Source: Nanobdellota archaeon (GTDB lineage Archaea > Aenigmatarchaeota > Aenigmatarchaeia > Aenigmatarchaeales > Aenigmatarchaeaceae). Taken from it: a stretch of DNA of 49,073 nt. Position 1 is the first letter of the stretch; each line of letters starts with the position of its first letter. Below the pieces are notes generated by a model. It searched no databases. It saw only the letters and a list, made by a program, of their open reading frames with translations, and was not told the DNA's origin. A program made the translations under genes and the position numbers. The stretch covers positions 1-49,073 of the forward strand of contig JAHIEG010000009.1 in assembly GCA_018901655.1 (NCBI GenBank). The letters run 5' to 3'. Shown here in pieces: positions 1 through 49,073 of this stretch.

Positions 1-79
1 AAACCAGCGCTCGCATTGAATATCTGTCTTCTTCATACATAATAATTATATTAATATCAAAGGATTTAAATGCTTAATT

Positions 80-556
80 TTAGTCTACTTTATCTTTATT
101 ATACAATGGCCAGAATAATCTGAAGTTTTCTGAAGTGAAAAATAATTCAGCATTTTCTTCAACAGATTCAACATGTTCTCTTGTTGCTTGCTCATCAGCA
201 TAAACCTTTTTCATTCGTTGTTCTGGATAATCAGATATTAAAATCGCACTATTTCCAGGAGCAATTTCTATTTTAGATTCATCAGATATTACATAATCTT
301 GAAGATTCTTTTCACCAGTTCTTTCTAATTCTTTTTTAAAGAATAAGGTAAGACTATCTTCTATTCCAGTATCTATTCTTTCTTGATATTTATTAATAAA
401 TTCTTCAGCAGAAAAATGTTCATATTGTATAACTGTCTCTCCGCATTCAAGCTCATTTCCACCTTTATCAAATGGAGCAATTATAAAATTAGTTATACCT
501 GCCTTTGATAATTCATTTACCATTTCTTTTGGTCCATAAGATTGTCCATACTTCAT
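80..556 (-). CDS. hypothetical protein
   Basis: 158 aa ORF; no family recognised. Confidence 0.65.
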   Translation of the reverse strand: MKYGQSYGPKEMVNELSKAGITNFIIAPFDKGGNELECGETVIQYEHFSAEEFINKYQERIDTGIEDSLTLFFKKELERTGEKNLQDYVISDESKIEIAPGNSAILISDYPEQRMKKVYADEQATREHVESVEENAELFFTSENFRLFWPLYNKDKVD

Positions 557-617
557 AATACTATTTAGAAAGTGAACTTTATAAGTTTATCTATTTATAC
601 TATTATTAAGTGATAAA

Positions 618-1304
618 ATGAGAACATTATTATATGTACCAGATATTCATTACATCAATCAGATTATAAGCCCACCAAGAGATGCCTTGGTGAAAAAATT
701 GAATAAAATCGGAATAGATGCTCATATCATTTTTGATGAGTTTAATGAAGCAATTGATAAATGTAATCTGGAAATATATGAGAAAATAAAATCAGACGGA
801 TATGCTGGCAAAATTGATAAACTGTATATGGAAGGGATTTATGATTTGAAGAGTCTACCAATTTCAGATTTTTTTGATGCGCATCTACCAGAGTTTAAAA
901 AGATTACAAGGGGCGCTGAATTAATGGTCATTGAAGATAAAAATCTAAATAACCGACATAAGAAAAGTATGTATAAAAATTTTATTACGCATATGAAATC
1001 TGATTCATCGAATCTAAAACACGAACGCGTAGAAAACAAATATTCAGAAAAAAGAACCAGATTTGCAGAAAAGGTTATAAATCAAACTCTGAATAATGAT
1101 GAAATCGGGTTACTAGTATTTGGAGCAGGCCACAAGTTCAATTTTAAAGATGATATTCATATTATAGAATATGACAATCTTATTAGAAACGAACATCTTT
1201 TCAACATAGAAGATATTTTAATTAGAAGAATGGAGACAATGACGAAAGAAAAAAATGGAGATATAAAGATAATAGAAGATTATGGGGGAAAAAGTTCGGG
1301 GTAG
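618..1304 (+). CDS. hypothetical protein
   Basis: 228 aa ORF preceded by GTGATAAA (Shine-Dalgarno-like) directly upstream of ATG. Confidence 0.7.
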   Translation: MRTLLYVPDIHYINQIISPPRDALVKKLNKIGIDAHIIFDEFNEAIDKCNLEIYEKIKSDGYAGKIDKLYMEGIYDLKSLPISDFFDAHLPEFKKITRGAELMVIEDKNLNNRHKKSMYKNFITHMKSDSSNLKHERVENKYSEKRTRFAEKVINQTLNNDEIGLLVFGAGHKFNFKDDIHIIEYDNLIRNEHLFNIEDILIRRMETMTKEKNGDIKIIEDYGGKSSG

Positions 1305-1370
1305 ATTTTGAAACATTTACAAATAAACAATAATTTAAATGCTTCTCAAAGACGCGGATTTAAATAACTA

Positions 1371-1610
1371 TTATTCAGATGTCTTTTCATGCAATTCTAA
1401 AAATTTACACGAACTAGCATCATGTTCACAGTATCTCGTTATATAGAAATTTTTAAAACTATTAATCTTATCTTTTGTTATACTCATATCTTTAAGGCTT
1501 ACCATACTCTGCGCAAAAAATCTTCTTTGTTCTTCAACTGCGACATATATACCTTTTTCAACCATAGCTAATCCAATACAATTTCCATTGTCATACAAAT
1601 CACAAGTCAT
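1371..1610 (-). CDS. hypothetical small protein
   Basis: 79 aa ORF; repeated promoter motif about 25 bp upstream of start. Confidence 0.6.
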   Translation of the reverse strand: MTCDLYDNGNCIGLAMVEKGIYVAVEEQRRFFAQSMVSLKDMSITKDKINSFKNFYITRYCEHDASSCKFLELHEKTSE

Positions 1611-1678
1611 AATTATAATAGAACAAAAAGAAATTTAAATGCTTCTCAACGGCGCGATTTAATATTGTTTGAATGATT

Positions 1679-1975
1679 TTAATATGTTTGAAATTTCTGG
1701 AAAGCCATTGTACTAACCTTTTTTTGAGATTCAAGTGATTGTACATATCCAATATCATGGAGAGGTATGTTGTAAGTTTGTGACTCAACCTTTGAAGAAA
1801 ATTCTGAATCTATAACCATATCAGTATAGTTTAAGCAATCTGTATTACCAAAACCATCTATACCTTGAAAATAAGCTCTTTGTCTTGTTCCGTCTCTTAG
1901 AACAATTTCTATATGTTCATCTTGACCAAATTCATCTAGTTTTCTCTTGGTTTGGCGTATCTTCTTTTTAGACAT
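1679..1975 (-). CDS. hypothetical small protein
   Basis: 98 aa ORF with the repeated promoter motif upstream. Confidence 0.6.
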   Translation of the reverse strand: MSKKKIRQTKRKLDEFGQDEHIEIVLRDGTRQRAYFQGIDGFGNTDCLNYTDMVIDSEFSSKVESQTYNIPLHDIGYVQSLESQKKVSTMAFQKFQTY

Positions 1976-2020
1976 AATTATATTATAACAGAAACAGATT
2001 TAAATGTTTCTCAAACGCGA

Positions 2021-2416
2021 TTACGACGCGATCTCTTTTTTAATCTTATTAAGTTCCTTCAATAATTTCTTTGTTATTCTTTTATCATGAAATTTTATTT
2101 CTAAATCTGGTTTAGCAAAAATCTTGATTGTAGTTTCCCCTGTTTCCTCTTTTAACCTCAAACTATTATTATCATGTGTAACATCAATACCATAACAATC
2201 ATAACTTTCTAAATCAAATTGAAGGTCGTTATCCCAAACCGAATATATTGATTCATCTTGAAATTTATATCCTAACGACTTTCCATATCTTTTTTCTAAG
2301 ACGTCTTGAAACTCCTTAACAACTCGGTGCATTTCATCATAATCAATTCCATCCATAGCTTTGTATGCAAGCAGTAAAAGATGTTTCTTTGTTATTGGAT
2401 CTACTATTTCAGTCAT
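2021..2416 (-). CDS. hypothetical protein
   Basis: 131 aa ORF with the repeated promoter motif upstream. Confidence 0.65.
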   Translation of the reverse strand: MTEIVDPITKKHLLLLAYKAMDGIDYDEMHRVVKEFQDVLEKRYGKSLGYKFQDESIYSVWDNDLQFDLESYDCYGIDVTHDNNSLRLKEETGETTIKIFAKPDLEIKFHDKRITKKLLKELNKIKKEIAS

Positions 2417-2492
2417 AATTATTAATTAAAGTTTAGAAGATTTAAAGGCTTCTAAACGTGCGGATTGATATTAGCTACTTTAGAAATAATTT

Positions 2493-2753
2493 TTAAGAAC
2501 CCACACAATGTCGTTTCAAATATTCACTGTGTTTTTCAAATACTTTTGCATCATCAGACAAATTCTGTCCATTAAAATTATAAAGCGGATACGTACGATA
2601 TCCTTCAGGAAATGGTTCATCTTCACCAGGTTCTGGCAACTTTCTAAAAGCCTCAATTAATGAATCGCTTGGTCTTGCCCTATAAGCTTCCTTCAGTGTC
2701 AAACCCTTTTCCTGAGCTTCAAAAAAATATATTAGATTATTATCTTCAACCAT
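2493..2753 (-). CDS. hypothetical small protein
   Basis: 86 aa ORF with the repeated promoter motif upstream. Confidence 0.65.
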   Translation of the reverse strand: MVEDNNLIYFFEAQEKGLTLKEAYRARPSDSLIEAFRKLPEPGEDEPFPEGYRTYPLYNFNGQNLSDDAKVFEKHSEYLKRHCVGS

Positions 2754-2939
2754 AATTATAATTAATTTGAAGATATTTAAATGCTTCTCAAACGCTGAAT
2801 TATTTATTTAAAAACATATTTATTTTGATTCTTAATAGAAAGACCAGTACATGGAGGTTTCAAACCACCTAATTGTTCTCTAGCTACAGTATACGATATA
2901 TCATCTAATTCAGTGATTTCTTCTGCTGCTGTAATTTCT

Positions 2940-3167
2940 TTATTTAGATAGATTAATTTTTGATTTACTTACAACATATTCTTCAACAATTTCAACTCTA
3001 CCATCTGAAGTAAAACCATGAAGATAGTCATTGCTTGGAGATTTGTCATATTTAGCAACGGTTTTTAACGCATCTACTAATTCTTTTAATTCATTATCAT
3101 TTAGTTTGTCTAAGTCTCTATAAGTTATTCTCATTTTTTGTGCATATGCTTCGCCAGGAGTTGTCAT
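2940..3167 (-). CDS. hypothetical small protein, possibly frameshifted at its 3' end
   Basis: 75 aa ORF; an open frame in another register continues to about 2804. Confidence 0.6.
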   Translation of the reverse strand: MTTPGEAYAQKMRITYRDLDKLNDNELKELVDALKTVAKYDKSPSNDYLHGFTSDGRVEIVEEYVVSKSKINLSK

Positions 3168-3231
3168 ATAATCACTTAATTATATTAGAACAGAAAAGGA
3201 TTTAAATGCTTCTTAATTTCATATATTTAGT

Positions 3232-4002
3232 ATGGTTAATCGTCTGGAATTTCGTGATATAGAAAAGAGATTAAATGAAATTTATACTAATGGAAGCAAA
3301 TCAAAAATCACAACACGGGAAAACATGTTAGAATTGGAGAAAATATTGTTGAATAAGAAGTTTGCAAAATCACAAGAAACTGAAGTGATTAAGTTATTTA
3401 GGAAAAAAATAAAAAAGTTCCAATTCTACTATGAACAATTTGAGACTGATTTAGAAATTGAGTTTGTTAAAACTATTATGAAAAATAAACAGATTAAACC
3501 AGAAAAATATCTACTCTATAAGAGATTTACAGATTTAATGAAAAATGAGATTAAACTTGGTAAAATATCTAAAAAGGATAAAGTGCTGTTCATAGGTAGT
3601 GGACCATTTCCACCAACTGCTATTATTCTAAATAAACTTGTTGGATGTAAAATAGACTGTTTTGAGAAAAGGAAACAATATGCTGACATGTCAAGAAATG
3701 TTATCAAAAAATTTAGTTTATCAGATGATATTAAAGTGTATAATAAATATGGGCAATCCCTTGGTAACAATGATTATGGTGTCATTATTATTGCTCTTTT
3801 AGCTAAGCCAAAAGATAAAATTCTCAAATCAATCTGGAAAAGTGCATTATCTGGAACAAGGATAATTTGTAGAACTTCAGATGGAATTAGAGAATTATTC
3901 TATGAAACAACAAATGAATCTATTCTAAAACAATATAAGCCTAAGAAAAAGATTTATGCTAAAAATGACCAAACAATTTCATCTGTTCTTTTAGTAAAAT
4001 AA
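3232..4002 (+). CDS. nicotianamine synthase-like / SAM-binding Rossmann-fold protein
   Basis: VLFIGSGPFPPTAIILNKLVGCKIDCFEKRKQYADMSRNVIKK resembles the nicotianamine synthase core (GSGP-P, acidic loop, helix). Confidence 0.6.
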   Translation: MVNRLEFRDIEKRLNEIYTNGSKSKITTRENMLELEKILLNKKFAKSQETEVIKLFRKKIKKFQFYYEQFETDLEIEFVKTIMKNKQIKPEKYLLYKRFTDLMKNEIKLGKISKKDKVLFIGSGPFPPTAIILNKLVGCKIDCFEKRKQYADMSRNVIKKFSLSDDIKVYNKYGQSLGNNDYGVIIIALLAKPKDKILKSIWKSALSGTRIICRTSDGIRELFYETTNESILKQYKPKKKIYAKNDQTISSVLLVK

Positions 4003-4365
4003 TTATTTTGGTTCAAATATCAAATCTTCCGATTTAAAAAACTTCTTAGTAAATTCAATAACTTCATTTACATCAAACTTTTTACAACTGTATATATCTG
4101 CAGTAAAGAATTTACAAAATCTCCAAGCATAGACATGACAACCTGATTCTGTCCAAGCAACGAAACCATTTAATTCAAAAAGTTCTACTTCTGGATGGCT
4201 TCTTTCATCTGGTGGCCAAGAAAAAGGACCTGCAAATATAGTCATTTTAAGAATTTTAGATAATTGAGTAAGATATTCTCTAATTGTTTCACTATCAGCA
4301 TTTTCTGTATAGTGACCTTCAATTGTTAGTCTTTGTCTAAATACTTTTGGTTCTAAGTTTTTCAT
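4003..4365 (-). CDS. divergent S-adenosylmethionine decarboxylase-like protein
   Basis: RLTIEGHY N-terminus; TESGCHVYAWRFCKFFTADIYSC aligns without gaps to the SpeH ESHISIHTWPE..A.VDVFTC core (E-S, W, D, C kept). Confidence 0.6.
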   Translation of the reverse strand: MKNLEPKVFRQRLTIEGHYTENADSETIREYLTQLSKILKMTIFAGPFSWPPDERSHPEVELFELNGFVAWTESGCHVYAWRFCKFFTADIYSCKKFDVNEVIEFTKKFFKSEDLIFEPK

Positions 4366-4757
4366 TTATTCACCTTTGAAAAATGTGCTTCAAGATTGTC
4401 AATATTTATCTTGATTAAGCAATAATTTGGATCTTCAGCCCCAAGAGGATAGTGTTTCTTCCAGCGAGGATTTATACCTAAAATTCTTTTCTTAAGTGCC
4501 AGATCATTGATTATCTCAGCTTTACCTTCTCCTCTAAAAAAGTCATGTTCTTTCCAGATAAAGAAACTGACATTTGGATTATTTTGAATCTGAACCACTT
4601 TGTGACTATTAACATTTGTTGTTGTATAGATGACATTTTCTTCTTCAAGTGAGACAAATACAACTGCTCTAACTTGTGGTTTATCTCCATCTATAGTAGC
4701 TAATGCTCCAGCTCTATTTTCTTTTATAAAACTAGTAAATATGCCCCAATCACTCAT
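4362..4757 (-). CDS. pyridoxamine 5'-phosphate oxidase-like FMN-binding protein
   Basis: GALATIDGDKPQVRAVVF...NSHKVVQIQNNPNVSFFIW motif pattern. Confidence 0.8.
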   Translation of the reverse strand: MSDWGIFTSFIKENRAGALATIDGDKPQVRAVVFVSLEEENVIYTTTNVNSHKVVQIQNNPNVSFFIWKEHDFFRGEGKAEIINDLALKKRILGINPRWKKHYPLGAEDPNYCLIKINIDNLEAHFSKVNK

Positions 4758-4974
4758 CTCATTTCACCTATTCAATATATTGTAGAATTAACTTAAAAAT
4801 GTTAAAATATCAAAAGTGTAACGCAATTTAACATTTAAGACCATTCAAAAACCAATCAAAAACACTACGTCTTCTTTTATTTTAACTATTCTAAGGTCTA
4901 AAAGAAGTGTATGATATGTCTATCATTTCGCTTCCAACAAAAGTATAAATATCAGAAAAACCTATAATTTAGTA

Positions 4975-5090
4975 TGCTTCCAGTGAGCTAGAACTTCGGT
5001 TCGAAATTTTGTCTTCGGATGAAATCGCTGAAATTGTTTTCCCTTTGTTCCGCAAGGAACACTGGGCTCAAAATTATTTTTAACTTTTTA
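4975..5090 (+). ncRNA. putative structured small RNA (or structured 5' leader of the NYN gene)
   Basis: TATA-like aagtataaatat at about 4941; CCAGT/ACTGG closing stem (4980-4984/5061-5065) enclosing GAAC-UUCG-GUUC, AUUUUGUC-UUCG-GAUGAAAU and GUUCC-GCAA-GGAAC hairpins; T-rich end. Confidence 0.65.
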
Positions 5091-5113
5091 AACTTCTAGA
5101 CCATATAATAATA

Positions 5114-5770
5114 ATGATAAGAGTCGGTATTTTTGTTGATTCAGACAATTTCTCTTACGGGATAAAGGCTTTAAGTCCTAAATTTAGTCTTTTTAAATTT
5201 GATTTTGAAAAATTTTTAGAATTATTGAGTAAAAATCAAAATATGGCTGGTTTTTGGTTTTATACTGCTCCATTTAAGGGGACTGAAGAAATAAATTTAA
5301 AATGGACAGAACTTCTTTCTAGACTTGATAAAATAGACGGTAAACACGTGAATATATGTACAAGACAGAAAAGAACTCTTAAAAAAGAATATGATATACG
5401 ATGTAGAGGCTGTAATTCTATTGTTAAAGTTAGTGGGGTTGTAACATGTGATAAATGTAAAGAAGAAATATACACAGGAAAACGATATAGTAATAAAATG
5501 GACGATGTTTGGTTAGCTGTTGACATGGTTATGGGAGCAAGAGAAAATAAATTTGATGTCGCTATTCTAATTAGTGGAGATGGTGATATGATTCCTGCAG
5601 TTGATATTGTTCAAAGTCTAGGGAAAAAGGTTCATTTAGTTGGTTTTCGTGGTAGATCAGCTCAAGAACTGGTTGCTAAATGTGATTCTGTTCAATACAT
5701 GAAAAAGAATGTAATTAAAAGATATCATTATCACCCAGAGAGAATTGTTAAAAAGGAAGAAAAGAAGTAA
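5114..5770 (+). CDS. NYN/PIN-like domain protein with internal zinc finger
   Basis: GIFVDSDN start, DVWLAVDMV, AILISGDGDMIPAV, VHLVGFRGRSAQEL; CRGC...CDKC zinc knuckle. Confidence 0.85.
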   Translation: MIRVGIFVDSDNFSYGIKALSPKFSLFKFDFEKFLELLSKNQNMAGFWFYTAPFKGTEEINLKWTELLSRLDKIDGKHVNICTRQKRTLKKEYDIRCRGCNSIVKVSGVVTCDKCKEEIYTGKRYSNKMDDVWLAVDMVMGARENKFDVAILISGDGDMIPAVDIVQSLGKKVHLVGFRGRSAQELVAKCDSVQYMKKNVIKRYHYHPERIVKKEEKK

Positions 5771-5841
5771 TATTTAAATGCTTCTCAAACGCAGATTAAC
5801 TGAAACCTTTTTGAAAGGGTTCTATTAGTGTTGTGGACTTA

Positions 5842-6135
5842 TTAAAACTCTTTTTTAAGATATTTTGCTTCTCTTTCATCCAATTCTTTATGAACTTCTT
5901 CTAATTTTAAAATTATTTTTTCATAATCTTCTCTATATTTTCCACCTTTTAAATAGTCTATTTTTCTTTCTTCGTCAGAACCAAGCATTATTTCATTAAA
6001 TTCGTCGGCTGAAAATAGTCTTTCCTCAGTTTTCATAATATTTAACAATTCCATAGTTAAGAAATATTGTCGTTTCAAAAGTTTTCCCAAACCCAACTCT
6101 TCTACTCTCGTATCATATGATAAAGCAAGAGACAT
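5842..6135 (-). CDS. hypothetical protein
   Basis: 97 aa ORF. Confidence 0.55.
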   Translation of the reverse strand: MSLALSYDTRVEELGLGKLLKRQYFLTMELLNIMKTEERLFSADEFNEIMLGSDEERKIDYLKGGKYREDYEKIILKLEEVHKELDEREAKYLKKEF

Positions 6136-6266
6136 AATAATAATTCGTTATTAGAATTTATAAATCTATTTCATACATTTTAATCAAATAACTAATAGCA
6201 CATAATGCAATAACTTTTTCTTCATCTGTCATTTCCATCAGACATAGAAGTAAAGCGTTTAACTGT

Positions 6267-6330
6267 GTATACATTATTTATACATCAGCTGTATAACATT
6301 TATATACAAACGTATACATTATTTATACAT
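6267..6330. repeat. 19-bp direct repeat GTATACATTATTTATACAT (6267-6285 and 6312-6330), putative operator
   Basis: two identical copies 45 bp apart; the second overlaps the ATG at 6329. Confidence 0.85.
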
Positions 6331-6910
6331 GTTAGAAAAGTTAATTGGATCAAAAGCAAGAATCAAAATATTAGAATTGTTTCTGTTCTATTCTGAAAAA
6401 AACTTCTATTTAAGAGAAATAGCTAGATTAACAAATGAAAATACTAACAGTATTAGAAGAGAATTAAATAATTTAATAGATTTAGGATTATTAACAAAGC
6501 AGAAAAAAGGAAATATAATACTTTATGAAATCAATAAAAAATCGCCACTATATGAACCATTAAAAATAATGTTTATGAGAACAGAAAGTTTGGGTAAACA
6601 CCTTAAAGAGTTGTTAAAAACTAAAAATATCAAATATGCTTTAATTTATGGATCGTTTGCATCTGGTAAAGAAACAGAAAAAAGTGATATAGATTTATTA
6701 ATTATAGGAACTATAAAACAAGTAGACATAGTTGATATGATAAGTAGTTTTGAAAGAAAAATGTTAAGAGAAATCAATTATATAATTTGGAATGAAAACG
6801 AATTTGAAAAAAGAATTAAAGAAAAAAATCATTTATTGATAGACATTATTAAAAAACCAATAATAATGATTATAGGCGATGAAGATGAGTTTAGAAAAAC
6901 TATTAAGTGA
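6329..6910 (+). CDS. HTH + minimal nucleotidyltransferase (MNT) domain protein, probable antitoxin
   Basis: N-terminal winged HTH; ALIYGSFASGKETEKSDIDLLII = GSxAxG..SDIDLL NTase motif. Confidence 0.85.
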   Translation: MLEKLIGSKARIKILELFLFYSEKNFYLREIARLTNENTNSIRRELNNLIDLGLLTKQKKGNIILYEINKKSPLYEPLKIMFMRTESLGKHLKELLKTKNIKYALIYGSFASGKETEKSDIDLLIIGTIKQVDIVDMISSFERKMLREINYIIWNENEFEKRIKEKNHLLIDIIKKPIIMIIGDEDEFRKTIK

Positions 6911-7313
6911 AAATAGGATAGAAGCAATTAGTTTTGATAGGAATCTGATTAAAAAATCTATTAACAGGGGAGTAAGAGATCTTAAAGCTTCTAAAGCTGT
7001 TTTCAAAACTGAAGAATATGACTGGTGTTTAGCTATAGCATATAATACTATGTTGCAGGCTGGTCGAGCTTTAATATTTTCTAAAGGTTATAGACCCAAA
7101 GGCGAATATCAACACTTATCTGTTATTGAATTTGTTCATTCTGAATTTGGTGATAAAATTTCAAGTAAAATGATAAAACTATTTGATAATTTTAGGAAAA
7201 AGAGAAATAAGATAATTTATGAAGAATATGACATTGTTTCAGTAGACGAAGCAGAAGAAGCTATTAAATTTGCTGAAGAATTTATAAACAAAGTTAAAGA
7301 AATAGTCAAATGA
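6879..7313 (+). CDS. HEPN domain protein, probable toxin partner
   Basis: R..DLKASKAVF...YDWCLAIAYNTMLQAGRALIF...RKKRNKIIYE; overlaps the MNT gene. Confidence 0.85.
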   Translation: MKMSLEKLLSENRIEAISFDRNLIKKSINRGVRDLKASKAVFKTEEYDWCLAIAYNTMLQAGRALIFSKGYRPKGEYQHLSVIEFVHSEFGDKISSKMIKLFDNFRKKRNKIIYEEYDIVSVDEAEEAIKFAEEFINKVKEIVK

Positions 7314-7389
7314 TTAAAATTTATTAATATAAACCACTCTTACCAATCAAAGTAATGAATATAAAAATTCATACAGTCTATTATTTTAC

Positions 7390-7953
7390 ATGAACTTACC
7401 TTCAAGAGAAGAATGTATAAAGCTTCTTCAAAAATATGAAATCTTTCCAAATATAATGGAACATAGTTTAGTTGTAAATAAAATTGCAATGTTCTTAGCC
7501 AAGAAACTAAAAGAAAAACAGATTAATATAAATATTGATTTGATTGACAGAGCATCATTGCTTCATGATATAGCTAAAAGCAATGAAATAAGATCGCCAG
7601 ACAGAAAAAGCGGATTATTACATGCACAAATGGGCTATGATATCTTGATAAAAGAAGGGTATCCTGAGATTGCAGAAATCATTAGAAAACATGTTTTGAG
7701 CGCTGTCTTAGAAGAATCTATAGAAAATTGGACATGGGAAGAGAAGATTGTTCAGTATGCTGATGACAGGATTGATCATAATAAAATTGTTAGTTTATAT
7801 GAAAGATTCAAAGCTTTAGTAGAAAGATATTCGCAGTTTGAAGGAGCTGGAAAACAGATAATTAAATCAAGAAAATACGTTGAAGTGATAGAAAAAGAAA
7901 TATTTAATATTATCGGCGGTTCGCCAGATGATCTGCTTAAATTGAATAAATAA
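7390..7953 (+). CDS. HD-domain phosphohydrolase
   Basis: EHSLVVNKIAMFLA...LLHDIAKS...IRKHVL HD pattern. Confidence 0.85.
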   Translation: MNLPSREECIKLLQKYEIFPNIMEHSLVVNKIAMFLAKKLKEKQININIDLIDRASLLHDIAKSNEIRSPDRKSGLLHAQMGYDILIKEGYPEIAEIIRKHVLSAVLEESIENWTWEEKIVQYADDRIDHNKIVSLYERFKALVERYSQFEGAGKQIIKSRKYVEVIEKEIFNIIGGSPDDLLKLNK

Positions 7954-8004
7954 AAGTTTCTTACGCATGAGAGTAACAAAATACAAAAAAGGATATAAAT
8001 GCTT

Positions 8005-8343
8005 CTAACTAGCAAATAATTTCTTAAATTCTTCATCTATGGGTCTTAAATGGTTTTCTATTTCTTTCATCTTTTTATTTCCTTTTTCTGTAAGAACATA
8101 ACTGTTAAAATCTGCCTGAATAAGATAACCTTCTGCTTTAACTTCACAAATTGCATTATCCAAAACATAACTATGTGTTGGGTCATTAATTGATCTAAAA
8201 TCGAATCCAACATCAATATTTCTATCATTTAACGCAAAACACAAATCTCTTAACTTAAGAATCAGCTCGTCTGAATCCATCTTTCCCTCATTATATATTG
8301 TTCTTAGAAGCACAACTTCAGGATGATATGAAATTTTTGTCAT
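8005..8343 (-). CDS. hypothetical protein, possible winged helix
   Basis: C-terminal EVKAEGYLIQADFNSYVLTEKGNKKMKEIE is winged-helix-like. Confidence 0.6.
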   Translation of the reverse strand: MTKISYHPEVVLLRTIYNEGKMDSDELILKLRDLCFALNDRNIDVGFDFRSINDPTHSYVLDNAICEVKAEGYLIQADFNSYVLTEKGNKKMKEIENHLRPIDEEFKKLFAS

Positions 8344-8394
8344 AAATATAATTAGATTGAAAGAGATTTAAATGCTACTCAAAAACATTAAATA

Positions 8395-8838
8395 TCACTC
8401 CGATAGAGAACTGTATAATTCCAATGCTCTTTGTCCACTATTTCTAACGCCAGCTGATACCTGATTCAATTCTTCAGAAGAAAACCACTGATAATCATTT
8501 ACTTCAGATTTTACTATAGCCAGAGATTCTATATTTTTAGGTTTACATAAATAAAAAAAACAGCAATGATCATGATCTCCAGCATTATGAACATTAACAT
8601 GAAATGGATTAACTAATACTTTTTTAACATCTCCTTCAGCAGGTATGTCACTTTTATACATGAAGTCAATATCTAAGTTCAGCTCTTCTTTGATTTCTCT
8701 TATTACTGCATCATCTGGCGTTTCATCTTTATCAATATGACCACCAGGTGGAAGCCACATGTTCAGTTTCTTATGATGGATTAGCAATACTTTATTATCA
8801 TGTACGATATATCCTGCTACAACTAAATCTGTTTTCAT
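8395..8838 (-). CDS. NUDIX hydrolase
   Basis: GGHIDKDETPDDAVIREIKEELN Nudix box. Confidence 0.95.
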   Translation of the reverse strand: MKTDLVVAGYIVHDNKVLLIHHKKLNMWLPPGGHIDKDETPDDAVIREIKEELNLDIDFMYKSDIPAEGDVKKVLVNPFHVNVHNAGDHDHCCFFYLCKPKNIESLAIVKSEVNDYQWFSSEELNQVSAGVRNSGQRALELYSSLSE

Positions 8839-8877
8839 ATTTAATTATTAAGAAGTAAAAGGATTTAAGTCTTAATT

Positions 8878-9237
8878 TTAATCCATAGAACCGCTGGCAC
8901 TATCTGGGCTTTCAATCACAATCTCAAATTTTGCATCTTCTAGGTAAGATTTTATTCGATTCCATCGAAATTTATTTAATGGGCAGGAAAAATCTGTTTG
9001 ATTTGGATCTCCTGATTCTTCAACAGATTTTTTAGCCATTTTTACACCATTTCCAAGTTCTGGGCACAATGATAAAATTTCTTTGTAAATTTGACAGTTT
9101 TCAAACGTAGCTCCACCCAGCACATAATTACAGCGATTATTATTTTCATCTGGTCGGCATTCAGAAGTCTGGATAAATGAAATATAATCCAGGAAATCCT
9201 TTCTGTTTAGATAAACTTTGCTACTTTCTATTCTCAT
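8878..9237 (-). CDS. hypothetical Cys-containing protein
   Basis: 119 aa ORF with the repeated promoter upstream. Confidence 0.6.
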   Translation of the reverse strand: MRIESSKVYLNRKDFLDYISFIQTSECRPDENNNRCNYVLGGATFENCQIYKEILSLCPELGNGVKMAKKSVEESGDPNQTDFSCPLNKFRWNRIKSYLEDAKFEIVIESPDSASGSMD

Positions 9238-9290
9238 AAATATAATTAGATAGAAAAGGATTTAAATGTGTTGGGAAAATAAAAAAGGAA

Positions 9291-9350
9291 GGGGGAAGAC
9301 CCCCTAATTATTTGCACTTAAAAAAATTAAAAAGAAGGGAGGACTCTCCC
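9291..9350 (-). terminator. two GC hairpins downstream of ftsZ
   Basis: GGGGG-AAGA-CCCCC (9291-9304) and GGGAG-GACT-CTCCC (9337-9350). Confidence 0.6.
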
Positions 9351-9380
9351 CGCCTTTTAATTCATTGAAGTCTTTCATAT

Positions 9381-10535
9381 CTATCGCAAGATTACTGGGA
9401 TTCCCAGTTCATTCTCTGCTGTTCTTTCTCTATCAGCCATTTCTATTGGTCCAAGAATGTATGGTGATTTTACTCCAGTTATTATTGCAATTACTTGTAC
9501 TTTTCCTGTGTACTCTTGCATGACTCTTGCTCCCCAAATAACTTGTGAATCTGGGCTTAGTCTTTTTGAAATCAATTCTCCAGCTTCATTAATTTCTGCT
9601 AATGTCATGTCAGGTCCACATACTACATGTATCAAAGCTCCTGTTGAACCCTGATAATCTACTTCTAGTAATGGGTGGTTTAGTGCTTTCAATACTGCGT
9701 CTTTAATTCTTGATTGTGAGTCACTTTCTCCAACACATATTGCTGAAACACCACCTGCCTTCATTATTGTTCTTACGTCTGCGAAGTCTAGGTTTACTAG
9801 TGATGGTACTGTTATTGTTTCTACAATTCCCTTGATCATCATTGAGATCAATTCGTCTGCTAGTGCGAATGCATGTGCAATTGGCATTGAACCTGCATAT
9901 TCTAACAATTTCATGTTTTCAATTACAACAACTGTATCTGTAACTTGTCTAAGTTTTGACAATCCATCTTCAGCTTTTTGTATTCTTGTACCTTCCATTT
10001 TGAAAGGCATTGTAACTGCTCCAACTACTATTGCTCCCATTGACTTTGCTAATTCAGATACTACTGGTGCTGAACCTGTTCCTGTTCCACCACCCATACC
10101 TGCTGTTACAAACAATAGGTCTACTCCTTCTAGTAATTGTTTAATTTGTGTTCTCTGTTCATTTGCTGCTTTTTCTCCTACTTGTGGATAACCACCTGCA
10201 CCAAGACCTCTTGTTGTGTCTTTTCCAATTAATAGTTTCTTGTGTGCTTTTGTGATTGCCAAATGTTTTGCATCTGTGTTTAATGCTATAATTTCTGATC
10301 CAGATGCACCCATTTCAGTTAGTCTAGATACTGTGTTGCAACCTGCTCCACCACATCCAACTATCATTATTTTTGCTTTGTGCATTTGTATGTCGAACTC
10401 TTCAGAAACCCTTTGTTCCCAACTCATTCCTTCTGCTTCATCTATTCTTCCCTGGTAACCAGGAGCCGCTTCCTGTTTTTTACCACTATTAGCACCGAAT
10501 GCTGTTTCAAATGCTGAATTTACTATTGTATTCAT
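9381..10535 (-). CDS. ftsZ: cell division protein FtsZ
   Basis: GCGGAGCNTVSRL, ALNTDAKHL, GGGTGTGSAPVV tubulin signature; start set at MNTIVNS because GGGGTGA precedes that ATG. Confidence 0.97.
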   Translation of the reverse strand: MNTIVNSAFETAFGANSGKKQEAAPGYQGRIDEAEGMSWEQRVSEEFDIQMHKAKIMIVGCGGAGCNTVSRLTEMGASGSEIIALNTDAKHLAITKAHKKLLIGKDTTRGLGAGGYPQVGEKAANEQRTQIKQLLEGVDLLFVTAGMGGGTGTGSAPVVSELAKSMGAIVVGAVTMPFKMEGTRIQKAEDGLSKLRQVTDTVVVIENMKLLEYAGSMPIAHAFALADELISMMIKGIVETITVPSLVNLDFADVRTIMKAGGVSAICVGESDSQSRIKDAVLKALNHPLLEVDYQGSTGALIHVVCGPDMTLAEINEAGELISKRLSPDSQVIWGARVMQEYTGKVQVIAIITGVKSPYILGPIEMADRERTAENELGIPVILR

Positions 10536-10567
10536 TTTTATTTTCACCCCAATTTTTTTTAACAAGT

Positions 10568-10627
10568 ATGTGTTTGTAACACATGTTTAATTCTAGTTAT
10601 GAGATAACGGTATGTACCAGGTACATA
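10568..10627. promoter_or_regulatory. two palindromes upstream of ftsZ
   Basis: ATGTGTT-tgt-AACACAT (10568-10584) and TATGTACC-a-GGTACATA (10611-10627). Confidence 0.6.
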
Positions 10628-10747
10628 TATACTTTAACGTATATTTTCGGGAGGCGAAATGTATTTATAGCGTATTTTCGATATTAACATTACAAGAAAG
10701 ATAATTTTGCGCGATTGTTTTGTCCGAAATAAATGCGTGAAGTCAAA

Positions 10748-10769
10748 AGTTAATTTGTCCGAATTAACT
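10748..10769. promoter_or_regulatory. perfect inverted repeat between ftsZ and the divergent gene
   Basis: AGTTAATT-tgtccg-AATTAACT; a second TTTGTCCGAA lies slightly upstream. Confidence 0.5.
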
Positions 10770-10879
10770 AAAGCGAGTTTTTATTTAATTAGAGTTAGCG
10801 ATTTCTATATATAAAGATTTATTTGCTTTAGGCAATAGTTTATTTTATAGTTTAAATTCTTTTCTTACCATATTTTAAT

Positions 10880-11422
10880 ATGAAGAATAGAAGAACAGAA
10901 TATTTTGAATATGATTTGAAAGCTGTATTAGAACTTGCTAAAGAGTTAGGTGAGTTTAGATATATACAACTCAATGAAGCAGGGCTTTGTTATATTACAT
11001 TTTGTGAATTAATGAAAGATGGTTATATAGAAGACCTCGGTATTAAAGTATTTGAGCCAGTTAAAGAAATTAATTATGTAATAAAATCAGGAAAAGCGAC
11101 TAAATTCTATAAACTAACTAAAAAAGGAGAAGAGTTTAGTAATACCTTAGAACATAAGATTACAGTTGATCGGATGGAGATGTTAACCGTAATAGAAGAT
11201 GGCAAGTCAGTAGCTAGTGAAAATGAAACAATAGAATTTTTTAAACGTAGTATGGAAGATCAGGAACAGAATCAAAAAATGCATCAAGATTTTGTTGAAC
11301 ATTCTAATCAATTTGCAGAGGAAAGCGGAAGAAAGGTTCCAAATGAAGAAGATAAGAAAAAAGCTCAAAAAGAAGTTGAAAAGAAGTATTATGGAGATTA
11401 TGATTCTCTAATTAAAAAATAG
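10880..11422 (+). CDS. hypothetical protein, possible N-terminal winged helix
   Basis: 180 aa ORF; ...YKLTKKGEEFSN wHTH-like segment. Confidence 0.65.
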   Translation: MKNRRTEYFEYDLKAVLELAKELGEFRYIQLNEAGLCYITFCELMKDGYIEDLGIKVFEPVKEINYVIKSGKATKFYKLTKKGEEFSNTLEHKITVDRMEMLTVIEDGKSVASENETIEFFKRSMEDQEQNQKMHQDFVEHSNQFAEESGRKVPNEEDKKKAQKEVEKKYYGDYDSLIKK

Positions 11423-11424
11423 TG

Positions 11425-12060
11425 TTATAAAACCCGTTTCATTACTTCGTTAAGATAATTTCTAACCCAACATTCTAAAAACGATGCTTGAAAATAAATA
11501 TCAACATTATGTTGAGTATATGCATAAGCTGCTGTACCATGTGAATAATCGTTGATTTTATCTTTTGGAATAAAGCAATATTCTTTAAATTTTTCTTCAG
11601 AAAACCGCGTATTTCTTGGTCCGATACGAGCTGTAGATTCAATATCTATTCCAGGTTCTGGTCCATCATCACTCATTCCAGCAAGACCCAAACTGCCATG
11701 TCCACCACCCCAAGGAACGAAAGATTTAACTAAACCATTTGTTAACATGCCTTCAGTTTTACTTTCTATTTGATATTCTGGTCGTATGACTGCGTATTTT
11801 CCATCGATTTTTTTAATAAGTGGTTTTTTACTTTTTGATACTAAGCTGAATAGGAATTTTGTCTGTTTATCATCTGTAGTTTTTACATGCTCTTCCATGT
11901 CATTATACCATTCTTGAGCTGCCTCTGGGAATACTTCTTGTGCAAGATTTTTATTTATTTCTAAACTTTGATCAAAAAGTTTTGGATGGATTGGAACAAA
12001 AACATGATTGCCCACTACAGGAACTTCTCCCCTCTTTAATAAAATGTCTTCAAGTTTCAT
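11425..12060 (-). CDS. hypothetical protein
   Basis: 211 aa ORF. Confidence 0.7.
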   Translation of the reverse strand: MKLEDILLKRGEVPVVGNHVFVPIHPKLFDQSLEINKNLAQEVFPEAAQEWYNDMEEHVKTTDDKQTKFLFSLVSKSKKPLIKKIDGKYAVIRPEYQIESKTEGMLTNGLVKSFVPWGGGHGSLGLAGMSDDGPEPGIDIESTARIGPRNTRFSEEKFKEYCFIPKDKINDYSHGTAAYAYTQHNVDIYFQASFLECWVRNYLNEVMKRVL

Positions 12061-12133
12061 AATATTTACTTAGAATAAAAGGATTTAAGTGTATCAATAC
12101 CTTTATAAATTTCTGTTGTTAATTTTCATCTAT

Positions 12134-12251
12134 GCCTTGGTGGCTCAGCCTGGTAGAGCGTCCGATTGATTAAATATTTTTGGTCAAGACGAAACTGTTA
12201 GCTAGGTTGGCAGACATCGGCAGGTCGCAGGTCCAAATCCTGCCCAAGGCG
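12134..12251 (+). tRNA. tRNA-Asn(GTT) with two introns (12165-12193 at 30/31; 12201-12215 at 37/38)
   Basis: GCCTTGG/CCAAGGC acceptor, T arm GCAGG-TCCAAAT-CCTGC, encoded CCA; BHB helices CGTC/GACG and CTGT/GCAG; spliced loop CTGTTAA. Confidence 0.8.
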
Positions 12252-12402
12252 CCATTATGTTTATATTCTTGTAAAACCATAGATTAATAGTGAGAATGAT
12301 GGGTGTTTATCTCAATCTTAGATAAGAAAGATTTTTCTAGTTTTACCAATATTTTTAAGAAACATTTAAACAAGCTAAAGCTATATTGGTATTATTGGCA
12401 TT

Positions 12403-12475
12403 GGCCGAGTAGCACAGTAGGTAGTGCGCTTGACTGTTAATCAAGAGGTCGTAGGTTCGAGTCCTGCCTCGGCCG
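12403..12475 (+). tRNA. tRNA-Asn(GTT), intronless
   Basis: GGCCGAG/CTCGGCC acceptor, CTTGA-CTGTTAA-TCAAG anticodon arm, CCA encoded (12476-12478). Confidence 0.95.
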
Positions 12476-12496
12476 CCATAATTGTTACGTGATCAT

Positions 12497-12739
12497 ATGA
12501 AAGTTGCTAAAAGTGCAAGATTAGATAAAGACATAGAAGATCAGTTGAAAAAGATATTAGAAGACTTTAAACTTTTAGAAGAAGTAGAAACAGATAATAT
12601 AGAACCTTCATTTCAACCATTTGAAATAAAAAACATACTAAGAGAAGACGCGGTTGAAGAATCCCTTTCTCAGGAAGATGCTCTAAAGAATGCTGAACAG
12701 AAACAAGATAAATTCTTTAAAGGTCCAAGAGCTGTTTGA
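12497..12739 (+). CDS. gatC: Asp/Glu-tRNA amidotransferase subunit C
   Basis: ends FFKGPRAV; upstream of and adjacent to gatA. Confidence 0.85.
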   Translation: MKVAKSARLDKDIEDQLKKILEDFKLLEEVETDNIEPSFQPFEIKNILREDAVEESLSQEDALKNAEQKQDKFFKGPRAV

Positions 12740-12740
12740 T

Positions 12741-14012
12741 ATGAAAAAGATTATAAACGAAGCAAAAGAACTGAATAAGAAATACAATTTCTTTGTAACT
12801 ATTAATGAAAAAGCTATTAAAGGTATTCCAATTGCTGTTAAGGATAATATCTGTACTAAAGGAATATTAACAACCGCAGGTTCAAAGATACTCCATAACT
12901 ATTACCCTGTTTTTAATGCTACGGTTATTGAGAAGCTTAAAGGATGTTCAGTGATAGGGAAAACAACAATGGATGAGTTTGGATTTGGTACATTTTCAAT
13001 AAATTCAGCTTATGGTATACCTAAAAACCCACATGATCTTACAAGAAGCTGTGGCGGTTCGTCTGGTGGGAGTGCAGGATATATTGCAGCCAGTAAGTAT
13101 TCTAAATTTGCAATTGGTCAATCAACTGGTGGATCAATAACATGTCCAGCTGCTTTTTGCGGAGTAGTTGGTTTAACACCGACATATGGTTTAGTTAGTA
13201 GATATGGTCTAATAGATTTTGCAAACTCATTAGATAAGATTGGTGTATTGGCAAAGACAGTGGATGATGCTTCTTCATGTTTAAAAATGATAGCAGGTTA
13301 TGATCAAAAAGATTCAACAAGTGTTGATGTTAAATTAAAAACAAAAACTACAAAGAATCTAAAAATTGGTATACCTAAGGAATATTTTGAACATACAGAT
13401 AAGAAAATTGTTGAAAAGATTTTTAAATTACTCGATGATTCTGGAATAAAATATCAAGAAGTTTCTTTACCACATACAAAATATGCTGTTTCTGCTTACT
13501 ACATTATAGCTCTTTGTGAGGCATCAACAAATTTGGCAAAGTTTTGTGGATTAAGATATGGTTTAAGTTCAAACCCAGAAGGAAAAGGATTTAATGAATA
13601 TTTTACAGAAATTAGAAGTAAAGGATTTGGGGAAGAAGCTAAAAGAAGAATATTGCTTGGAACATATGCAAGAATGGCAGGTTATCGAGATCAATACTAT
13701 CTAAAGGCAATGAAAGTCAGAACATTAATCATTAAAGATTTTAAAAAAGCTTTTAAGAAGGTAGATATTCTAGTTGCACCATCAATGCCAACAATAGCTC
13801 CAAAGTTTACTGAAATTAAAAAATTAACACCATTACAGCACTATGCTTATGATATTTTAACTGTAGCACCAAATTTAGCTGGAATACCACAGCTTTCGGT
13901 TCCGATTGGAACAATGGATAAAATGCCTATTGGCTTACAATTACTTTCAGATCATTTTAGAGAAGATTATATTCTTTCATTTGGTAAAGAGGTGGAACGA
14001 TGGAAAAAATAA
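12741..14012 (+). CDS. gatA: Asp/Glu-tRNA amidotransferase subunit A
   Basis: amidase signature AVKDNIC...SCGGSSGGSAGYIAAS...GQSTGGSITCPAAFCGVVGL. Confidence 0.95.
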   Translation: MKKIINEAKELNKKYNFFVTINEKAIKGIPIAVKDNICTKGILTTAGSKILHNYYPVFNATVIEKLKGCSVIGKTTMDEFGFGTFSINSAYGIPKNPHDLTRSCGGSSGGSAGYIAASKYSKFAIGQSTGGSITCPAAFCGVVGLTPTYGLVSRYGLIDFANSLDKIGVLAKTVDDASSCLKMIAGYDQKDSTSVDVKLKTKTTKNLKIGIPKEYFEHTDKKIVEKIFKLLDDSGIKYQEVSLPHTKYAVSAYYIIALCEASTNLAKFCGLRYGLSSNPEGKGFNEYFTEIRSKGFGEEAKRRILLGTYARMAGYRDQYYLKAMKVRTLIIKDFKKAFKKVDILVAPSMPTIAPKFTEIKKLTPLQHYAYDILTVAPNLAGIPQLSVPIGTMDKMPIGLQLLSDHFREDYILSFGKEVERWKK

Positions 14013-15397
14013 AAATTGGTATTGAAACCCATGTTCAGCTAAATACAAAGACAAAGTTATTTTGTGGTTGTTCAATGAAAGATATTAATAGTGTTTCAGA
14101 AAATAGTAGATGTTGTCCAACATGTTTAGGAATGCCAGGGTCTAAACCAAGAGTAAATAAAGGAGCAATTGATGCAGCAATAAAGGTAGCACTTGCATTA
14201 AATTGTGATGTTTTATCAGAAATGTATTTTTCAAGAAAAACTTATTTTTATCCAGATATGTCTAAAAACTTTCAAATAACACAATATGAAGTACCACTAG
14301 CAAAAGACGGTAAGTTAGAAATAATTGATTTTGAAGGTAAGGTAAAGAAAATAGGTATTGAAAGAATACATTTAGAAGAAGATCCAGCAAAGTTACAACA
14401 CGTTGGAGGAGATATTTCAACAGCTAATTATACATTAATTGATTATAATAGATCGGGTATACCTTTGATAGAAATAGTAACTAAACCAGAGTTTTCACAT
14501 CCAAAAGAAGTTAGAAGGTTTCTCAAAAAACTTGTTATGATTTTAGAATATTTAGACGTCTATGTTCCGGGTGATTTGTCGCTGAAGTCCGATCTAAATA
14601 TTTCAATAGATGGTAGAGAACGAGTTGAGATAAAAAACGTTACTGGAGCAATTGATGCAGAAAAGGCACTACAACTAGAGATAGTTAGACAAAAAGGAGC
14701 TATTATGAGAGGAGAAAAAATAGAAAGAGAAACAAGAGCCTGGTTACCTGGAAAGAATATTACAATTAGTTTGAGAAAAAAAGAAACAGAGAACGATTAT
14801 GGATATATATTTGAACCAGATTTAACAAAAATTGAGATTTCTAAAAAATGGATTCTGGAAATGAAAAATAAAATACCAGAACTTCCTCATCATAAATTTG
14901 AAAGATACCAAAAAGAGTTTGATATATCACCTGAACTTATAAATTCAATTATAGATGATTTTTATTTAGCAGAATTCTATGAAAAATGTGTTAAAAAAGA
15001 AGACCCAAAACTTGTAGCAACGTGGGTAAACATACTTAAGAAAATTTTGTATTATAATAAAAAAAGTTTTAAGGAAGCAGAGATAACGTCTGATATATTT
15101 TTGAAATTATTAAAAATGATTAAGAGAGGAGAAATAACCGATCTTGGAGCAGAAATGATTCTTAGAGAAATCACATTTAATCAACAAGAATTTGATAAGA
15201 TTAGTAAGAAATATGTTAAAACAGATGATATTGCTAGCATTATCGATGGCGTTATTAAAGAGAATAAAGAAGCAGTATTTGATTACAAATCTGGTAATGA
15301 GAAGGTAATGCAATTTCTTATAGGACAGGTAATAAGAAAATCAAATAGAACAGTAGATGCTAAAACCGCAAAGAGACTATTAGAAGAAAAACTTTAA
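14000..15397 (+). CDS. gatB: Asp/Glu-tRNA amidotransferase subunit B
   Basis: IGIETHVQLNTKTKLFCGC, FYPDMSKNFQITQYEVP, RIHLEEDPAKLQH, DYNRSGIPLIEIVTKPE. Confidence 0.97.
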   Translation: MEKIKIGIETHVQLNTKTKLFCGCSMKDINSVSENSRCCPTCLGMPGSKPRVNKGAIDAAIKVALALNCDVLSEMYFSRKTYFYPDMSKNFQITQYEVPLAKDGKLEIIDFEGKVKKIGIERIHLEEDPAKLQHVGGDISTANYTLIDYNRSGIPLIEIVTKPEFSHPKEVRRFLKKLVMILEYLDVYVPGDLSLKSDLNISIDGRERVEIKNVTGAIDAEKALQLEIVRQKGAIMRGEKIERETRAWLPGKNITISLRKKETENDYGYIFEPDLTKIEISKKWILEMKNKIPELPHHKFERYQKEFDISPELINSIIDDFYLAEFYEKCVKKEDPKLVATWVNILKKILYYNKKSFKEAEITSDIFLKLLKMIKRGEITDLGAEMILREITFNQQEFDKISKKYVKTDDIASIIDGVIKENKEAVFDYKSGNEKVMQFLIGQVIRKSNRTVDAKTAKRLLEEKL

Positions 15398-15422
15398 ATC
15401 ACTTGATTTCTATCATACTATT

Positions 15423-16682
15423 ATGACATTTAGTAAAATATCAAATGTACTTGAAGGTAAAATTAAAGATAAAGTTTCTCTTAGAGGATGGGTTTATAGA
15501 AAAAGAGATCAGAAAGCTCTAGTCTTTATTATGTTAAGAGATTCTTCAGGAGTTATACAACTTGCTTGTAAAGGTATACCAGAAGCTGAGGTAGCTAGTA
15601 TAGAAAGTTCAATCGAAATAGAAGGGGTGGTTAAAGAAGATAAGAGAGCTCCAGGTGGATATGAAATACAAGTTAGCAAGATTAAGATAATTGGACTAGC
15701 TGAGAGATTTCCAATAGCTAAAGATCAATCAGAAGAGTTTTTGAGAGAACAAAGACATTTGTGGCTTAGAGGTAAAAGAATGACATCTTTAATGAAAATA
15801 AGAGCTGAAGTGTTTAAAGCATTTAGACAATTCCATTATGATAGAGGTTATATTGAATTTCATTCTCCTATATTTACACCATCTGGAGCAGAAGGTGGAT
15901 CAACTCTTTTCGAAGTAAAGTACAAAGACAAAGAAGGAATATTTTTAACTCAAACTTGGCAACTTTATGCTGAAGCAGCAATATTTGGTCTTGAAAAGAT
16001 TTTTACAATCGCACCAACGTTTAGAGCAGAGAAGAGTAGAACAAGAAGACATTTGTCTGAGTTCTGGATGGCTGAAATGGAAGCTGCTTGGATGGATCAT
16101 GAGGAGTTAATGAGTTTTGAAGAAGAGTTGATAATCTATATAATTGATCATATTATTAAAACCTGTAAAACTGAGTTGGAATATCTTGAACGTGATGTTA
16201 AAGAATTGACAAAAGTCAAAAAACCATTTTTAAGAATGTCTTATTCTGAAGCACTAAAAACACTTGGAAAGAAAAAGGGATATGACTTAACTGATAAGGA
16301 TGAAAGAGAATTGTTAGACAAAGTAGGAAAAGGACCTATATTTTTAACTCAGTTTCCAAGAGATATGAAAGCATTTTATATGAAAGTTGATCCAAAAGAT
16401 TCAAAGACTGTAAAAGCATCTGATCTATTAATGCCGGGAATGGGTGAGATTATAGGCGGTTCTGAAAGAATATCTGATCCAAAAGAACTTGAAGAATCAT
16501 TGAAAATATTTAAACTTAAGAAAGAAGATTACGGTTGGTATATGGATCTTAGAAAGTATGGAACAGTACCACATTCTGGTTTTGGATTAGGAGTTGAAAG
16601 ATTAGTTGTATGGCTAGCAGGTATTGATCATGTAATGGATGCTATTGCATTTCCAAGAACAATGGACCGGGTATATCCTTGA
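15423..16682 (+). CDS. asnS: asparaginyl-tRNA synthetase (archaeal type)
   Basis: class II synthetase; EGGSTLFEVKY, QLYAEAAIFGLEKIFTIAPTFRAEKSRTRRHLSEFWMAEMEAAWMD, GFGLGVERLVVWLAGIDHVMDAIAFPRT resemble archaeal AsnRS more than AspRS. Confidence 0.82.
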   Translation: MTFSKISNVLEGKIKDKVSLRGWVYRKRDQKALVFIMLRDSSGVIQLACKGIPEAEVASIESSIEIEGVVKEDKRAPGGYEIQVSKIKIIGLAERFPIAKDQSEEFLREQRHLWLRGKRMTSLMKIRAEVFKAFRQFHYDRGYIEFHSPIFTPSGAEGGSTLFEVKYKDKEGIFLTQTWQLYAEAAIFGLEKIFTIAPTFRAEKSRTRRHLSEFWMAEMEAAWMDHEELMSFEEELIIYIIDHIIKTCKTELEYLERDVKELTKVKKPFLRMSYSEALKTLGKKKGYDLTDKDERELLDKVGKGPIFLTQFPRDMKAFYMKVDPKDSKTVKASDLLMPGMGEIIGGSERISDPKELEESLKIFKLKKEDYGWYMDLRKYGTVPHSGFGLGVERLVVWLAGIDHVMDAIAFPRTMDRVYP

Positions 16683-16715
16683 TTTTTATATTCTAAACCC
16701 ATCATCTAATATTAT

Positions 16716-16819
16716 GGGCCCGTGGCACAGCCTGGATAGTGCGTCTGATTAATTGATTTTTTTCAATTAAGGCGAAGCTTCGGACCAGAATGTCGGGGGT
16801 TCAAATCCCTCCGAGCTCA
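16716..16819 (+). tRNA. tRNA-Arg(TCG) with a 29-nt intron at position 30/31 (16748-16776)
   Basis: spliced TCTGG-CTTCGGA-CCAGA; BHB helix CGTC/GGCG; intron hairpin TTAATTG/CAATTAA; T arm GGGGG-TTCAAAT-CCCTC; CCA encoded; one acceptor mismatch C5-A68. Confidence 0.78.
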
Positions 16820-16872
16820 CCATTTTCTATTCTTAACATATCTTTATATACCTTTAAGTAGTAACTATTACT

Positions 16873-17553
16873 ATGGATAAAGAAGAGATTTTAAGATATT
16901 TTAAGGATGAGAACAGTCCGGTTGGTCTGTTTAGATATTGTTGGCATGGTGCCCGCGATTTTAATACAACAAAAATAACAAATAATTTTATACACTACGA
17001 TGATAATAATAGGCGTAATGTGTCGTGGTCAGTATGTTCTTATGATATCGGCTCAAGGATAGTAGTTGCAGATAGATTCTGGACTGGTGATTTAAAAGAT
17101 TATCCACGTGAAGCTGTTATTTATGGAGATGTAGCCGAGGTTAAAGAAACACCAACTAAAACAAAAGATATTCTTACAAATGGCAATGATGAGGAAGCAG
17201 GCTTTCTTGCATATATACACGATGCTATTTTCGACTATGATCGTAAAAATGAAGCAATATATACCTTTATTGCACCATCTGAAAAGATAGATACCTTTGC
17301 CAGTCATATAAAACATGATCCTAGATTGGTTCATCAGGCCCTTTCTAATATTAAAATTGAACCATGTTGGATTAAAGGAATTAAAAAAATAAATGGAAAA
17401 ATGTTTATAAGTCCATATCAGGAATGGGAAAAACATCTAAAAATGTTCAGACGCGATTTTTGGAACACTCGTGAAGAATTACACCAAGATCTTTTTGTAA
17501 AATGTATTACCGAAGGAACTCAAACATATGAACTTGAAGAAGAATTCAAATAA
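16873..17553 (+). CDS. hypothetical protein, paralog 1 of a tandem pair
   Basis: MDKEE(I/V)L.YF.DE..PVGL; REAVIYGDV..; TNDILTNGNDEEAGFLAYI; EAIYTFIAPSEKID shared with the next gene. Confidence 0.8.
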   Translation: MDKEEILRYFKDENSPVGLFRYCWHGARDFNTTKITNNFIHYDDNNRRNVSWSVCSYDIGSRIVVADRFWTGDLKDYPREAVIYGDVAEVKETPTKTKDILTNGNDEEAGFLAYIHDAIFDYDRKNEAIYTFIAPSEKIDTFASHIKHDPRLVHQALSNIKIEPCWIKGIKKINGKMFISPYQEWEKHLKMFRRDFWNTREELHQDLFVKCITEGTQTYELEEEFK

Positions 17554-17631
17554 ATTTCTTATATATTGAATATATCCTTGATTTTAGGCTCTTAACATAT
17601 ATTTATATACTTTCAAGTAGTAACTATTACT

Positions 17632-18465
17632 ATGGACAAAGAAGAGGTTTTAAGTTATTTTACAGACGAGAGTAATCCCGTTGGGTTGCTTAATTATAGA
17701 TGGTATGATCTATATGATTATAGTTTAGGAACTATAAGAAATATTAATGGTAAAACTGAAATTATTTCAATTCGTGAGTATGATTGTCATGGTCAGAGAA
17801 GGAATGAAAAGTATGAAATTAACCCAGAAACAAAAATAAGTTTAAATGAAATATGTTCTTGGGGAATTGGTTCACATATACTTCGTCAAGATAGACTTTA
17901 CAATAAAGGAGTATATCCACGTGAAGCTGTTATCTATGGAGATGTGAAAGAAGCAGTAAATGCTCGTAGTGATAAAAATATAACTTCTATTAAAACAAAT
18001 GACATTCTTACAAATGGTAATGATGAAGAAGCTGGTTTTTTAGCATATATATATTCTGCTAATTATGATGATAAACGTGGTGGTGAAGCGATATATACTT
18101 TCATTGCTCCATCTGAAAAAATAGATATTTTTGCAAAACATGTAAAAGAAGATCCTAGGTTAGTTCATGATGTTCTTTCTAACATTGAACCAGTATGGAT
18201 AAAAGGACTTAAAAGGAGGGATTATAGTTGTACTAAAGAGATAAATGGAAAAATTTTTATCAGTTCTTATGATAAATGGCAGGAATATCTACAAATATTC
18301 GGAGCAAGTTTTTGGGGAATTGATAAGTATCAAGATCTTCTTGTAAAATGTATTAATGAAGGAACTCAAACATATGAACTTGAAGAAGAAATTAAAGAAA
18401 TATTCGAGAAATCATGGACTTATGAAGAATACAAAGAACATCAGGAATTAATTGAACATCCATAA
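17632..18465 (+). CDS. hypothetical protein, paralog 2 of a tandem pair
   Basis: clear paralog of 16873-17553 including its promoter region. Confidence 0.8.
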   Translation: MDKEEVLSYFTDESNPVGLLNYRWYDLYDYSLGTIRNINGKTEIISIREYDCHGQRRNEKYEINPETKISLNEICSWGIGSHILRQDRLYNKGVYPREAVIYGDVKEAVNARSDKNITSIKTNDILTNGNDEEAGFLAYIYSANYDDKRGGEAIYTFIAPSEKIDIFAKHVKEDPRLVHDVLSNIEPVWIKGLKRRDYSCTKEINGKIFISSYDKWQEYLQIFGASFWGIDKYQDLLVKCINEGTQTYELEEEIKEIFEKSWTYEEYKEHQELIEHP

Positions 18466-18546
18466 CTTAATAAAAACGTATATCATGAAATCAAACCATA
18501 TCCAAATTTTAATCTTTTTATTAGTTAAATGCAATTAATATATTAT

Positions 18547-18576
18547 GGGACCGTGGCTCAACCAAAGGGGCACTTA
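18547..18576 (+). pseudogene. tRNA 5'-half-like fragment
   Basis: GGGACCG-TG-GCTC-AACCAAAG-GGGC-A resembles acceptor 5' strand plus D arm; no matching 3' half found. Confidence 0.4.
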
Positions 18577-18598
18577 AATTTTGATTTGGCGTATTAAA

Positions 18599-19174
18599 AT
18601 GATTATTAGGATTCCTAAAAGTCCTAAAAAAGAATTACCTAATTACTTGATAGAATATTACAGCAAAAATGAGTCATATAAAGGTTCTTTATCCTTAAAC
18701 AATATTCATGATATATTAAAAAATATTAAAGAGGAAATAGAATCAGTAAAAAAGATTAAAAACATTGATTTTGATTTTTCTAATAGAAGTATCGCATATT
18801 GGATAAATGATGAGAGAAATATCTCTGTTAGAAATTTATTTGTCCTTTTGAACAAGTGGAAATCTATTTGTAACATATTCACGAAAGCGTATAATCAATT
18901 ATTGGATGATTTATATAATAAGGCATCTTCATATGGGTATAATGGTTCAGAATCTAAGTCACTGATAAAATATATTACACCAAGAGAAGCGTACATATTT
19001 GGATATCATTTAGGTGACGGTTATCTAAATAGTGAAAATTTAATTTCATATTCTGATGCGTCAATAAATCAGTTGCATTTTATTAATTTTTTGTTTAATG
19101 ACAGATTTGTTGAAACTAAAAGAAGAGTTTATATGTTTCCATCCAAATATAATAAAAAGGTTGAGGGCCCGTAG
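18599..19174 (+). pseudogene. truncated LAGLIDADG homing endonuclease-like ORF
   Basis: REAYIFGYHLGDGYL motif near its C-terminus; stop codon lies inside the tRNA-Arg at 19165. Confidence 0.6.
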
Positions 19175-19270
19175 CGCAGTCAGGAAAACGCGTGCGGCTT
19201 CGGTTTCTCTTCTATAGTTTCAAGAGAAGAGGTTACCGCAAGATCGGGGGTTCAAATCCCTCCGGGCTCA
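19165..19270 (+). tRNA. tRNA-Arg(TCG) with a 31-nt intron at 37/38 (19204-19234); attL
   Basis: GGGCCCG/CGGGCTC acceptor; TGCGG-CTTCGGA-CCGCA spliced arm; BHB helix CTTC/GAGG; intron hairpin TTCTCTT/AAGAGAA; no encoded CCA. Confidence 0.87.
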
Positions 19271-19329
19271 CTCTTTTTTAGTTCAGTGTACCAATAACTT
19301 TATAAGTAATACTATGTATTATACTTATT

Positions 19330-20613
19330 ATGACATATGATATACCAGATATACACAACACAAAGAGAAAGTTTGAAACCACCATGAGTTTGTTAGAGAA
19401 AGATAGAACAGTGTCTAGAAATAATAAAGAAATTATCAAGAAATTTATTATGACAAAATCTTATGCAGGTTTTTCAATCAAAATAAGACATATCTATACT
19501 TTAATGTTTATTGCTAGACATCTTAAGAAAGATTTTCAAGATGTAACAAATGGGGAGTTACATAAATTATTCTATGATATGAGTAGTGGAAAGATAACAA
19601 AAAAAGACGGTACGCCATACAAATCACTTAGATATTTTAAGAAATCTGTAAGAGAGCTTTATATTAAAATTATAAAGAAAAAGAGAGTTATTGAAGGCAT
19701 TAAGACTGTTAATATATTAAAGGATCTTCATAGAAAAGACTTTTGGACAAGAGATGAAATCTTAAGTTTTCCAAGTTATGCTTCAAATTTGATGGACAAG
19801 GCTTTAACTTCTTTACTGATCTTAGGTGGAAATATTTCAGAATATGGTAGATTATTTGTTTCAGATATAGAAAAAGCTGATGATTATTTGATAGTATCTG
19901 TAAGGAATAGTAAAAATAAACATAGAACTCGTACAGTGTATATGTATGAGAACAATGTTCATATAATTAATTGGATTGATTCTCATCCTTTGAAAGATAG
20001 TAAAGATTTTCCTAATGTTCCACTTTTTATTGTTAAATGGAAAGATGGATGGAAATTACCTTCTTATAATTTTTTCTCAAATCATGTTAGTGAGATAGCT
20101 AAAAAAGTTAATTCTGATAAACCTCCTAATACTCATATATTTAGAAATAGCGTTGCGTTTTGGAAATATCAAAACGGTATGCATGATTTAGAGTTGAATA
20201 GAAGTATGGGCTGGGCATTAGGATCTAACATGAAAGCAAGATATATTCGATGTGATGATGAAGGTGTTATGAACGAGGAGCTGAGGATTAGAGGTTTAAT
20301 TAATAAGGTAGAGAAAAAGAAAGATGAGTTGATAAGTTGTTTAAGATGTCAAACTAAGTATACTAATCCCGATCTTGATAAAAGTCCTCACTGTTCTAGA
20401 TGTGGATTTACTATGAATCCAAAACTTAGAGAAGAAGAGATGTTAAGGCGTCAAGATAATATGAATCTTTATGCTAAAGCTATTGCTTTTACTGATGGAG
20501 ATAATAGAGATAAGTTAACTAAGCTTCAAGATGTTTCTAAAACACTTAGTGATGTTCAGAAAGATGAGATTAGGAACATTGTTGTGAAAATGTTGAACGA
20601 GAGCATTGTTTAA
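19330..20613 (+). CDS. tyrosine recombinase/integrase with C-terminal zinc ribbon
   Basis: THIFRNSVAFWKYQNG...SMGWALGSNMKARYIR catalytic-like region; CLRCQTKY...HCSRCGF. Confidence 0.85.
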   Translation: MTYDIPDIHNTKRKFETTMSLLEKDRTVSRNNKEIIKKFIMTKSYAGFSIKIRHIYTLMFIARHLKKDFQDVTNGELHKLFYDMSSGKITKKDGTPYKSLRYFKKSVRELYIKIIKKKRVIEGIKTVNILKDLHRKDFWTRDEILSFPSYASNLMDKALTSLLILGGNISEYGRLFVSDIEKADDYLIVSVRNSKNKHRTRTVYMYENNVHIINWIDSHPLKDSKDFPNVPLFIVKWKDGWKLPSYNFFSNHVSEIAKKVNSDKPPNTHIFRNSVAFWKYQNGMHDLELNRSMGWALGSNMKARYIRCDDEGVMNEELRIRGLINKVEKKKDELISCLRCQTKYTNPDLDKSPHCSRCGFTMNPKLREEEMLRRQDNMNLYAKAIAFTDGDNRDKLTKLQDVSKTLSDVQKDEIRNIVVKMLNESIV

Positions 20614-20672
20614 CGAGCTTAAAGCAGAGATGAATAAATAAGAATAAATATTAGAAAGTTTAAAATATATGT

Positions 20673-21236
20673 ATGTCTACTATATCTGAAACGAATTTAA
20701 TAATACAATCAAAAGAAGATGCTGAACAAATTGAATCTGCAAATAAGCATAGTACTCAAGAATATGTAAAACTTCTTGAAAAACATGGATTTAGAATTAA
20801 TGAAAAATACACAGCAGGAGTTCGTGCATATGGAAATTTTCGATACACTGCAAAAGATGAAGAAGTTGAATATGGTCTTCATGCTTGGGGCAATTGGGGT
20901 TTAACATTTTATGATAGTATTGGTATTGAGGTTCCAGAAGATGTGAGGGATCTACTTAAAATGAGATATGGAGATAGAATACAAGATAGAATACCTGGTG
21001 GTGAAATGGTTTATCCATACTTTTATTTAGAAGGTTCAATAGATCAAATGGATATTGAATTGGAAAAATTCATATCAGGAGTTGGTCAGTATAAACATAT
21101 TTTAGAATATGGAGATTTAGAATATGGAGAATTAACATCTTCATCAAATATATTATTAGGAAAGATAAAAAACGTATTCTTCAAAAAGAAAGATAATCTG
21201 TATTTAAAAGATGATAGAAGTTTAAGGCAGGGATAA
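20673..21236 (+). CDS. hypothetical protein
   Basis: 187 aa ORF. Confidence 0.65.
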   Translation: MSTISETNLIIQSKEDAEQIESANKHSTQEYVKLLEKHGFRINEKYTAGVRAYGNFRYTAKDEEVEYGLHAWGNWGLTFYDSIGIEVPEDVRDLLKMRYGDRIQDRIPGGEMVYPYFYLEGSIDQMDIELEKFISGVGQYKHILEYGDLEYGELTSSSNILLGKIKNVFFKKKDNLYLKDDRSLRQG

Positions 21237-21346
21237 AGATTTAGTTCAAATTATGATAGACTCACTGTTATAATGGGATATATACAAGGATGTTAAAATT
21301 GAACGTTTAGGTAAATTTATAAAGTTTAACCGTTAATAAATATACT

Positions 21347-21517
21347 ATGGAATCATTAACTTTCCCCTTAGCAAAATGTGAATGTGGTGGTCATTTTCTA
21401 TTAGTTAAAACGGGTAAACAAAGATTTGAAGATGGAGTTAAAGAATATTTTAGTTGGCGTTGCTGTCATTGTGAAAAGCTTATAACGAGTAAGAAGAAAA
21501 AAGACGATACAATTTAA
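21347..21517 (+). CDS. small zinc-ribbon protein (56 aa, not in ORF track)
   Basis: MESLTFPLAKCECGGHFLLVKTGKQRFEDGVKEYFSWRCCHCEKLITSKKKKDDTI. Confidence 0.6.
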   Translation: MESLTFPLAKCECGGHFLLVKTGKQRFEDGVKEYFSWRCCHCEKLITSKKKKDDTI

Positions 21518-21570
21518 ATATTTTCGAACATTTTTGATAAATTTATAAAGTATTGAAATACATATATATT

Positions 21571-21729
21571 ATGCATTATTCGGTTTTAGCAATAGGATTG
21601 TCATTATTTATTCTTGGTGCAAATGAAATGTTAAAAATGCTTGATAAAAGCGGAAAATATAGAACTTTTATAAATTTGTTTTTAATTGGAGTGGGTATAA
21701 TTTTAATTTGGGTAGCAAATGTCGTTTAA
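21571..21729 (+). CDS. small membrane protein (52 aa, not in ORF track)
   Basis: MHYSVLAIGLSLFILGANEMLKMLDKSGKYRTFINLFLIGVGIILIWVANVV, two hydrophobic stretches. Confidence 0.5.
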   Translation: MHYSVLAIGLSLFILGANEMLKMLDKSGKYRTFINLFLIGVGIILIWVANVV

Positions 21730-21837
21730 GAAAGTTAATAATATTTTAAATATTGGTAAAAATTTATATTCACCGAGTGGGTGGAAATAGCTATTTATAT
21801 ATATGTAACATAGATTATAATAATTATAAGTGATTTT

Positions 21838-22518
21838 ATGAATTTTGAAATACAGTCTTATGAGTTTTATCATATTGGTATTAAGCTTAAAAGTTATGTT
21901 GAATTGAGTGTTTTAGTTAGTAAATTATCAAAAACTTTAGAAGAGAAAGGTTTTGAAATAATAAAGAATGATAAAAGAGTAGAAACGTTGGAATCAATTA
22001 TGGGTTCTTTAACTGGTTCTCGAGTTGAAACATTTGCTACTAAAAATGGTGTTAATGTAATGGCTAATTTTGGCGGTGGAGCAATAATTGTTAGATCGGA
22101 AGCGCCTGAAAATGTAGATAATATACTAAATGTTTTTGAGGAAATATTAGAATATTTCCCTAAGATAAATTATGATGTTGATTCTACAGTTGCCTTTTTC
22201 GATATAATAACAAATATTATAATAGATACTGATGATGCGAAAACATTATTAGGAAAAAGTATAAAAATGTCATCTACAACTTTAGATGAGTTGAATTATA
22301 ACATTACACCACAAGGAATAAGAGTTTCTGTTTTTGAAAAAAACGAAACTGAAGATAAAGATAAATTTGATATTATTTTGGGACAGTTTCAAATAAATCC
22401 AAAATCATTATTATTACAATTTACATTTAGGTCTAATAACAAGAAGAAAATAAATAATATTCATAATAAACGTGATGAAATTATTCAGCAAATTATCGAA
22501 TCGATGGAGGGCAGTTAA
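21838..22518 (+). CDS. hypothetical protein, first gene of HEPN operon
   Basis: 226 aa; 2 bp from the next gene; GTGATTTTATG start context. Confidence 0.7.
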   Translation: MNFEIQSYEFYHIGIKLKSYVELSVLVSKLSKTLEEKGFEIIKNDKRVETLESIMGSLTGSRVETFATKNGVNVMANFGGGAIIVRSEAPENVDNILNVFEEILEYFPKINYDVDSTVAFFDIITNIIIDTDDAKTLLGKSIKMSSTTLDELNYNITPQGIRVSVFEKNETEDKDKFDIILGQFQINPKSLLLQFTFRSNNKKKINNIHNKRDEIIQQIIESMEGS

Positions 22519-22520
22519 AC

Positions 22521-23042
22521 ATGTTACAGATACAGGATATTGGTTTTTGTCAAACGCCGGGTTATTATAACTTACGACCTAGTACTAGTATTAATATTAA
22601 AGGATACGACGAATGGAATATTACTAGAAAACACGAAAAGAAGATACCTTCTTTAGATTTAGAATTTATCGATGAAAAAAATATAAATATACCAAATTTA
22701 GTTATTAATCGAAGTCCAGAAATTGAAAAAATGCTAGAAAGCGATAACGACTTTTTTAGGATACATAATTTGATTTTATCCAATTTGTTTAATATAACAG
22801 ATATTGTAAAATTGACAGATCATATTGATATTCTTGTAGAAAAAGACCCGGAAATAGAAGATTGGGAAGAAATAACTATTGATATTAAATTAAAAAATAA
22901 AGATTTTACAAAAATGAATGAGTTATGGGAGAATACTGAAAATAGAATTAGACATGAAATAAGAAATATTGAAGGTATTACAAAAGAAAAAATCGACGAA
23001 ATAAATAATATACTTTCTATCACTTTTGAAACGGGGGATTAA
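22521..23042 (+). CDS. hypothetical protein, second gene of HEPN operon
   Basis: 173 aa; tightly packed. Confidence 0.7.
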   Translation: MLQIQDIGFCQTPGYYNLRPSTSINIKGYDEWNITRKHEKKIPSLDLEFIDEKNINIPNLVINRSPEIEKMLESDNDFFRIHNLILSNLFNITDIVKLTDHIDILVEKDPEIEDWEEITIDIKLKNKDFTKMNELWENTENRIRHEIRNIEGITKEKIDEINNILSITFETGD

Positions 23043-23044
23043 TA

Positions 23045-23443
23045 GTGTTTGAGCCGATATGTTTTTTAAATTTATGTAAAGAAATGTTTAAAGATGAACA
23101 ATATAATGATGAAGCATATTTAAGAACACTTATTAGTAGGTCATATTATGGTCTGTTTCTTATAATGAGAGACGAATTAGAAAAACATGGAATATTATTT
23201 CCAAGAAAGGGAGACGATCATGGGTTTTTAATTAATGAATTAAGAGGCAGGGAGTATTTTAAAATAGCTGATAAAATGAAAAAATTGAGAGGTAAGAGAA
23301 ATGATGCGGATTATTGGACTAATAAACCGATAAAGGAAAAAGATTTGATTTTTTCATTACAATTAGCTGAACAGCTCTTATTGGATTTTAATACAATTTA
23401 TAAAACAAATATAAAATTTGTCGGTTTTAATATTGCTAAATAG
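23045..23443 (+). CDS. HEPN-like domain protein
   Basis: SRSYYGLFLIMRDEL...MKKLRGKRNDADYW resembles the R-x-x-R-N-x-A-D-Y HEPN variant. Confidence 0.7.
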   Translation: MFEPICFLNLCKEMFKDEQYNDEAYLRTLISRSYYGLFLIMRDELEKHGILFPRKGDDHGFLINELRGREYFKIADKMKKLRGKRNDADYWTNKPIKEKDLIFSLQLAEQLLLDFNTIYKTNIKFVGFNIAK

Positions 23444-23552
23444 ATTAAATCCCATTAATTTCATTTAATTAAGCAAATCAATGTATTATTCAAATCAAAC
23501 AAAAGTCTTGAAAATCGATATCTACTTATATGGCTTTATTTGTAATTGATTT

Positions 23553-23741
23553 ATGCAAAAAGAAATTATATCAGAATCTGCAAGATTGTGTTTTTTAGCA
23601 TTTGTTGGAGGACTGATGGGGGCTTTCATTAATTCATATTTATCTAATCCTGTTCAACAAAGTTTATTTTGGCTTCTTGTAGGTTTTTGTTTGTTATTCG
23701 TTTCTACAATTATTGTTATGTCGATTTATTCTAAAAAATAA
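23553..23741 (+). CDS. small membrane protein
   Basis: 62 aa with two hydrophobic helices. Confidence 0.5.
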   Translation: MQKEIISESARLCFLAFVGGLMGAFINSYLSNPVQQSLFWLLVGFCLLFVSTIIVMSIYSKK

Positions 23742-23784
23742 ACTTATTTAATCTATAAATACCTCTCAAACCAATCTATTAATT

Positions 23785-23946
23785 ATGTTCAAGAAGACAG
23801 TGGAAATTGGTTTATCAATAATAGCAATAATAGGCCTACTGATGGTTATTACAAACATGAATGATTTACAAAACATAACCTTATGGTATGGTGTTATTTT
23901 AGTAGCGCTGGCTGGAGCGTTATATAAGAAAATATTTGAGAAATAG
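23785..23946 (+). CDS. small membrane protein (53 aa, not in ORF track)
   Basis: MFKKTVEIGLSIIAIIGLLMVITNMNDLQNITLWYGVILVALAGALYKKIFEK. Confidence 0.5.
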   Translation: MFKKTVEIGLSIIAIIGLLMVITNMNDLQNITLWYGVILVALAGALYKKIFEK

Positions 23947-23987
23947 AACACTGGAAGATAACTTATTGCCGTAATCTGACGAGTAGA

Positions 23988-24014
23988 TAAATCCATATTT
24001 AAGCTTTTCTAACG
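23988..24014 (+). promoter_or_regulatory. repeated promoter cassette ATCCATATTTAAGCTTTTCTAACG
   Basis: TATA-like element just upstream of ATG at 24025; near-copies upstream of ATGs at 25870, 27115, 27502, 27945. Confidence 0.7.
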
Positions 24015-24024
24015 TATTTTTAAT

Positions 24025-24312
24025 ATGTTAAGTGAAGGATCAGAAAGCAGTAGAATTGAAAGGAAAATTAAAACTTATTCAGAAGATGCTGTTAATTATT
24101 TTCAGAGACTTTTAAAAGAACCGAATAGGTTTTCAGAGCCATATTATTCTAAAGAGAATGTGAGAGAATTTGTTAAACGGGCTGTAAGTATTTTCGATGA
24201 TGAAGAAATTGATGCTGATGATCAGAAAGAAATTGAACAAAATGTAATGTCTTCTCTGATTAAACAAGGAATATTGAAAAAAGAGACTGTATATAGATTT
24301 AATAGAAAATAA
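24025..24312 (+). CDS. hypothetical protein
   Basis: 95 aa ORF in cassette array. Confidence 0.6.
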   Translation: MLSEGSESSRIERKIKTYSEDAVNYFQRLLKEPNRFSEPYYSKENVREFVKRAVSIFDDEEIDADDQKEIEQNVMSSLIKQGILKKETVYRFNRK

Positions 24313-24380
24313 TTCAATCCCCACCAATCTCATTTAACGCGCGCTATATTTAAGCTTTTCTGTATTATTAGTTTTATGGT

Positions 24381-25040
24381 TCAAAATAAATTTTCTGTGA
24401 GAATAATACATATATGTTTATTCCAATTTTTTATATCATTTGAAAATGCTTCCAATTTCTTATCAGCAGTTATGAATGATATTTCATATTGTTTGCTTTG
24501 TAAAAAGTAGTTCAATAATGCTAGATGTTCGGAATCTTCTTCATCATAGAATTTACCATTTGTTTCTTTTTTTAATTCTTCAAATATAGTAGCCTTATAA
24601 TCTTTATCGGTTTGATCAAGAAAATGTATATGTGGGGTTTTCATAAATATAAAATATTTTGAATTGAAATATTGTCTTAAATTTTTATGAACGTCTTTAA
24701 GATCATTCTGATTTAATTTATTGTTTAACATGTTTTTAATAACATTAGAATATCTTTTGAATCTTTTCATGTTTTTATCTTTTGGTTTTTCCATATTTTC
24801 AATTTGTTTTAGACATCTTTTCGGATCTGCTCTAGTTTGCTTACAATAGAAAAAGAATGCAGATACATCGGGGGTTAGTTTGAATAGCCATATATCGAGT
24901 CTTTTTTGGATAGTTTCCAATAATAAGCCTCTAAATTCATTTTCTTCTATCTTATTAAAAAGTTTTTTTGCATTTCTATCCTGAAGAGCAGAATTTATAA
25001 GAATACAAACATCAGGCGTGTATAGGGTTCGAGTATCCAC
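24381..25040 (-). CDS. PIN-like domain protein, putative toxin
   Basis: TPDVCILIN...DEEDSEHLALLNYFL...ISFITADKKLEAFSNDI spaced acidic motifs. Confidence 0.6.
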   Translation of the reverse strand: MDTRTLYTPDVCILINSALQDRNAKKLFNKIEENEFRGLLLETIQKRLDIWLFKLTPDVSAFFFYCKQTRADPKRCLKQIENMEKPKDKNMKRFKRYSNVIKNMLNNKLNQNDLKDVHKNLRQYFNSKYFIFMKTPHIHFLDQTDKDYKATIFEELKKETNGKFYDEEDSEHLALLNYFLQSKQYEISFITADKKLEAFSNDIKNWNKHICIILTENLF

Positions 25041-25740
25041 TTAAAATAACCTCTGCTTCTTTTGATATAGAAACTTCTTCAATGGTAATATTGACAGCTG
25101 ATTTAGCCATTAATAATGTTAAGTTTAAAGATGAAAATGAATTTATTAGTTCTTCAACAAATTCTTCTGGCATCTCTTTACCATTTTCTACATATTCTAT
25201 TAGTTCCTGTATATAGGATACTATTTCAAAAAATGAATCTGTAAGTTTTTTGAAAATATCTGATTTATTCTGGATTATATTTATTATACCAGGTTTTTTA
25301 ACCATGTTAGCAAAACTATGGAAATAAGAGAAAACATCCCTGACAAGTTCAATAGATTGTATTAAATAATTACACGTTTCGGCTGTTATTTCATTTTGTA
25401 TTTTTGTTTGTATATCTGGTATACTATCTGCTAATATACCATTAGTTATTTCTATAACTTTTTGATATCTTGTTAAATAATTAGACCAGAGATCTTGTTT
25501 GAATGGATTTTTTTCTAATTTTTTTATTGTTCCAATCCATAATTTCATACTTTCTTCTAAATTTTCATTTTCAATATTCTCAATACTATCCTCTATTAGT
25601 ATTTCTAGAGTATTTAAATATCTTATTGTAGATCTTTTTTTAAGTGCATATGAATTCATTATTTCTATATTTGGTTCTATTGTAATAGAATTACCTACAT
25701 TGTTAATAAGTGCTCCCATTTGGGTAAGTTGTGTTGACAT
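25012..25740 (-). CDS. hypothetical helical protein, partner of the PIN-like gene
   Basis: 242 aa; overlaps the PIN-like gene by 29 bp. Confidence 0.65.
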   Translation of the reverse strand: MSTQLTQMGALINNVGNSITIEPNIEIMNSYALKKRSTIRYLNTLEILIEDSIENIENENLEESMKLWIGTIKKLEKNPFKQDLWSNYLTRYQKVIEITNGILADSIPDIQTKIQNEITAETCNYLIQSIELVRDVFSYFHSFANMVKKPGIINIIQNKSDIFKKLTDSFFEIVSYIQELIEYVENGKEMPEEFVEELINSFSSLNLTLLMAKSAVNITIEEVSISKEAEVILSGYSNPIHA

Positions 25741-25869
25741 AATATCATCAAAGTTATACTATTATTAGTATTTTCAATATATAAAAAGACTAATTTTTAA
25801 ATCCCACCAATCTCATTCAACAAATCCATATTTAAGCTTTTCTAACGTATTAATTATTAGTGTGATAAA

Positions 25870-26334
25870 ATGAATACAAAAGAACTTTATGAAATACTTC
25901 AAGATTCAACAAGAGTTTATAGAAAGGGAGAAATTGTAGAAGAAAGCGAACTTGAACATATTAAAGTTGTAGAAATATTTGGTTATGAACATACAGATAA
26001 TGCACCAAAAGAAGATAATTTTGATAAAATTGATATGATATTTGTTGATGTTCTTGTTGATAAGACAAAGGCAAAAGACTATAAAAATAATTTAATAAAT
26101 ATTCTTAAAGAATATCCTCAACCAGAAAGATTAGCTGGAGGTCCAAGTTATATTGAATTAGCACCTAATTTAGAAATGGAACAAGAAAGCACATTAAGAT
26201 TAATGGCTTTAGGAAAATCATTAGAAATGTGGGATATTATATCTGGTAAAACATTGGGAATGGATGATGCTAAAACAAAAGAACTGGCTGGATCAGGAAT
26301 GTTAATGATATCTGGATATAAAATAGATGGTTAA
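25870..26334 (+). CDS. hypothetical protein
   Basis: 154 aa ORF with cassette promoter and GTGATAAAATG start. Confidence 0.7.
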   Translation: MNTKELYEILQDSTRVYRKGEIVEESELEHIKVVEIFGYEHTDNAPKEDNFDKIDMIFVDVLVDKTKAKDYKNNLINILKEYPQPERLAGGPSYIELAPNLEMEQESTLRLMALGKSLEMWDIISGKTLGMDDAKTKELAGSGMLMISGYKIDG

Positions 26335-26360
26335 AACTTTGGTAGAAAAAAGATTAATTT

Positions 26361-26510
26361 CTATATCCCACCAATCTCATTCAACCAAGTCAAAGTAGAA
26401 TTCAAATCAACCTTACCCCACCTCTGCTTAATACGCTTTGAACATTCTACGGCAAGTCTACAATTACCATTATGTGTACATGCATAGTTAGATATCTGAT
26501 CTAGTCCATT
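26361..26510 (-). pseudogene. orc1/cdc6-like 3'-end fragment
   Basis: nearly identical to the 3' end of 28251-28946, including a 42-bp identical stretch. Confidence 0.85.
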
Positions 26511-26580
26511 CAGAACGTCAAAACCATAATACTTCTATCAAAACAAAAACTTTATATTCTAAATCTGTTTAATAATTTGT

Positions 26581-27024
26581 ATGGTTGAAGATACTTTTGA
26601 TGATGCTAAAAACCGTGATAGTATAATTGATTACGCCAATAAATCTTTTCCAAATTTTAAAAATAAATTAGATGGTATTTTAAGTACACACGGTTTTGAG
26701 GCGTATTAATAGAAATTAGATGATGATAATATTTTCGGTGGTTCAAGAACATCACCATACAAATTTCATGTTTTTCAAAAATCTGATAAACACAAATTCG
26801 AGAAATTTGGAAGAATGACATGTGGTCAGATTTTGTATGCTGTCTGTGTTTGTGGAGAGGGCGGATACAGTTATACACCATATTTAGCAATTTATGCTTC
26901 TGAGAATTTTCATGACACGTCTCGTATCATTGCAGAGGAATATGAATCAATGAAAATTGGAAAAGCTAAGATAAAATCATATCCACCATTTAGATATATG
27001 CCATTATTGAGCGAGGGAATATGA
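26581..27024 (+). pseudogene. hypothetical gene interrupted by in-frame TAA TAG (26707-26712)
   Basis: open in the same frame before and after the two stops; MVEDTFDD...HGFEAY**KLDDDNIFGGSRTSPYKF...LLSEGI. Confidence 0.75.
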
Positions 27025-27114
27025 ACTCTCGGGGTTTTAATATTCATCCTTCTAATCATTATATCTCGTTAGTTGAACAATTCTATATTTAAGCTTTTCT
27101 TACAAACATTAATT

Positions 27115-27441
27115 ATGAAAGACGAAATGCCTTTAGAAGAAATTTTTAGACAAGCGGGAACAGCTAAAATACTTCAATATTTATACAGGAAAACGAATGA
27201 TGGAACTGAAAACGGAATTATTGTTTCAAACATCTTATATGAATGCGATATCTGTTGTAAAACCGGGTATAAAGCTCTTGATTTATTAGATAAATGGAAT
27301 ATTATATATTCTGAAAAGGTGAACGGCTTTCCGCCTAAGAGATACTATGCTTTAACAAATTTTGGCGCAGAAATAGCTAAAGATATAATATCTATCGATT
27401 CGAAGCTACAGGGGATTGATAAGAAATCTAATATTTTATAG
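27115..27441 (+). CDS. winged-helix protein
   Basis: AKILQYLYRKTNDGTENGIIVSNILYECDICCKTGYKALDLLDKWNIIYSEKVNG; start moved from 27073 to the ATG following the cassette promoter. Confidence 0.65.
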   Translation: MKDEMPLEEIFRQAGTAKILQYLYRKTNDGTENGIIVSNILYECDICCKTGYKALDLLDKWNIIYSEKVNGFPPKRYYALTNFGAEIAKDIISIDSKLQGIDKKSNIL

Positions 27442-27501
27442 ACGATTATTAAATCTCATTTAATAAATCCATATTTAAGCTTTTGGGTACATATTTTTAC
27501 T

Positions 27502-27849
27502 ATGAGTTTTGATCAAGATACTGCAGATTATAGTAGAGCTATAAAAGACGAATATGGAAAATTAGAACAACCTAGAGCAAAACCTGAAAAATATAAAGCT
27601 GTAATTATTAGCATGGAAGGTGAATTTAGAGGACTTCCAATAGGTCCTGGTTTAGCTAAAGCATTTTCTAGATATAAATATGAAGATGAGAATCTTCAAC
27701 ATGTACTTAATATGGCAGAACACATGAAGGATGAAATAGATGGACAAGAAAGAATAGATGTTACAATTGCGGTTTATGATTCAAAAGGAAAGGAGATAAC
27801 TCCACGAGATCTTCTCAATGATAGAGTACCTAGTTCACATTTTATGTAA
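27502..27849 (+). CDS. hypothetical protein
   Basis: 115 aa ORF in cassette array. Confidence 0.65.
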   Translation: MSFDQDTADYSRAIKDEYGKLEQPRAKPEKYKAVIISMEGEFRGLPIGPGLAKAFSRYKYEDENLQHVLNMAEHMKDEIDGQERIDVTIAVYDSKGKEITPRDLLNDRVPSSHFM

Positions 27850-27944
27850 TTCTATTTTAATAAAAATTTCATTTTAATCGCCTTCCGATTTCAACACAAA
27901 CCCATATTTAAGCTTTTCTAACCAATTATTATACAGTGATAATA

Positions 27945-28238
27945 ATGAATCAAGATAATACTATTTGGGGTAAAAAAATAACAATAGGTGGAAGTGGAGC
28001 TCCAGATAATGGAGATATAATTCAATACAATGTTACTGGATTCTTAGTAGTTGTTAAAAATGTGTCTGGAAATGGTACCATAACTATTGTTGGTGGAAAA
28101 CACAACCCGTATGACAATAGTTTTGCTGGCATTGAATTAGAAACTTATGATCCAAAACATGCGGAACATGTTATAAGGGAATATTACAAAAATGATCAGT
28201 TTTTGTCTAATGCTACTATAAAACATCCAACAGAATAA
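27945..28238 (+). CDS. hypothetical protein
   Basis: 97 aa from ATG after GTGATAATA. Confidence 0.6.
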   Translation: MNQDNTIWGKKITIGGSGAPDNGDIIQYNVTGFLVVVKNVSGNGTITIVGGKHNPYDNSFAGIELETYDPKHAEHVIREYYKNDQFLSNATIKHPTE

Positions 28239-28250
28239 AATAACTTCTAA

Positions 28251-28946
28251 TCAAATCCCACCAATCTCATTCAACCAAACCAGCGTATTTGATAAGTCTA
28301 TTTTATTCCATCTTTGTTTAATTCGTTTTGAACATTCAACAGCTAATCTACAGTTCCCATTATGTGTACATGCATAGTTAGATATCTGATCTAGTCCATC
28401 AGAGTTTCCAAATCTTTGTTTTAGTATGTCAGTTAGTTCATCTTTAGTGTAGCTCGGAAAACTGACTCTAATAGGTAGAAAGATAGACTTACTATCCATA
28501 TCGTTTAGAACACTGTCATTAAATGAAATAGCTATCACACTTGCTTTTTCAATCAAATCATTAAACACTTCCATCTCTCGTTTATGTAACTTATGAAGGT
28601 CATCAAGAACAATTAGTGTTTTATTTTCTTGCAGAAACTTATCAAGCTTTTCATATAGATAATCAAACGATGGTCCACTACGAGCAACAGCAAAACCAAA
28701 GTCAATAAGTATTTTTGTAACAATAGCAGATCTTGTTTTATACACAGAACAGTCAATGTAAGATGATTTTGAATTATATTTGTTTAACATGTGCGTAATA
28801 CAAAATGTCTTTCCAGATCCAGGGCCACCTTGTAAAAACATATGTTCTCTATGTCCAGCGTTTAGACCTTTAAAGTATTGTTCTAAAACCTTGAGTTGCT
28901 CTCGTCTATGAAGTGGCTTAAATGATACACATGATATACTATCCAT
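28251..28946 (-). CDS. Orc1/Cdc6-like AAA+ ATPase (short form)
   Basis: HRREQLKVLEQYF, LQGGPGSGKTFCI Walker A, TLIVLDDLHKL Walker B. Confidence 0.8.
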   Translation of the reverse strand: MDSISCVSFKPLHRREQLKVLEQYFKGLNAGHREHMFLQGGPGSGKTFCITHMLNKYNSKSSYIDCSVYKTRSAIVTKILIDFGFAVARSGPSFDYLYEKLDKFLQENKTLIVLDDLHKLHKREMEVFNDLIEKASVIAISFNDSVLNDMDSKSIFLPIRVSFPSYTKDELTDILKQRFGNSDGLDQISNYACTHNGNCRLAVECSKRIKQRWNKIDLSNTLVWLNEIGGI

Positions 28947-28980
28947 AGCATTTATATAGAAGTAAGGTTATATAAATATT

Positions 28981-29904
28981 ATGTCTGGTCAAACGATTGA
29001 CGAATTTTTAGATCTACTACTCTTAACAACGGAAGAACAACGAACTGTTAAGATTCTTTTATGGTTTGGAACACCTTCTGATTTTGAAAACATATCTAAA
29101 GAATATACAAAAAGGTATAATATCAAAGTTGGAAGCAAGCTTTATCATATTCTAAATAATTTAGTTAAGAAAAAGTTTGTAGCTAAAGCAATGAAAGGTG
29201 GCAAGAAAGTATTTTGTATTCATTATGGTAATTTAAACCAAAGGATCAAGAAAGTAGCAGGGGATGAGATATTAAAAGCACAACAAAGATTTCAAAAAAT
29301 TGAGTCAATTGGAAATCCTTCAATGACTACATATATAGGAGAAGATCAAGTTACTAATCTTATATTGAAAATATCTGAAATGGAAAAAGAAGGAGTGGAA
29401 GAACATTCTATAATAGACATTTTATCTTATCCAATTAAATCTAATCTATCTAAAAAAGAATTTTTAAAACAAAGAACAAAGCATAATGAGGAGTTATTAA
29501 AATTAAGAAAAAGAGGAAAGTTAGTTGAATATTTTATTGCTGAAAAGAGTAAAATTGAACAGTCGTTTAAAGAGAGGACAAAGATTCATGGAAAGGATTA
29601 TGTACAAATGGTTTTAAAATATATAATTAAAGGATTAGATACTAATAATTTTAATATTGTATTTACAGATAATGTAGCTTTTAAGTTTTTTGTAATCCCA
29701 GATAAGATAGCTGTTACTGCTTGGTTTAGTTCTCCAACGATTAAGTATTTAGATCGAGCTATTGCTTTTTGGTATCCTGATTCTATTAAGGCATTGGATG
29801 AATATTTTTGGGCAGAATGGAAACGAGCTCTTGGAACTAAGAGTGAAGAGGAGAATCGTGTTGAGGTTAAGACGTGGGTTGAAGAGTTGGTTAAGAGGTT
29901 ATAG
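28981..29904 (+). CDS. HTH (TrmB-like?) regulator
   Basis: N-terminal wHTH-like segment; divergent from the orc1/cdc6-like gene. Confidence 0.5.
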   Translation: MSGQTIDEFLDLLLLTTEEQRTVKILLWFGTPSDFENISKEYTKRYNIKVGSKLYHILNNLVKKKFVAKAMKGGKKVFCIHYGNLNQRIKKVAGDEILKAQQRFQKIESIGNPSMTTYIGEDQVTNLILKISEMEKEGVEEHSIIDILSYPIKSNLSKKEFLKQRTKHNEELLKLRKRGKLVEYFIAEKSKIEQSFKERTKIHGKDYVQMVLKYIIKGLDTNNFNIVFTDNVAFKFFVIPDKIAVTAWFSSPTIKYLDRAIAFWYPDSIKALDEYFWAEWKRALGTKSEEENRVEVKTWVEELVKRL

Positions 29905-29935
29905 ATTTATAAGAATTAAATATTAATTTAATTAT

Positions 29936-30331
29936 ATGAAAACAATTTTAGTAGATGCAATTAATTGTTTTGTAATAAAAAAAGAAGATGGTATTTTTCA
30001 GATTTTTAAAGAAATGCAAGATTTGTTAGAAAGGTTTCCAAATAAGAAAATTATTCTTACAAGTGCAAATGATGAACAAGTCAAAAAATTTGGTTTAGAT
30101 AAAATGCCTTGGGAAGTTTTTACGTTGAAGCATAGTCCTGAAAAGACAAATCCCGAATATTACAAAATTATGTTGCAGAAGTTTAATCTTTCTCCTGAAG
30201 ATGTTATGTATTTTGAACATAGTCTCGATGCAATGAAAAGTGCCGAATCTGTTGGCATAACTACTTTTTATTATGACAATGATAAAAAAGATTTGACTGC
30301 ATTAAAACAATTTCTTGATAAGAATTTATAA
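29936..30331 (+). CDS. HAD-like hydrolase domain protein
   Basis: KKIILTSANDEQVKKFGL...FNLSPEDVMYFEHSLDAMKSAESVGITTFYY. Confidence 0.6.
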   Translation: MKTILVDAINCFVIKKEDGIFQIFKEMQDLLERFPNKKIILTSANDEQVKKFGLDKMPWEVFTLKHSPEKTNPEYYKIMLQKFNLSPEDVMYFEHSLDAMKSAESVGITTFYYDNDKKDLTALKQFLDKNL

Positions 30332-31270
30332 GAAATTAAATTCTAGTATTTTTAATTCTTTCATCAGTTCATCAACAATTTCTTCAAACGACCCATCTAC
30401 AATAATCTCTTCTATAAACCCATAACCTATTTTATCAAACATCTCATGACAAGAAATACAATCATGTTCAACCGAAATATTCAAACCATAAGCATCATTC
30501 ATCTTTTCAGCTATAACCTTTGGATCAAAAGCAGACAATGTTTTAATAAACTTACCAATCTTCCTAACCCTAGGTTCAATAACATCTAACGGCTCACCAA
30601 GTTCTCCTATCTTTCCAACTTCAGGAACATCACCACAAAAATAAAGTCCTGTTGGAGAAACAAATGCACTTATAGGTCTATCTTCTTCAAGTTGAGAAGC
30701 CAAATAATCTATTGCGCATTCAGTGATTTTATCTTTCTTTCTGTTATTTACCCATCGGTCTTTTGGAAGACTGTACCCTCTTCTTATTGGTACTACTCTT
30801 TTTACACTTCTTATTTTGAATTCTGGATAATTTACACCATGAGCTTCGTATAATGTAGTAATTACTTCATCTAATTGATCTTTAATACTATTTTGTTGAT
30901 CTCTTCTAAATTCATCTATGCTTAATATAATTTCATCTAGCCCTACTTGTTTTAACTCTCTTAGATATTCATCAGAATTATTACCTTTCATCCATAAACA
31001 GTTTGTAAACATGTATATATTTTCTGGATAACTAGATTGTTCTCTTTTCTGGTCTGCATATTGAATTATATTTATTAACTCAGGATATAGAGTAGGTTCT
31101 CCACCTGTTAGATTAAAATCTATTGTTTGATGTTCTGGAGTTTGATCTATGTAAAACTTAGCTTGATCTAATGTTAATTCACCTTTTGAGTCTGGCCCAT
31201 AGTTCCCAAAACAATGAGAACAATTAGAATCACATCTTCTAGTTAGTTGTAGATTCAGACGTTTAATCAT
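30326..31270 (-). CDS. radical SAM protein
   Basis: CDSNCSHC cluster motif, FNLTGGEPTLYPEL, additional C-terminal Cys (DCISCHEMF). Confidence 0.93.
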   Translation of the reverse strand: MIKRLNLQLTRRCDSNCSHCFGNYGPDSKGELTLDQAKFYIDQTPEHQTIDFNLTGGEPTLYPELINIIQYADQKREQSSYPENIYMFTNCLWMKGNNSDEYLRELKQVGLDEIILSIDEFRRDQQNSIKDQLDEVITTLYEAHGVNYPEFKIRSVKRVVPIRRGYSLPKDRWVNNRKKDKITECAIDYLASQLEEDRPISAFVSPTGLYFCGDVPEVGKIGELGEPLDVIEPRVRKIGKFIKTLSAFDPKVIAEKMNDAYGLNISVEHDCISCHEMFDKIGYGFIEEIIVDGSFEEIVDELMKELKILEFNFL

Positions 31271-31419
31271 AATATTAATTGTATAGAAAACTTTATATTC
31301 ACTACCCTCGGGGGTAAGAAGAGGTTATTCGAAAGGTTCGTATTTTTAAATTTATAAGAAGCGTTAATATATATAAGAAAAACAATAGTAAATTTAGACG
31401 TATTGTAGTAGGTGGGTTT

Positions 31420-31617
31420 ATGGCTGAAGATGAAAAAACAACACTTGAAAGATTTATAAAAGTATTTTCTGGTCTTCCATTGGAAGAAAGAAGTCAAACA
31501 ATTGCAGTTATAGATGAACAGCCAATAAACTGGAATCTAGCCTATCAACATATTAAAAATAATACTGAACTTGGAAAGAAAATAGGCGAAAAGCTTAAAG
31601 AATTAGAAATAATCTAG
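31420..31617 (+). CDS. small protein, protease operon companion 1
   Basis: 65 aa; similar layout to the next ORF. Confidence 0.65.
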   Translation: MAEDEKTTLERFIKVFSGLPLEERSQTIAVIDEQPINWNLAYQHIKNNTELGKKIGEKLKELEII

Positions 31618-31626
31618 GTCATTGAT

Positions 31627-31833
31627 ATGATAGAAGATGAGAAAAAATTAACCATTGCTCGTTTAGAACACATGCCAGCTCATATAAAGTTGGCTATAGG
31701 TAGTTTTGGCTCTTTTGATAAATGGGAGCTTATGCAGGCTGTAAAAGATGAAAACCCTCTTGGCAATTTTTTAGTCAATGAAATTATGGAAGATGTTAGA
31801 TCATTTAAGAAGGCCGATAAAAATGACAAATAA
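31627..31833 (+). CDS. small protein, protease operon companion 2
   Basis: 68 aa; overlaps the protease start. Confidence 0.65.
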   Translation: MIEDEKKLTIARLEHMPAHIKLAIGSFGSFDKWELMQAVKDENPLGNFLVNEIMEDVRSFKKADKNDK

Positions 31834-32473
31834 CACAATGTTAATAACAAGACCTAACCATGATCCAGAAACATGTTATTTATATCGCTGGAGCGAAGAT
31901 ATTATAAATTTTGCACATAGTAAAAATGTGGATGTTTTTGATCTTAGTGATAAAAAATCAAATAGAAGTGATTTTGAAAGTTATCTAAATAAAAGAAAAC
32001 CCGGACTCGTGATCATAAATGGTCATGGAACCGAAACTGAGATACTTGGGCAAGATAATAAAGTGTTGATTAAAGCTGATGACAATGAAGATGTCTTAGA
32101 ATCAAAAATAGTTTACTCGAGAACATGTGCTTCTGCCAAAATTCTTGGTCCTAAATGTATAGATTCTGGTACAATAGCATTTATTGGTTATACTGGTAAT
32201 TTCTTATTTGTATTTAATTCTAGTAAAGTTAGTAATCCCGAAACCGACGAAATCGGCAACATATTTGCTAAATCAACAAACATTATACCAATTTCATTAA
32301 TGAAAGGTAATAAAGTAGAAGATGCTGTTTCAAAATCAGTTCAAATTATGAAAGAACAAATTGATTATTATTCTGCCAATGATACATTGGAATCTCCAAC
32401 AATTCTTTTTTGTTTAAGGAGAAATTTGGTTCATCAAATAGTTCATGGAGATAAACAGGCTATTTTTAATTAA
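31823..32473 (+). CDS. caspase/CHAT/C25-like cysteine protease
   Basis: GLVIINGHGTETEILG (His) and VYSRTCASAKILGPKCIDSGTIAFIGYTG (Cys) dyad pattern; start refined to MTNNTM. Confidence 0.7.
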   Translation: MTNNTMLITRPNHDPETCYLYRWSEDIINFAHSKNVDVFDLSDKKSNRSDFESYLNKRKPGLVIINGHGTETEILGQDNKVLIKADDNEDVLESKIVYSRTCASAKILGPKCIDSGTIAFIGYTGNFLFVFNSSKVSNPETDEIGNIFAKSTNIIPISLMKGNKVEDAVSKSVQIMKEQIDYYSANDTLESPTILFCLRRNLVHQIVHGDKQAIFN

Positions 32474-32579
32474 TACTACAAAATGAGCAGATGATTGGTA
32501 TATTGATAATTAGTTATTTGATTAGAGATATGAAATAGATTTATAAGAATTGGTGGTAAATAAGATTTAAGGTGATTAC

Positions 32580-32930
32580 ATGGGTATAACTGTTGAATTT
32601 AATCCAGATTTAGCATTAAGAGATTTTTCTGAATTTGAAAAAGGAAATAGATTAATAGAAGAATGTATACCAAAAGACATGAAAGCAGGAGAAATATATT
32701 TATTTCTTAAAAAAGAACAACGAAATTATTGGATTCTAGGAGAAATACCACTTAGAAAAACTAAGGGTAATGGAAAACTTTCAAGATCTATAGCAGGTAT
32801 ACAGATACTTGAAGCTACACATTTTCTTAAAGATGGTGCAATCTGGACAAAAGGTAAATATAAAGTTGTAGAGATTTTTGATAAAAATGATAAAACAATT
32901 AAATTTGAAGGGTTTGAGAGGGCGAAATAA
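32580..32930 (+). CDS. hypothetical protein
   Basis: 116 aa; GGTGATTACATG start context. Confidence 0.65.
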   Translation: MGITVEFNPDLALRDFSEFEKGNRLIEECIPKDMKAGEIYLFLKKEQRNYWILGEIPLRKTKGNGKLSRSIAGIQILEATHFLKDGAIWTKGKYKVVEIFDKNDKTIKFEGFERAK

Positions 32931-33158
32931 ATGAGCGAATTAAAACCAGGAATTTACAAACATTTCAAAGGAAATACATATGAAGTAATAGGTGTAGCTA
33001 CTCATTCTGAGACTTTAGAAGAATTTGTTGTCTATAAGGCACTTTCTGAGCTATCAAAACGCGGAAAAGGATCAATCTGGATAAGACCATTAAAGATGTT
33101 TGTTGAGAATGTTATAGTTGATGGTAAGGAAGTGCCAAGGTTTAAGTTCGTTGAATAG
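32931..33158 (+). CDS. DUF1653-family protein
   Basis: [32 protein letters not shown]...[22 protein letters not shown]. Confidence 0.85.
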
Positions 33159-33174
33159 ATGAAAGATATTCTTT

Positions 33175-33504
33175 TTATTTGCTTCCAAGTTCATTTATTA
33201 ATCCAGGATATTCCTCGTTGATTCTAGAAAGAGTTTGACTAAATTTATCATCAAGTGTATATACTTTACCTGTTTCTTTAACCGGTGTTCCAAATCCTTT
33301 ATAATCTTCTTTAACAGTACCATTTTTAATCATATCAAGAATGTGAGGATATAAATATTCAGCTCGGTTATTAAAATTTTCAAGTAAATCATCTGCTTTC
33401 ATTTCATTAGAAAGATTATTATAAAGCAAAGAAATTATTCGCGCCTTATCTTTGTCAGCAAGTATCTTTATTGCTTCTCGTTCTTCATAACGTTCTTTAT
33501 TCAT
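33175..33504 (-). CDS. winged-helix protein
   Basis: DKARIISLLYNNLSNEMKADDLLENF. Confidence 0.55.
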   Translation of the reverse strand: MNKERYEEREAIKILADKDKARIISLLYNNLSNEMKADDLLENFNNRAEYLYPHILDMIKNGTVKEDYKGFGTPVKETGKVYTLDDKFSQTLSRINEEYPGLINELGSK

Positions 33505-33555
33505 AATTATACTATTCGCTTAAAGATATTTAAATTCGCGCGATTTAAGACAAAA

Positions 33556-34245
33556 TTAAGATTTATTCTTATTTATTTCTTCTCTTATTTTAGCAAAATT
33601 CAGACCTGTTCTATGAAATGAATAAATTTTTATAGGATTTGGTCTTCCTAAAATATCATTGATTTTTCTTTCTAAATTCTCATCAAAGTATCTTATTTTA
33701 TCTTCGACAGCTAAAGAGTAAGCAAGTTCTTTAAACTCATCACTACATTCTTCAAGTCTTACTTCCTTTGGTAATATTTGTAAAATAACCTTATCTTGTT
33801 TGGTTTCAGCATCACATAATTCTGCTATTCTTGCACAATCATCAGTACTTAATGGATTTATGAAAGCCATGGAACTTCTTTCTATAATATCATAATAAAT
33901 TTCATTTACATTATCACATCTATATACATCTAAAATATATGTACTAAATCCAGAACCAAGACCACCATTGTAAACTGCTCTTCCTAAATATCCTGTTTGA
34001 TTAGAACAATCTGCTGTTATACTAATATTTTTAACTGTTTTTGGAGCATTACATAGTATTTCATCTGTTCCCTTAATCATTCCAATAGCATATTTACATC
34101 TTTTAGATTCTTCTGGAGTTTGTTCTTTAGCCCACTTCTCTACCTCGTCTTCTGAACTAAATCTTGGAAGATCTTTATAGCGATTAAGTTTTTTATCGAG
34201 ATTATAATCATACATAATTTTAGTTACAGGATTGATATCATTCAT
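33556..34245 (-). CDS. hypothetical protein
   Basis: ATGATAAACATGAA start context; translationally coupled cluster. Confidence 0.7.
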   Translation of the reverse strand: MNDINPVTKIMYDYNLDKKLNRYKDLPRFSSEDEVEKWAKEQTPEESKRCKYAIGMIKGTDEILCNAPKTVKNISITADCSNQTGYLGRAVYNGGLGSGFSTYILDVYRCDNVNEIYYDIIERSSMAFINPLSTDDCARIAELCDAETKQDKVILQILPKEVRLEECSDEFKELAYSLAVEDKIRYFDENLERKINDILGRPNPIKIYSFHRTGLNFAKIREEINKNKS

Positions 34246-34642
34246 GTTTATCATCTTTTTTATTAATTTCTTCTTTTGCATAAGATATATAATTTTCATA
34301 ACCTTTTTTTAGATTTTCAAAATCAAACGCATAAACCCAATCTTCCCCACCAGAAATGTCAAAATATTTATCTGGTATAGACATCAATAGAAGTCCTTCA
34401 TAGTTTCTAAATTTCTCTTCTAATTGACTATAAATAGCTATTCCTAATTCTGTTTCCCAAAATTCTATTTCCGCATCAATTTCTGGTATAAATATTGGTT
34501 TAAGAATTTCTTTAAATATTTTAATAGAATTATCAGATATTATATCCCCAATACAACTAGAATAAGCATAACCTTGCTGTTTTACATGATTAGCTGCCAT
34601 ATTTACTATCTTATCATATGGATTTTCTGTTTTTTTATTCAT
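34238..34642 (-). CDS. hypothetical protein
   Basis: coupled cluster, GTGATAAATATG start. Confidence 0.7.
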   Translation of the reverse strand: MNKKTENPYDKIVNMAANHVKQQGYAYSSCIGDIISDNSIKIFKEILKPIFIPEIDAEIEFWETELGIAIYSQLEEKFRNYEGLLLMSIPDKYFDISGGEDWVYAFDFENLKKGYENYISYAKEEINKKDDKHE

Positions 34643-34651
34643 ATTTATCAC

Positions 34652-35068
34652 TTATTCTGCTTTTTTATAACGTTTTCTATTTTTTACAGCGCTTTCTAAC
34701 ATAGATATTGCTTCTTCTGTTCCAAACGTTTTTTCATAATCTTCTATCATTTTAATAGCTTCCTTTTTCTTATTTTCTTCATCAATTGTCTTTATTTCCT
34801 CAAATATCTTAGATTCAATTATGTCAGCAAATTTTGTTCCTTTTTCAGTTAGTTGATATTTATTTGCTTCTTTTTCAATGTATCCTTCATTTTTTAACAC
34901 ATTGATATGTCTTTGTAATGTTGGAGCTGAATCTCCGATATAATCAGTAAGTTCACTTTTGATTGAAATACGGTCGTGTTTGCTTATGTACAGGAAAGCA
35001 TCAAGTCTCTTTTTATTTGAAAATGTATCAAATAGTTCTGCTAAAAATTCGCTATCATATTCAGTCAT
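34652..35068 (-). CDS. winged-helix (ArsR-like) regulator
   Basis: FSNKKRLDAFLYISKHDRISIKSELTDYIGDSAPTLQRHINVLKNEGYIEKEANKYQLTEKG. Confidence 0.75.
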   Translation of the reverse strand: MTEYDSEFLAELFDTFSNKKRLDAFLYISKHDRISIKSELTDYIGDSAPTLQRHINVLKNEGYIEKEANKYQLTEKGTKFADIIESKIFEEIKTIDEENKKKEAIKMIEDYEKTFGTEEAISMLESAVKNRKRYKKAE

Positions 35069-35522
35069 GTTTATCATTTTTTTCTGGTTTGTGATTATCA
35101 AAGTTTACATATTTAGTTTCAATTGGCATATTTTGAGGACCTAGGAGTAGATTTAATACTGTTTGTTCTATTTCAGATTTTTTCTTAGGAAACTTTTCAA
35201 TAAGATCTGTTGCATCTGGTAAAATCATTTCGTAAAGAAGGTCTTTGGCTTCTTCCCCTTCTCCCAGATGTGTATGATTTATATAATCAAATATAAATTC
35301 ATTGAAATCTGATATATTTTCAATATAATCTTCATGCTCATCAGCAAACTTACTATATTCATCATCAAAATCCTCCCCTTTTCTATTTTTTAGGTATTTA
35401 CCTACAGTGTCTGAAAATTCTTTTGGATTTCTTATCTTTTTAACGTTCAGCATGGTAAAAAATTCAATATCCCAAAGAGTATCATAGTCTTCATTTGTTT
35501 CCTTTTTTAAATAATCATTCAT
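35061..35522 (-). CDS. hypothetical protein
   Basis: first gene of coupled cluster, GTGATGAATATG start. Confidence 0.65.
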   Translation of the reverse strand: MNDYLKKETNEDYDTLWDIEFFTMLNVKKIRNPKEFSDTVGKYLKNRKGEDFDDEYSKFADEHEDYIENISDFNEFIFDYINHTHLGEGEEAKDLLYEMILPDATDLIEKFPKKKSEIEQTVLNLLLGPQNMPIETKYVNFDNHKPEKNDKHD

Positions 35523-35578
35523 ATTCATCACTTAATAATAGTATATATAGTAAAGCTTAAATACCTTCCGATTGTATT

Positions 35579-36124
35579 ATGTCTATGATAAACAAAGAAG
35601 TGCTACAAGCAAAATTAGCAGAACAACTGAAAGATATGGATTTGCTTGAAGAGTATCTAGGGATAGAAAATTGGGTAGAAAGCGTATTTGATACTTCTAT
35701 GAATATTTTTAAAACTCGTGTTGGAAAACAAGGACCGTTTCTGAAAGCATCTAAAATAGCTATTGAACAAGAAAAATATCTTGCTAAAAGAGAATCAAGT
35801 AGAGGCAATATAACATATGTAATTGGAAAACCATATGAAATCAGTATTGGTTCATACAAAAAACCAGCTGTATTGATAGAAGATGCATTATCATTTAATG
35901 TTCGAACCGTAGGCGGATCTAAAGTTTATATAGAAGATTTAAATAAATCTGTTGAATCCTCAATGTACGCACCGTCGTCTAATGCAGACGAATATGCTTT
36001 CATGATGGATAAGCAGGGCATATGGCTTGATTTTACAAAAACTATCGGAGAAAGAAAAATTGAATCTGATAAAAGGCAATTTAAGACTATCCTGCAGTAT
36101 CTGCGTAGAAAAATAGATCTTTGA
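35579..36124 (+). CDS. hypothetical protein
   Basis: 181 aa ORF. Confidence 0.7.
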   Translation: MSMINKEVLQAKLAEQLKDMDLLEEYLGIENWVESVFDTSMNIFKTRVGKQGPFLKASKIAIEQEKYLAKRESSRGNITYVIGKPYEISIGSYKKPAVLIEDALSFNVRTVGGSKVYIEDLNKSVESSMYAPSSNADEYAFMMDKQGIWLDFTKTIGERKIESDKRQFKTILQYLRRKIDL

Positions 36125-36220
36125 AGACCCACTTCCTGATTACGTTTTTTTCTAATCTAGAGTCCACTTTAACTACGACCAAGTAATGTATTTATAAAGA
36201 TTCATTTTCTTAATGTCTTT

Positions 36221-37402
36221 ATGGATAATTTTGAATTGCCAAAAATAGAAGCTAGAGCAGAAAATTATAATTATGATTTTTTAGATAAAGTTATCGATGT
36301 TCGTAAGAAACTTAGTGTGGATGCAGGATACATTTTATATGATTCTGTTAGTAAATTGGATGAATTTATTGAATCTGATAAATCAAAGATGCTATTCTTA
36401 TATGGTCCAAAAGGTGTTGGTAAAACATTAAATGTTATGCTAAGTTTAAGAAATCAGATACTTAAAAATCCAGAATTAAACCCATTTTATATTACATATA
36501 AATTAAATGAACAATTTGAATCATTAGATTATAGAAAATTTGCTAATGAGCAAGAGTGGGGCAATAGACCTAAAGTTAATGGAGCTATTGATACTGAAAA
36601 AGTTGGTGAAAATTTAGAAGATAAAAATTTAATGGTTTTAGATGATATACATTATAAATATGATGATATAAGATTTAAGGGACACGATGATAAGCCTTTA
36701 GTAGATTTGTTAGAAACAATTTCAGAATTTACTATGACTAAACGTGGGAATAAGGCTATTTTTGTATCAGAAGACTCTTTAACTGAACAATATTGTCAGC
36801 ATATTAAAGATAAAAGATTCAAAGATTTGTTATACAAAATTGGTGATAAACAGCATGAAGTTGCAAGACCAGATATTTTTTCTATTTTTGAAGTGTATGG
36901 TATAAAAACTGATCCATATGTGAATGATTTGTTATCACGAAGATATGCTACACCAAGAACAGTATTAAAAATTGCTAAGAATTTTGCTAATGAACAAGGA
37001 GAATTAAAATTTGATGCGCTATTAGACGCGTCAAGAAAAAGAATAAATAATATTTCTCCAAAGGGTCCAAAAAGAAGCTTGTTAAAAGAGGAAAAATTAT
37101 TTGGATTGACTTATAAAGAAGTAGATAAAATTGCCAAAAAGATAGCAGAAAATATGAATCAAGGAAAATATAAATATCTACTAACTGAAGAATCAATCAA
37201 AAAAAATTTTAAAAGAGCCCCATTAAAACGAGAAAAAATAAAAAGAAGATTTGGAAATAAAAATAAAAGTCATGTTAAAATAGTAGATGAGACTAAATAC
37301 AAACTATACCTATATGCACCTGTAATAATGGCTTTAGACCATGAGTTTCAAGGAGAAGAAATTTCTTATTATCAACATTTAATCAATATTGTATGTGAAT
37401 AG
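36221..37402 (+). CDS. P-loop AAA ATPase (Orc1/Cdc6- or DnaC-like)
   Basis: MLFLYGPKGVGKTLNVML Walker A; NLMVLDDIHY Walker B. Confidence 0.75.
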   Translation: MDNFELPKIEARAENYNYDFLDKVIDVRKKLSVDAGYILYDSVSKLDEFIESDKSKMLFLYGPKGVGKTLNVMLSLRNQILKNPELNPFYITYKLNEQFESLDYRKFANEQEWGNRPKVNGAIDTEKVGENLEDKNLMVLDDIHYKYDDIRFKGHDDKPLVDLLETISEFTMTKRGNKAIFVSEDSLTEQYCQHIKDKRFKDLLYKIGDKQHEVARPDIFSIFEVYGIKTDPYVNDLLSRRYATPRTVLKIAKNFANEQGELKFDALLDASRKRINNISPKGPKRSLLKEEKLFGLTYKEVDKIAKKIAENMNQGKYKYLLTEESIKKNFKRAPLKREKIKRRFGNKNKSHVKIVDETKYKLYLYAPVIMALDHEFQGEEISYYQHLINIVCE

Positions 37403-37457
37403 ATTTTTTTTTAAAACGTCTTGAAGACACATTTTTTGGTCACAGTCTTCCTTGAAT

Positions 37458-38483
37458 TTATTTTAATCTTTCAGAGTATTCTTTAATCTGAACCTTTCTT
37501 GCACTTGTTTCAGAAGCAAACTTAACAAACGCACTTCCAATATCAGTAAGATTTCGAATGTCCTCAGGATCAACATTGATTTCTTTTGCTACAGTCTTTG
37601 CTTCAATATCACTTCTGTGCTGGAATGAGACAACTATTCCAATGTTTGAAACAACATCACGAAAATCACTCATGTTTTGAGATGCAAGAATGATTCCTAT
37701 TCCGTATTTTCTCAAACCTCGTAGAAGAAATTCAAGAGGAGAGCCTTTGTATGTGATATTGTAAGACTCGTCTATAATACAGTACAATATTATCTCTTTG
37801 GACTTATTCAACTGAGATACATGATGCCAGAGTTTACTTAGAAAAAATTCTGATACAATTATTCTAATATCGTTCGTCGGTAAGTACTTTAGTTCAAAGA
37901 TAGTTGTTGTTTTCATTATTTCTTCATAAGGTATGGTTGTTCGACCAGAAAATATTCCTATTTTAAACAGAAAATCTAACTTGTTCATTAGTTTCGCAAT
38001 ATTTGTTCTGTCACCATTGTCATCGTTTTCCATCTTCATTAAGTTCTTTTGCACATCGCTGAAATCAGGAAAGTTCGTTTCGTTAGAAAAGGTTTTCATG
38101 TCTATTCCCTTATCTGTATAGCTTTTTTCAATAGCTTTGATTAGCATAGCTGTTTGCTGATCGCCGAGATGGTAAAGGTCTCTAAATATGCTTGAAACTT
38201 CTGCTGTTATGTTTAATGGAATGTTGTTGCGCGATTCGAGCGGATTTATTGAAAGGTTTTTCATATCAAAAATAATGTTTGAAAACTCTAAAAACTCTTC
38301 ATCAAAATCAATTATTACACATGGTATTTGAAATTTAGATAGTTCGAATATTATTGATTTTAAAAGATTTGTTTTACCTGTTCCAGAGAATCCGGTTATG
38401 AGCATGTGAGGATTCTTTTCTTTATCTGGTCTCCAATATATTTCCTTTTCATTCTCAACTCCTAGTAGAATTTTAATGTCCAT
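37458..38483 (-). CDS. HerA/FtsK-type ATPase
   Basis: HMLITGFSGTGKTNLLKSIIFEL, IPCVIIDFDEEF, IILYCIIDESYNI, GLRKYGIGIILASQN; ggaggaataaaaATG start. Confidence 0.85.
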   Translation of the reverse strand: MDIKILLGVENEKEIYWRPDKEKNPHMLITGFSGTGKTNLLKSIIFELSKFQIPCVIIDFDEEFLEFSNIIFDMKNLSINPLESRNNIPLNITAEVSSIFRDLYHLGDQQTAMLIKAIEKSYTDKGIDMKTFSNETNFPDFSDVQKNLMKMENDDNGDRTNIAKLMNKLDFLFKIGIFSGRTTIPYEEIMKTTTIFELKYLPTNDIRIIVSEFFLSKLWHHVSQLNKSKEIILYCIIDESYNITYKGSPLEFLLRGLRKYGIGIILASQNMSDFRDVVSNIGIVVSFQHRSDIEAKTVAKEINVDPEDIRNLTDIGSAFVKFASETSARKVQIKEYSERLK

Positions 38484-39267
38484 TTTTATTCCTCCGGCCA
38501 GAAAGTCTAATAAATGAAAGCATAATAAAACCACTTGCTCCTGCCATGATATACAACTGTCTCGAGTCACCAAGAATCGCTATGTATCTTAATGCCAACA
38601 TCATGTATGCAAGGGCTATGAAACCTATTATTGGAAACAAATCTACTCGTCGCGCTTCTGTACACGGATGCTGTTTTATTTGATCAAAATCTTCTCGACT
38701 ATGATTAAGGTCGTTTGTAAAATCAGATATCGCAAGAGGCATTCCTTTTGTCTTAAACCATGCTTGTCTTAATTGATTTTTATCTAGTTTAACTTTTTCA
38801 AGAATAAGTTGTTCAGCATACTTTTTTTCAAATGGTTTTAGTTTTACTTCTTCTTTAAAAATCCAACTAAGTTCTTTACTTTGAAGTTTGTCTACACACG
38901 AAGCAATTACGATAACTTTCCGCGTTTTCGCTAACCTTAGAATTATTTTAATGTCTTGTTTTGTGATATCTTGTAGATTATTAATAAATAGAAAAATCGT
39001 CTTGTCTGAATCGTTTATTCTTTTCTCAATCTCATTAACTAGTTTTGTTTTGTCAGCAACAGAATAATATCCTAATTCTTTTGCAAAGAGCGCTAAAAAG
39101 TTTTTTGAAAGTGTAGGTTCAAACAGATAAAAAGAATTGATATGACGAGATTTTATTTCTTCCAACAGCTCGTGCTTACCAACACCGATAGGACCTGTTA
39201 CTAAAATATTATAAGCTTTACCAATCGCAGTTTCAATTAATTTAATTTCATCATCTCTTCCTATCAT
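38473..39267 (-). CDS. AAA/STAND-like ATPase with C-terminal transmembrane helices
   Basis: MIGRDDEIKLIETAI, VTGPIGVGKHELL, TIFLFINNLQDI; hydrophobic C-terminus. Confidence 0.75.
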   Translation of the reverse strand: MIGRDDEIKLIETAIGKAYNILVTGPIGVGKHELLEEIKSRHINSFYLFEPTLSKNFLALFAKELGYYSVADKTKLVNEIEKRINDSDKTIFLFINNLQDITKQDIKIILRLAKTRKVIVIASCVDKLQSKELSWIFKEEVKLKPFEKKYAEQLILEKVKLDKNQLRQAWFKTKGMPLAISDFTNDLNHSREDFDQIKQHPCTEARRVDLFPIIGFIALAYMMLALRYIAILGDSRQLYIMAGASGFIMLSFIRLSGRRNKNGH

Positions 39268-39768
39268 TTAACCACCCGCGTATACAAGTGATTTGAATGA
39301 TGCAAGAAGATCTATATTGAAAAACACAATTAGAAGATGAATTGTAAGAATTAGGAATAGTATAACAAACAACCATGTTTCTCTCCTACTCCTCGTTGGA
39401 ATAATACCTGAAAAGATTACAAACGATAAACAGCTTGGATACAGTAATGGAACACCAGTTGGATTAAGCATATCAAAAAAGAGGTGTAGAAAATAACCAA
39501 CAGTTAAAACAATAGCTAGTTGAGTACTGACTAAGATTCCAATAAGAAAAACACCAGTCAATGCTAGAAATGAATGCATGACAGTTCGATGTCCATATTT
39601 ATTGTTTATACGTTTTGAAATTGGTTTAAACAACTTTCCTATAAAAGAATGAGTAGTGTCAATGTCAGGCAAAAGACATGCAACTGCTCCAACTAAGATG
39701 AGAACAGGAGTATAACTCATTAAGCTGAATACCAATACACCAGATAATGCATGTGTGTAAGACATCAT
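39268..39768 (-). CDS. YdjM-like membrane metal-dependent hydrolase
   Basis: MSYTHALSGVL...LLPDIDTTHSFIGKLF...GHRTVMHSFLAL...GYFLHLFFDMLNPTGVPLLYP. Confidence 0.9.
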   Translation of the reverse strand: MMSYTHALSGVLVFSLMSYTPVLILVGAVACLLPDIDTTHSFIGKLFKPISKRINNKYGHRTVMHSFLALTGVFLIGILVSTQLAIVLTVGYFLHLFFDMLNPTGVPLLYPSCLSFVIFSGIIPTRSRRETWLFVILFLILTIHLLIVFFNIDLLASFKSLVYAGG

Positions 39769-39905
39769 TCATATCTCCTCAACCCTTTCCTTCTCAAAAT
39801 GATTTTATGTCTGCATTCTGCACAAACGATTCCACCTGGATAGCATAGGTTTTTCATACATCTAGGATGTTTTTTCTTGTCACAAGTTGGGCAAATTACT
39901 GTCAT
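39765..39905 (-). CDS. small zinc-ribbon protein (46 aa, not in ORF track)
   Basis: MTVICPTCDKKKHPRCMKNLCYPGGIVCAECRHKIILRRKGLRRYE; overlaps the YdjM-like start. Confidence 0.65.
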   Translation of the reverse strand: MTVICPTCDKKKHPRCMKNLCYPGGIVCAECRHKIILRRKGLRRYE

Positions 39906-39941
39906 GATTAAAAATATCCAAAATCAGCTTATAAACTTAAC

Positions 39942-39995
39942 TAGCGCACGCGCGCGCGTGTTTTTTCGTCCTTTTTGTCGTGCGCGCACGCGCTA
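39942..39995. repeat. GC-rich alternating purine/pyrimidine imperfect palindrome, candidate origin or regulatory site
   Basis: tagcgcacgcgcgcgcgtg...gtcgtgcgcgcacgcgcta between divergent replication-type genes. Confidence 0.7.
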
Positions 39996-40032
39996 CTTAG
40001 CCTTAAAAGTCAGTTTTTGATTATAAGAGATT

Positions 40033-41739
40033 ATGAGTCTTGTTTTAACTAAAAAATTTGAAGACGAGTTTAAAGAATCTATACTAGATATTCTTTACAA
40101 GTTTAGAGCTCATGAATATTGGATTAGTCAAGACTTACTTCTTAAAATAGCTGTTTCAAAGAAATACAAACTCAATAAAATTGATACAAAAGAGTTCACC
40201 AGTGTTCAGAAAGAATACGCAAGCCAGATTATAATAATGATTTCAAAACTTGAAGAAGAAGCTTTGATACAAATAAATTCACAATTAGAAATAAAACTTA
40301 CATTAAAAGGAAAACAAGATTGTGAAAACGAAGACATGTCTCCTATACTTGATGGAAGTTGCTCTAAAAGAATTCATGCTGCTCTTGATTTTAATGAACA
40401 AGCGTATATAGGAATTTATCTTCCATGTAAAAGTAAAGATGAGGAAATAAGTAACCTTTGTATAATAACAGATGATCATGAAATAATGCCAGTTACAGAG
40501 AGCAATCTCAAATCAGCAGATCTTATTATTGAGAGTGTTACTGAGACAGAATCAAGGTGGTCTTTAGACTCAATAAATGATTATATTATAAGCAAATCAT
40601 CTACAAGTACTGATATTTTTAATCGAATAAGAGAACAGTATACAAAATATATTGATTTTCCAGAAGAGGACGCTTATGATTTCTTTTCTCTCTGGGTTAT
40701 TGGAACTTATTTACATCCATTATTCAACTCATATCCTTATCTTTATACTGGTGGAATAAAGGAGTCTGGAAAATCAAAATTATTATATACAACTTTTTGT
40801 ATGACGTTCAATTCAATATTCTCTGGAAACATGAGTGCATCAGCAATATTCAGATTGATTCAGGGTAACCGTTGTACTTTACTCATAGACGAGACAGAAA
40901 ACTTATCAAATCCTGAAAGAGCAATGGAATTTAGAACAATATTATTAAATGGATATAAGAGTGGTTCAAAAATATATAGAGTTGAATCAAATAAAGCAAA
41001 ACAGTTCAAGGTTATACCATTTGAACCTTATTCACCTAAAATAATAGCAAATATCCGAGGTTTAGAAGATGTTTTAGAATCGAGATGTATACCATTTATT
41101 CTTAAAAGAACAATGAATAAATTAATTGGTAATGTAGAAATAAATGAAAAAGATAAGATTTGGCAAGAGATTAGAAATGATTTGTATGTTTTTACATTAA
41201 CTAATTGGAAAGACATTAAAGAAACATATGATAATCTAAAAAATGAAACTGATCTATCGAACAGACAATGGGAATTGTGGAAACCTATTTTCTCTATAGC
41301 ATATTTTATTGATATTGATCTTTATGATAAGATGAAGATTCTTGCTCAGAATAAATCCAAGGAACAGCAAACAGAGAACACAACAGAGACAGGTGAATAT
41401 ATTCTAGTAGAAACGTTGACTCAGTTAGTGACTAGCGACAACTACTATAGAATAAAAGATATTCATCAAAAAGTTATTGAACAGTTTGACAGTGAACAGA
41501 GATGGTTAACAAGTACATGGATAGGAAGAGCTCTCAGACGCCTTGGTTTTTCTGAAAAGCGTAGAATCGGTGGAAGAACAGAGATCAAATTAAATGTTGA
41601 TGATGTGATTAACATGGCTGAACGTCTTGGGATACCTCTACAAACTCCACAACCTACACAAGTTGTACAGGACGAGTTAACATGGCTTCCAACAGGTTGT
41701 GGAGGAAGTAGCACTTGTGGAGGGGCTGAGGATGAATAA
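40033..41739 (+). CDS. helicase-like P-loop ATPase (DUF3631/primase-helicase type)
   Basis: YTGGIKESGKSKLLYTTF Walker A; RCTLLIDETENLSN Walker B; C-terminal wHTH-like. Confidence 0.7.
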   Translation: MSLVLTKKFEDEFKESILDILYKFRAHEYWISQDLLLKIAVSKKYKLNKIDTKEFTSVQKEYASQIIIMISKLEEEALIQINSQLEIKLTLKGKQDCENEDMSPILDGSCSKRIHAALDFNEQAYIGIYLPCKSKDEEISNLCIITDDHEIMPVTESNLKSADLIIESVTETESRWSLDSINDYIISKSSTSTDIFNRIREQYTKYIDFPEEDAYDFFSLWVIGTYLHPLFNSYPYLYTGGIKESGKSKLLYTTFCMTFNSIFSGNMSASAIFRLIQGNRCTLLIDETENLSNPERAMEFRTILLNGYKSGSKIYRVESNKAKQFKVIPFEPYSPKIIANIRGLEDVLESRCIPFILKRTMNKLIGNVEINEKDKIWQEIRNDLYVFTLTNWKDIKETYDNLKNETDLSNRQWELWKPIFSIAYFIDIDLYDKMKILAQNKSKEQQTENTTETGEYILVETLTQLVTSDNYYRIKDIHQKVIEQFDSEQRWLTSTWIGRALRRLGFSEKRRIGGRTEIKLNVDDVINMAERLGIPLQTPQPTQVVQDELTWLPTGCGGSSTCGGAEDE

Positions 41740-41830
41740 AGCTGACGATTTTGAAGAGTTTGTAAAACGCTGGGATAGCATAGTAGAGGAAGCTAGAGAA
41801 CAGCTAAAAAGACAGGGTAGATTATCATGA
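41732..41830 (+). CDS. very small protein (32 aa)
   Basis: MNKADDFEEFVKRWDSIVEEAREQLKRQGRLS, ATG overlaps upstream stop. Confidence 0.4.
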   Translation: MNKADDFEEFVKRWDSIVEEAREQLKRQGRLS

Positions 41831-41913
41831 AATATACTAAGGAACAGGTCAAAGAATGGACTAGAATAATAAGAAAGGTTAGAAGAATGAAAGTAGTTAA
41901 TAAATCTTAATTA

Positions 41914-42084
41914 TTATGCTTTTTCGATAAGAATGCCTTTTTTTCCTTCGTCTTCAAATACAATAATATTAAGTTTGGTTTTATCAGTCCATTTTAGATA
42001 TCTAATCTCTTTAGTAAGGAATAATACTAATCCACGAGCGCCTAATTTTGTTACTGTTTTTATATTCTTTATATCAACTTTCAT
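41914..42084 (-). CDS. small AbrB-like protein (56 aa, not in ORF track)
   Basis: MKVDIKNIKTVTKLGARGLVLFLTKEIRYLKWTDKTKLNIIVFEDEGKKGILIEKA. Confidence 0.45.
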   Translation of the reverse strand: MKVDIKNIKTVTKLGARGLVLFLTKEIRYLKWTDKTKLNIIVFEDEGKKGILIEKA

Positions 42085-42188
42085 GTATTATATTGTATAA
42101 TAGATATTTATAAATACTATAAAGACACATATATTGTATAGAGTAATTAAAATAAATAATAATGAACACCGAACTAATTTTAGAGGCT

Positions 42189-42201
42189 CTCCGGGCTCAC
42201 T
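42189..42201 (+). repeat. attR candidate, 13-bp copy of the tRNA-Arg 3' end
   Basis: ctccgggctcact identical to 19260-19272. Confidence 0.7.
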
Positions 42202-42662
42202 TATGCTACATATGACGGGTTTGCTCTTTTTTGATAATCTCGTTTTTCGTCATGACAATCTCTTGATACCATATCTGCTATTTCAAATCGGGATCTAATA
42301 TGTTCTTTATTTTTATAATAGCTTTTTTCATCACACTGGAATAATGTTGGTTCTTTGTCAAATTTTTGAATAAGATGCCAGAAATGATCATTTTTCTTTA
42401 AACATGGTGGCATTAAATCATTGTATATTGTAATCTTTCCTCTAGTTAGACCTTCCATTTCAGCAAGTTCCATTGCATATAATACAGAATTTGCTTCAGC
42501 TTGGTCAGATCTTTTACATCTCCCATTATATTTCCCCCATATTCCATAATGTTCAATTATTGGCTTATTTTTTTTCATATTTGTTATTATATCAATAACA
42601 ACACCAAGCCCAGCTTCATTCCCACCATTAGAAGCATCAGCATATAAATTTGCTTCAAACAT
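42201..42662 (-). CDS. RNase H-like domain protein
   Basis: LYADASNGGNEAGLGVVID...QAEANSVLYAMELAE...TIYND...EIADMVSRDCHDE. Confidence 0.65.
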   Translation of the reverse strand: MFEANLYADASNGGNEAGLGVVIDIITNMKKNKPIIEHYGIWGKYNGRCKRSDQAEANSVLYAMELAEMEGLTRGKITIYNDLMPPCLKKNDHFWHLIQKFDKEPTLFQCDEKSYYKNKEHIRSRFEIADMVSRDCHDEKRDYQKRANPSYVA

Positions 42663-42754
42663 AAATTAATTAGTATAATGAATTATTTATATGAGAAAAT
42701 AGACTTTTGGATATACAAGGGGTTTAAATGTTTTTGTATCTTATTATTATAGTT

Positions 42755-43420
42755 ATGAAAGGAAAGATAATTGCTTTTGAAGGTGGGGATCGTGCTGGTA
42801 AAAATACCCAAACACGTTTGATGATTAATAGATTAGAAGAAGTTGGTCTTATTGTTGAGACAGAATCATTTCCAACATATGATAAAACGCCAGTAGGTGT
42901 TATTCCTGCCGAATATCTTACAGGAAGATTTGGCGACAAAGATGATATTAAACCAGAAGTTGGTTCTCTTTTTTATTCAGCTGATAGATATCAGTTTAAA
43001 GAAAAATTTGAAAAGGCATTAGAAAAAGGAAAATATCTAGTTCTTGATAGATATATTGCTTCTAATTTATATCAGGTAGCTAAAGCACCTAAAGAGCAAT
43101 GGTTAGAATTATGGGAATGGATAAAAAAGGTTGAATCAAGATTACCACAACCAGATGAAACAATATATCTTAATGTTTCACCTAAAATATCTTCTAAATT
43201 ATTTAGTGGCGAGTCTAAGAATCATCTTCTTAGAGAAGGGCAAAAAGATGAACATGAAGCTGATGAAAATTATCTTAAAAGAGTAAATGAAGCTTATCTA
43301 ACTATTGGTAGTAGGGAAGGGTGGATAATGATAGATTGTGTTGAAAAGGGAATAATGAGATCGGTAGAAGAAATTTCTAATCAAGCATTTAATGAATTAA
43401 AAGTGAGGAAGGTAATATGA
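42755..43420 (+). CDS. tmk: thymidylate kinase
   Basis: IIAFEGGDRAGKNTQTRLM, YLVLDRYIASNLYQ. Confidence 0.9.
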   Translation: MKGKIIAFEGGDRAGKNTQTRLMINRLEEVGLIVETESFPTYDKTPVGVIPAEYLTGRFGDKDDIKPEVGSLFYSADRYQFKEKFEKALEKGKYLVLDRYIASNLYQVAKAPKEQWLELWEWIKKVESRLPQPDETIYLNVSPKISSKLFSGESKNHLLREGQKDEHEADENYLKRVNEAYLTIGSREGWIMIDCVEKGIMRSVEEISNQAFNELKVRKVI

Positions 43421-43512
43421 CAAAGCAAATGTTTAAAAAACCAAAAGTTGTTTCTGAAAAAATATTAAAACATTACAAGAAAGATTGGGTATTTAAGTTT
43501 TTAGGTATATAG
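43417..43512 (+). CDS. 31-aa mini-ORF resembling the ThyX N-terminus
   Basis: MTKQMFKKPKVVSEKILKHYKKDWVFKFLGI; ATGA overlap with tmk. Confidence 0.4.
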   Translation: MTKQMFKKPKVVSEKILKHYKKDWVFKFLGI

Positions 43513-43519
43513 TGATTAT

Positions 43520-44935
43520 ATGACTGAAGCAATGTTTCAAAAACCCAATGTAAAATTAATTGCTTATACACAGGGTAAGGTTGGGGAATATAAAATCGGT
43601 CCAGATGATATATGTGCTTTTTCTGCAGCTGGTTGTAGAGATTCAAGAAGTTTATATCAGATAATTCTAGATGCAAAAAACAAATTAACTTCAGAAGAAT
43701 ATCAAAAAGAAAAAGAACATTATTTAAATGTAAGTGTTGGCAATGCTCATCTTTCTGTTTTAGATAAAGCTAATTTCGAATTTTCTGTAGAGGGATTACC
43801 AAGAACAGTTACATTAGCTCTATGCGAACCACATTTCTTTTCACATTTACAACAGTCACAACGATTTACATCAGCTGATAAAGGATGTTATTTCTCAGAA
43901 AATGTAAAGGGAACTAAATTATGTGAAAAAACACAAAAAGTTTTAGACCAATCATTTATATTATATGAGCAGGGAGATTCTAGTAACATAAAAATGGAAG
44001 ACGCTAGATATATTTTACCATTAGGAACAAAGACCAATATATCAACTAATGGATCTGCAAGAGAATTTTTATATTTCGATATCATGACCGAGCAGGAAAC
44101 AATGCCACCAATAGTAAGAGATACGGCAAAATTGATGTATGAAGAAATAACTAAGGTTGCACCTTTAATATCTAAAAAGAGAGAAAAAACTCGCGAAGTA
44201 TTATCTTTCATGCCATCTTCACAATTATTTGGAGAATGTAATGAATCATTAAACAACTTAATTGAGAAATATAATAGACCTACAAAGCCGGTATTGATTG
44301 ATACATTTGATTTAGATGCGATTACTAAAAAATCAATGCATAGAGCTGTTAAGGAAAGAAATATGAATGAGTTAGCTAATCTTAAATCTTCTGGTTACGT
44401 ATTCTTATTTCCAATAAGTCTCGCTGGGTTTCATCAGGGAACAAGACAAAGAACTTGGGATCATACTGTTGAAACAGCATATGACGCAGTGCAAAGGGTA
44501 GCCGAATACGATAATCCAACCGGCCCTAATGATTTTAGTAAATACAGTTTAAAACATCGAGTTCCACCACAATTACTTCATAATGAGTATGGTCTTGATA
44601 GCTATAATCAACAGACAAATAAAATGTTTGATTTATATGATGAATGGTTAGATGAAGGCGAGCCAAAACAAGAAGCTGTTAATGTTTTACCACACAATTT
44701 AATTATATATGATAGAGTAAAAATTGATATGTGGAATATGATACATTCTTTTAGGCAAAGATTATGTACAACAGCTCAGTGGGAGATAAGAAGAATTACA
44801 GAACAAATGCTTGATGAAGCAATAAAAAAGTCTCCAGAATATGTTTCAGACATACTTGAAGAATATATTGGAACTAGATGTGAAATTGATAAAGTGTGTT
44901 TTGAATCAAAACCCTGTGCAAAATTTAAAGCTTAA
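43520..44935 (+). CDS. thyX: ThyX-like flavin-dependent thymidylate synthase, double-length form
   Basis: RDSRSLYQI, FSVEGLPRTVTLALCEPHFFSHLQQSQRFTSA; second domain MIHSFRQRLCTTAQWEIRRIT. Confidence 0.8.
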   Translation: MTEAMFQKPNVKLIAYTQGKVGEYKIGPDDICAFSAAGCRDSRSLYQIILDAKNKLTSEEYQKEKEHYLNVSVGNAHLSVLDKANFEFSVEGLPRTVTLALCEPHFFSHLQQSQRFTSADKGCYFSENVKGTKLCEKTQKVLDQSFILYEQGDSSNIKMEDARYILPLGTKTNISTNGSAREFLYFDIMTEQETMPPIVRDTAKLMYEEITKVAPLISKKREKTREVLSFMPSSQLFGECNESLNNLIEKYNRPTKPVLIDTFDLDAITKKSMHRAVKERNMNELANLKSSGYVFLFPISLAGFHQGTRQRTWDHTVETAYDAVQRVAEYDNPTGPNDFSKYSLKHRVPPQLLHNEYGLDSYNQQTNKMFDLYDEWLDEGEPKQEAVNVLPHNLIIYDRVKIDMWNMIHSFRQRLCTTAQWEIRRITEQMLDEAIKKSPEYVSDILEEYIGTRCEIDKVCFESKPCAKFKA

Positions 44936-45573
44936 TATAAAACAATTTTTAAAACTTCTTTTAAACTTTTAATTTTATTAGCTTTAAGATTTTTATTATA
45001 GCTATGTTCTAAAATATATGTTTTAATTCCAATTGCTTTGCCAGCTTTAACATCAGAATCACTATCACCTACAAATATAATTTCATCTTTTTTTATCCTT
45101 AATCTTTTTAATACAAGTTTAAGCATTTCCGGATCTGGTTTAGGATTTTTAACCTTATCTGCAGTTACAATGGTATTGAATTTATCAAATTTAATAACTT
45201 TCAATGAAACAATAGCTTGCTTTTTTGTTTGATTTGTTGCAATTGCTAATTTAATTTTGTTTTTCTTTAATTCTTTTAAAACCTGAGTTGAATAAGACAT
45301 TGGTGTAGCATGTTTTCTAAGATAGTTTTCAGCGTACTGAAATACAACCCAACGTCTCATTTTTTCTAATTTATCTTTTTTAATTTTAGGTGCAAGTTTT
45401 TTTATCCACACTTTAGAAGAAGAACCAGTTAGTTCTAAAATTTCTGATTTTTTAGTTTGTCCATCTTCTTCAAATTTTCTTAATGCATCTTTAAATAAAT
45501 AATAGACTGCTGCTTGAGAATCAATTAGTGATCCATCTATGTCAAATATTACTGCTTTAATCTTTTTTTTCAT
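44932..45573 (-). CDS. HAD-superfamily hydrolase
   Basis: AVIFDIDGSLIDSQAAV, IATNQTKKQA, KPDPEMLKLVLKRL, FVGDSDSDVKAG. Confidence 0.93.
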   Translation of the reverse strand: MKKKIKAVIFDIDGSLIDSQAAVYYLFKDALRKFEEDGQTKKSEILELTGSSSKVWIKKLAPKIKKDKLEKMRRWVVFQYAENYLRKHATPMSYSTQVLKELKKNKIKLAIATNQTKKQAIVSLKVIKFDKFNTIVTADKVKNPKPDPEMLKLVLKRLRIKKDEIIFVGDSDSDVKAGKAIGIKTYILEHSYNKNLKANKIKSLKEVLKIVLY

Positions 45574-46084
45574 TTTGAATCATCTCATTGAAAAACGTTT
45601 TGAAATCGTTTGTACTTTCAAGTCCAAAATAGTTTGCAAATTCTTTAGTTGCTATAAGTGCTTTTGTTCTTCCAAGTTTCTCAGTTCGTATTAATCCTTT
45701 TTGTTGTAATTTTTTAACATAATCATATGCACGATTTCCTATAACCTTAACTACATCTGATTGGGATATTGGTTGTTTATACGCTACTAATGCAAGTACT
45801 CTTAGTAAACCTTTATTGAGATCCTTATATGGAGTTAAACTTCTTACAGCATTAACATATTCTGGTTTTACTTTCATTTGATATCCTTCTGAAGTTTCAA
45901 AAACATGAACACCGTGATTTGGATCTTCATATTCTTCTTTAATCGTATCAATTATTTTTTGTAAAATACTTGGAGAAACATTAAACATTCTAGACATTTT
46001 GTATGTTGTTATAACGTCGTTTGTCATGAACAGGGCTGCTTCTACCTGTGGTTTCAATGTTCTTACTTTTTCTTCTACTTTCAT
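45557..46084 (-). CDS. scpB: segregation and condensation protein B
   Basis: VEAALFMTNDVIT...GYQMKVKPEYV...LRVLALVAYKQPISQSDVVKVIGNRAYDYVKKLQQKGLI. Confidence 0.92.
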   Translation of the reverse strand: MKVEEKVRTLKPQVEAALFMTNDVITTYKMSRMFNVSPSILQKIIDTIKEEYEDPNHGVHVFETSEGYQMKVKPEYVNAVRSLTPYKDLNKGLLRVLALVAYKQPISQSDVVKVIGNRAYDYVKKLQQKGLIRTEKLGRTKALIATKEFANYFGLESTNDFKTFFNEMIQNEKKD

Positions 46085-46584
46085 AATATCTTACCTACAA
46101 CATATGTATCAATATACTTACCGTTATCTAATAACATTCCTTTTTTTAAACTACATTCAATCTTAAATCCAAGGTGTTTAGCAAGTTTTATTGAAGCTTT
46201 ATTTTCAATAGCTATTTCTGCATCTATTCTTTTAAATTTTCTTTTTTTTGCAAAAATTAACATAGTTTTAACTAATTTTGTTCCGATTCCCCTTCTACGA
46301 TAATTGTAATCAATACCCCACCCAATAGTTGCTCTATGACTTAATCTTCCGTTACCTCTCTGCGTTATACCAACAGAACCAATTATTTTTTCTTCATCAG
46401 TTGCTAAAAAATAAAATGTTGTGGGACTTTTAGCTAAAAGATTTTCTCTTGTTTCTTTAATAGTGTCTTTATTTTTAGGCTTGTTTGTTCCGGTGTAACT
46501 CCATTGTTTTTTTCTGACCTGTTTATTTATAAATTCTATCATAGCTTTCTCATCACCAACTTTAGCTTTTCGTATTGTAATCAT
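46081..46584 (-). CDS. GNAT acetyltransferase
   Basis: IGSVGITQRGNGRLSHRATIGWGIDYNYRRRGIGTKLVKTML. Confidence 0.95.
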   Translation of the reverse strand: MITIRKAKVGDEKAMIEFINKQVRKKQWSYTGTNKPKNKDTIKETRENLLAKSPTTFYFLATDEEKIIGSVGITQRGNGRLSHRATIGWGIDYNYRRRGIGTKLVKTMLIFAKKRKFKRIDAEIAIENKASIKLAKHLGFKIECSLKKGMLLDNGKYIDTYVVGKIL

Positions 46585-47273
46585 TTTTTAATCTCCACTT
46601 CTATTTCTTTAAACAATTCTTTTTGTTTTATATTAACCTTTCCCTGGTGTGCTAGATGTAATAGTGGGATAAATGTTTTGACAATTTCTTTTCTTCCCCA
46701 CTTTTTAACTAGTCTTGAAAATTCAATATTATCTACTTGACCTAATGCTAGTTGTATATCTTCTAATAATTGATCTATTCTTTTTGTAATATCTTCTTCT
46801 CTTTCAGGCATTGCTCTTTGAACCATTTCCTTTCTTCTATGACTTCTTTTTACTCTTCTCTCTTTTACTTCAAATGCTTTTTTAAGAGCTGTGATTAATT
46901 CATCTATTGTCACATTTCCAACAGGTACTCTTTTGATTGGTGCTTGAAGTGGTGGAATGTTTGCTAACACTCTTAATAATTCATTTTCTTTTTCATCTGA
47001 TTCTGGGATATATGTTCTCCTTTTTCTTGTATCCATAAAGTCAGATTTCATTCTTAGTAAGATAGCTGTAATTAGAATAAATCTTGCAGGAACCCTTAAA
47101 TCCATTTTATCCATTTTTTCTAAATAACTTACAAAGATATTTGCTAATCTAATAATATCAATGTTCCAAGGATCCATTTCTTCATCTGCAATTATTTTTA
47201 CAATTACATCTTCCCAAGATGGTTCATTTATCATCAAAGTTATTAGTTGGTCGTCGCTTAACATAAAAATCAA
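46581..47273 (-). CDS. scpA: segregation and condensation protein A
   Basis: DEEMDPWNIDIIRLANIFVSYL...ILLRMKSDFM...LLHLAHQGKVNIKQKELFKEIEV. Confidence 0.93.
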   Translation of the reverse strand: MIFMLSDDQLITLMINEPSWEDVIVKIIADEEMDPWNIDIIRLANIFVSYLEKMDKMDLRVPARFILITAILLRMKSDFMDTRKRRTYIPESDEKENELLRVLANIPPLQAPIKRVPVGNVTIDELITALKKAFEVKERRVKRSHRRKEMVQRAMPEREEDITKRIDQLLEDIQLALGQVDNIEFSRLVKKWGRKEIVKTFIPLLHLAHQGKVNIKQKELFKEIEVEIKK

Positions 47274-49072
47274 TTTGGCATTTTAATTGCAATTACATTA
47301 GATTCTCCTCTATCCATTGTTACTCCATATACTACATCTGCTTCTTGTATTGTTGTGTCGTTGTGTGTTATTACAATAAATTCTGCTCGATCAGAATATT
47401 TTCTTAATAGGTTTGTAACTTTTTTACTATTTGGCTTATCTAATGCTGCATCTATTTCATCAAGTATATAAAACGGTGCTGGGTTAAATTGTTGTACAGC
47501 AAATAAGAATGCTAATGCTGTCAAAGTCTTTTCCCCACCAGATAATAAATCAATGTTAACTAATTTCTTTCCACCTGGGCTTGCTTTAACTATTAGTCCA
47601 GATTCTATATCTTCTGGGTCATGTAATGCAATTTCTCCAATACCTTTTGTTAAATCGTGGAAAACTTCTTTAAAATGTATTGCAACATCATTAAATGTTT
47701 TCATAAAGCATTCCATTCTTCTACCTTCTATTTCTGTAATCATTGAAAATACTCTATTTCTTTCTTCTGCAAGCTTATCGGCCTTTTGTTTTAGCTCATC
47801 AAATATTACTTTTTGTTGATCATAATCTTCTAATGCTCTTTGATTAACTGGACCAAGAGAATTTATCTGTTTTATTGTTTCATATATTTTACTTTGTAAA
47901 ACTTCCGGTTTCATGTCGTATGTTTCTTTGTTTTTATAGTTTTCGAATTCGATTTTTATACTTTCTAAACCAGCTTCTAATTTTGCTTTACTGATATTAA
48001 GTTTACCGAGATCATATTCTGCTGTTGATTTTTTTCCATAAACACCCTGTCTTTTCTTTCTTAATTCATCAAGCTTTTTATCAATTTCAAATGTTTGTTT
48101 TCTTGCTTCACTAAAGTCTTTTTCTTCTGTCTTTTCTTCACTTTGTAAACTATTTAATTCTCTGTTTAATTTTCCAATTTCGTTTTCTAATTCTTCTATT
48201 TCCGTTTTCAATTTCTTTTTTATGTTATCATATTGTTTTGTTTCGGATCCAAAAAGTATTCCTGTTTTTGGTCTATAGAACCCACCTATCATTGCACCAG
48301 ATTTTTCAACTAGATCTCCGTCTAGAGTTACAAATCTTGCTTTACCAATTCCTATTTTTCGTGCATGATCAATTGTTTTTACAATAACAGTATCTCCTAT
48401 TACAAAAGACACCGCATTAAAATATTTTTGATCAAAACCAATTAAATCAATTGCAAGTCCAACAACACCAGGTTCGTCTAATATTCTTCTTGCATTTCTA
48501 TCATCTCTAGATACTATTTTATCTAATGGTAAAAATGTTGCTCTTCCTATTTTATTTAATTTAAGATATTTTAAACATTCAATTGCTAAATCTTTATCAT
48601 GTGTAATTATATCATAAAGATGATTTCCAGCACCAACTTCAATTGCTGTTTGGTATTCTTTTGGAACAGAAATTAAATTAGCAACCGTTCCATATACTCC
48701 AGTTTTTTCAAGTTTCATAATTGAATCAACGATTCTATTACCAGAATCGGTTTGTATCATTTCAAATTTTTTTATAAATTCATCTGATCTTTGTATTTCG
48801 AATCTTTTACTTTCTATTTTATTTAATTTTGAATTTATTTCAGATTTTAATTGTTCCACTTTTTTAATTAGTTCAACATCTTTTCTATCGAATGCTTTTT
48901 TAGATAAATTATTTTTTTTAATATCTAATTTTTCAAGTTCTTTATCAAGTTCATCTAATTGTTTTTGTAATTCTTTTGTATCAGCACCTTCTAGTTTAGT
49001 ATCTAATTTTTTCATTGCTTCTTCTGCTTCTTTAAATTTTGCCTTTGCTAAAGAACCTCTTAATTTATCCAA
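47270..49072 (-). CDS. smc: chromosome segregation protein SMC (partial, N-terminus beyond window)
   Basis: hinge YGTVANLISVPKEYQTAIEVGAGNHLY; DLLSGGEKTLTALAFLFAVQ and FYILDEIDAALD. Confidence 0.97.
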   Translation of the reverse strand: MDKLRGSLAKAKFKEAEEAMKKLDTKLEGADTKELQKQLDELDKELEKLDIKKNNLSKKAFDRKDVELIKKVEQLKSEINSKLNKIESKRFEIQRSDEFIKKFEMIQTDSGNRIVDSIMKLEKTGVYGTVANLISVPKEYQTAIEVGAGNHLYDIITHDKDLAIECLKYLKLNKIGRATFLPLDKIVSRDDRNARRILDEPGVVGLAIDLIGFDQKYFNAVSFVIGDTVIVKTIDHARKIGIGKARFVTLDGDLVEKSGAMIGGFYRPKTGILFGSETKQYDNIKKKLKTEIEELENEIGKLNRELNSLQSEEKTEEKDFSEARKQTFEIDKKLDELRKKRQGVYGKKSTAEYDLGKLNISKAKLEAGLESIKIEFENYKNKETYDMKPEVLQSKIYETIKQINSLGPVNQRALEDYDQQKVIFDELKQKADKLAEERNRVFSMITEIEGRRMECFMKTFNDVAIHFKEVFHDLTKGIGEIALHDPEDIESGLIVKASPGGKKLVNIDLLSGGEKTLTALAFLFAVQQFNPAPFYILDEIDAALDKPNSKKVTNLLRKYSDRAEFIVITHNDTTIQEADVVYGVTMDRGESNVIAIKMPN

Positions 49073-49073
49073 T

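Follow-up and report, generated by a model that had tools for sequence, protein, structure and literature searches.

Two small proteins and a predicted caspase-fold protease form a conserved gene cassette in DPANN archaea and CPR bacteria: a candidate toxin-antitoxin-like module

Introduction

Caspase-fold proteases execute regulated death in animals, and they are effectors in some bacterial immune systems. What is a caspase-like gene doing in an archaeon, directly behind two very short open reading frames? The window analysed here, 49,073 nucleotides in all, is a contig of a 0.66-Mb archaeal MAG. The original prediction, made from the letters of the window, described a caspase/CHAT-like protease operon with two small paralogous companions inside a mobile element, and suggested a role in defence, abortive infection or element stability. 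We ask what the protease is, what its companions are, how the three genes are inherited together, and which function that inheritance favours.

Results

The cassette in the window

The three predicted open reading frames are all present on the forward strand where they had been placed. The genes encode protein A (31420..31617, 65 aa), protein B (31627..31833, 68 aa) and protein C (31823..32473, 216 aa from the ATG at 31823). A and B are separated by 9 nt, and the first 11 nt of C lie within the end of B, which bears out the overlap that had been read between the second small gene and the protease. Upstream, reading the sequence by eye, we place a probable promoter and ribosome-binding region of the operon at 31351..31416 (+), with unscored TATA-like elements TTTATAAG (31351-31358) and AATATATATAAG (31367-31378), and an equally unscored Shine-Dalgarno-like AGGTGGG (31410-31416) ahead of A.

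Protein C is a predicted clan CD protease

The AlphaFold2 model of C, built with 24 natural homologues, has pLDDT 97.3 and pTM 0.93, and its best 26 Foldseek matches in the PDB are clan CD enzymes. The top match is SAVED-CHAT (8tl0, E 6e-7, query TM 0.59) and the next distinct neighbour is gingipain R (RgpB, 1cvr, E ~1.3e-5, TM 0.64), followed by CED-3, caspase-4/-11, C11 proteases and separases. Two residues of catalytic type, His68 in NGHG (codon CAT, 32024..32026, +) and Cys102 in SRTCASA (codon TGT, 32126..32128, +), come after the core strands 62-66 and 96-100 respectively, as expected for clan CD. Across 51 distinct complete cassettes, in which the median pairwise identity of C is 35%, the cysteine is conserved in all 51 and the histidine in 50. 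The caspase fold and the conserved His/Cys dyad that the original prediction had read in this gene are thus both recovered, and we regard the assignment of C as a predicted clan CD caspase-fold cysteine protease as supported.

The family within the clan is another matter. Neither the C14 model PF00656 nor the CHAT model PF12770 matches C in the window's genome or in any of the 24 members, and the residue two positions before the cysteine is R (20), L (14), I (9), V (5) or F (3) in the 51 cassettes, so the cysteine motif is neither the QACxG of caspases nor the DxCxSG of metacaspases. By sequence, C is thus placed neither in C14, where position -2 would be Q or D, nor in CHAT. The label "CHAT-like" therefore holds for the nearest fold and does not hold for family membership. 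Peptidase_C25 (PF01364) touches 2 of the 24 members weakly (best E 1.4e-4) and does not match the C of the window. C falls in no Pfam, NCBIfam or PADLOC family among those searched, PDB searches by sequence with A, B and C give nothing convincing, and the fold matches of C in BFVD go no further than clan CD proteins in general. The most fitting label for C is a new family within clan CD. One patescibacterial locus (L237:6268-7314) encodes a full-length C in which Tyr replaces the catalytic His (NGYG), reminiscent of pseudo-orthocaspases; it retains A and B and is flanked by a 150-nt direct repeat.

The fold neighbours differ from C in what accompanies the protease. SAVED-CHAT, also a prokaryotic caspase-fold protease, serves as an immune effector in type III CRISPR, whereas C has no SAVED domain or CRISPR partner and stands alone at 216 aa with A and B. 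Gingipains are secreted, while C lacks accessory domains. Caspases, metacaspases and orthocaspases share with C the fold and the order His then Cys, and differ from it at the Cys -2 position, which is Q in caspases and D in the metacaspase DxC.

Proteins A and B are apparently distant paralogues

The A family follows the pattern 'RFxKxYxNLPxxxRxEIIxVIDxxPITWxxAYxEIxNxTxLGxxIxxKLxELxII-stop', with W38 and I55 invariant and F12, P20, R24 and A41 near-invariant; its AlphaFold2 model is alpha-alpha-beta-beta-alpha-alpha (pLDDT 87, pTM 0.68). The B family follows 'VxxRLexMPxxxxlSiGsxGxFskxELIexVkkxdeiGkkIvexqlxyLrxlK', with R12 and G46 invariant and G25 near-invariant. Aligned by HHalign, the two profiles score 21.9 over 30 columns (P 4e-4), whereas 60 column-permuted controls reach 13.9 at most; either profile also gives a weak match to the partner protein, located in that same region. 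On these two results the shared layout that had been noticed by eye holds, and a distant paralogy of A and B seems likely; the resemblance lies in the second half of the proteins, and the N-terminal M.EDEK that had been cited for it is not the shared part.

A and B are two new small protein families. We find no relative of A in the PDB, Pfam or PADLOC, nor any PDB fold that matches its model; B has no Pfam match above cut-off and no PADLOC match. Neither protein matches a known antitoxin, and no DNA-binding domain is recognised in either. We considered DUF7713 as the family of A, on matches to four members (best E 6e-4), and dropped it after a recheck in which 2 of 10 members reach only E ~0.1 over 14-16 residues, the best-scoring member lying outside the ten.

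A, B and C are inherited as one operon

In the 51 complete cassettes the three genes lie on one strand in the constant order A-B-C, with a median gap of 1 nt between A and B and of -4 nt between B and C. This constancy, with gaps near zero, favours A, B and C being stoichiometric, translationally coupled partners. The same order is seen in all homologous loci with sufficient contig and an undecayed cassette: A and B stand upstream of C at all 26 loci found in a scan of 85,488 named GTDB species, and among 294 Patescibacteria B and C occur, adjacent, in the same 11 genomes. The divergences of A, B and C are correlated, with r 0.62-0.65 where permutation gives maxima of 0.18-0.24. A-B-C is a conserved operon, far beyond chance. 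All three genes are under purifying selection, with dN/dS in close pairs of 0.04-0.13, about 0.07, for A, B and C alike.

The cassette lies in an integrated element and moves as a unit of its own

A tRNA (19165-19270, Rfam) abuts a tyrosine integrase (19330-20613), and the 13-bp sequence CTCCGGGCTCACT at the 3' end of the tRNA (19260..19272) recurs once in the window, at 42189..42201, where shuffling gives an expectation of 0. Since these left and right attachment-site cores bracket both the integrase and the cassette, the cassette is cargo of a tRNA-integrated element of about 23 kb (~19.26-42.20 kb), and its claimed position inside an element stands.

Several other features of the element and its surroundings deserve description. 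The element encodes AAA/Orc-like ATPases, a HerA/FtsK-like ATPase and a YdjM-type membrane protein; a further protein of 568 aa, perhaps a primase/helicase, has no Pfam match. A ~30-nt motif, AAATCCATATTTAAGCTTTTCTAACG, occurs five times between 23989 and 27936, close to where successive element genes begin; it may be the shared promoter or operator of a regulon within the element. Divergent from the cassette is a Radical SAM protein (30326-31270, -; Pfam Radical_SAM 5e-15), which in its N-terminal part is matched by the pVip (viperin) models of PADLOC (1e-13), maybe just through the shared radical-SAM core. In the region 16716-18401, two tandem paralogous genes with blocks 74-97% identical separate the element from a second intron-containing tRNA (16716-16819); as both tRNAs have the same 3' end, this region may be an older insertion.

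Two loci of one genus (L245 and L249) are homologous over ~1.11 kb, which is the cassette alone, in the stretches compared. Direct repeats of 30-235 nt, different at each locus, flank 8 of 56 cassettes and outscore all 600 mismatched controls; several of them resemble the 3' ends of neighbouring genes. To judge from such comparisons, A-B-C moves as a unit of ~1.1 kb. The repeats near two loci (L053 and L057) and the spread of the cassette across domains prompted the idea of an integron gene cassette, which is unsupported: attC sites (RYYYAAC...GTTRRRY) follow 2 of 51 cassettes, with 0.9 expected. At one of these loci (L057:3514-5552), a ~32-47-nt sequence resembling the 3' end of a methyltransferase gene occurs five times upstream of the cassette, at spacings of 400-620 nt, and may mark an insertion hot spot.

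The cassette is patchy and crosses domains

Relatives of C occur in 23 of 197 related genomes, the window's own included. By profile search, the cassette is found in 20 of 160 genomes of the window's phylum, in 31 of 396 archaea (these 20 among them), in 11 of 294 Patescibacteria and in 3 of 148 genomes of the Omnitrophota phylum; two genomes (G040 and G758) carry three copies each. The scan of named species matches only DPANN archaea, CPR bacteria and one member of the Omnitrophota, the archaeal matches coming from Aenigmatarchaeota, Diapherotrites, Woese-, Pace-, Nanohal-, Micr- and Parvarchaeota and further archaeal MAGs. A restriction to DPANN, CPR and Omnitrophota is likely, and it is stated at that strength because bacterial phyla beyond Patescibacteria and Omnitrophota are covered by the pattern scan only. 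CPR bacterial sequences fall at three separate places in the archaeal tree, which suggests more than one transfer of the module between the domains.

This distribution bears on whether the module belongs to cellular conflict at all. C could be a regulatory protease, for instance one that processes surface or cell-cycle proteins of episymbionts in the manner of separase, with A and B as chaperone- or securin-like partners. Separases are among the fold neighbours of C, and the organisms matched in the named scan have small, often host-dependent genomes. Against this, ~88-98% of the sampled genomes of these phyla lack the cassette, and its divergent multiple copies, frequent decay, horizontal mobility and location on an element are unlike a core function. 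We consider a non-conflict role very unlikely.

Loss of the three genes is asymmetric

Among the loci collected we see no intact C without an intact B. Six loci (L032, L038, L182, L238, L240 and L242) have intact A and B with a broken C, five genomes (L170-L174) have a solitary intact B, one (L175) has a solitary A, and three loci (L178, L244 and L257) retain decayed fragments of C only. The excess of broken C is weak by itself, since C makes up ~62% of the cassette length and six breaks out of six in C have p ~0.06 under damage proportional to length; errors in the MAGs may also contribute to these counts. For one pair of solitary B genes (L172 and L173) dN/dS is 0.34 (Nd 12, Sd 8), a weak constraint. 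In these two genomes, of the same genus, the solitary B stands beside a gene resembling type I restriction methylases, and no remnant of A or C is seen.

Taken with the solitary B genes, the asymmetric loss points to a C that depends on its partners; such a pattern is expected of a toxin that needs its antidote. Together with the patchy, mobile, cross-domain distribution, it favours a toxin-like module. Our preferred reading, held tentatively and at a little under an even chance, is that A-B-C is a protease module of toxin-antitoxin or abortive-infection type, in which C would be the toxic effector and A and B its restraint. C, a cytoplasmic caspase-fold cysteine protease, would be the effector of a self-contained mobile module. 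A and B would be made just ahead of it from the same overlapping operon and would bind it, probably as a pair, holding it inactive or correctly folded. The restraint would be lost when A and B are degraded, are outcompeted, or sense an invader or the loss of the element, and the freed C would cleave host proteins, leading to growth arrest or death. Such a tripartite unit could stabilise the element that carries it or exclude rivals. The operon, the caspase fold and dyad, the purifying selection, the joint inheritance, the mobility and the spread between domains are what we observe; the binding of A and B to C, the inhibition, the proteolytic activity, the toxicity and the trigger are inferred. 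Counting against this reading are the lack of any match of A and B to known antitoxins or DNA-binding domains, the weakness of the broken-C excess by itself and of the constraint on L172 and L173, the small number of defence-type neighbours, the absence of relatives from IMG/VR and the phage and plasmid collections, and the tyrosine in place of His68 in L237.

A and B might instead act as sensors. They would then be adaptor subunits that recognise a cue from an invader and activate C, making the module an abortive-infection defence without antidotes. Control of caspase-fold effectors by adaptor domains is an established principle of conflict systems, as far as the parts of two sources that we consulted describe it (PMC7159879, PMC8195603). 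Co-inheritance, patchiness and mobility fit such sensors equally well, and two paralogous proteins could form a heterodimeric one. A solitary intact B, or intact A and B beside a broken C, would however be useless as activators, and no nucleotide-binding domain or CARF, SAVED or NTPase sensor domain accompanies the cassette. The neighbourhood speaks in the same direction: there is no clear enrichment in defence islands, with no clear excess of Pfam defence families in 145 neighbours compared with 145 control genes and few defence-type neighbours (AbiEii 2 and NTP_transf_2 2 of the 145). Nor do A, B or C match any PADLOC 2.0.0 model. We judge activation by A and B to be rather unlikely. Homologues of the cassette are absent from the viral, phage and plasmid sequences searched (IMG/VR, phage and plasmid collections).

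A third relation between the proteins is that A, B or both are substrates of C, and that cleavage releases an active agent such as a small toxin, a signal or a pore. Bacterial gasdermins are activated by proteases; here, two strictly linked small proteins adjoin the protease, and the C-terminus of A is conserved as hydrophobic, with pairs such as II, LI and IL ending 40 of 51 sequences. For comparison, the orthocaspase MaOC1 cuts an antitoxin, according to the part of the report that we consulted (PMC7935541). By reading, however, neither A nor B has an evident conserved basic or acidic cleavage-like motif or a noticeable transmembrane segment, and where C is broken, intact A and B would be a pro-effector without its activator. 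Release of an agent from A or B seems to us quite unlikely.

Discussion

The restraint of C by A and B, which we prefer, can be set beside systems already known. Nearest in fold are SAVED-CHAT and gingipain; nearest in logic is MaOC1 with its ParE/ParD-type pair. In the portion of that work available to us, MaOC1 is a prokaryotic caspase homologue linked to two small genes of a toxin-antitoxin pair, with direct repeats nearby and a tie to growth arrest; by cutting the antitoxin it activates a RelE/ParE-like toxin (PMC7935541). MaOC1 thus acts on a toxin-antitoxin pair, whereas here the protease itself is the presumed toxin, and A and B are unlike any RelE, ParE or ParD protein. Type II toxin-antitoxin systems resemble the cassette in their gene layout, a small gene that immediately precedes the effector gene or runs into it, as at the junctions of our 51 cassettes, in leaving solitary antidote-like relics, and in being patchy and mobile. 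They differ in that the cassette has two small proteins for one and a protease as its presumed toxin, and in that A and B have no known antitoxin fold, which in type II systems is usually a DNA-binding one (no PDB fold match for A, no Pfam match above cut-off for A or B).

A role in defence, abortive infection or element stability, as originally proposed, is plausible. We find no description of the A-B-C cassette in the open-access literature searched, and it is apparently undescribed so far. It is possible, although less likely than not, that the cassette represents an undescribed class, in which a caspase-fold protease toxin would be restrained by two paralogous small proteins encoded in the same ~1.1-kb unit, carried mainly by ultra-small, mostly host-dependent DPANN, CPR and Omnitrophota, where it would serve these episymbionts as a switch of caspase type for cell suicide or addiction.

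The interest of the cassette lies in its compact three-gene form, widespread in DPANN archaea and also present in CPR bacteria. It gives two new small protein families, A and B, an evident partner in C. If the proposed reading is true, it would be a minimal and testable caspase-type switch with built-in small regulators, and it would be a case of a mobile module that passes between the two domains among uncultured organisms with reduced genomes.
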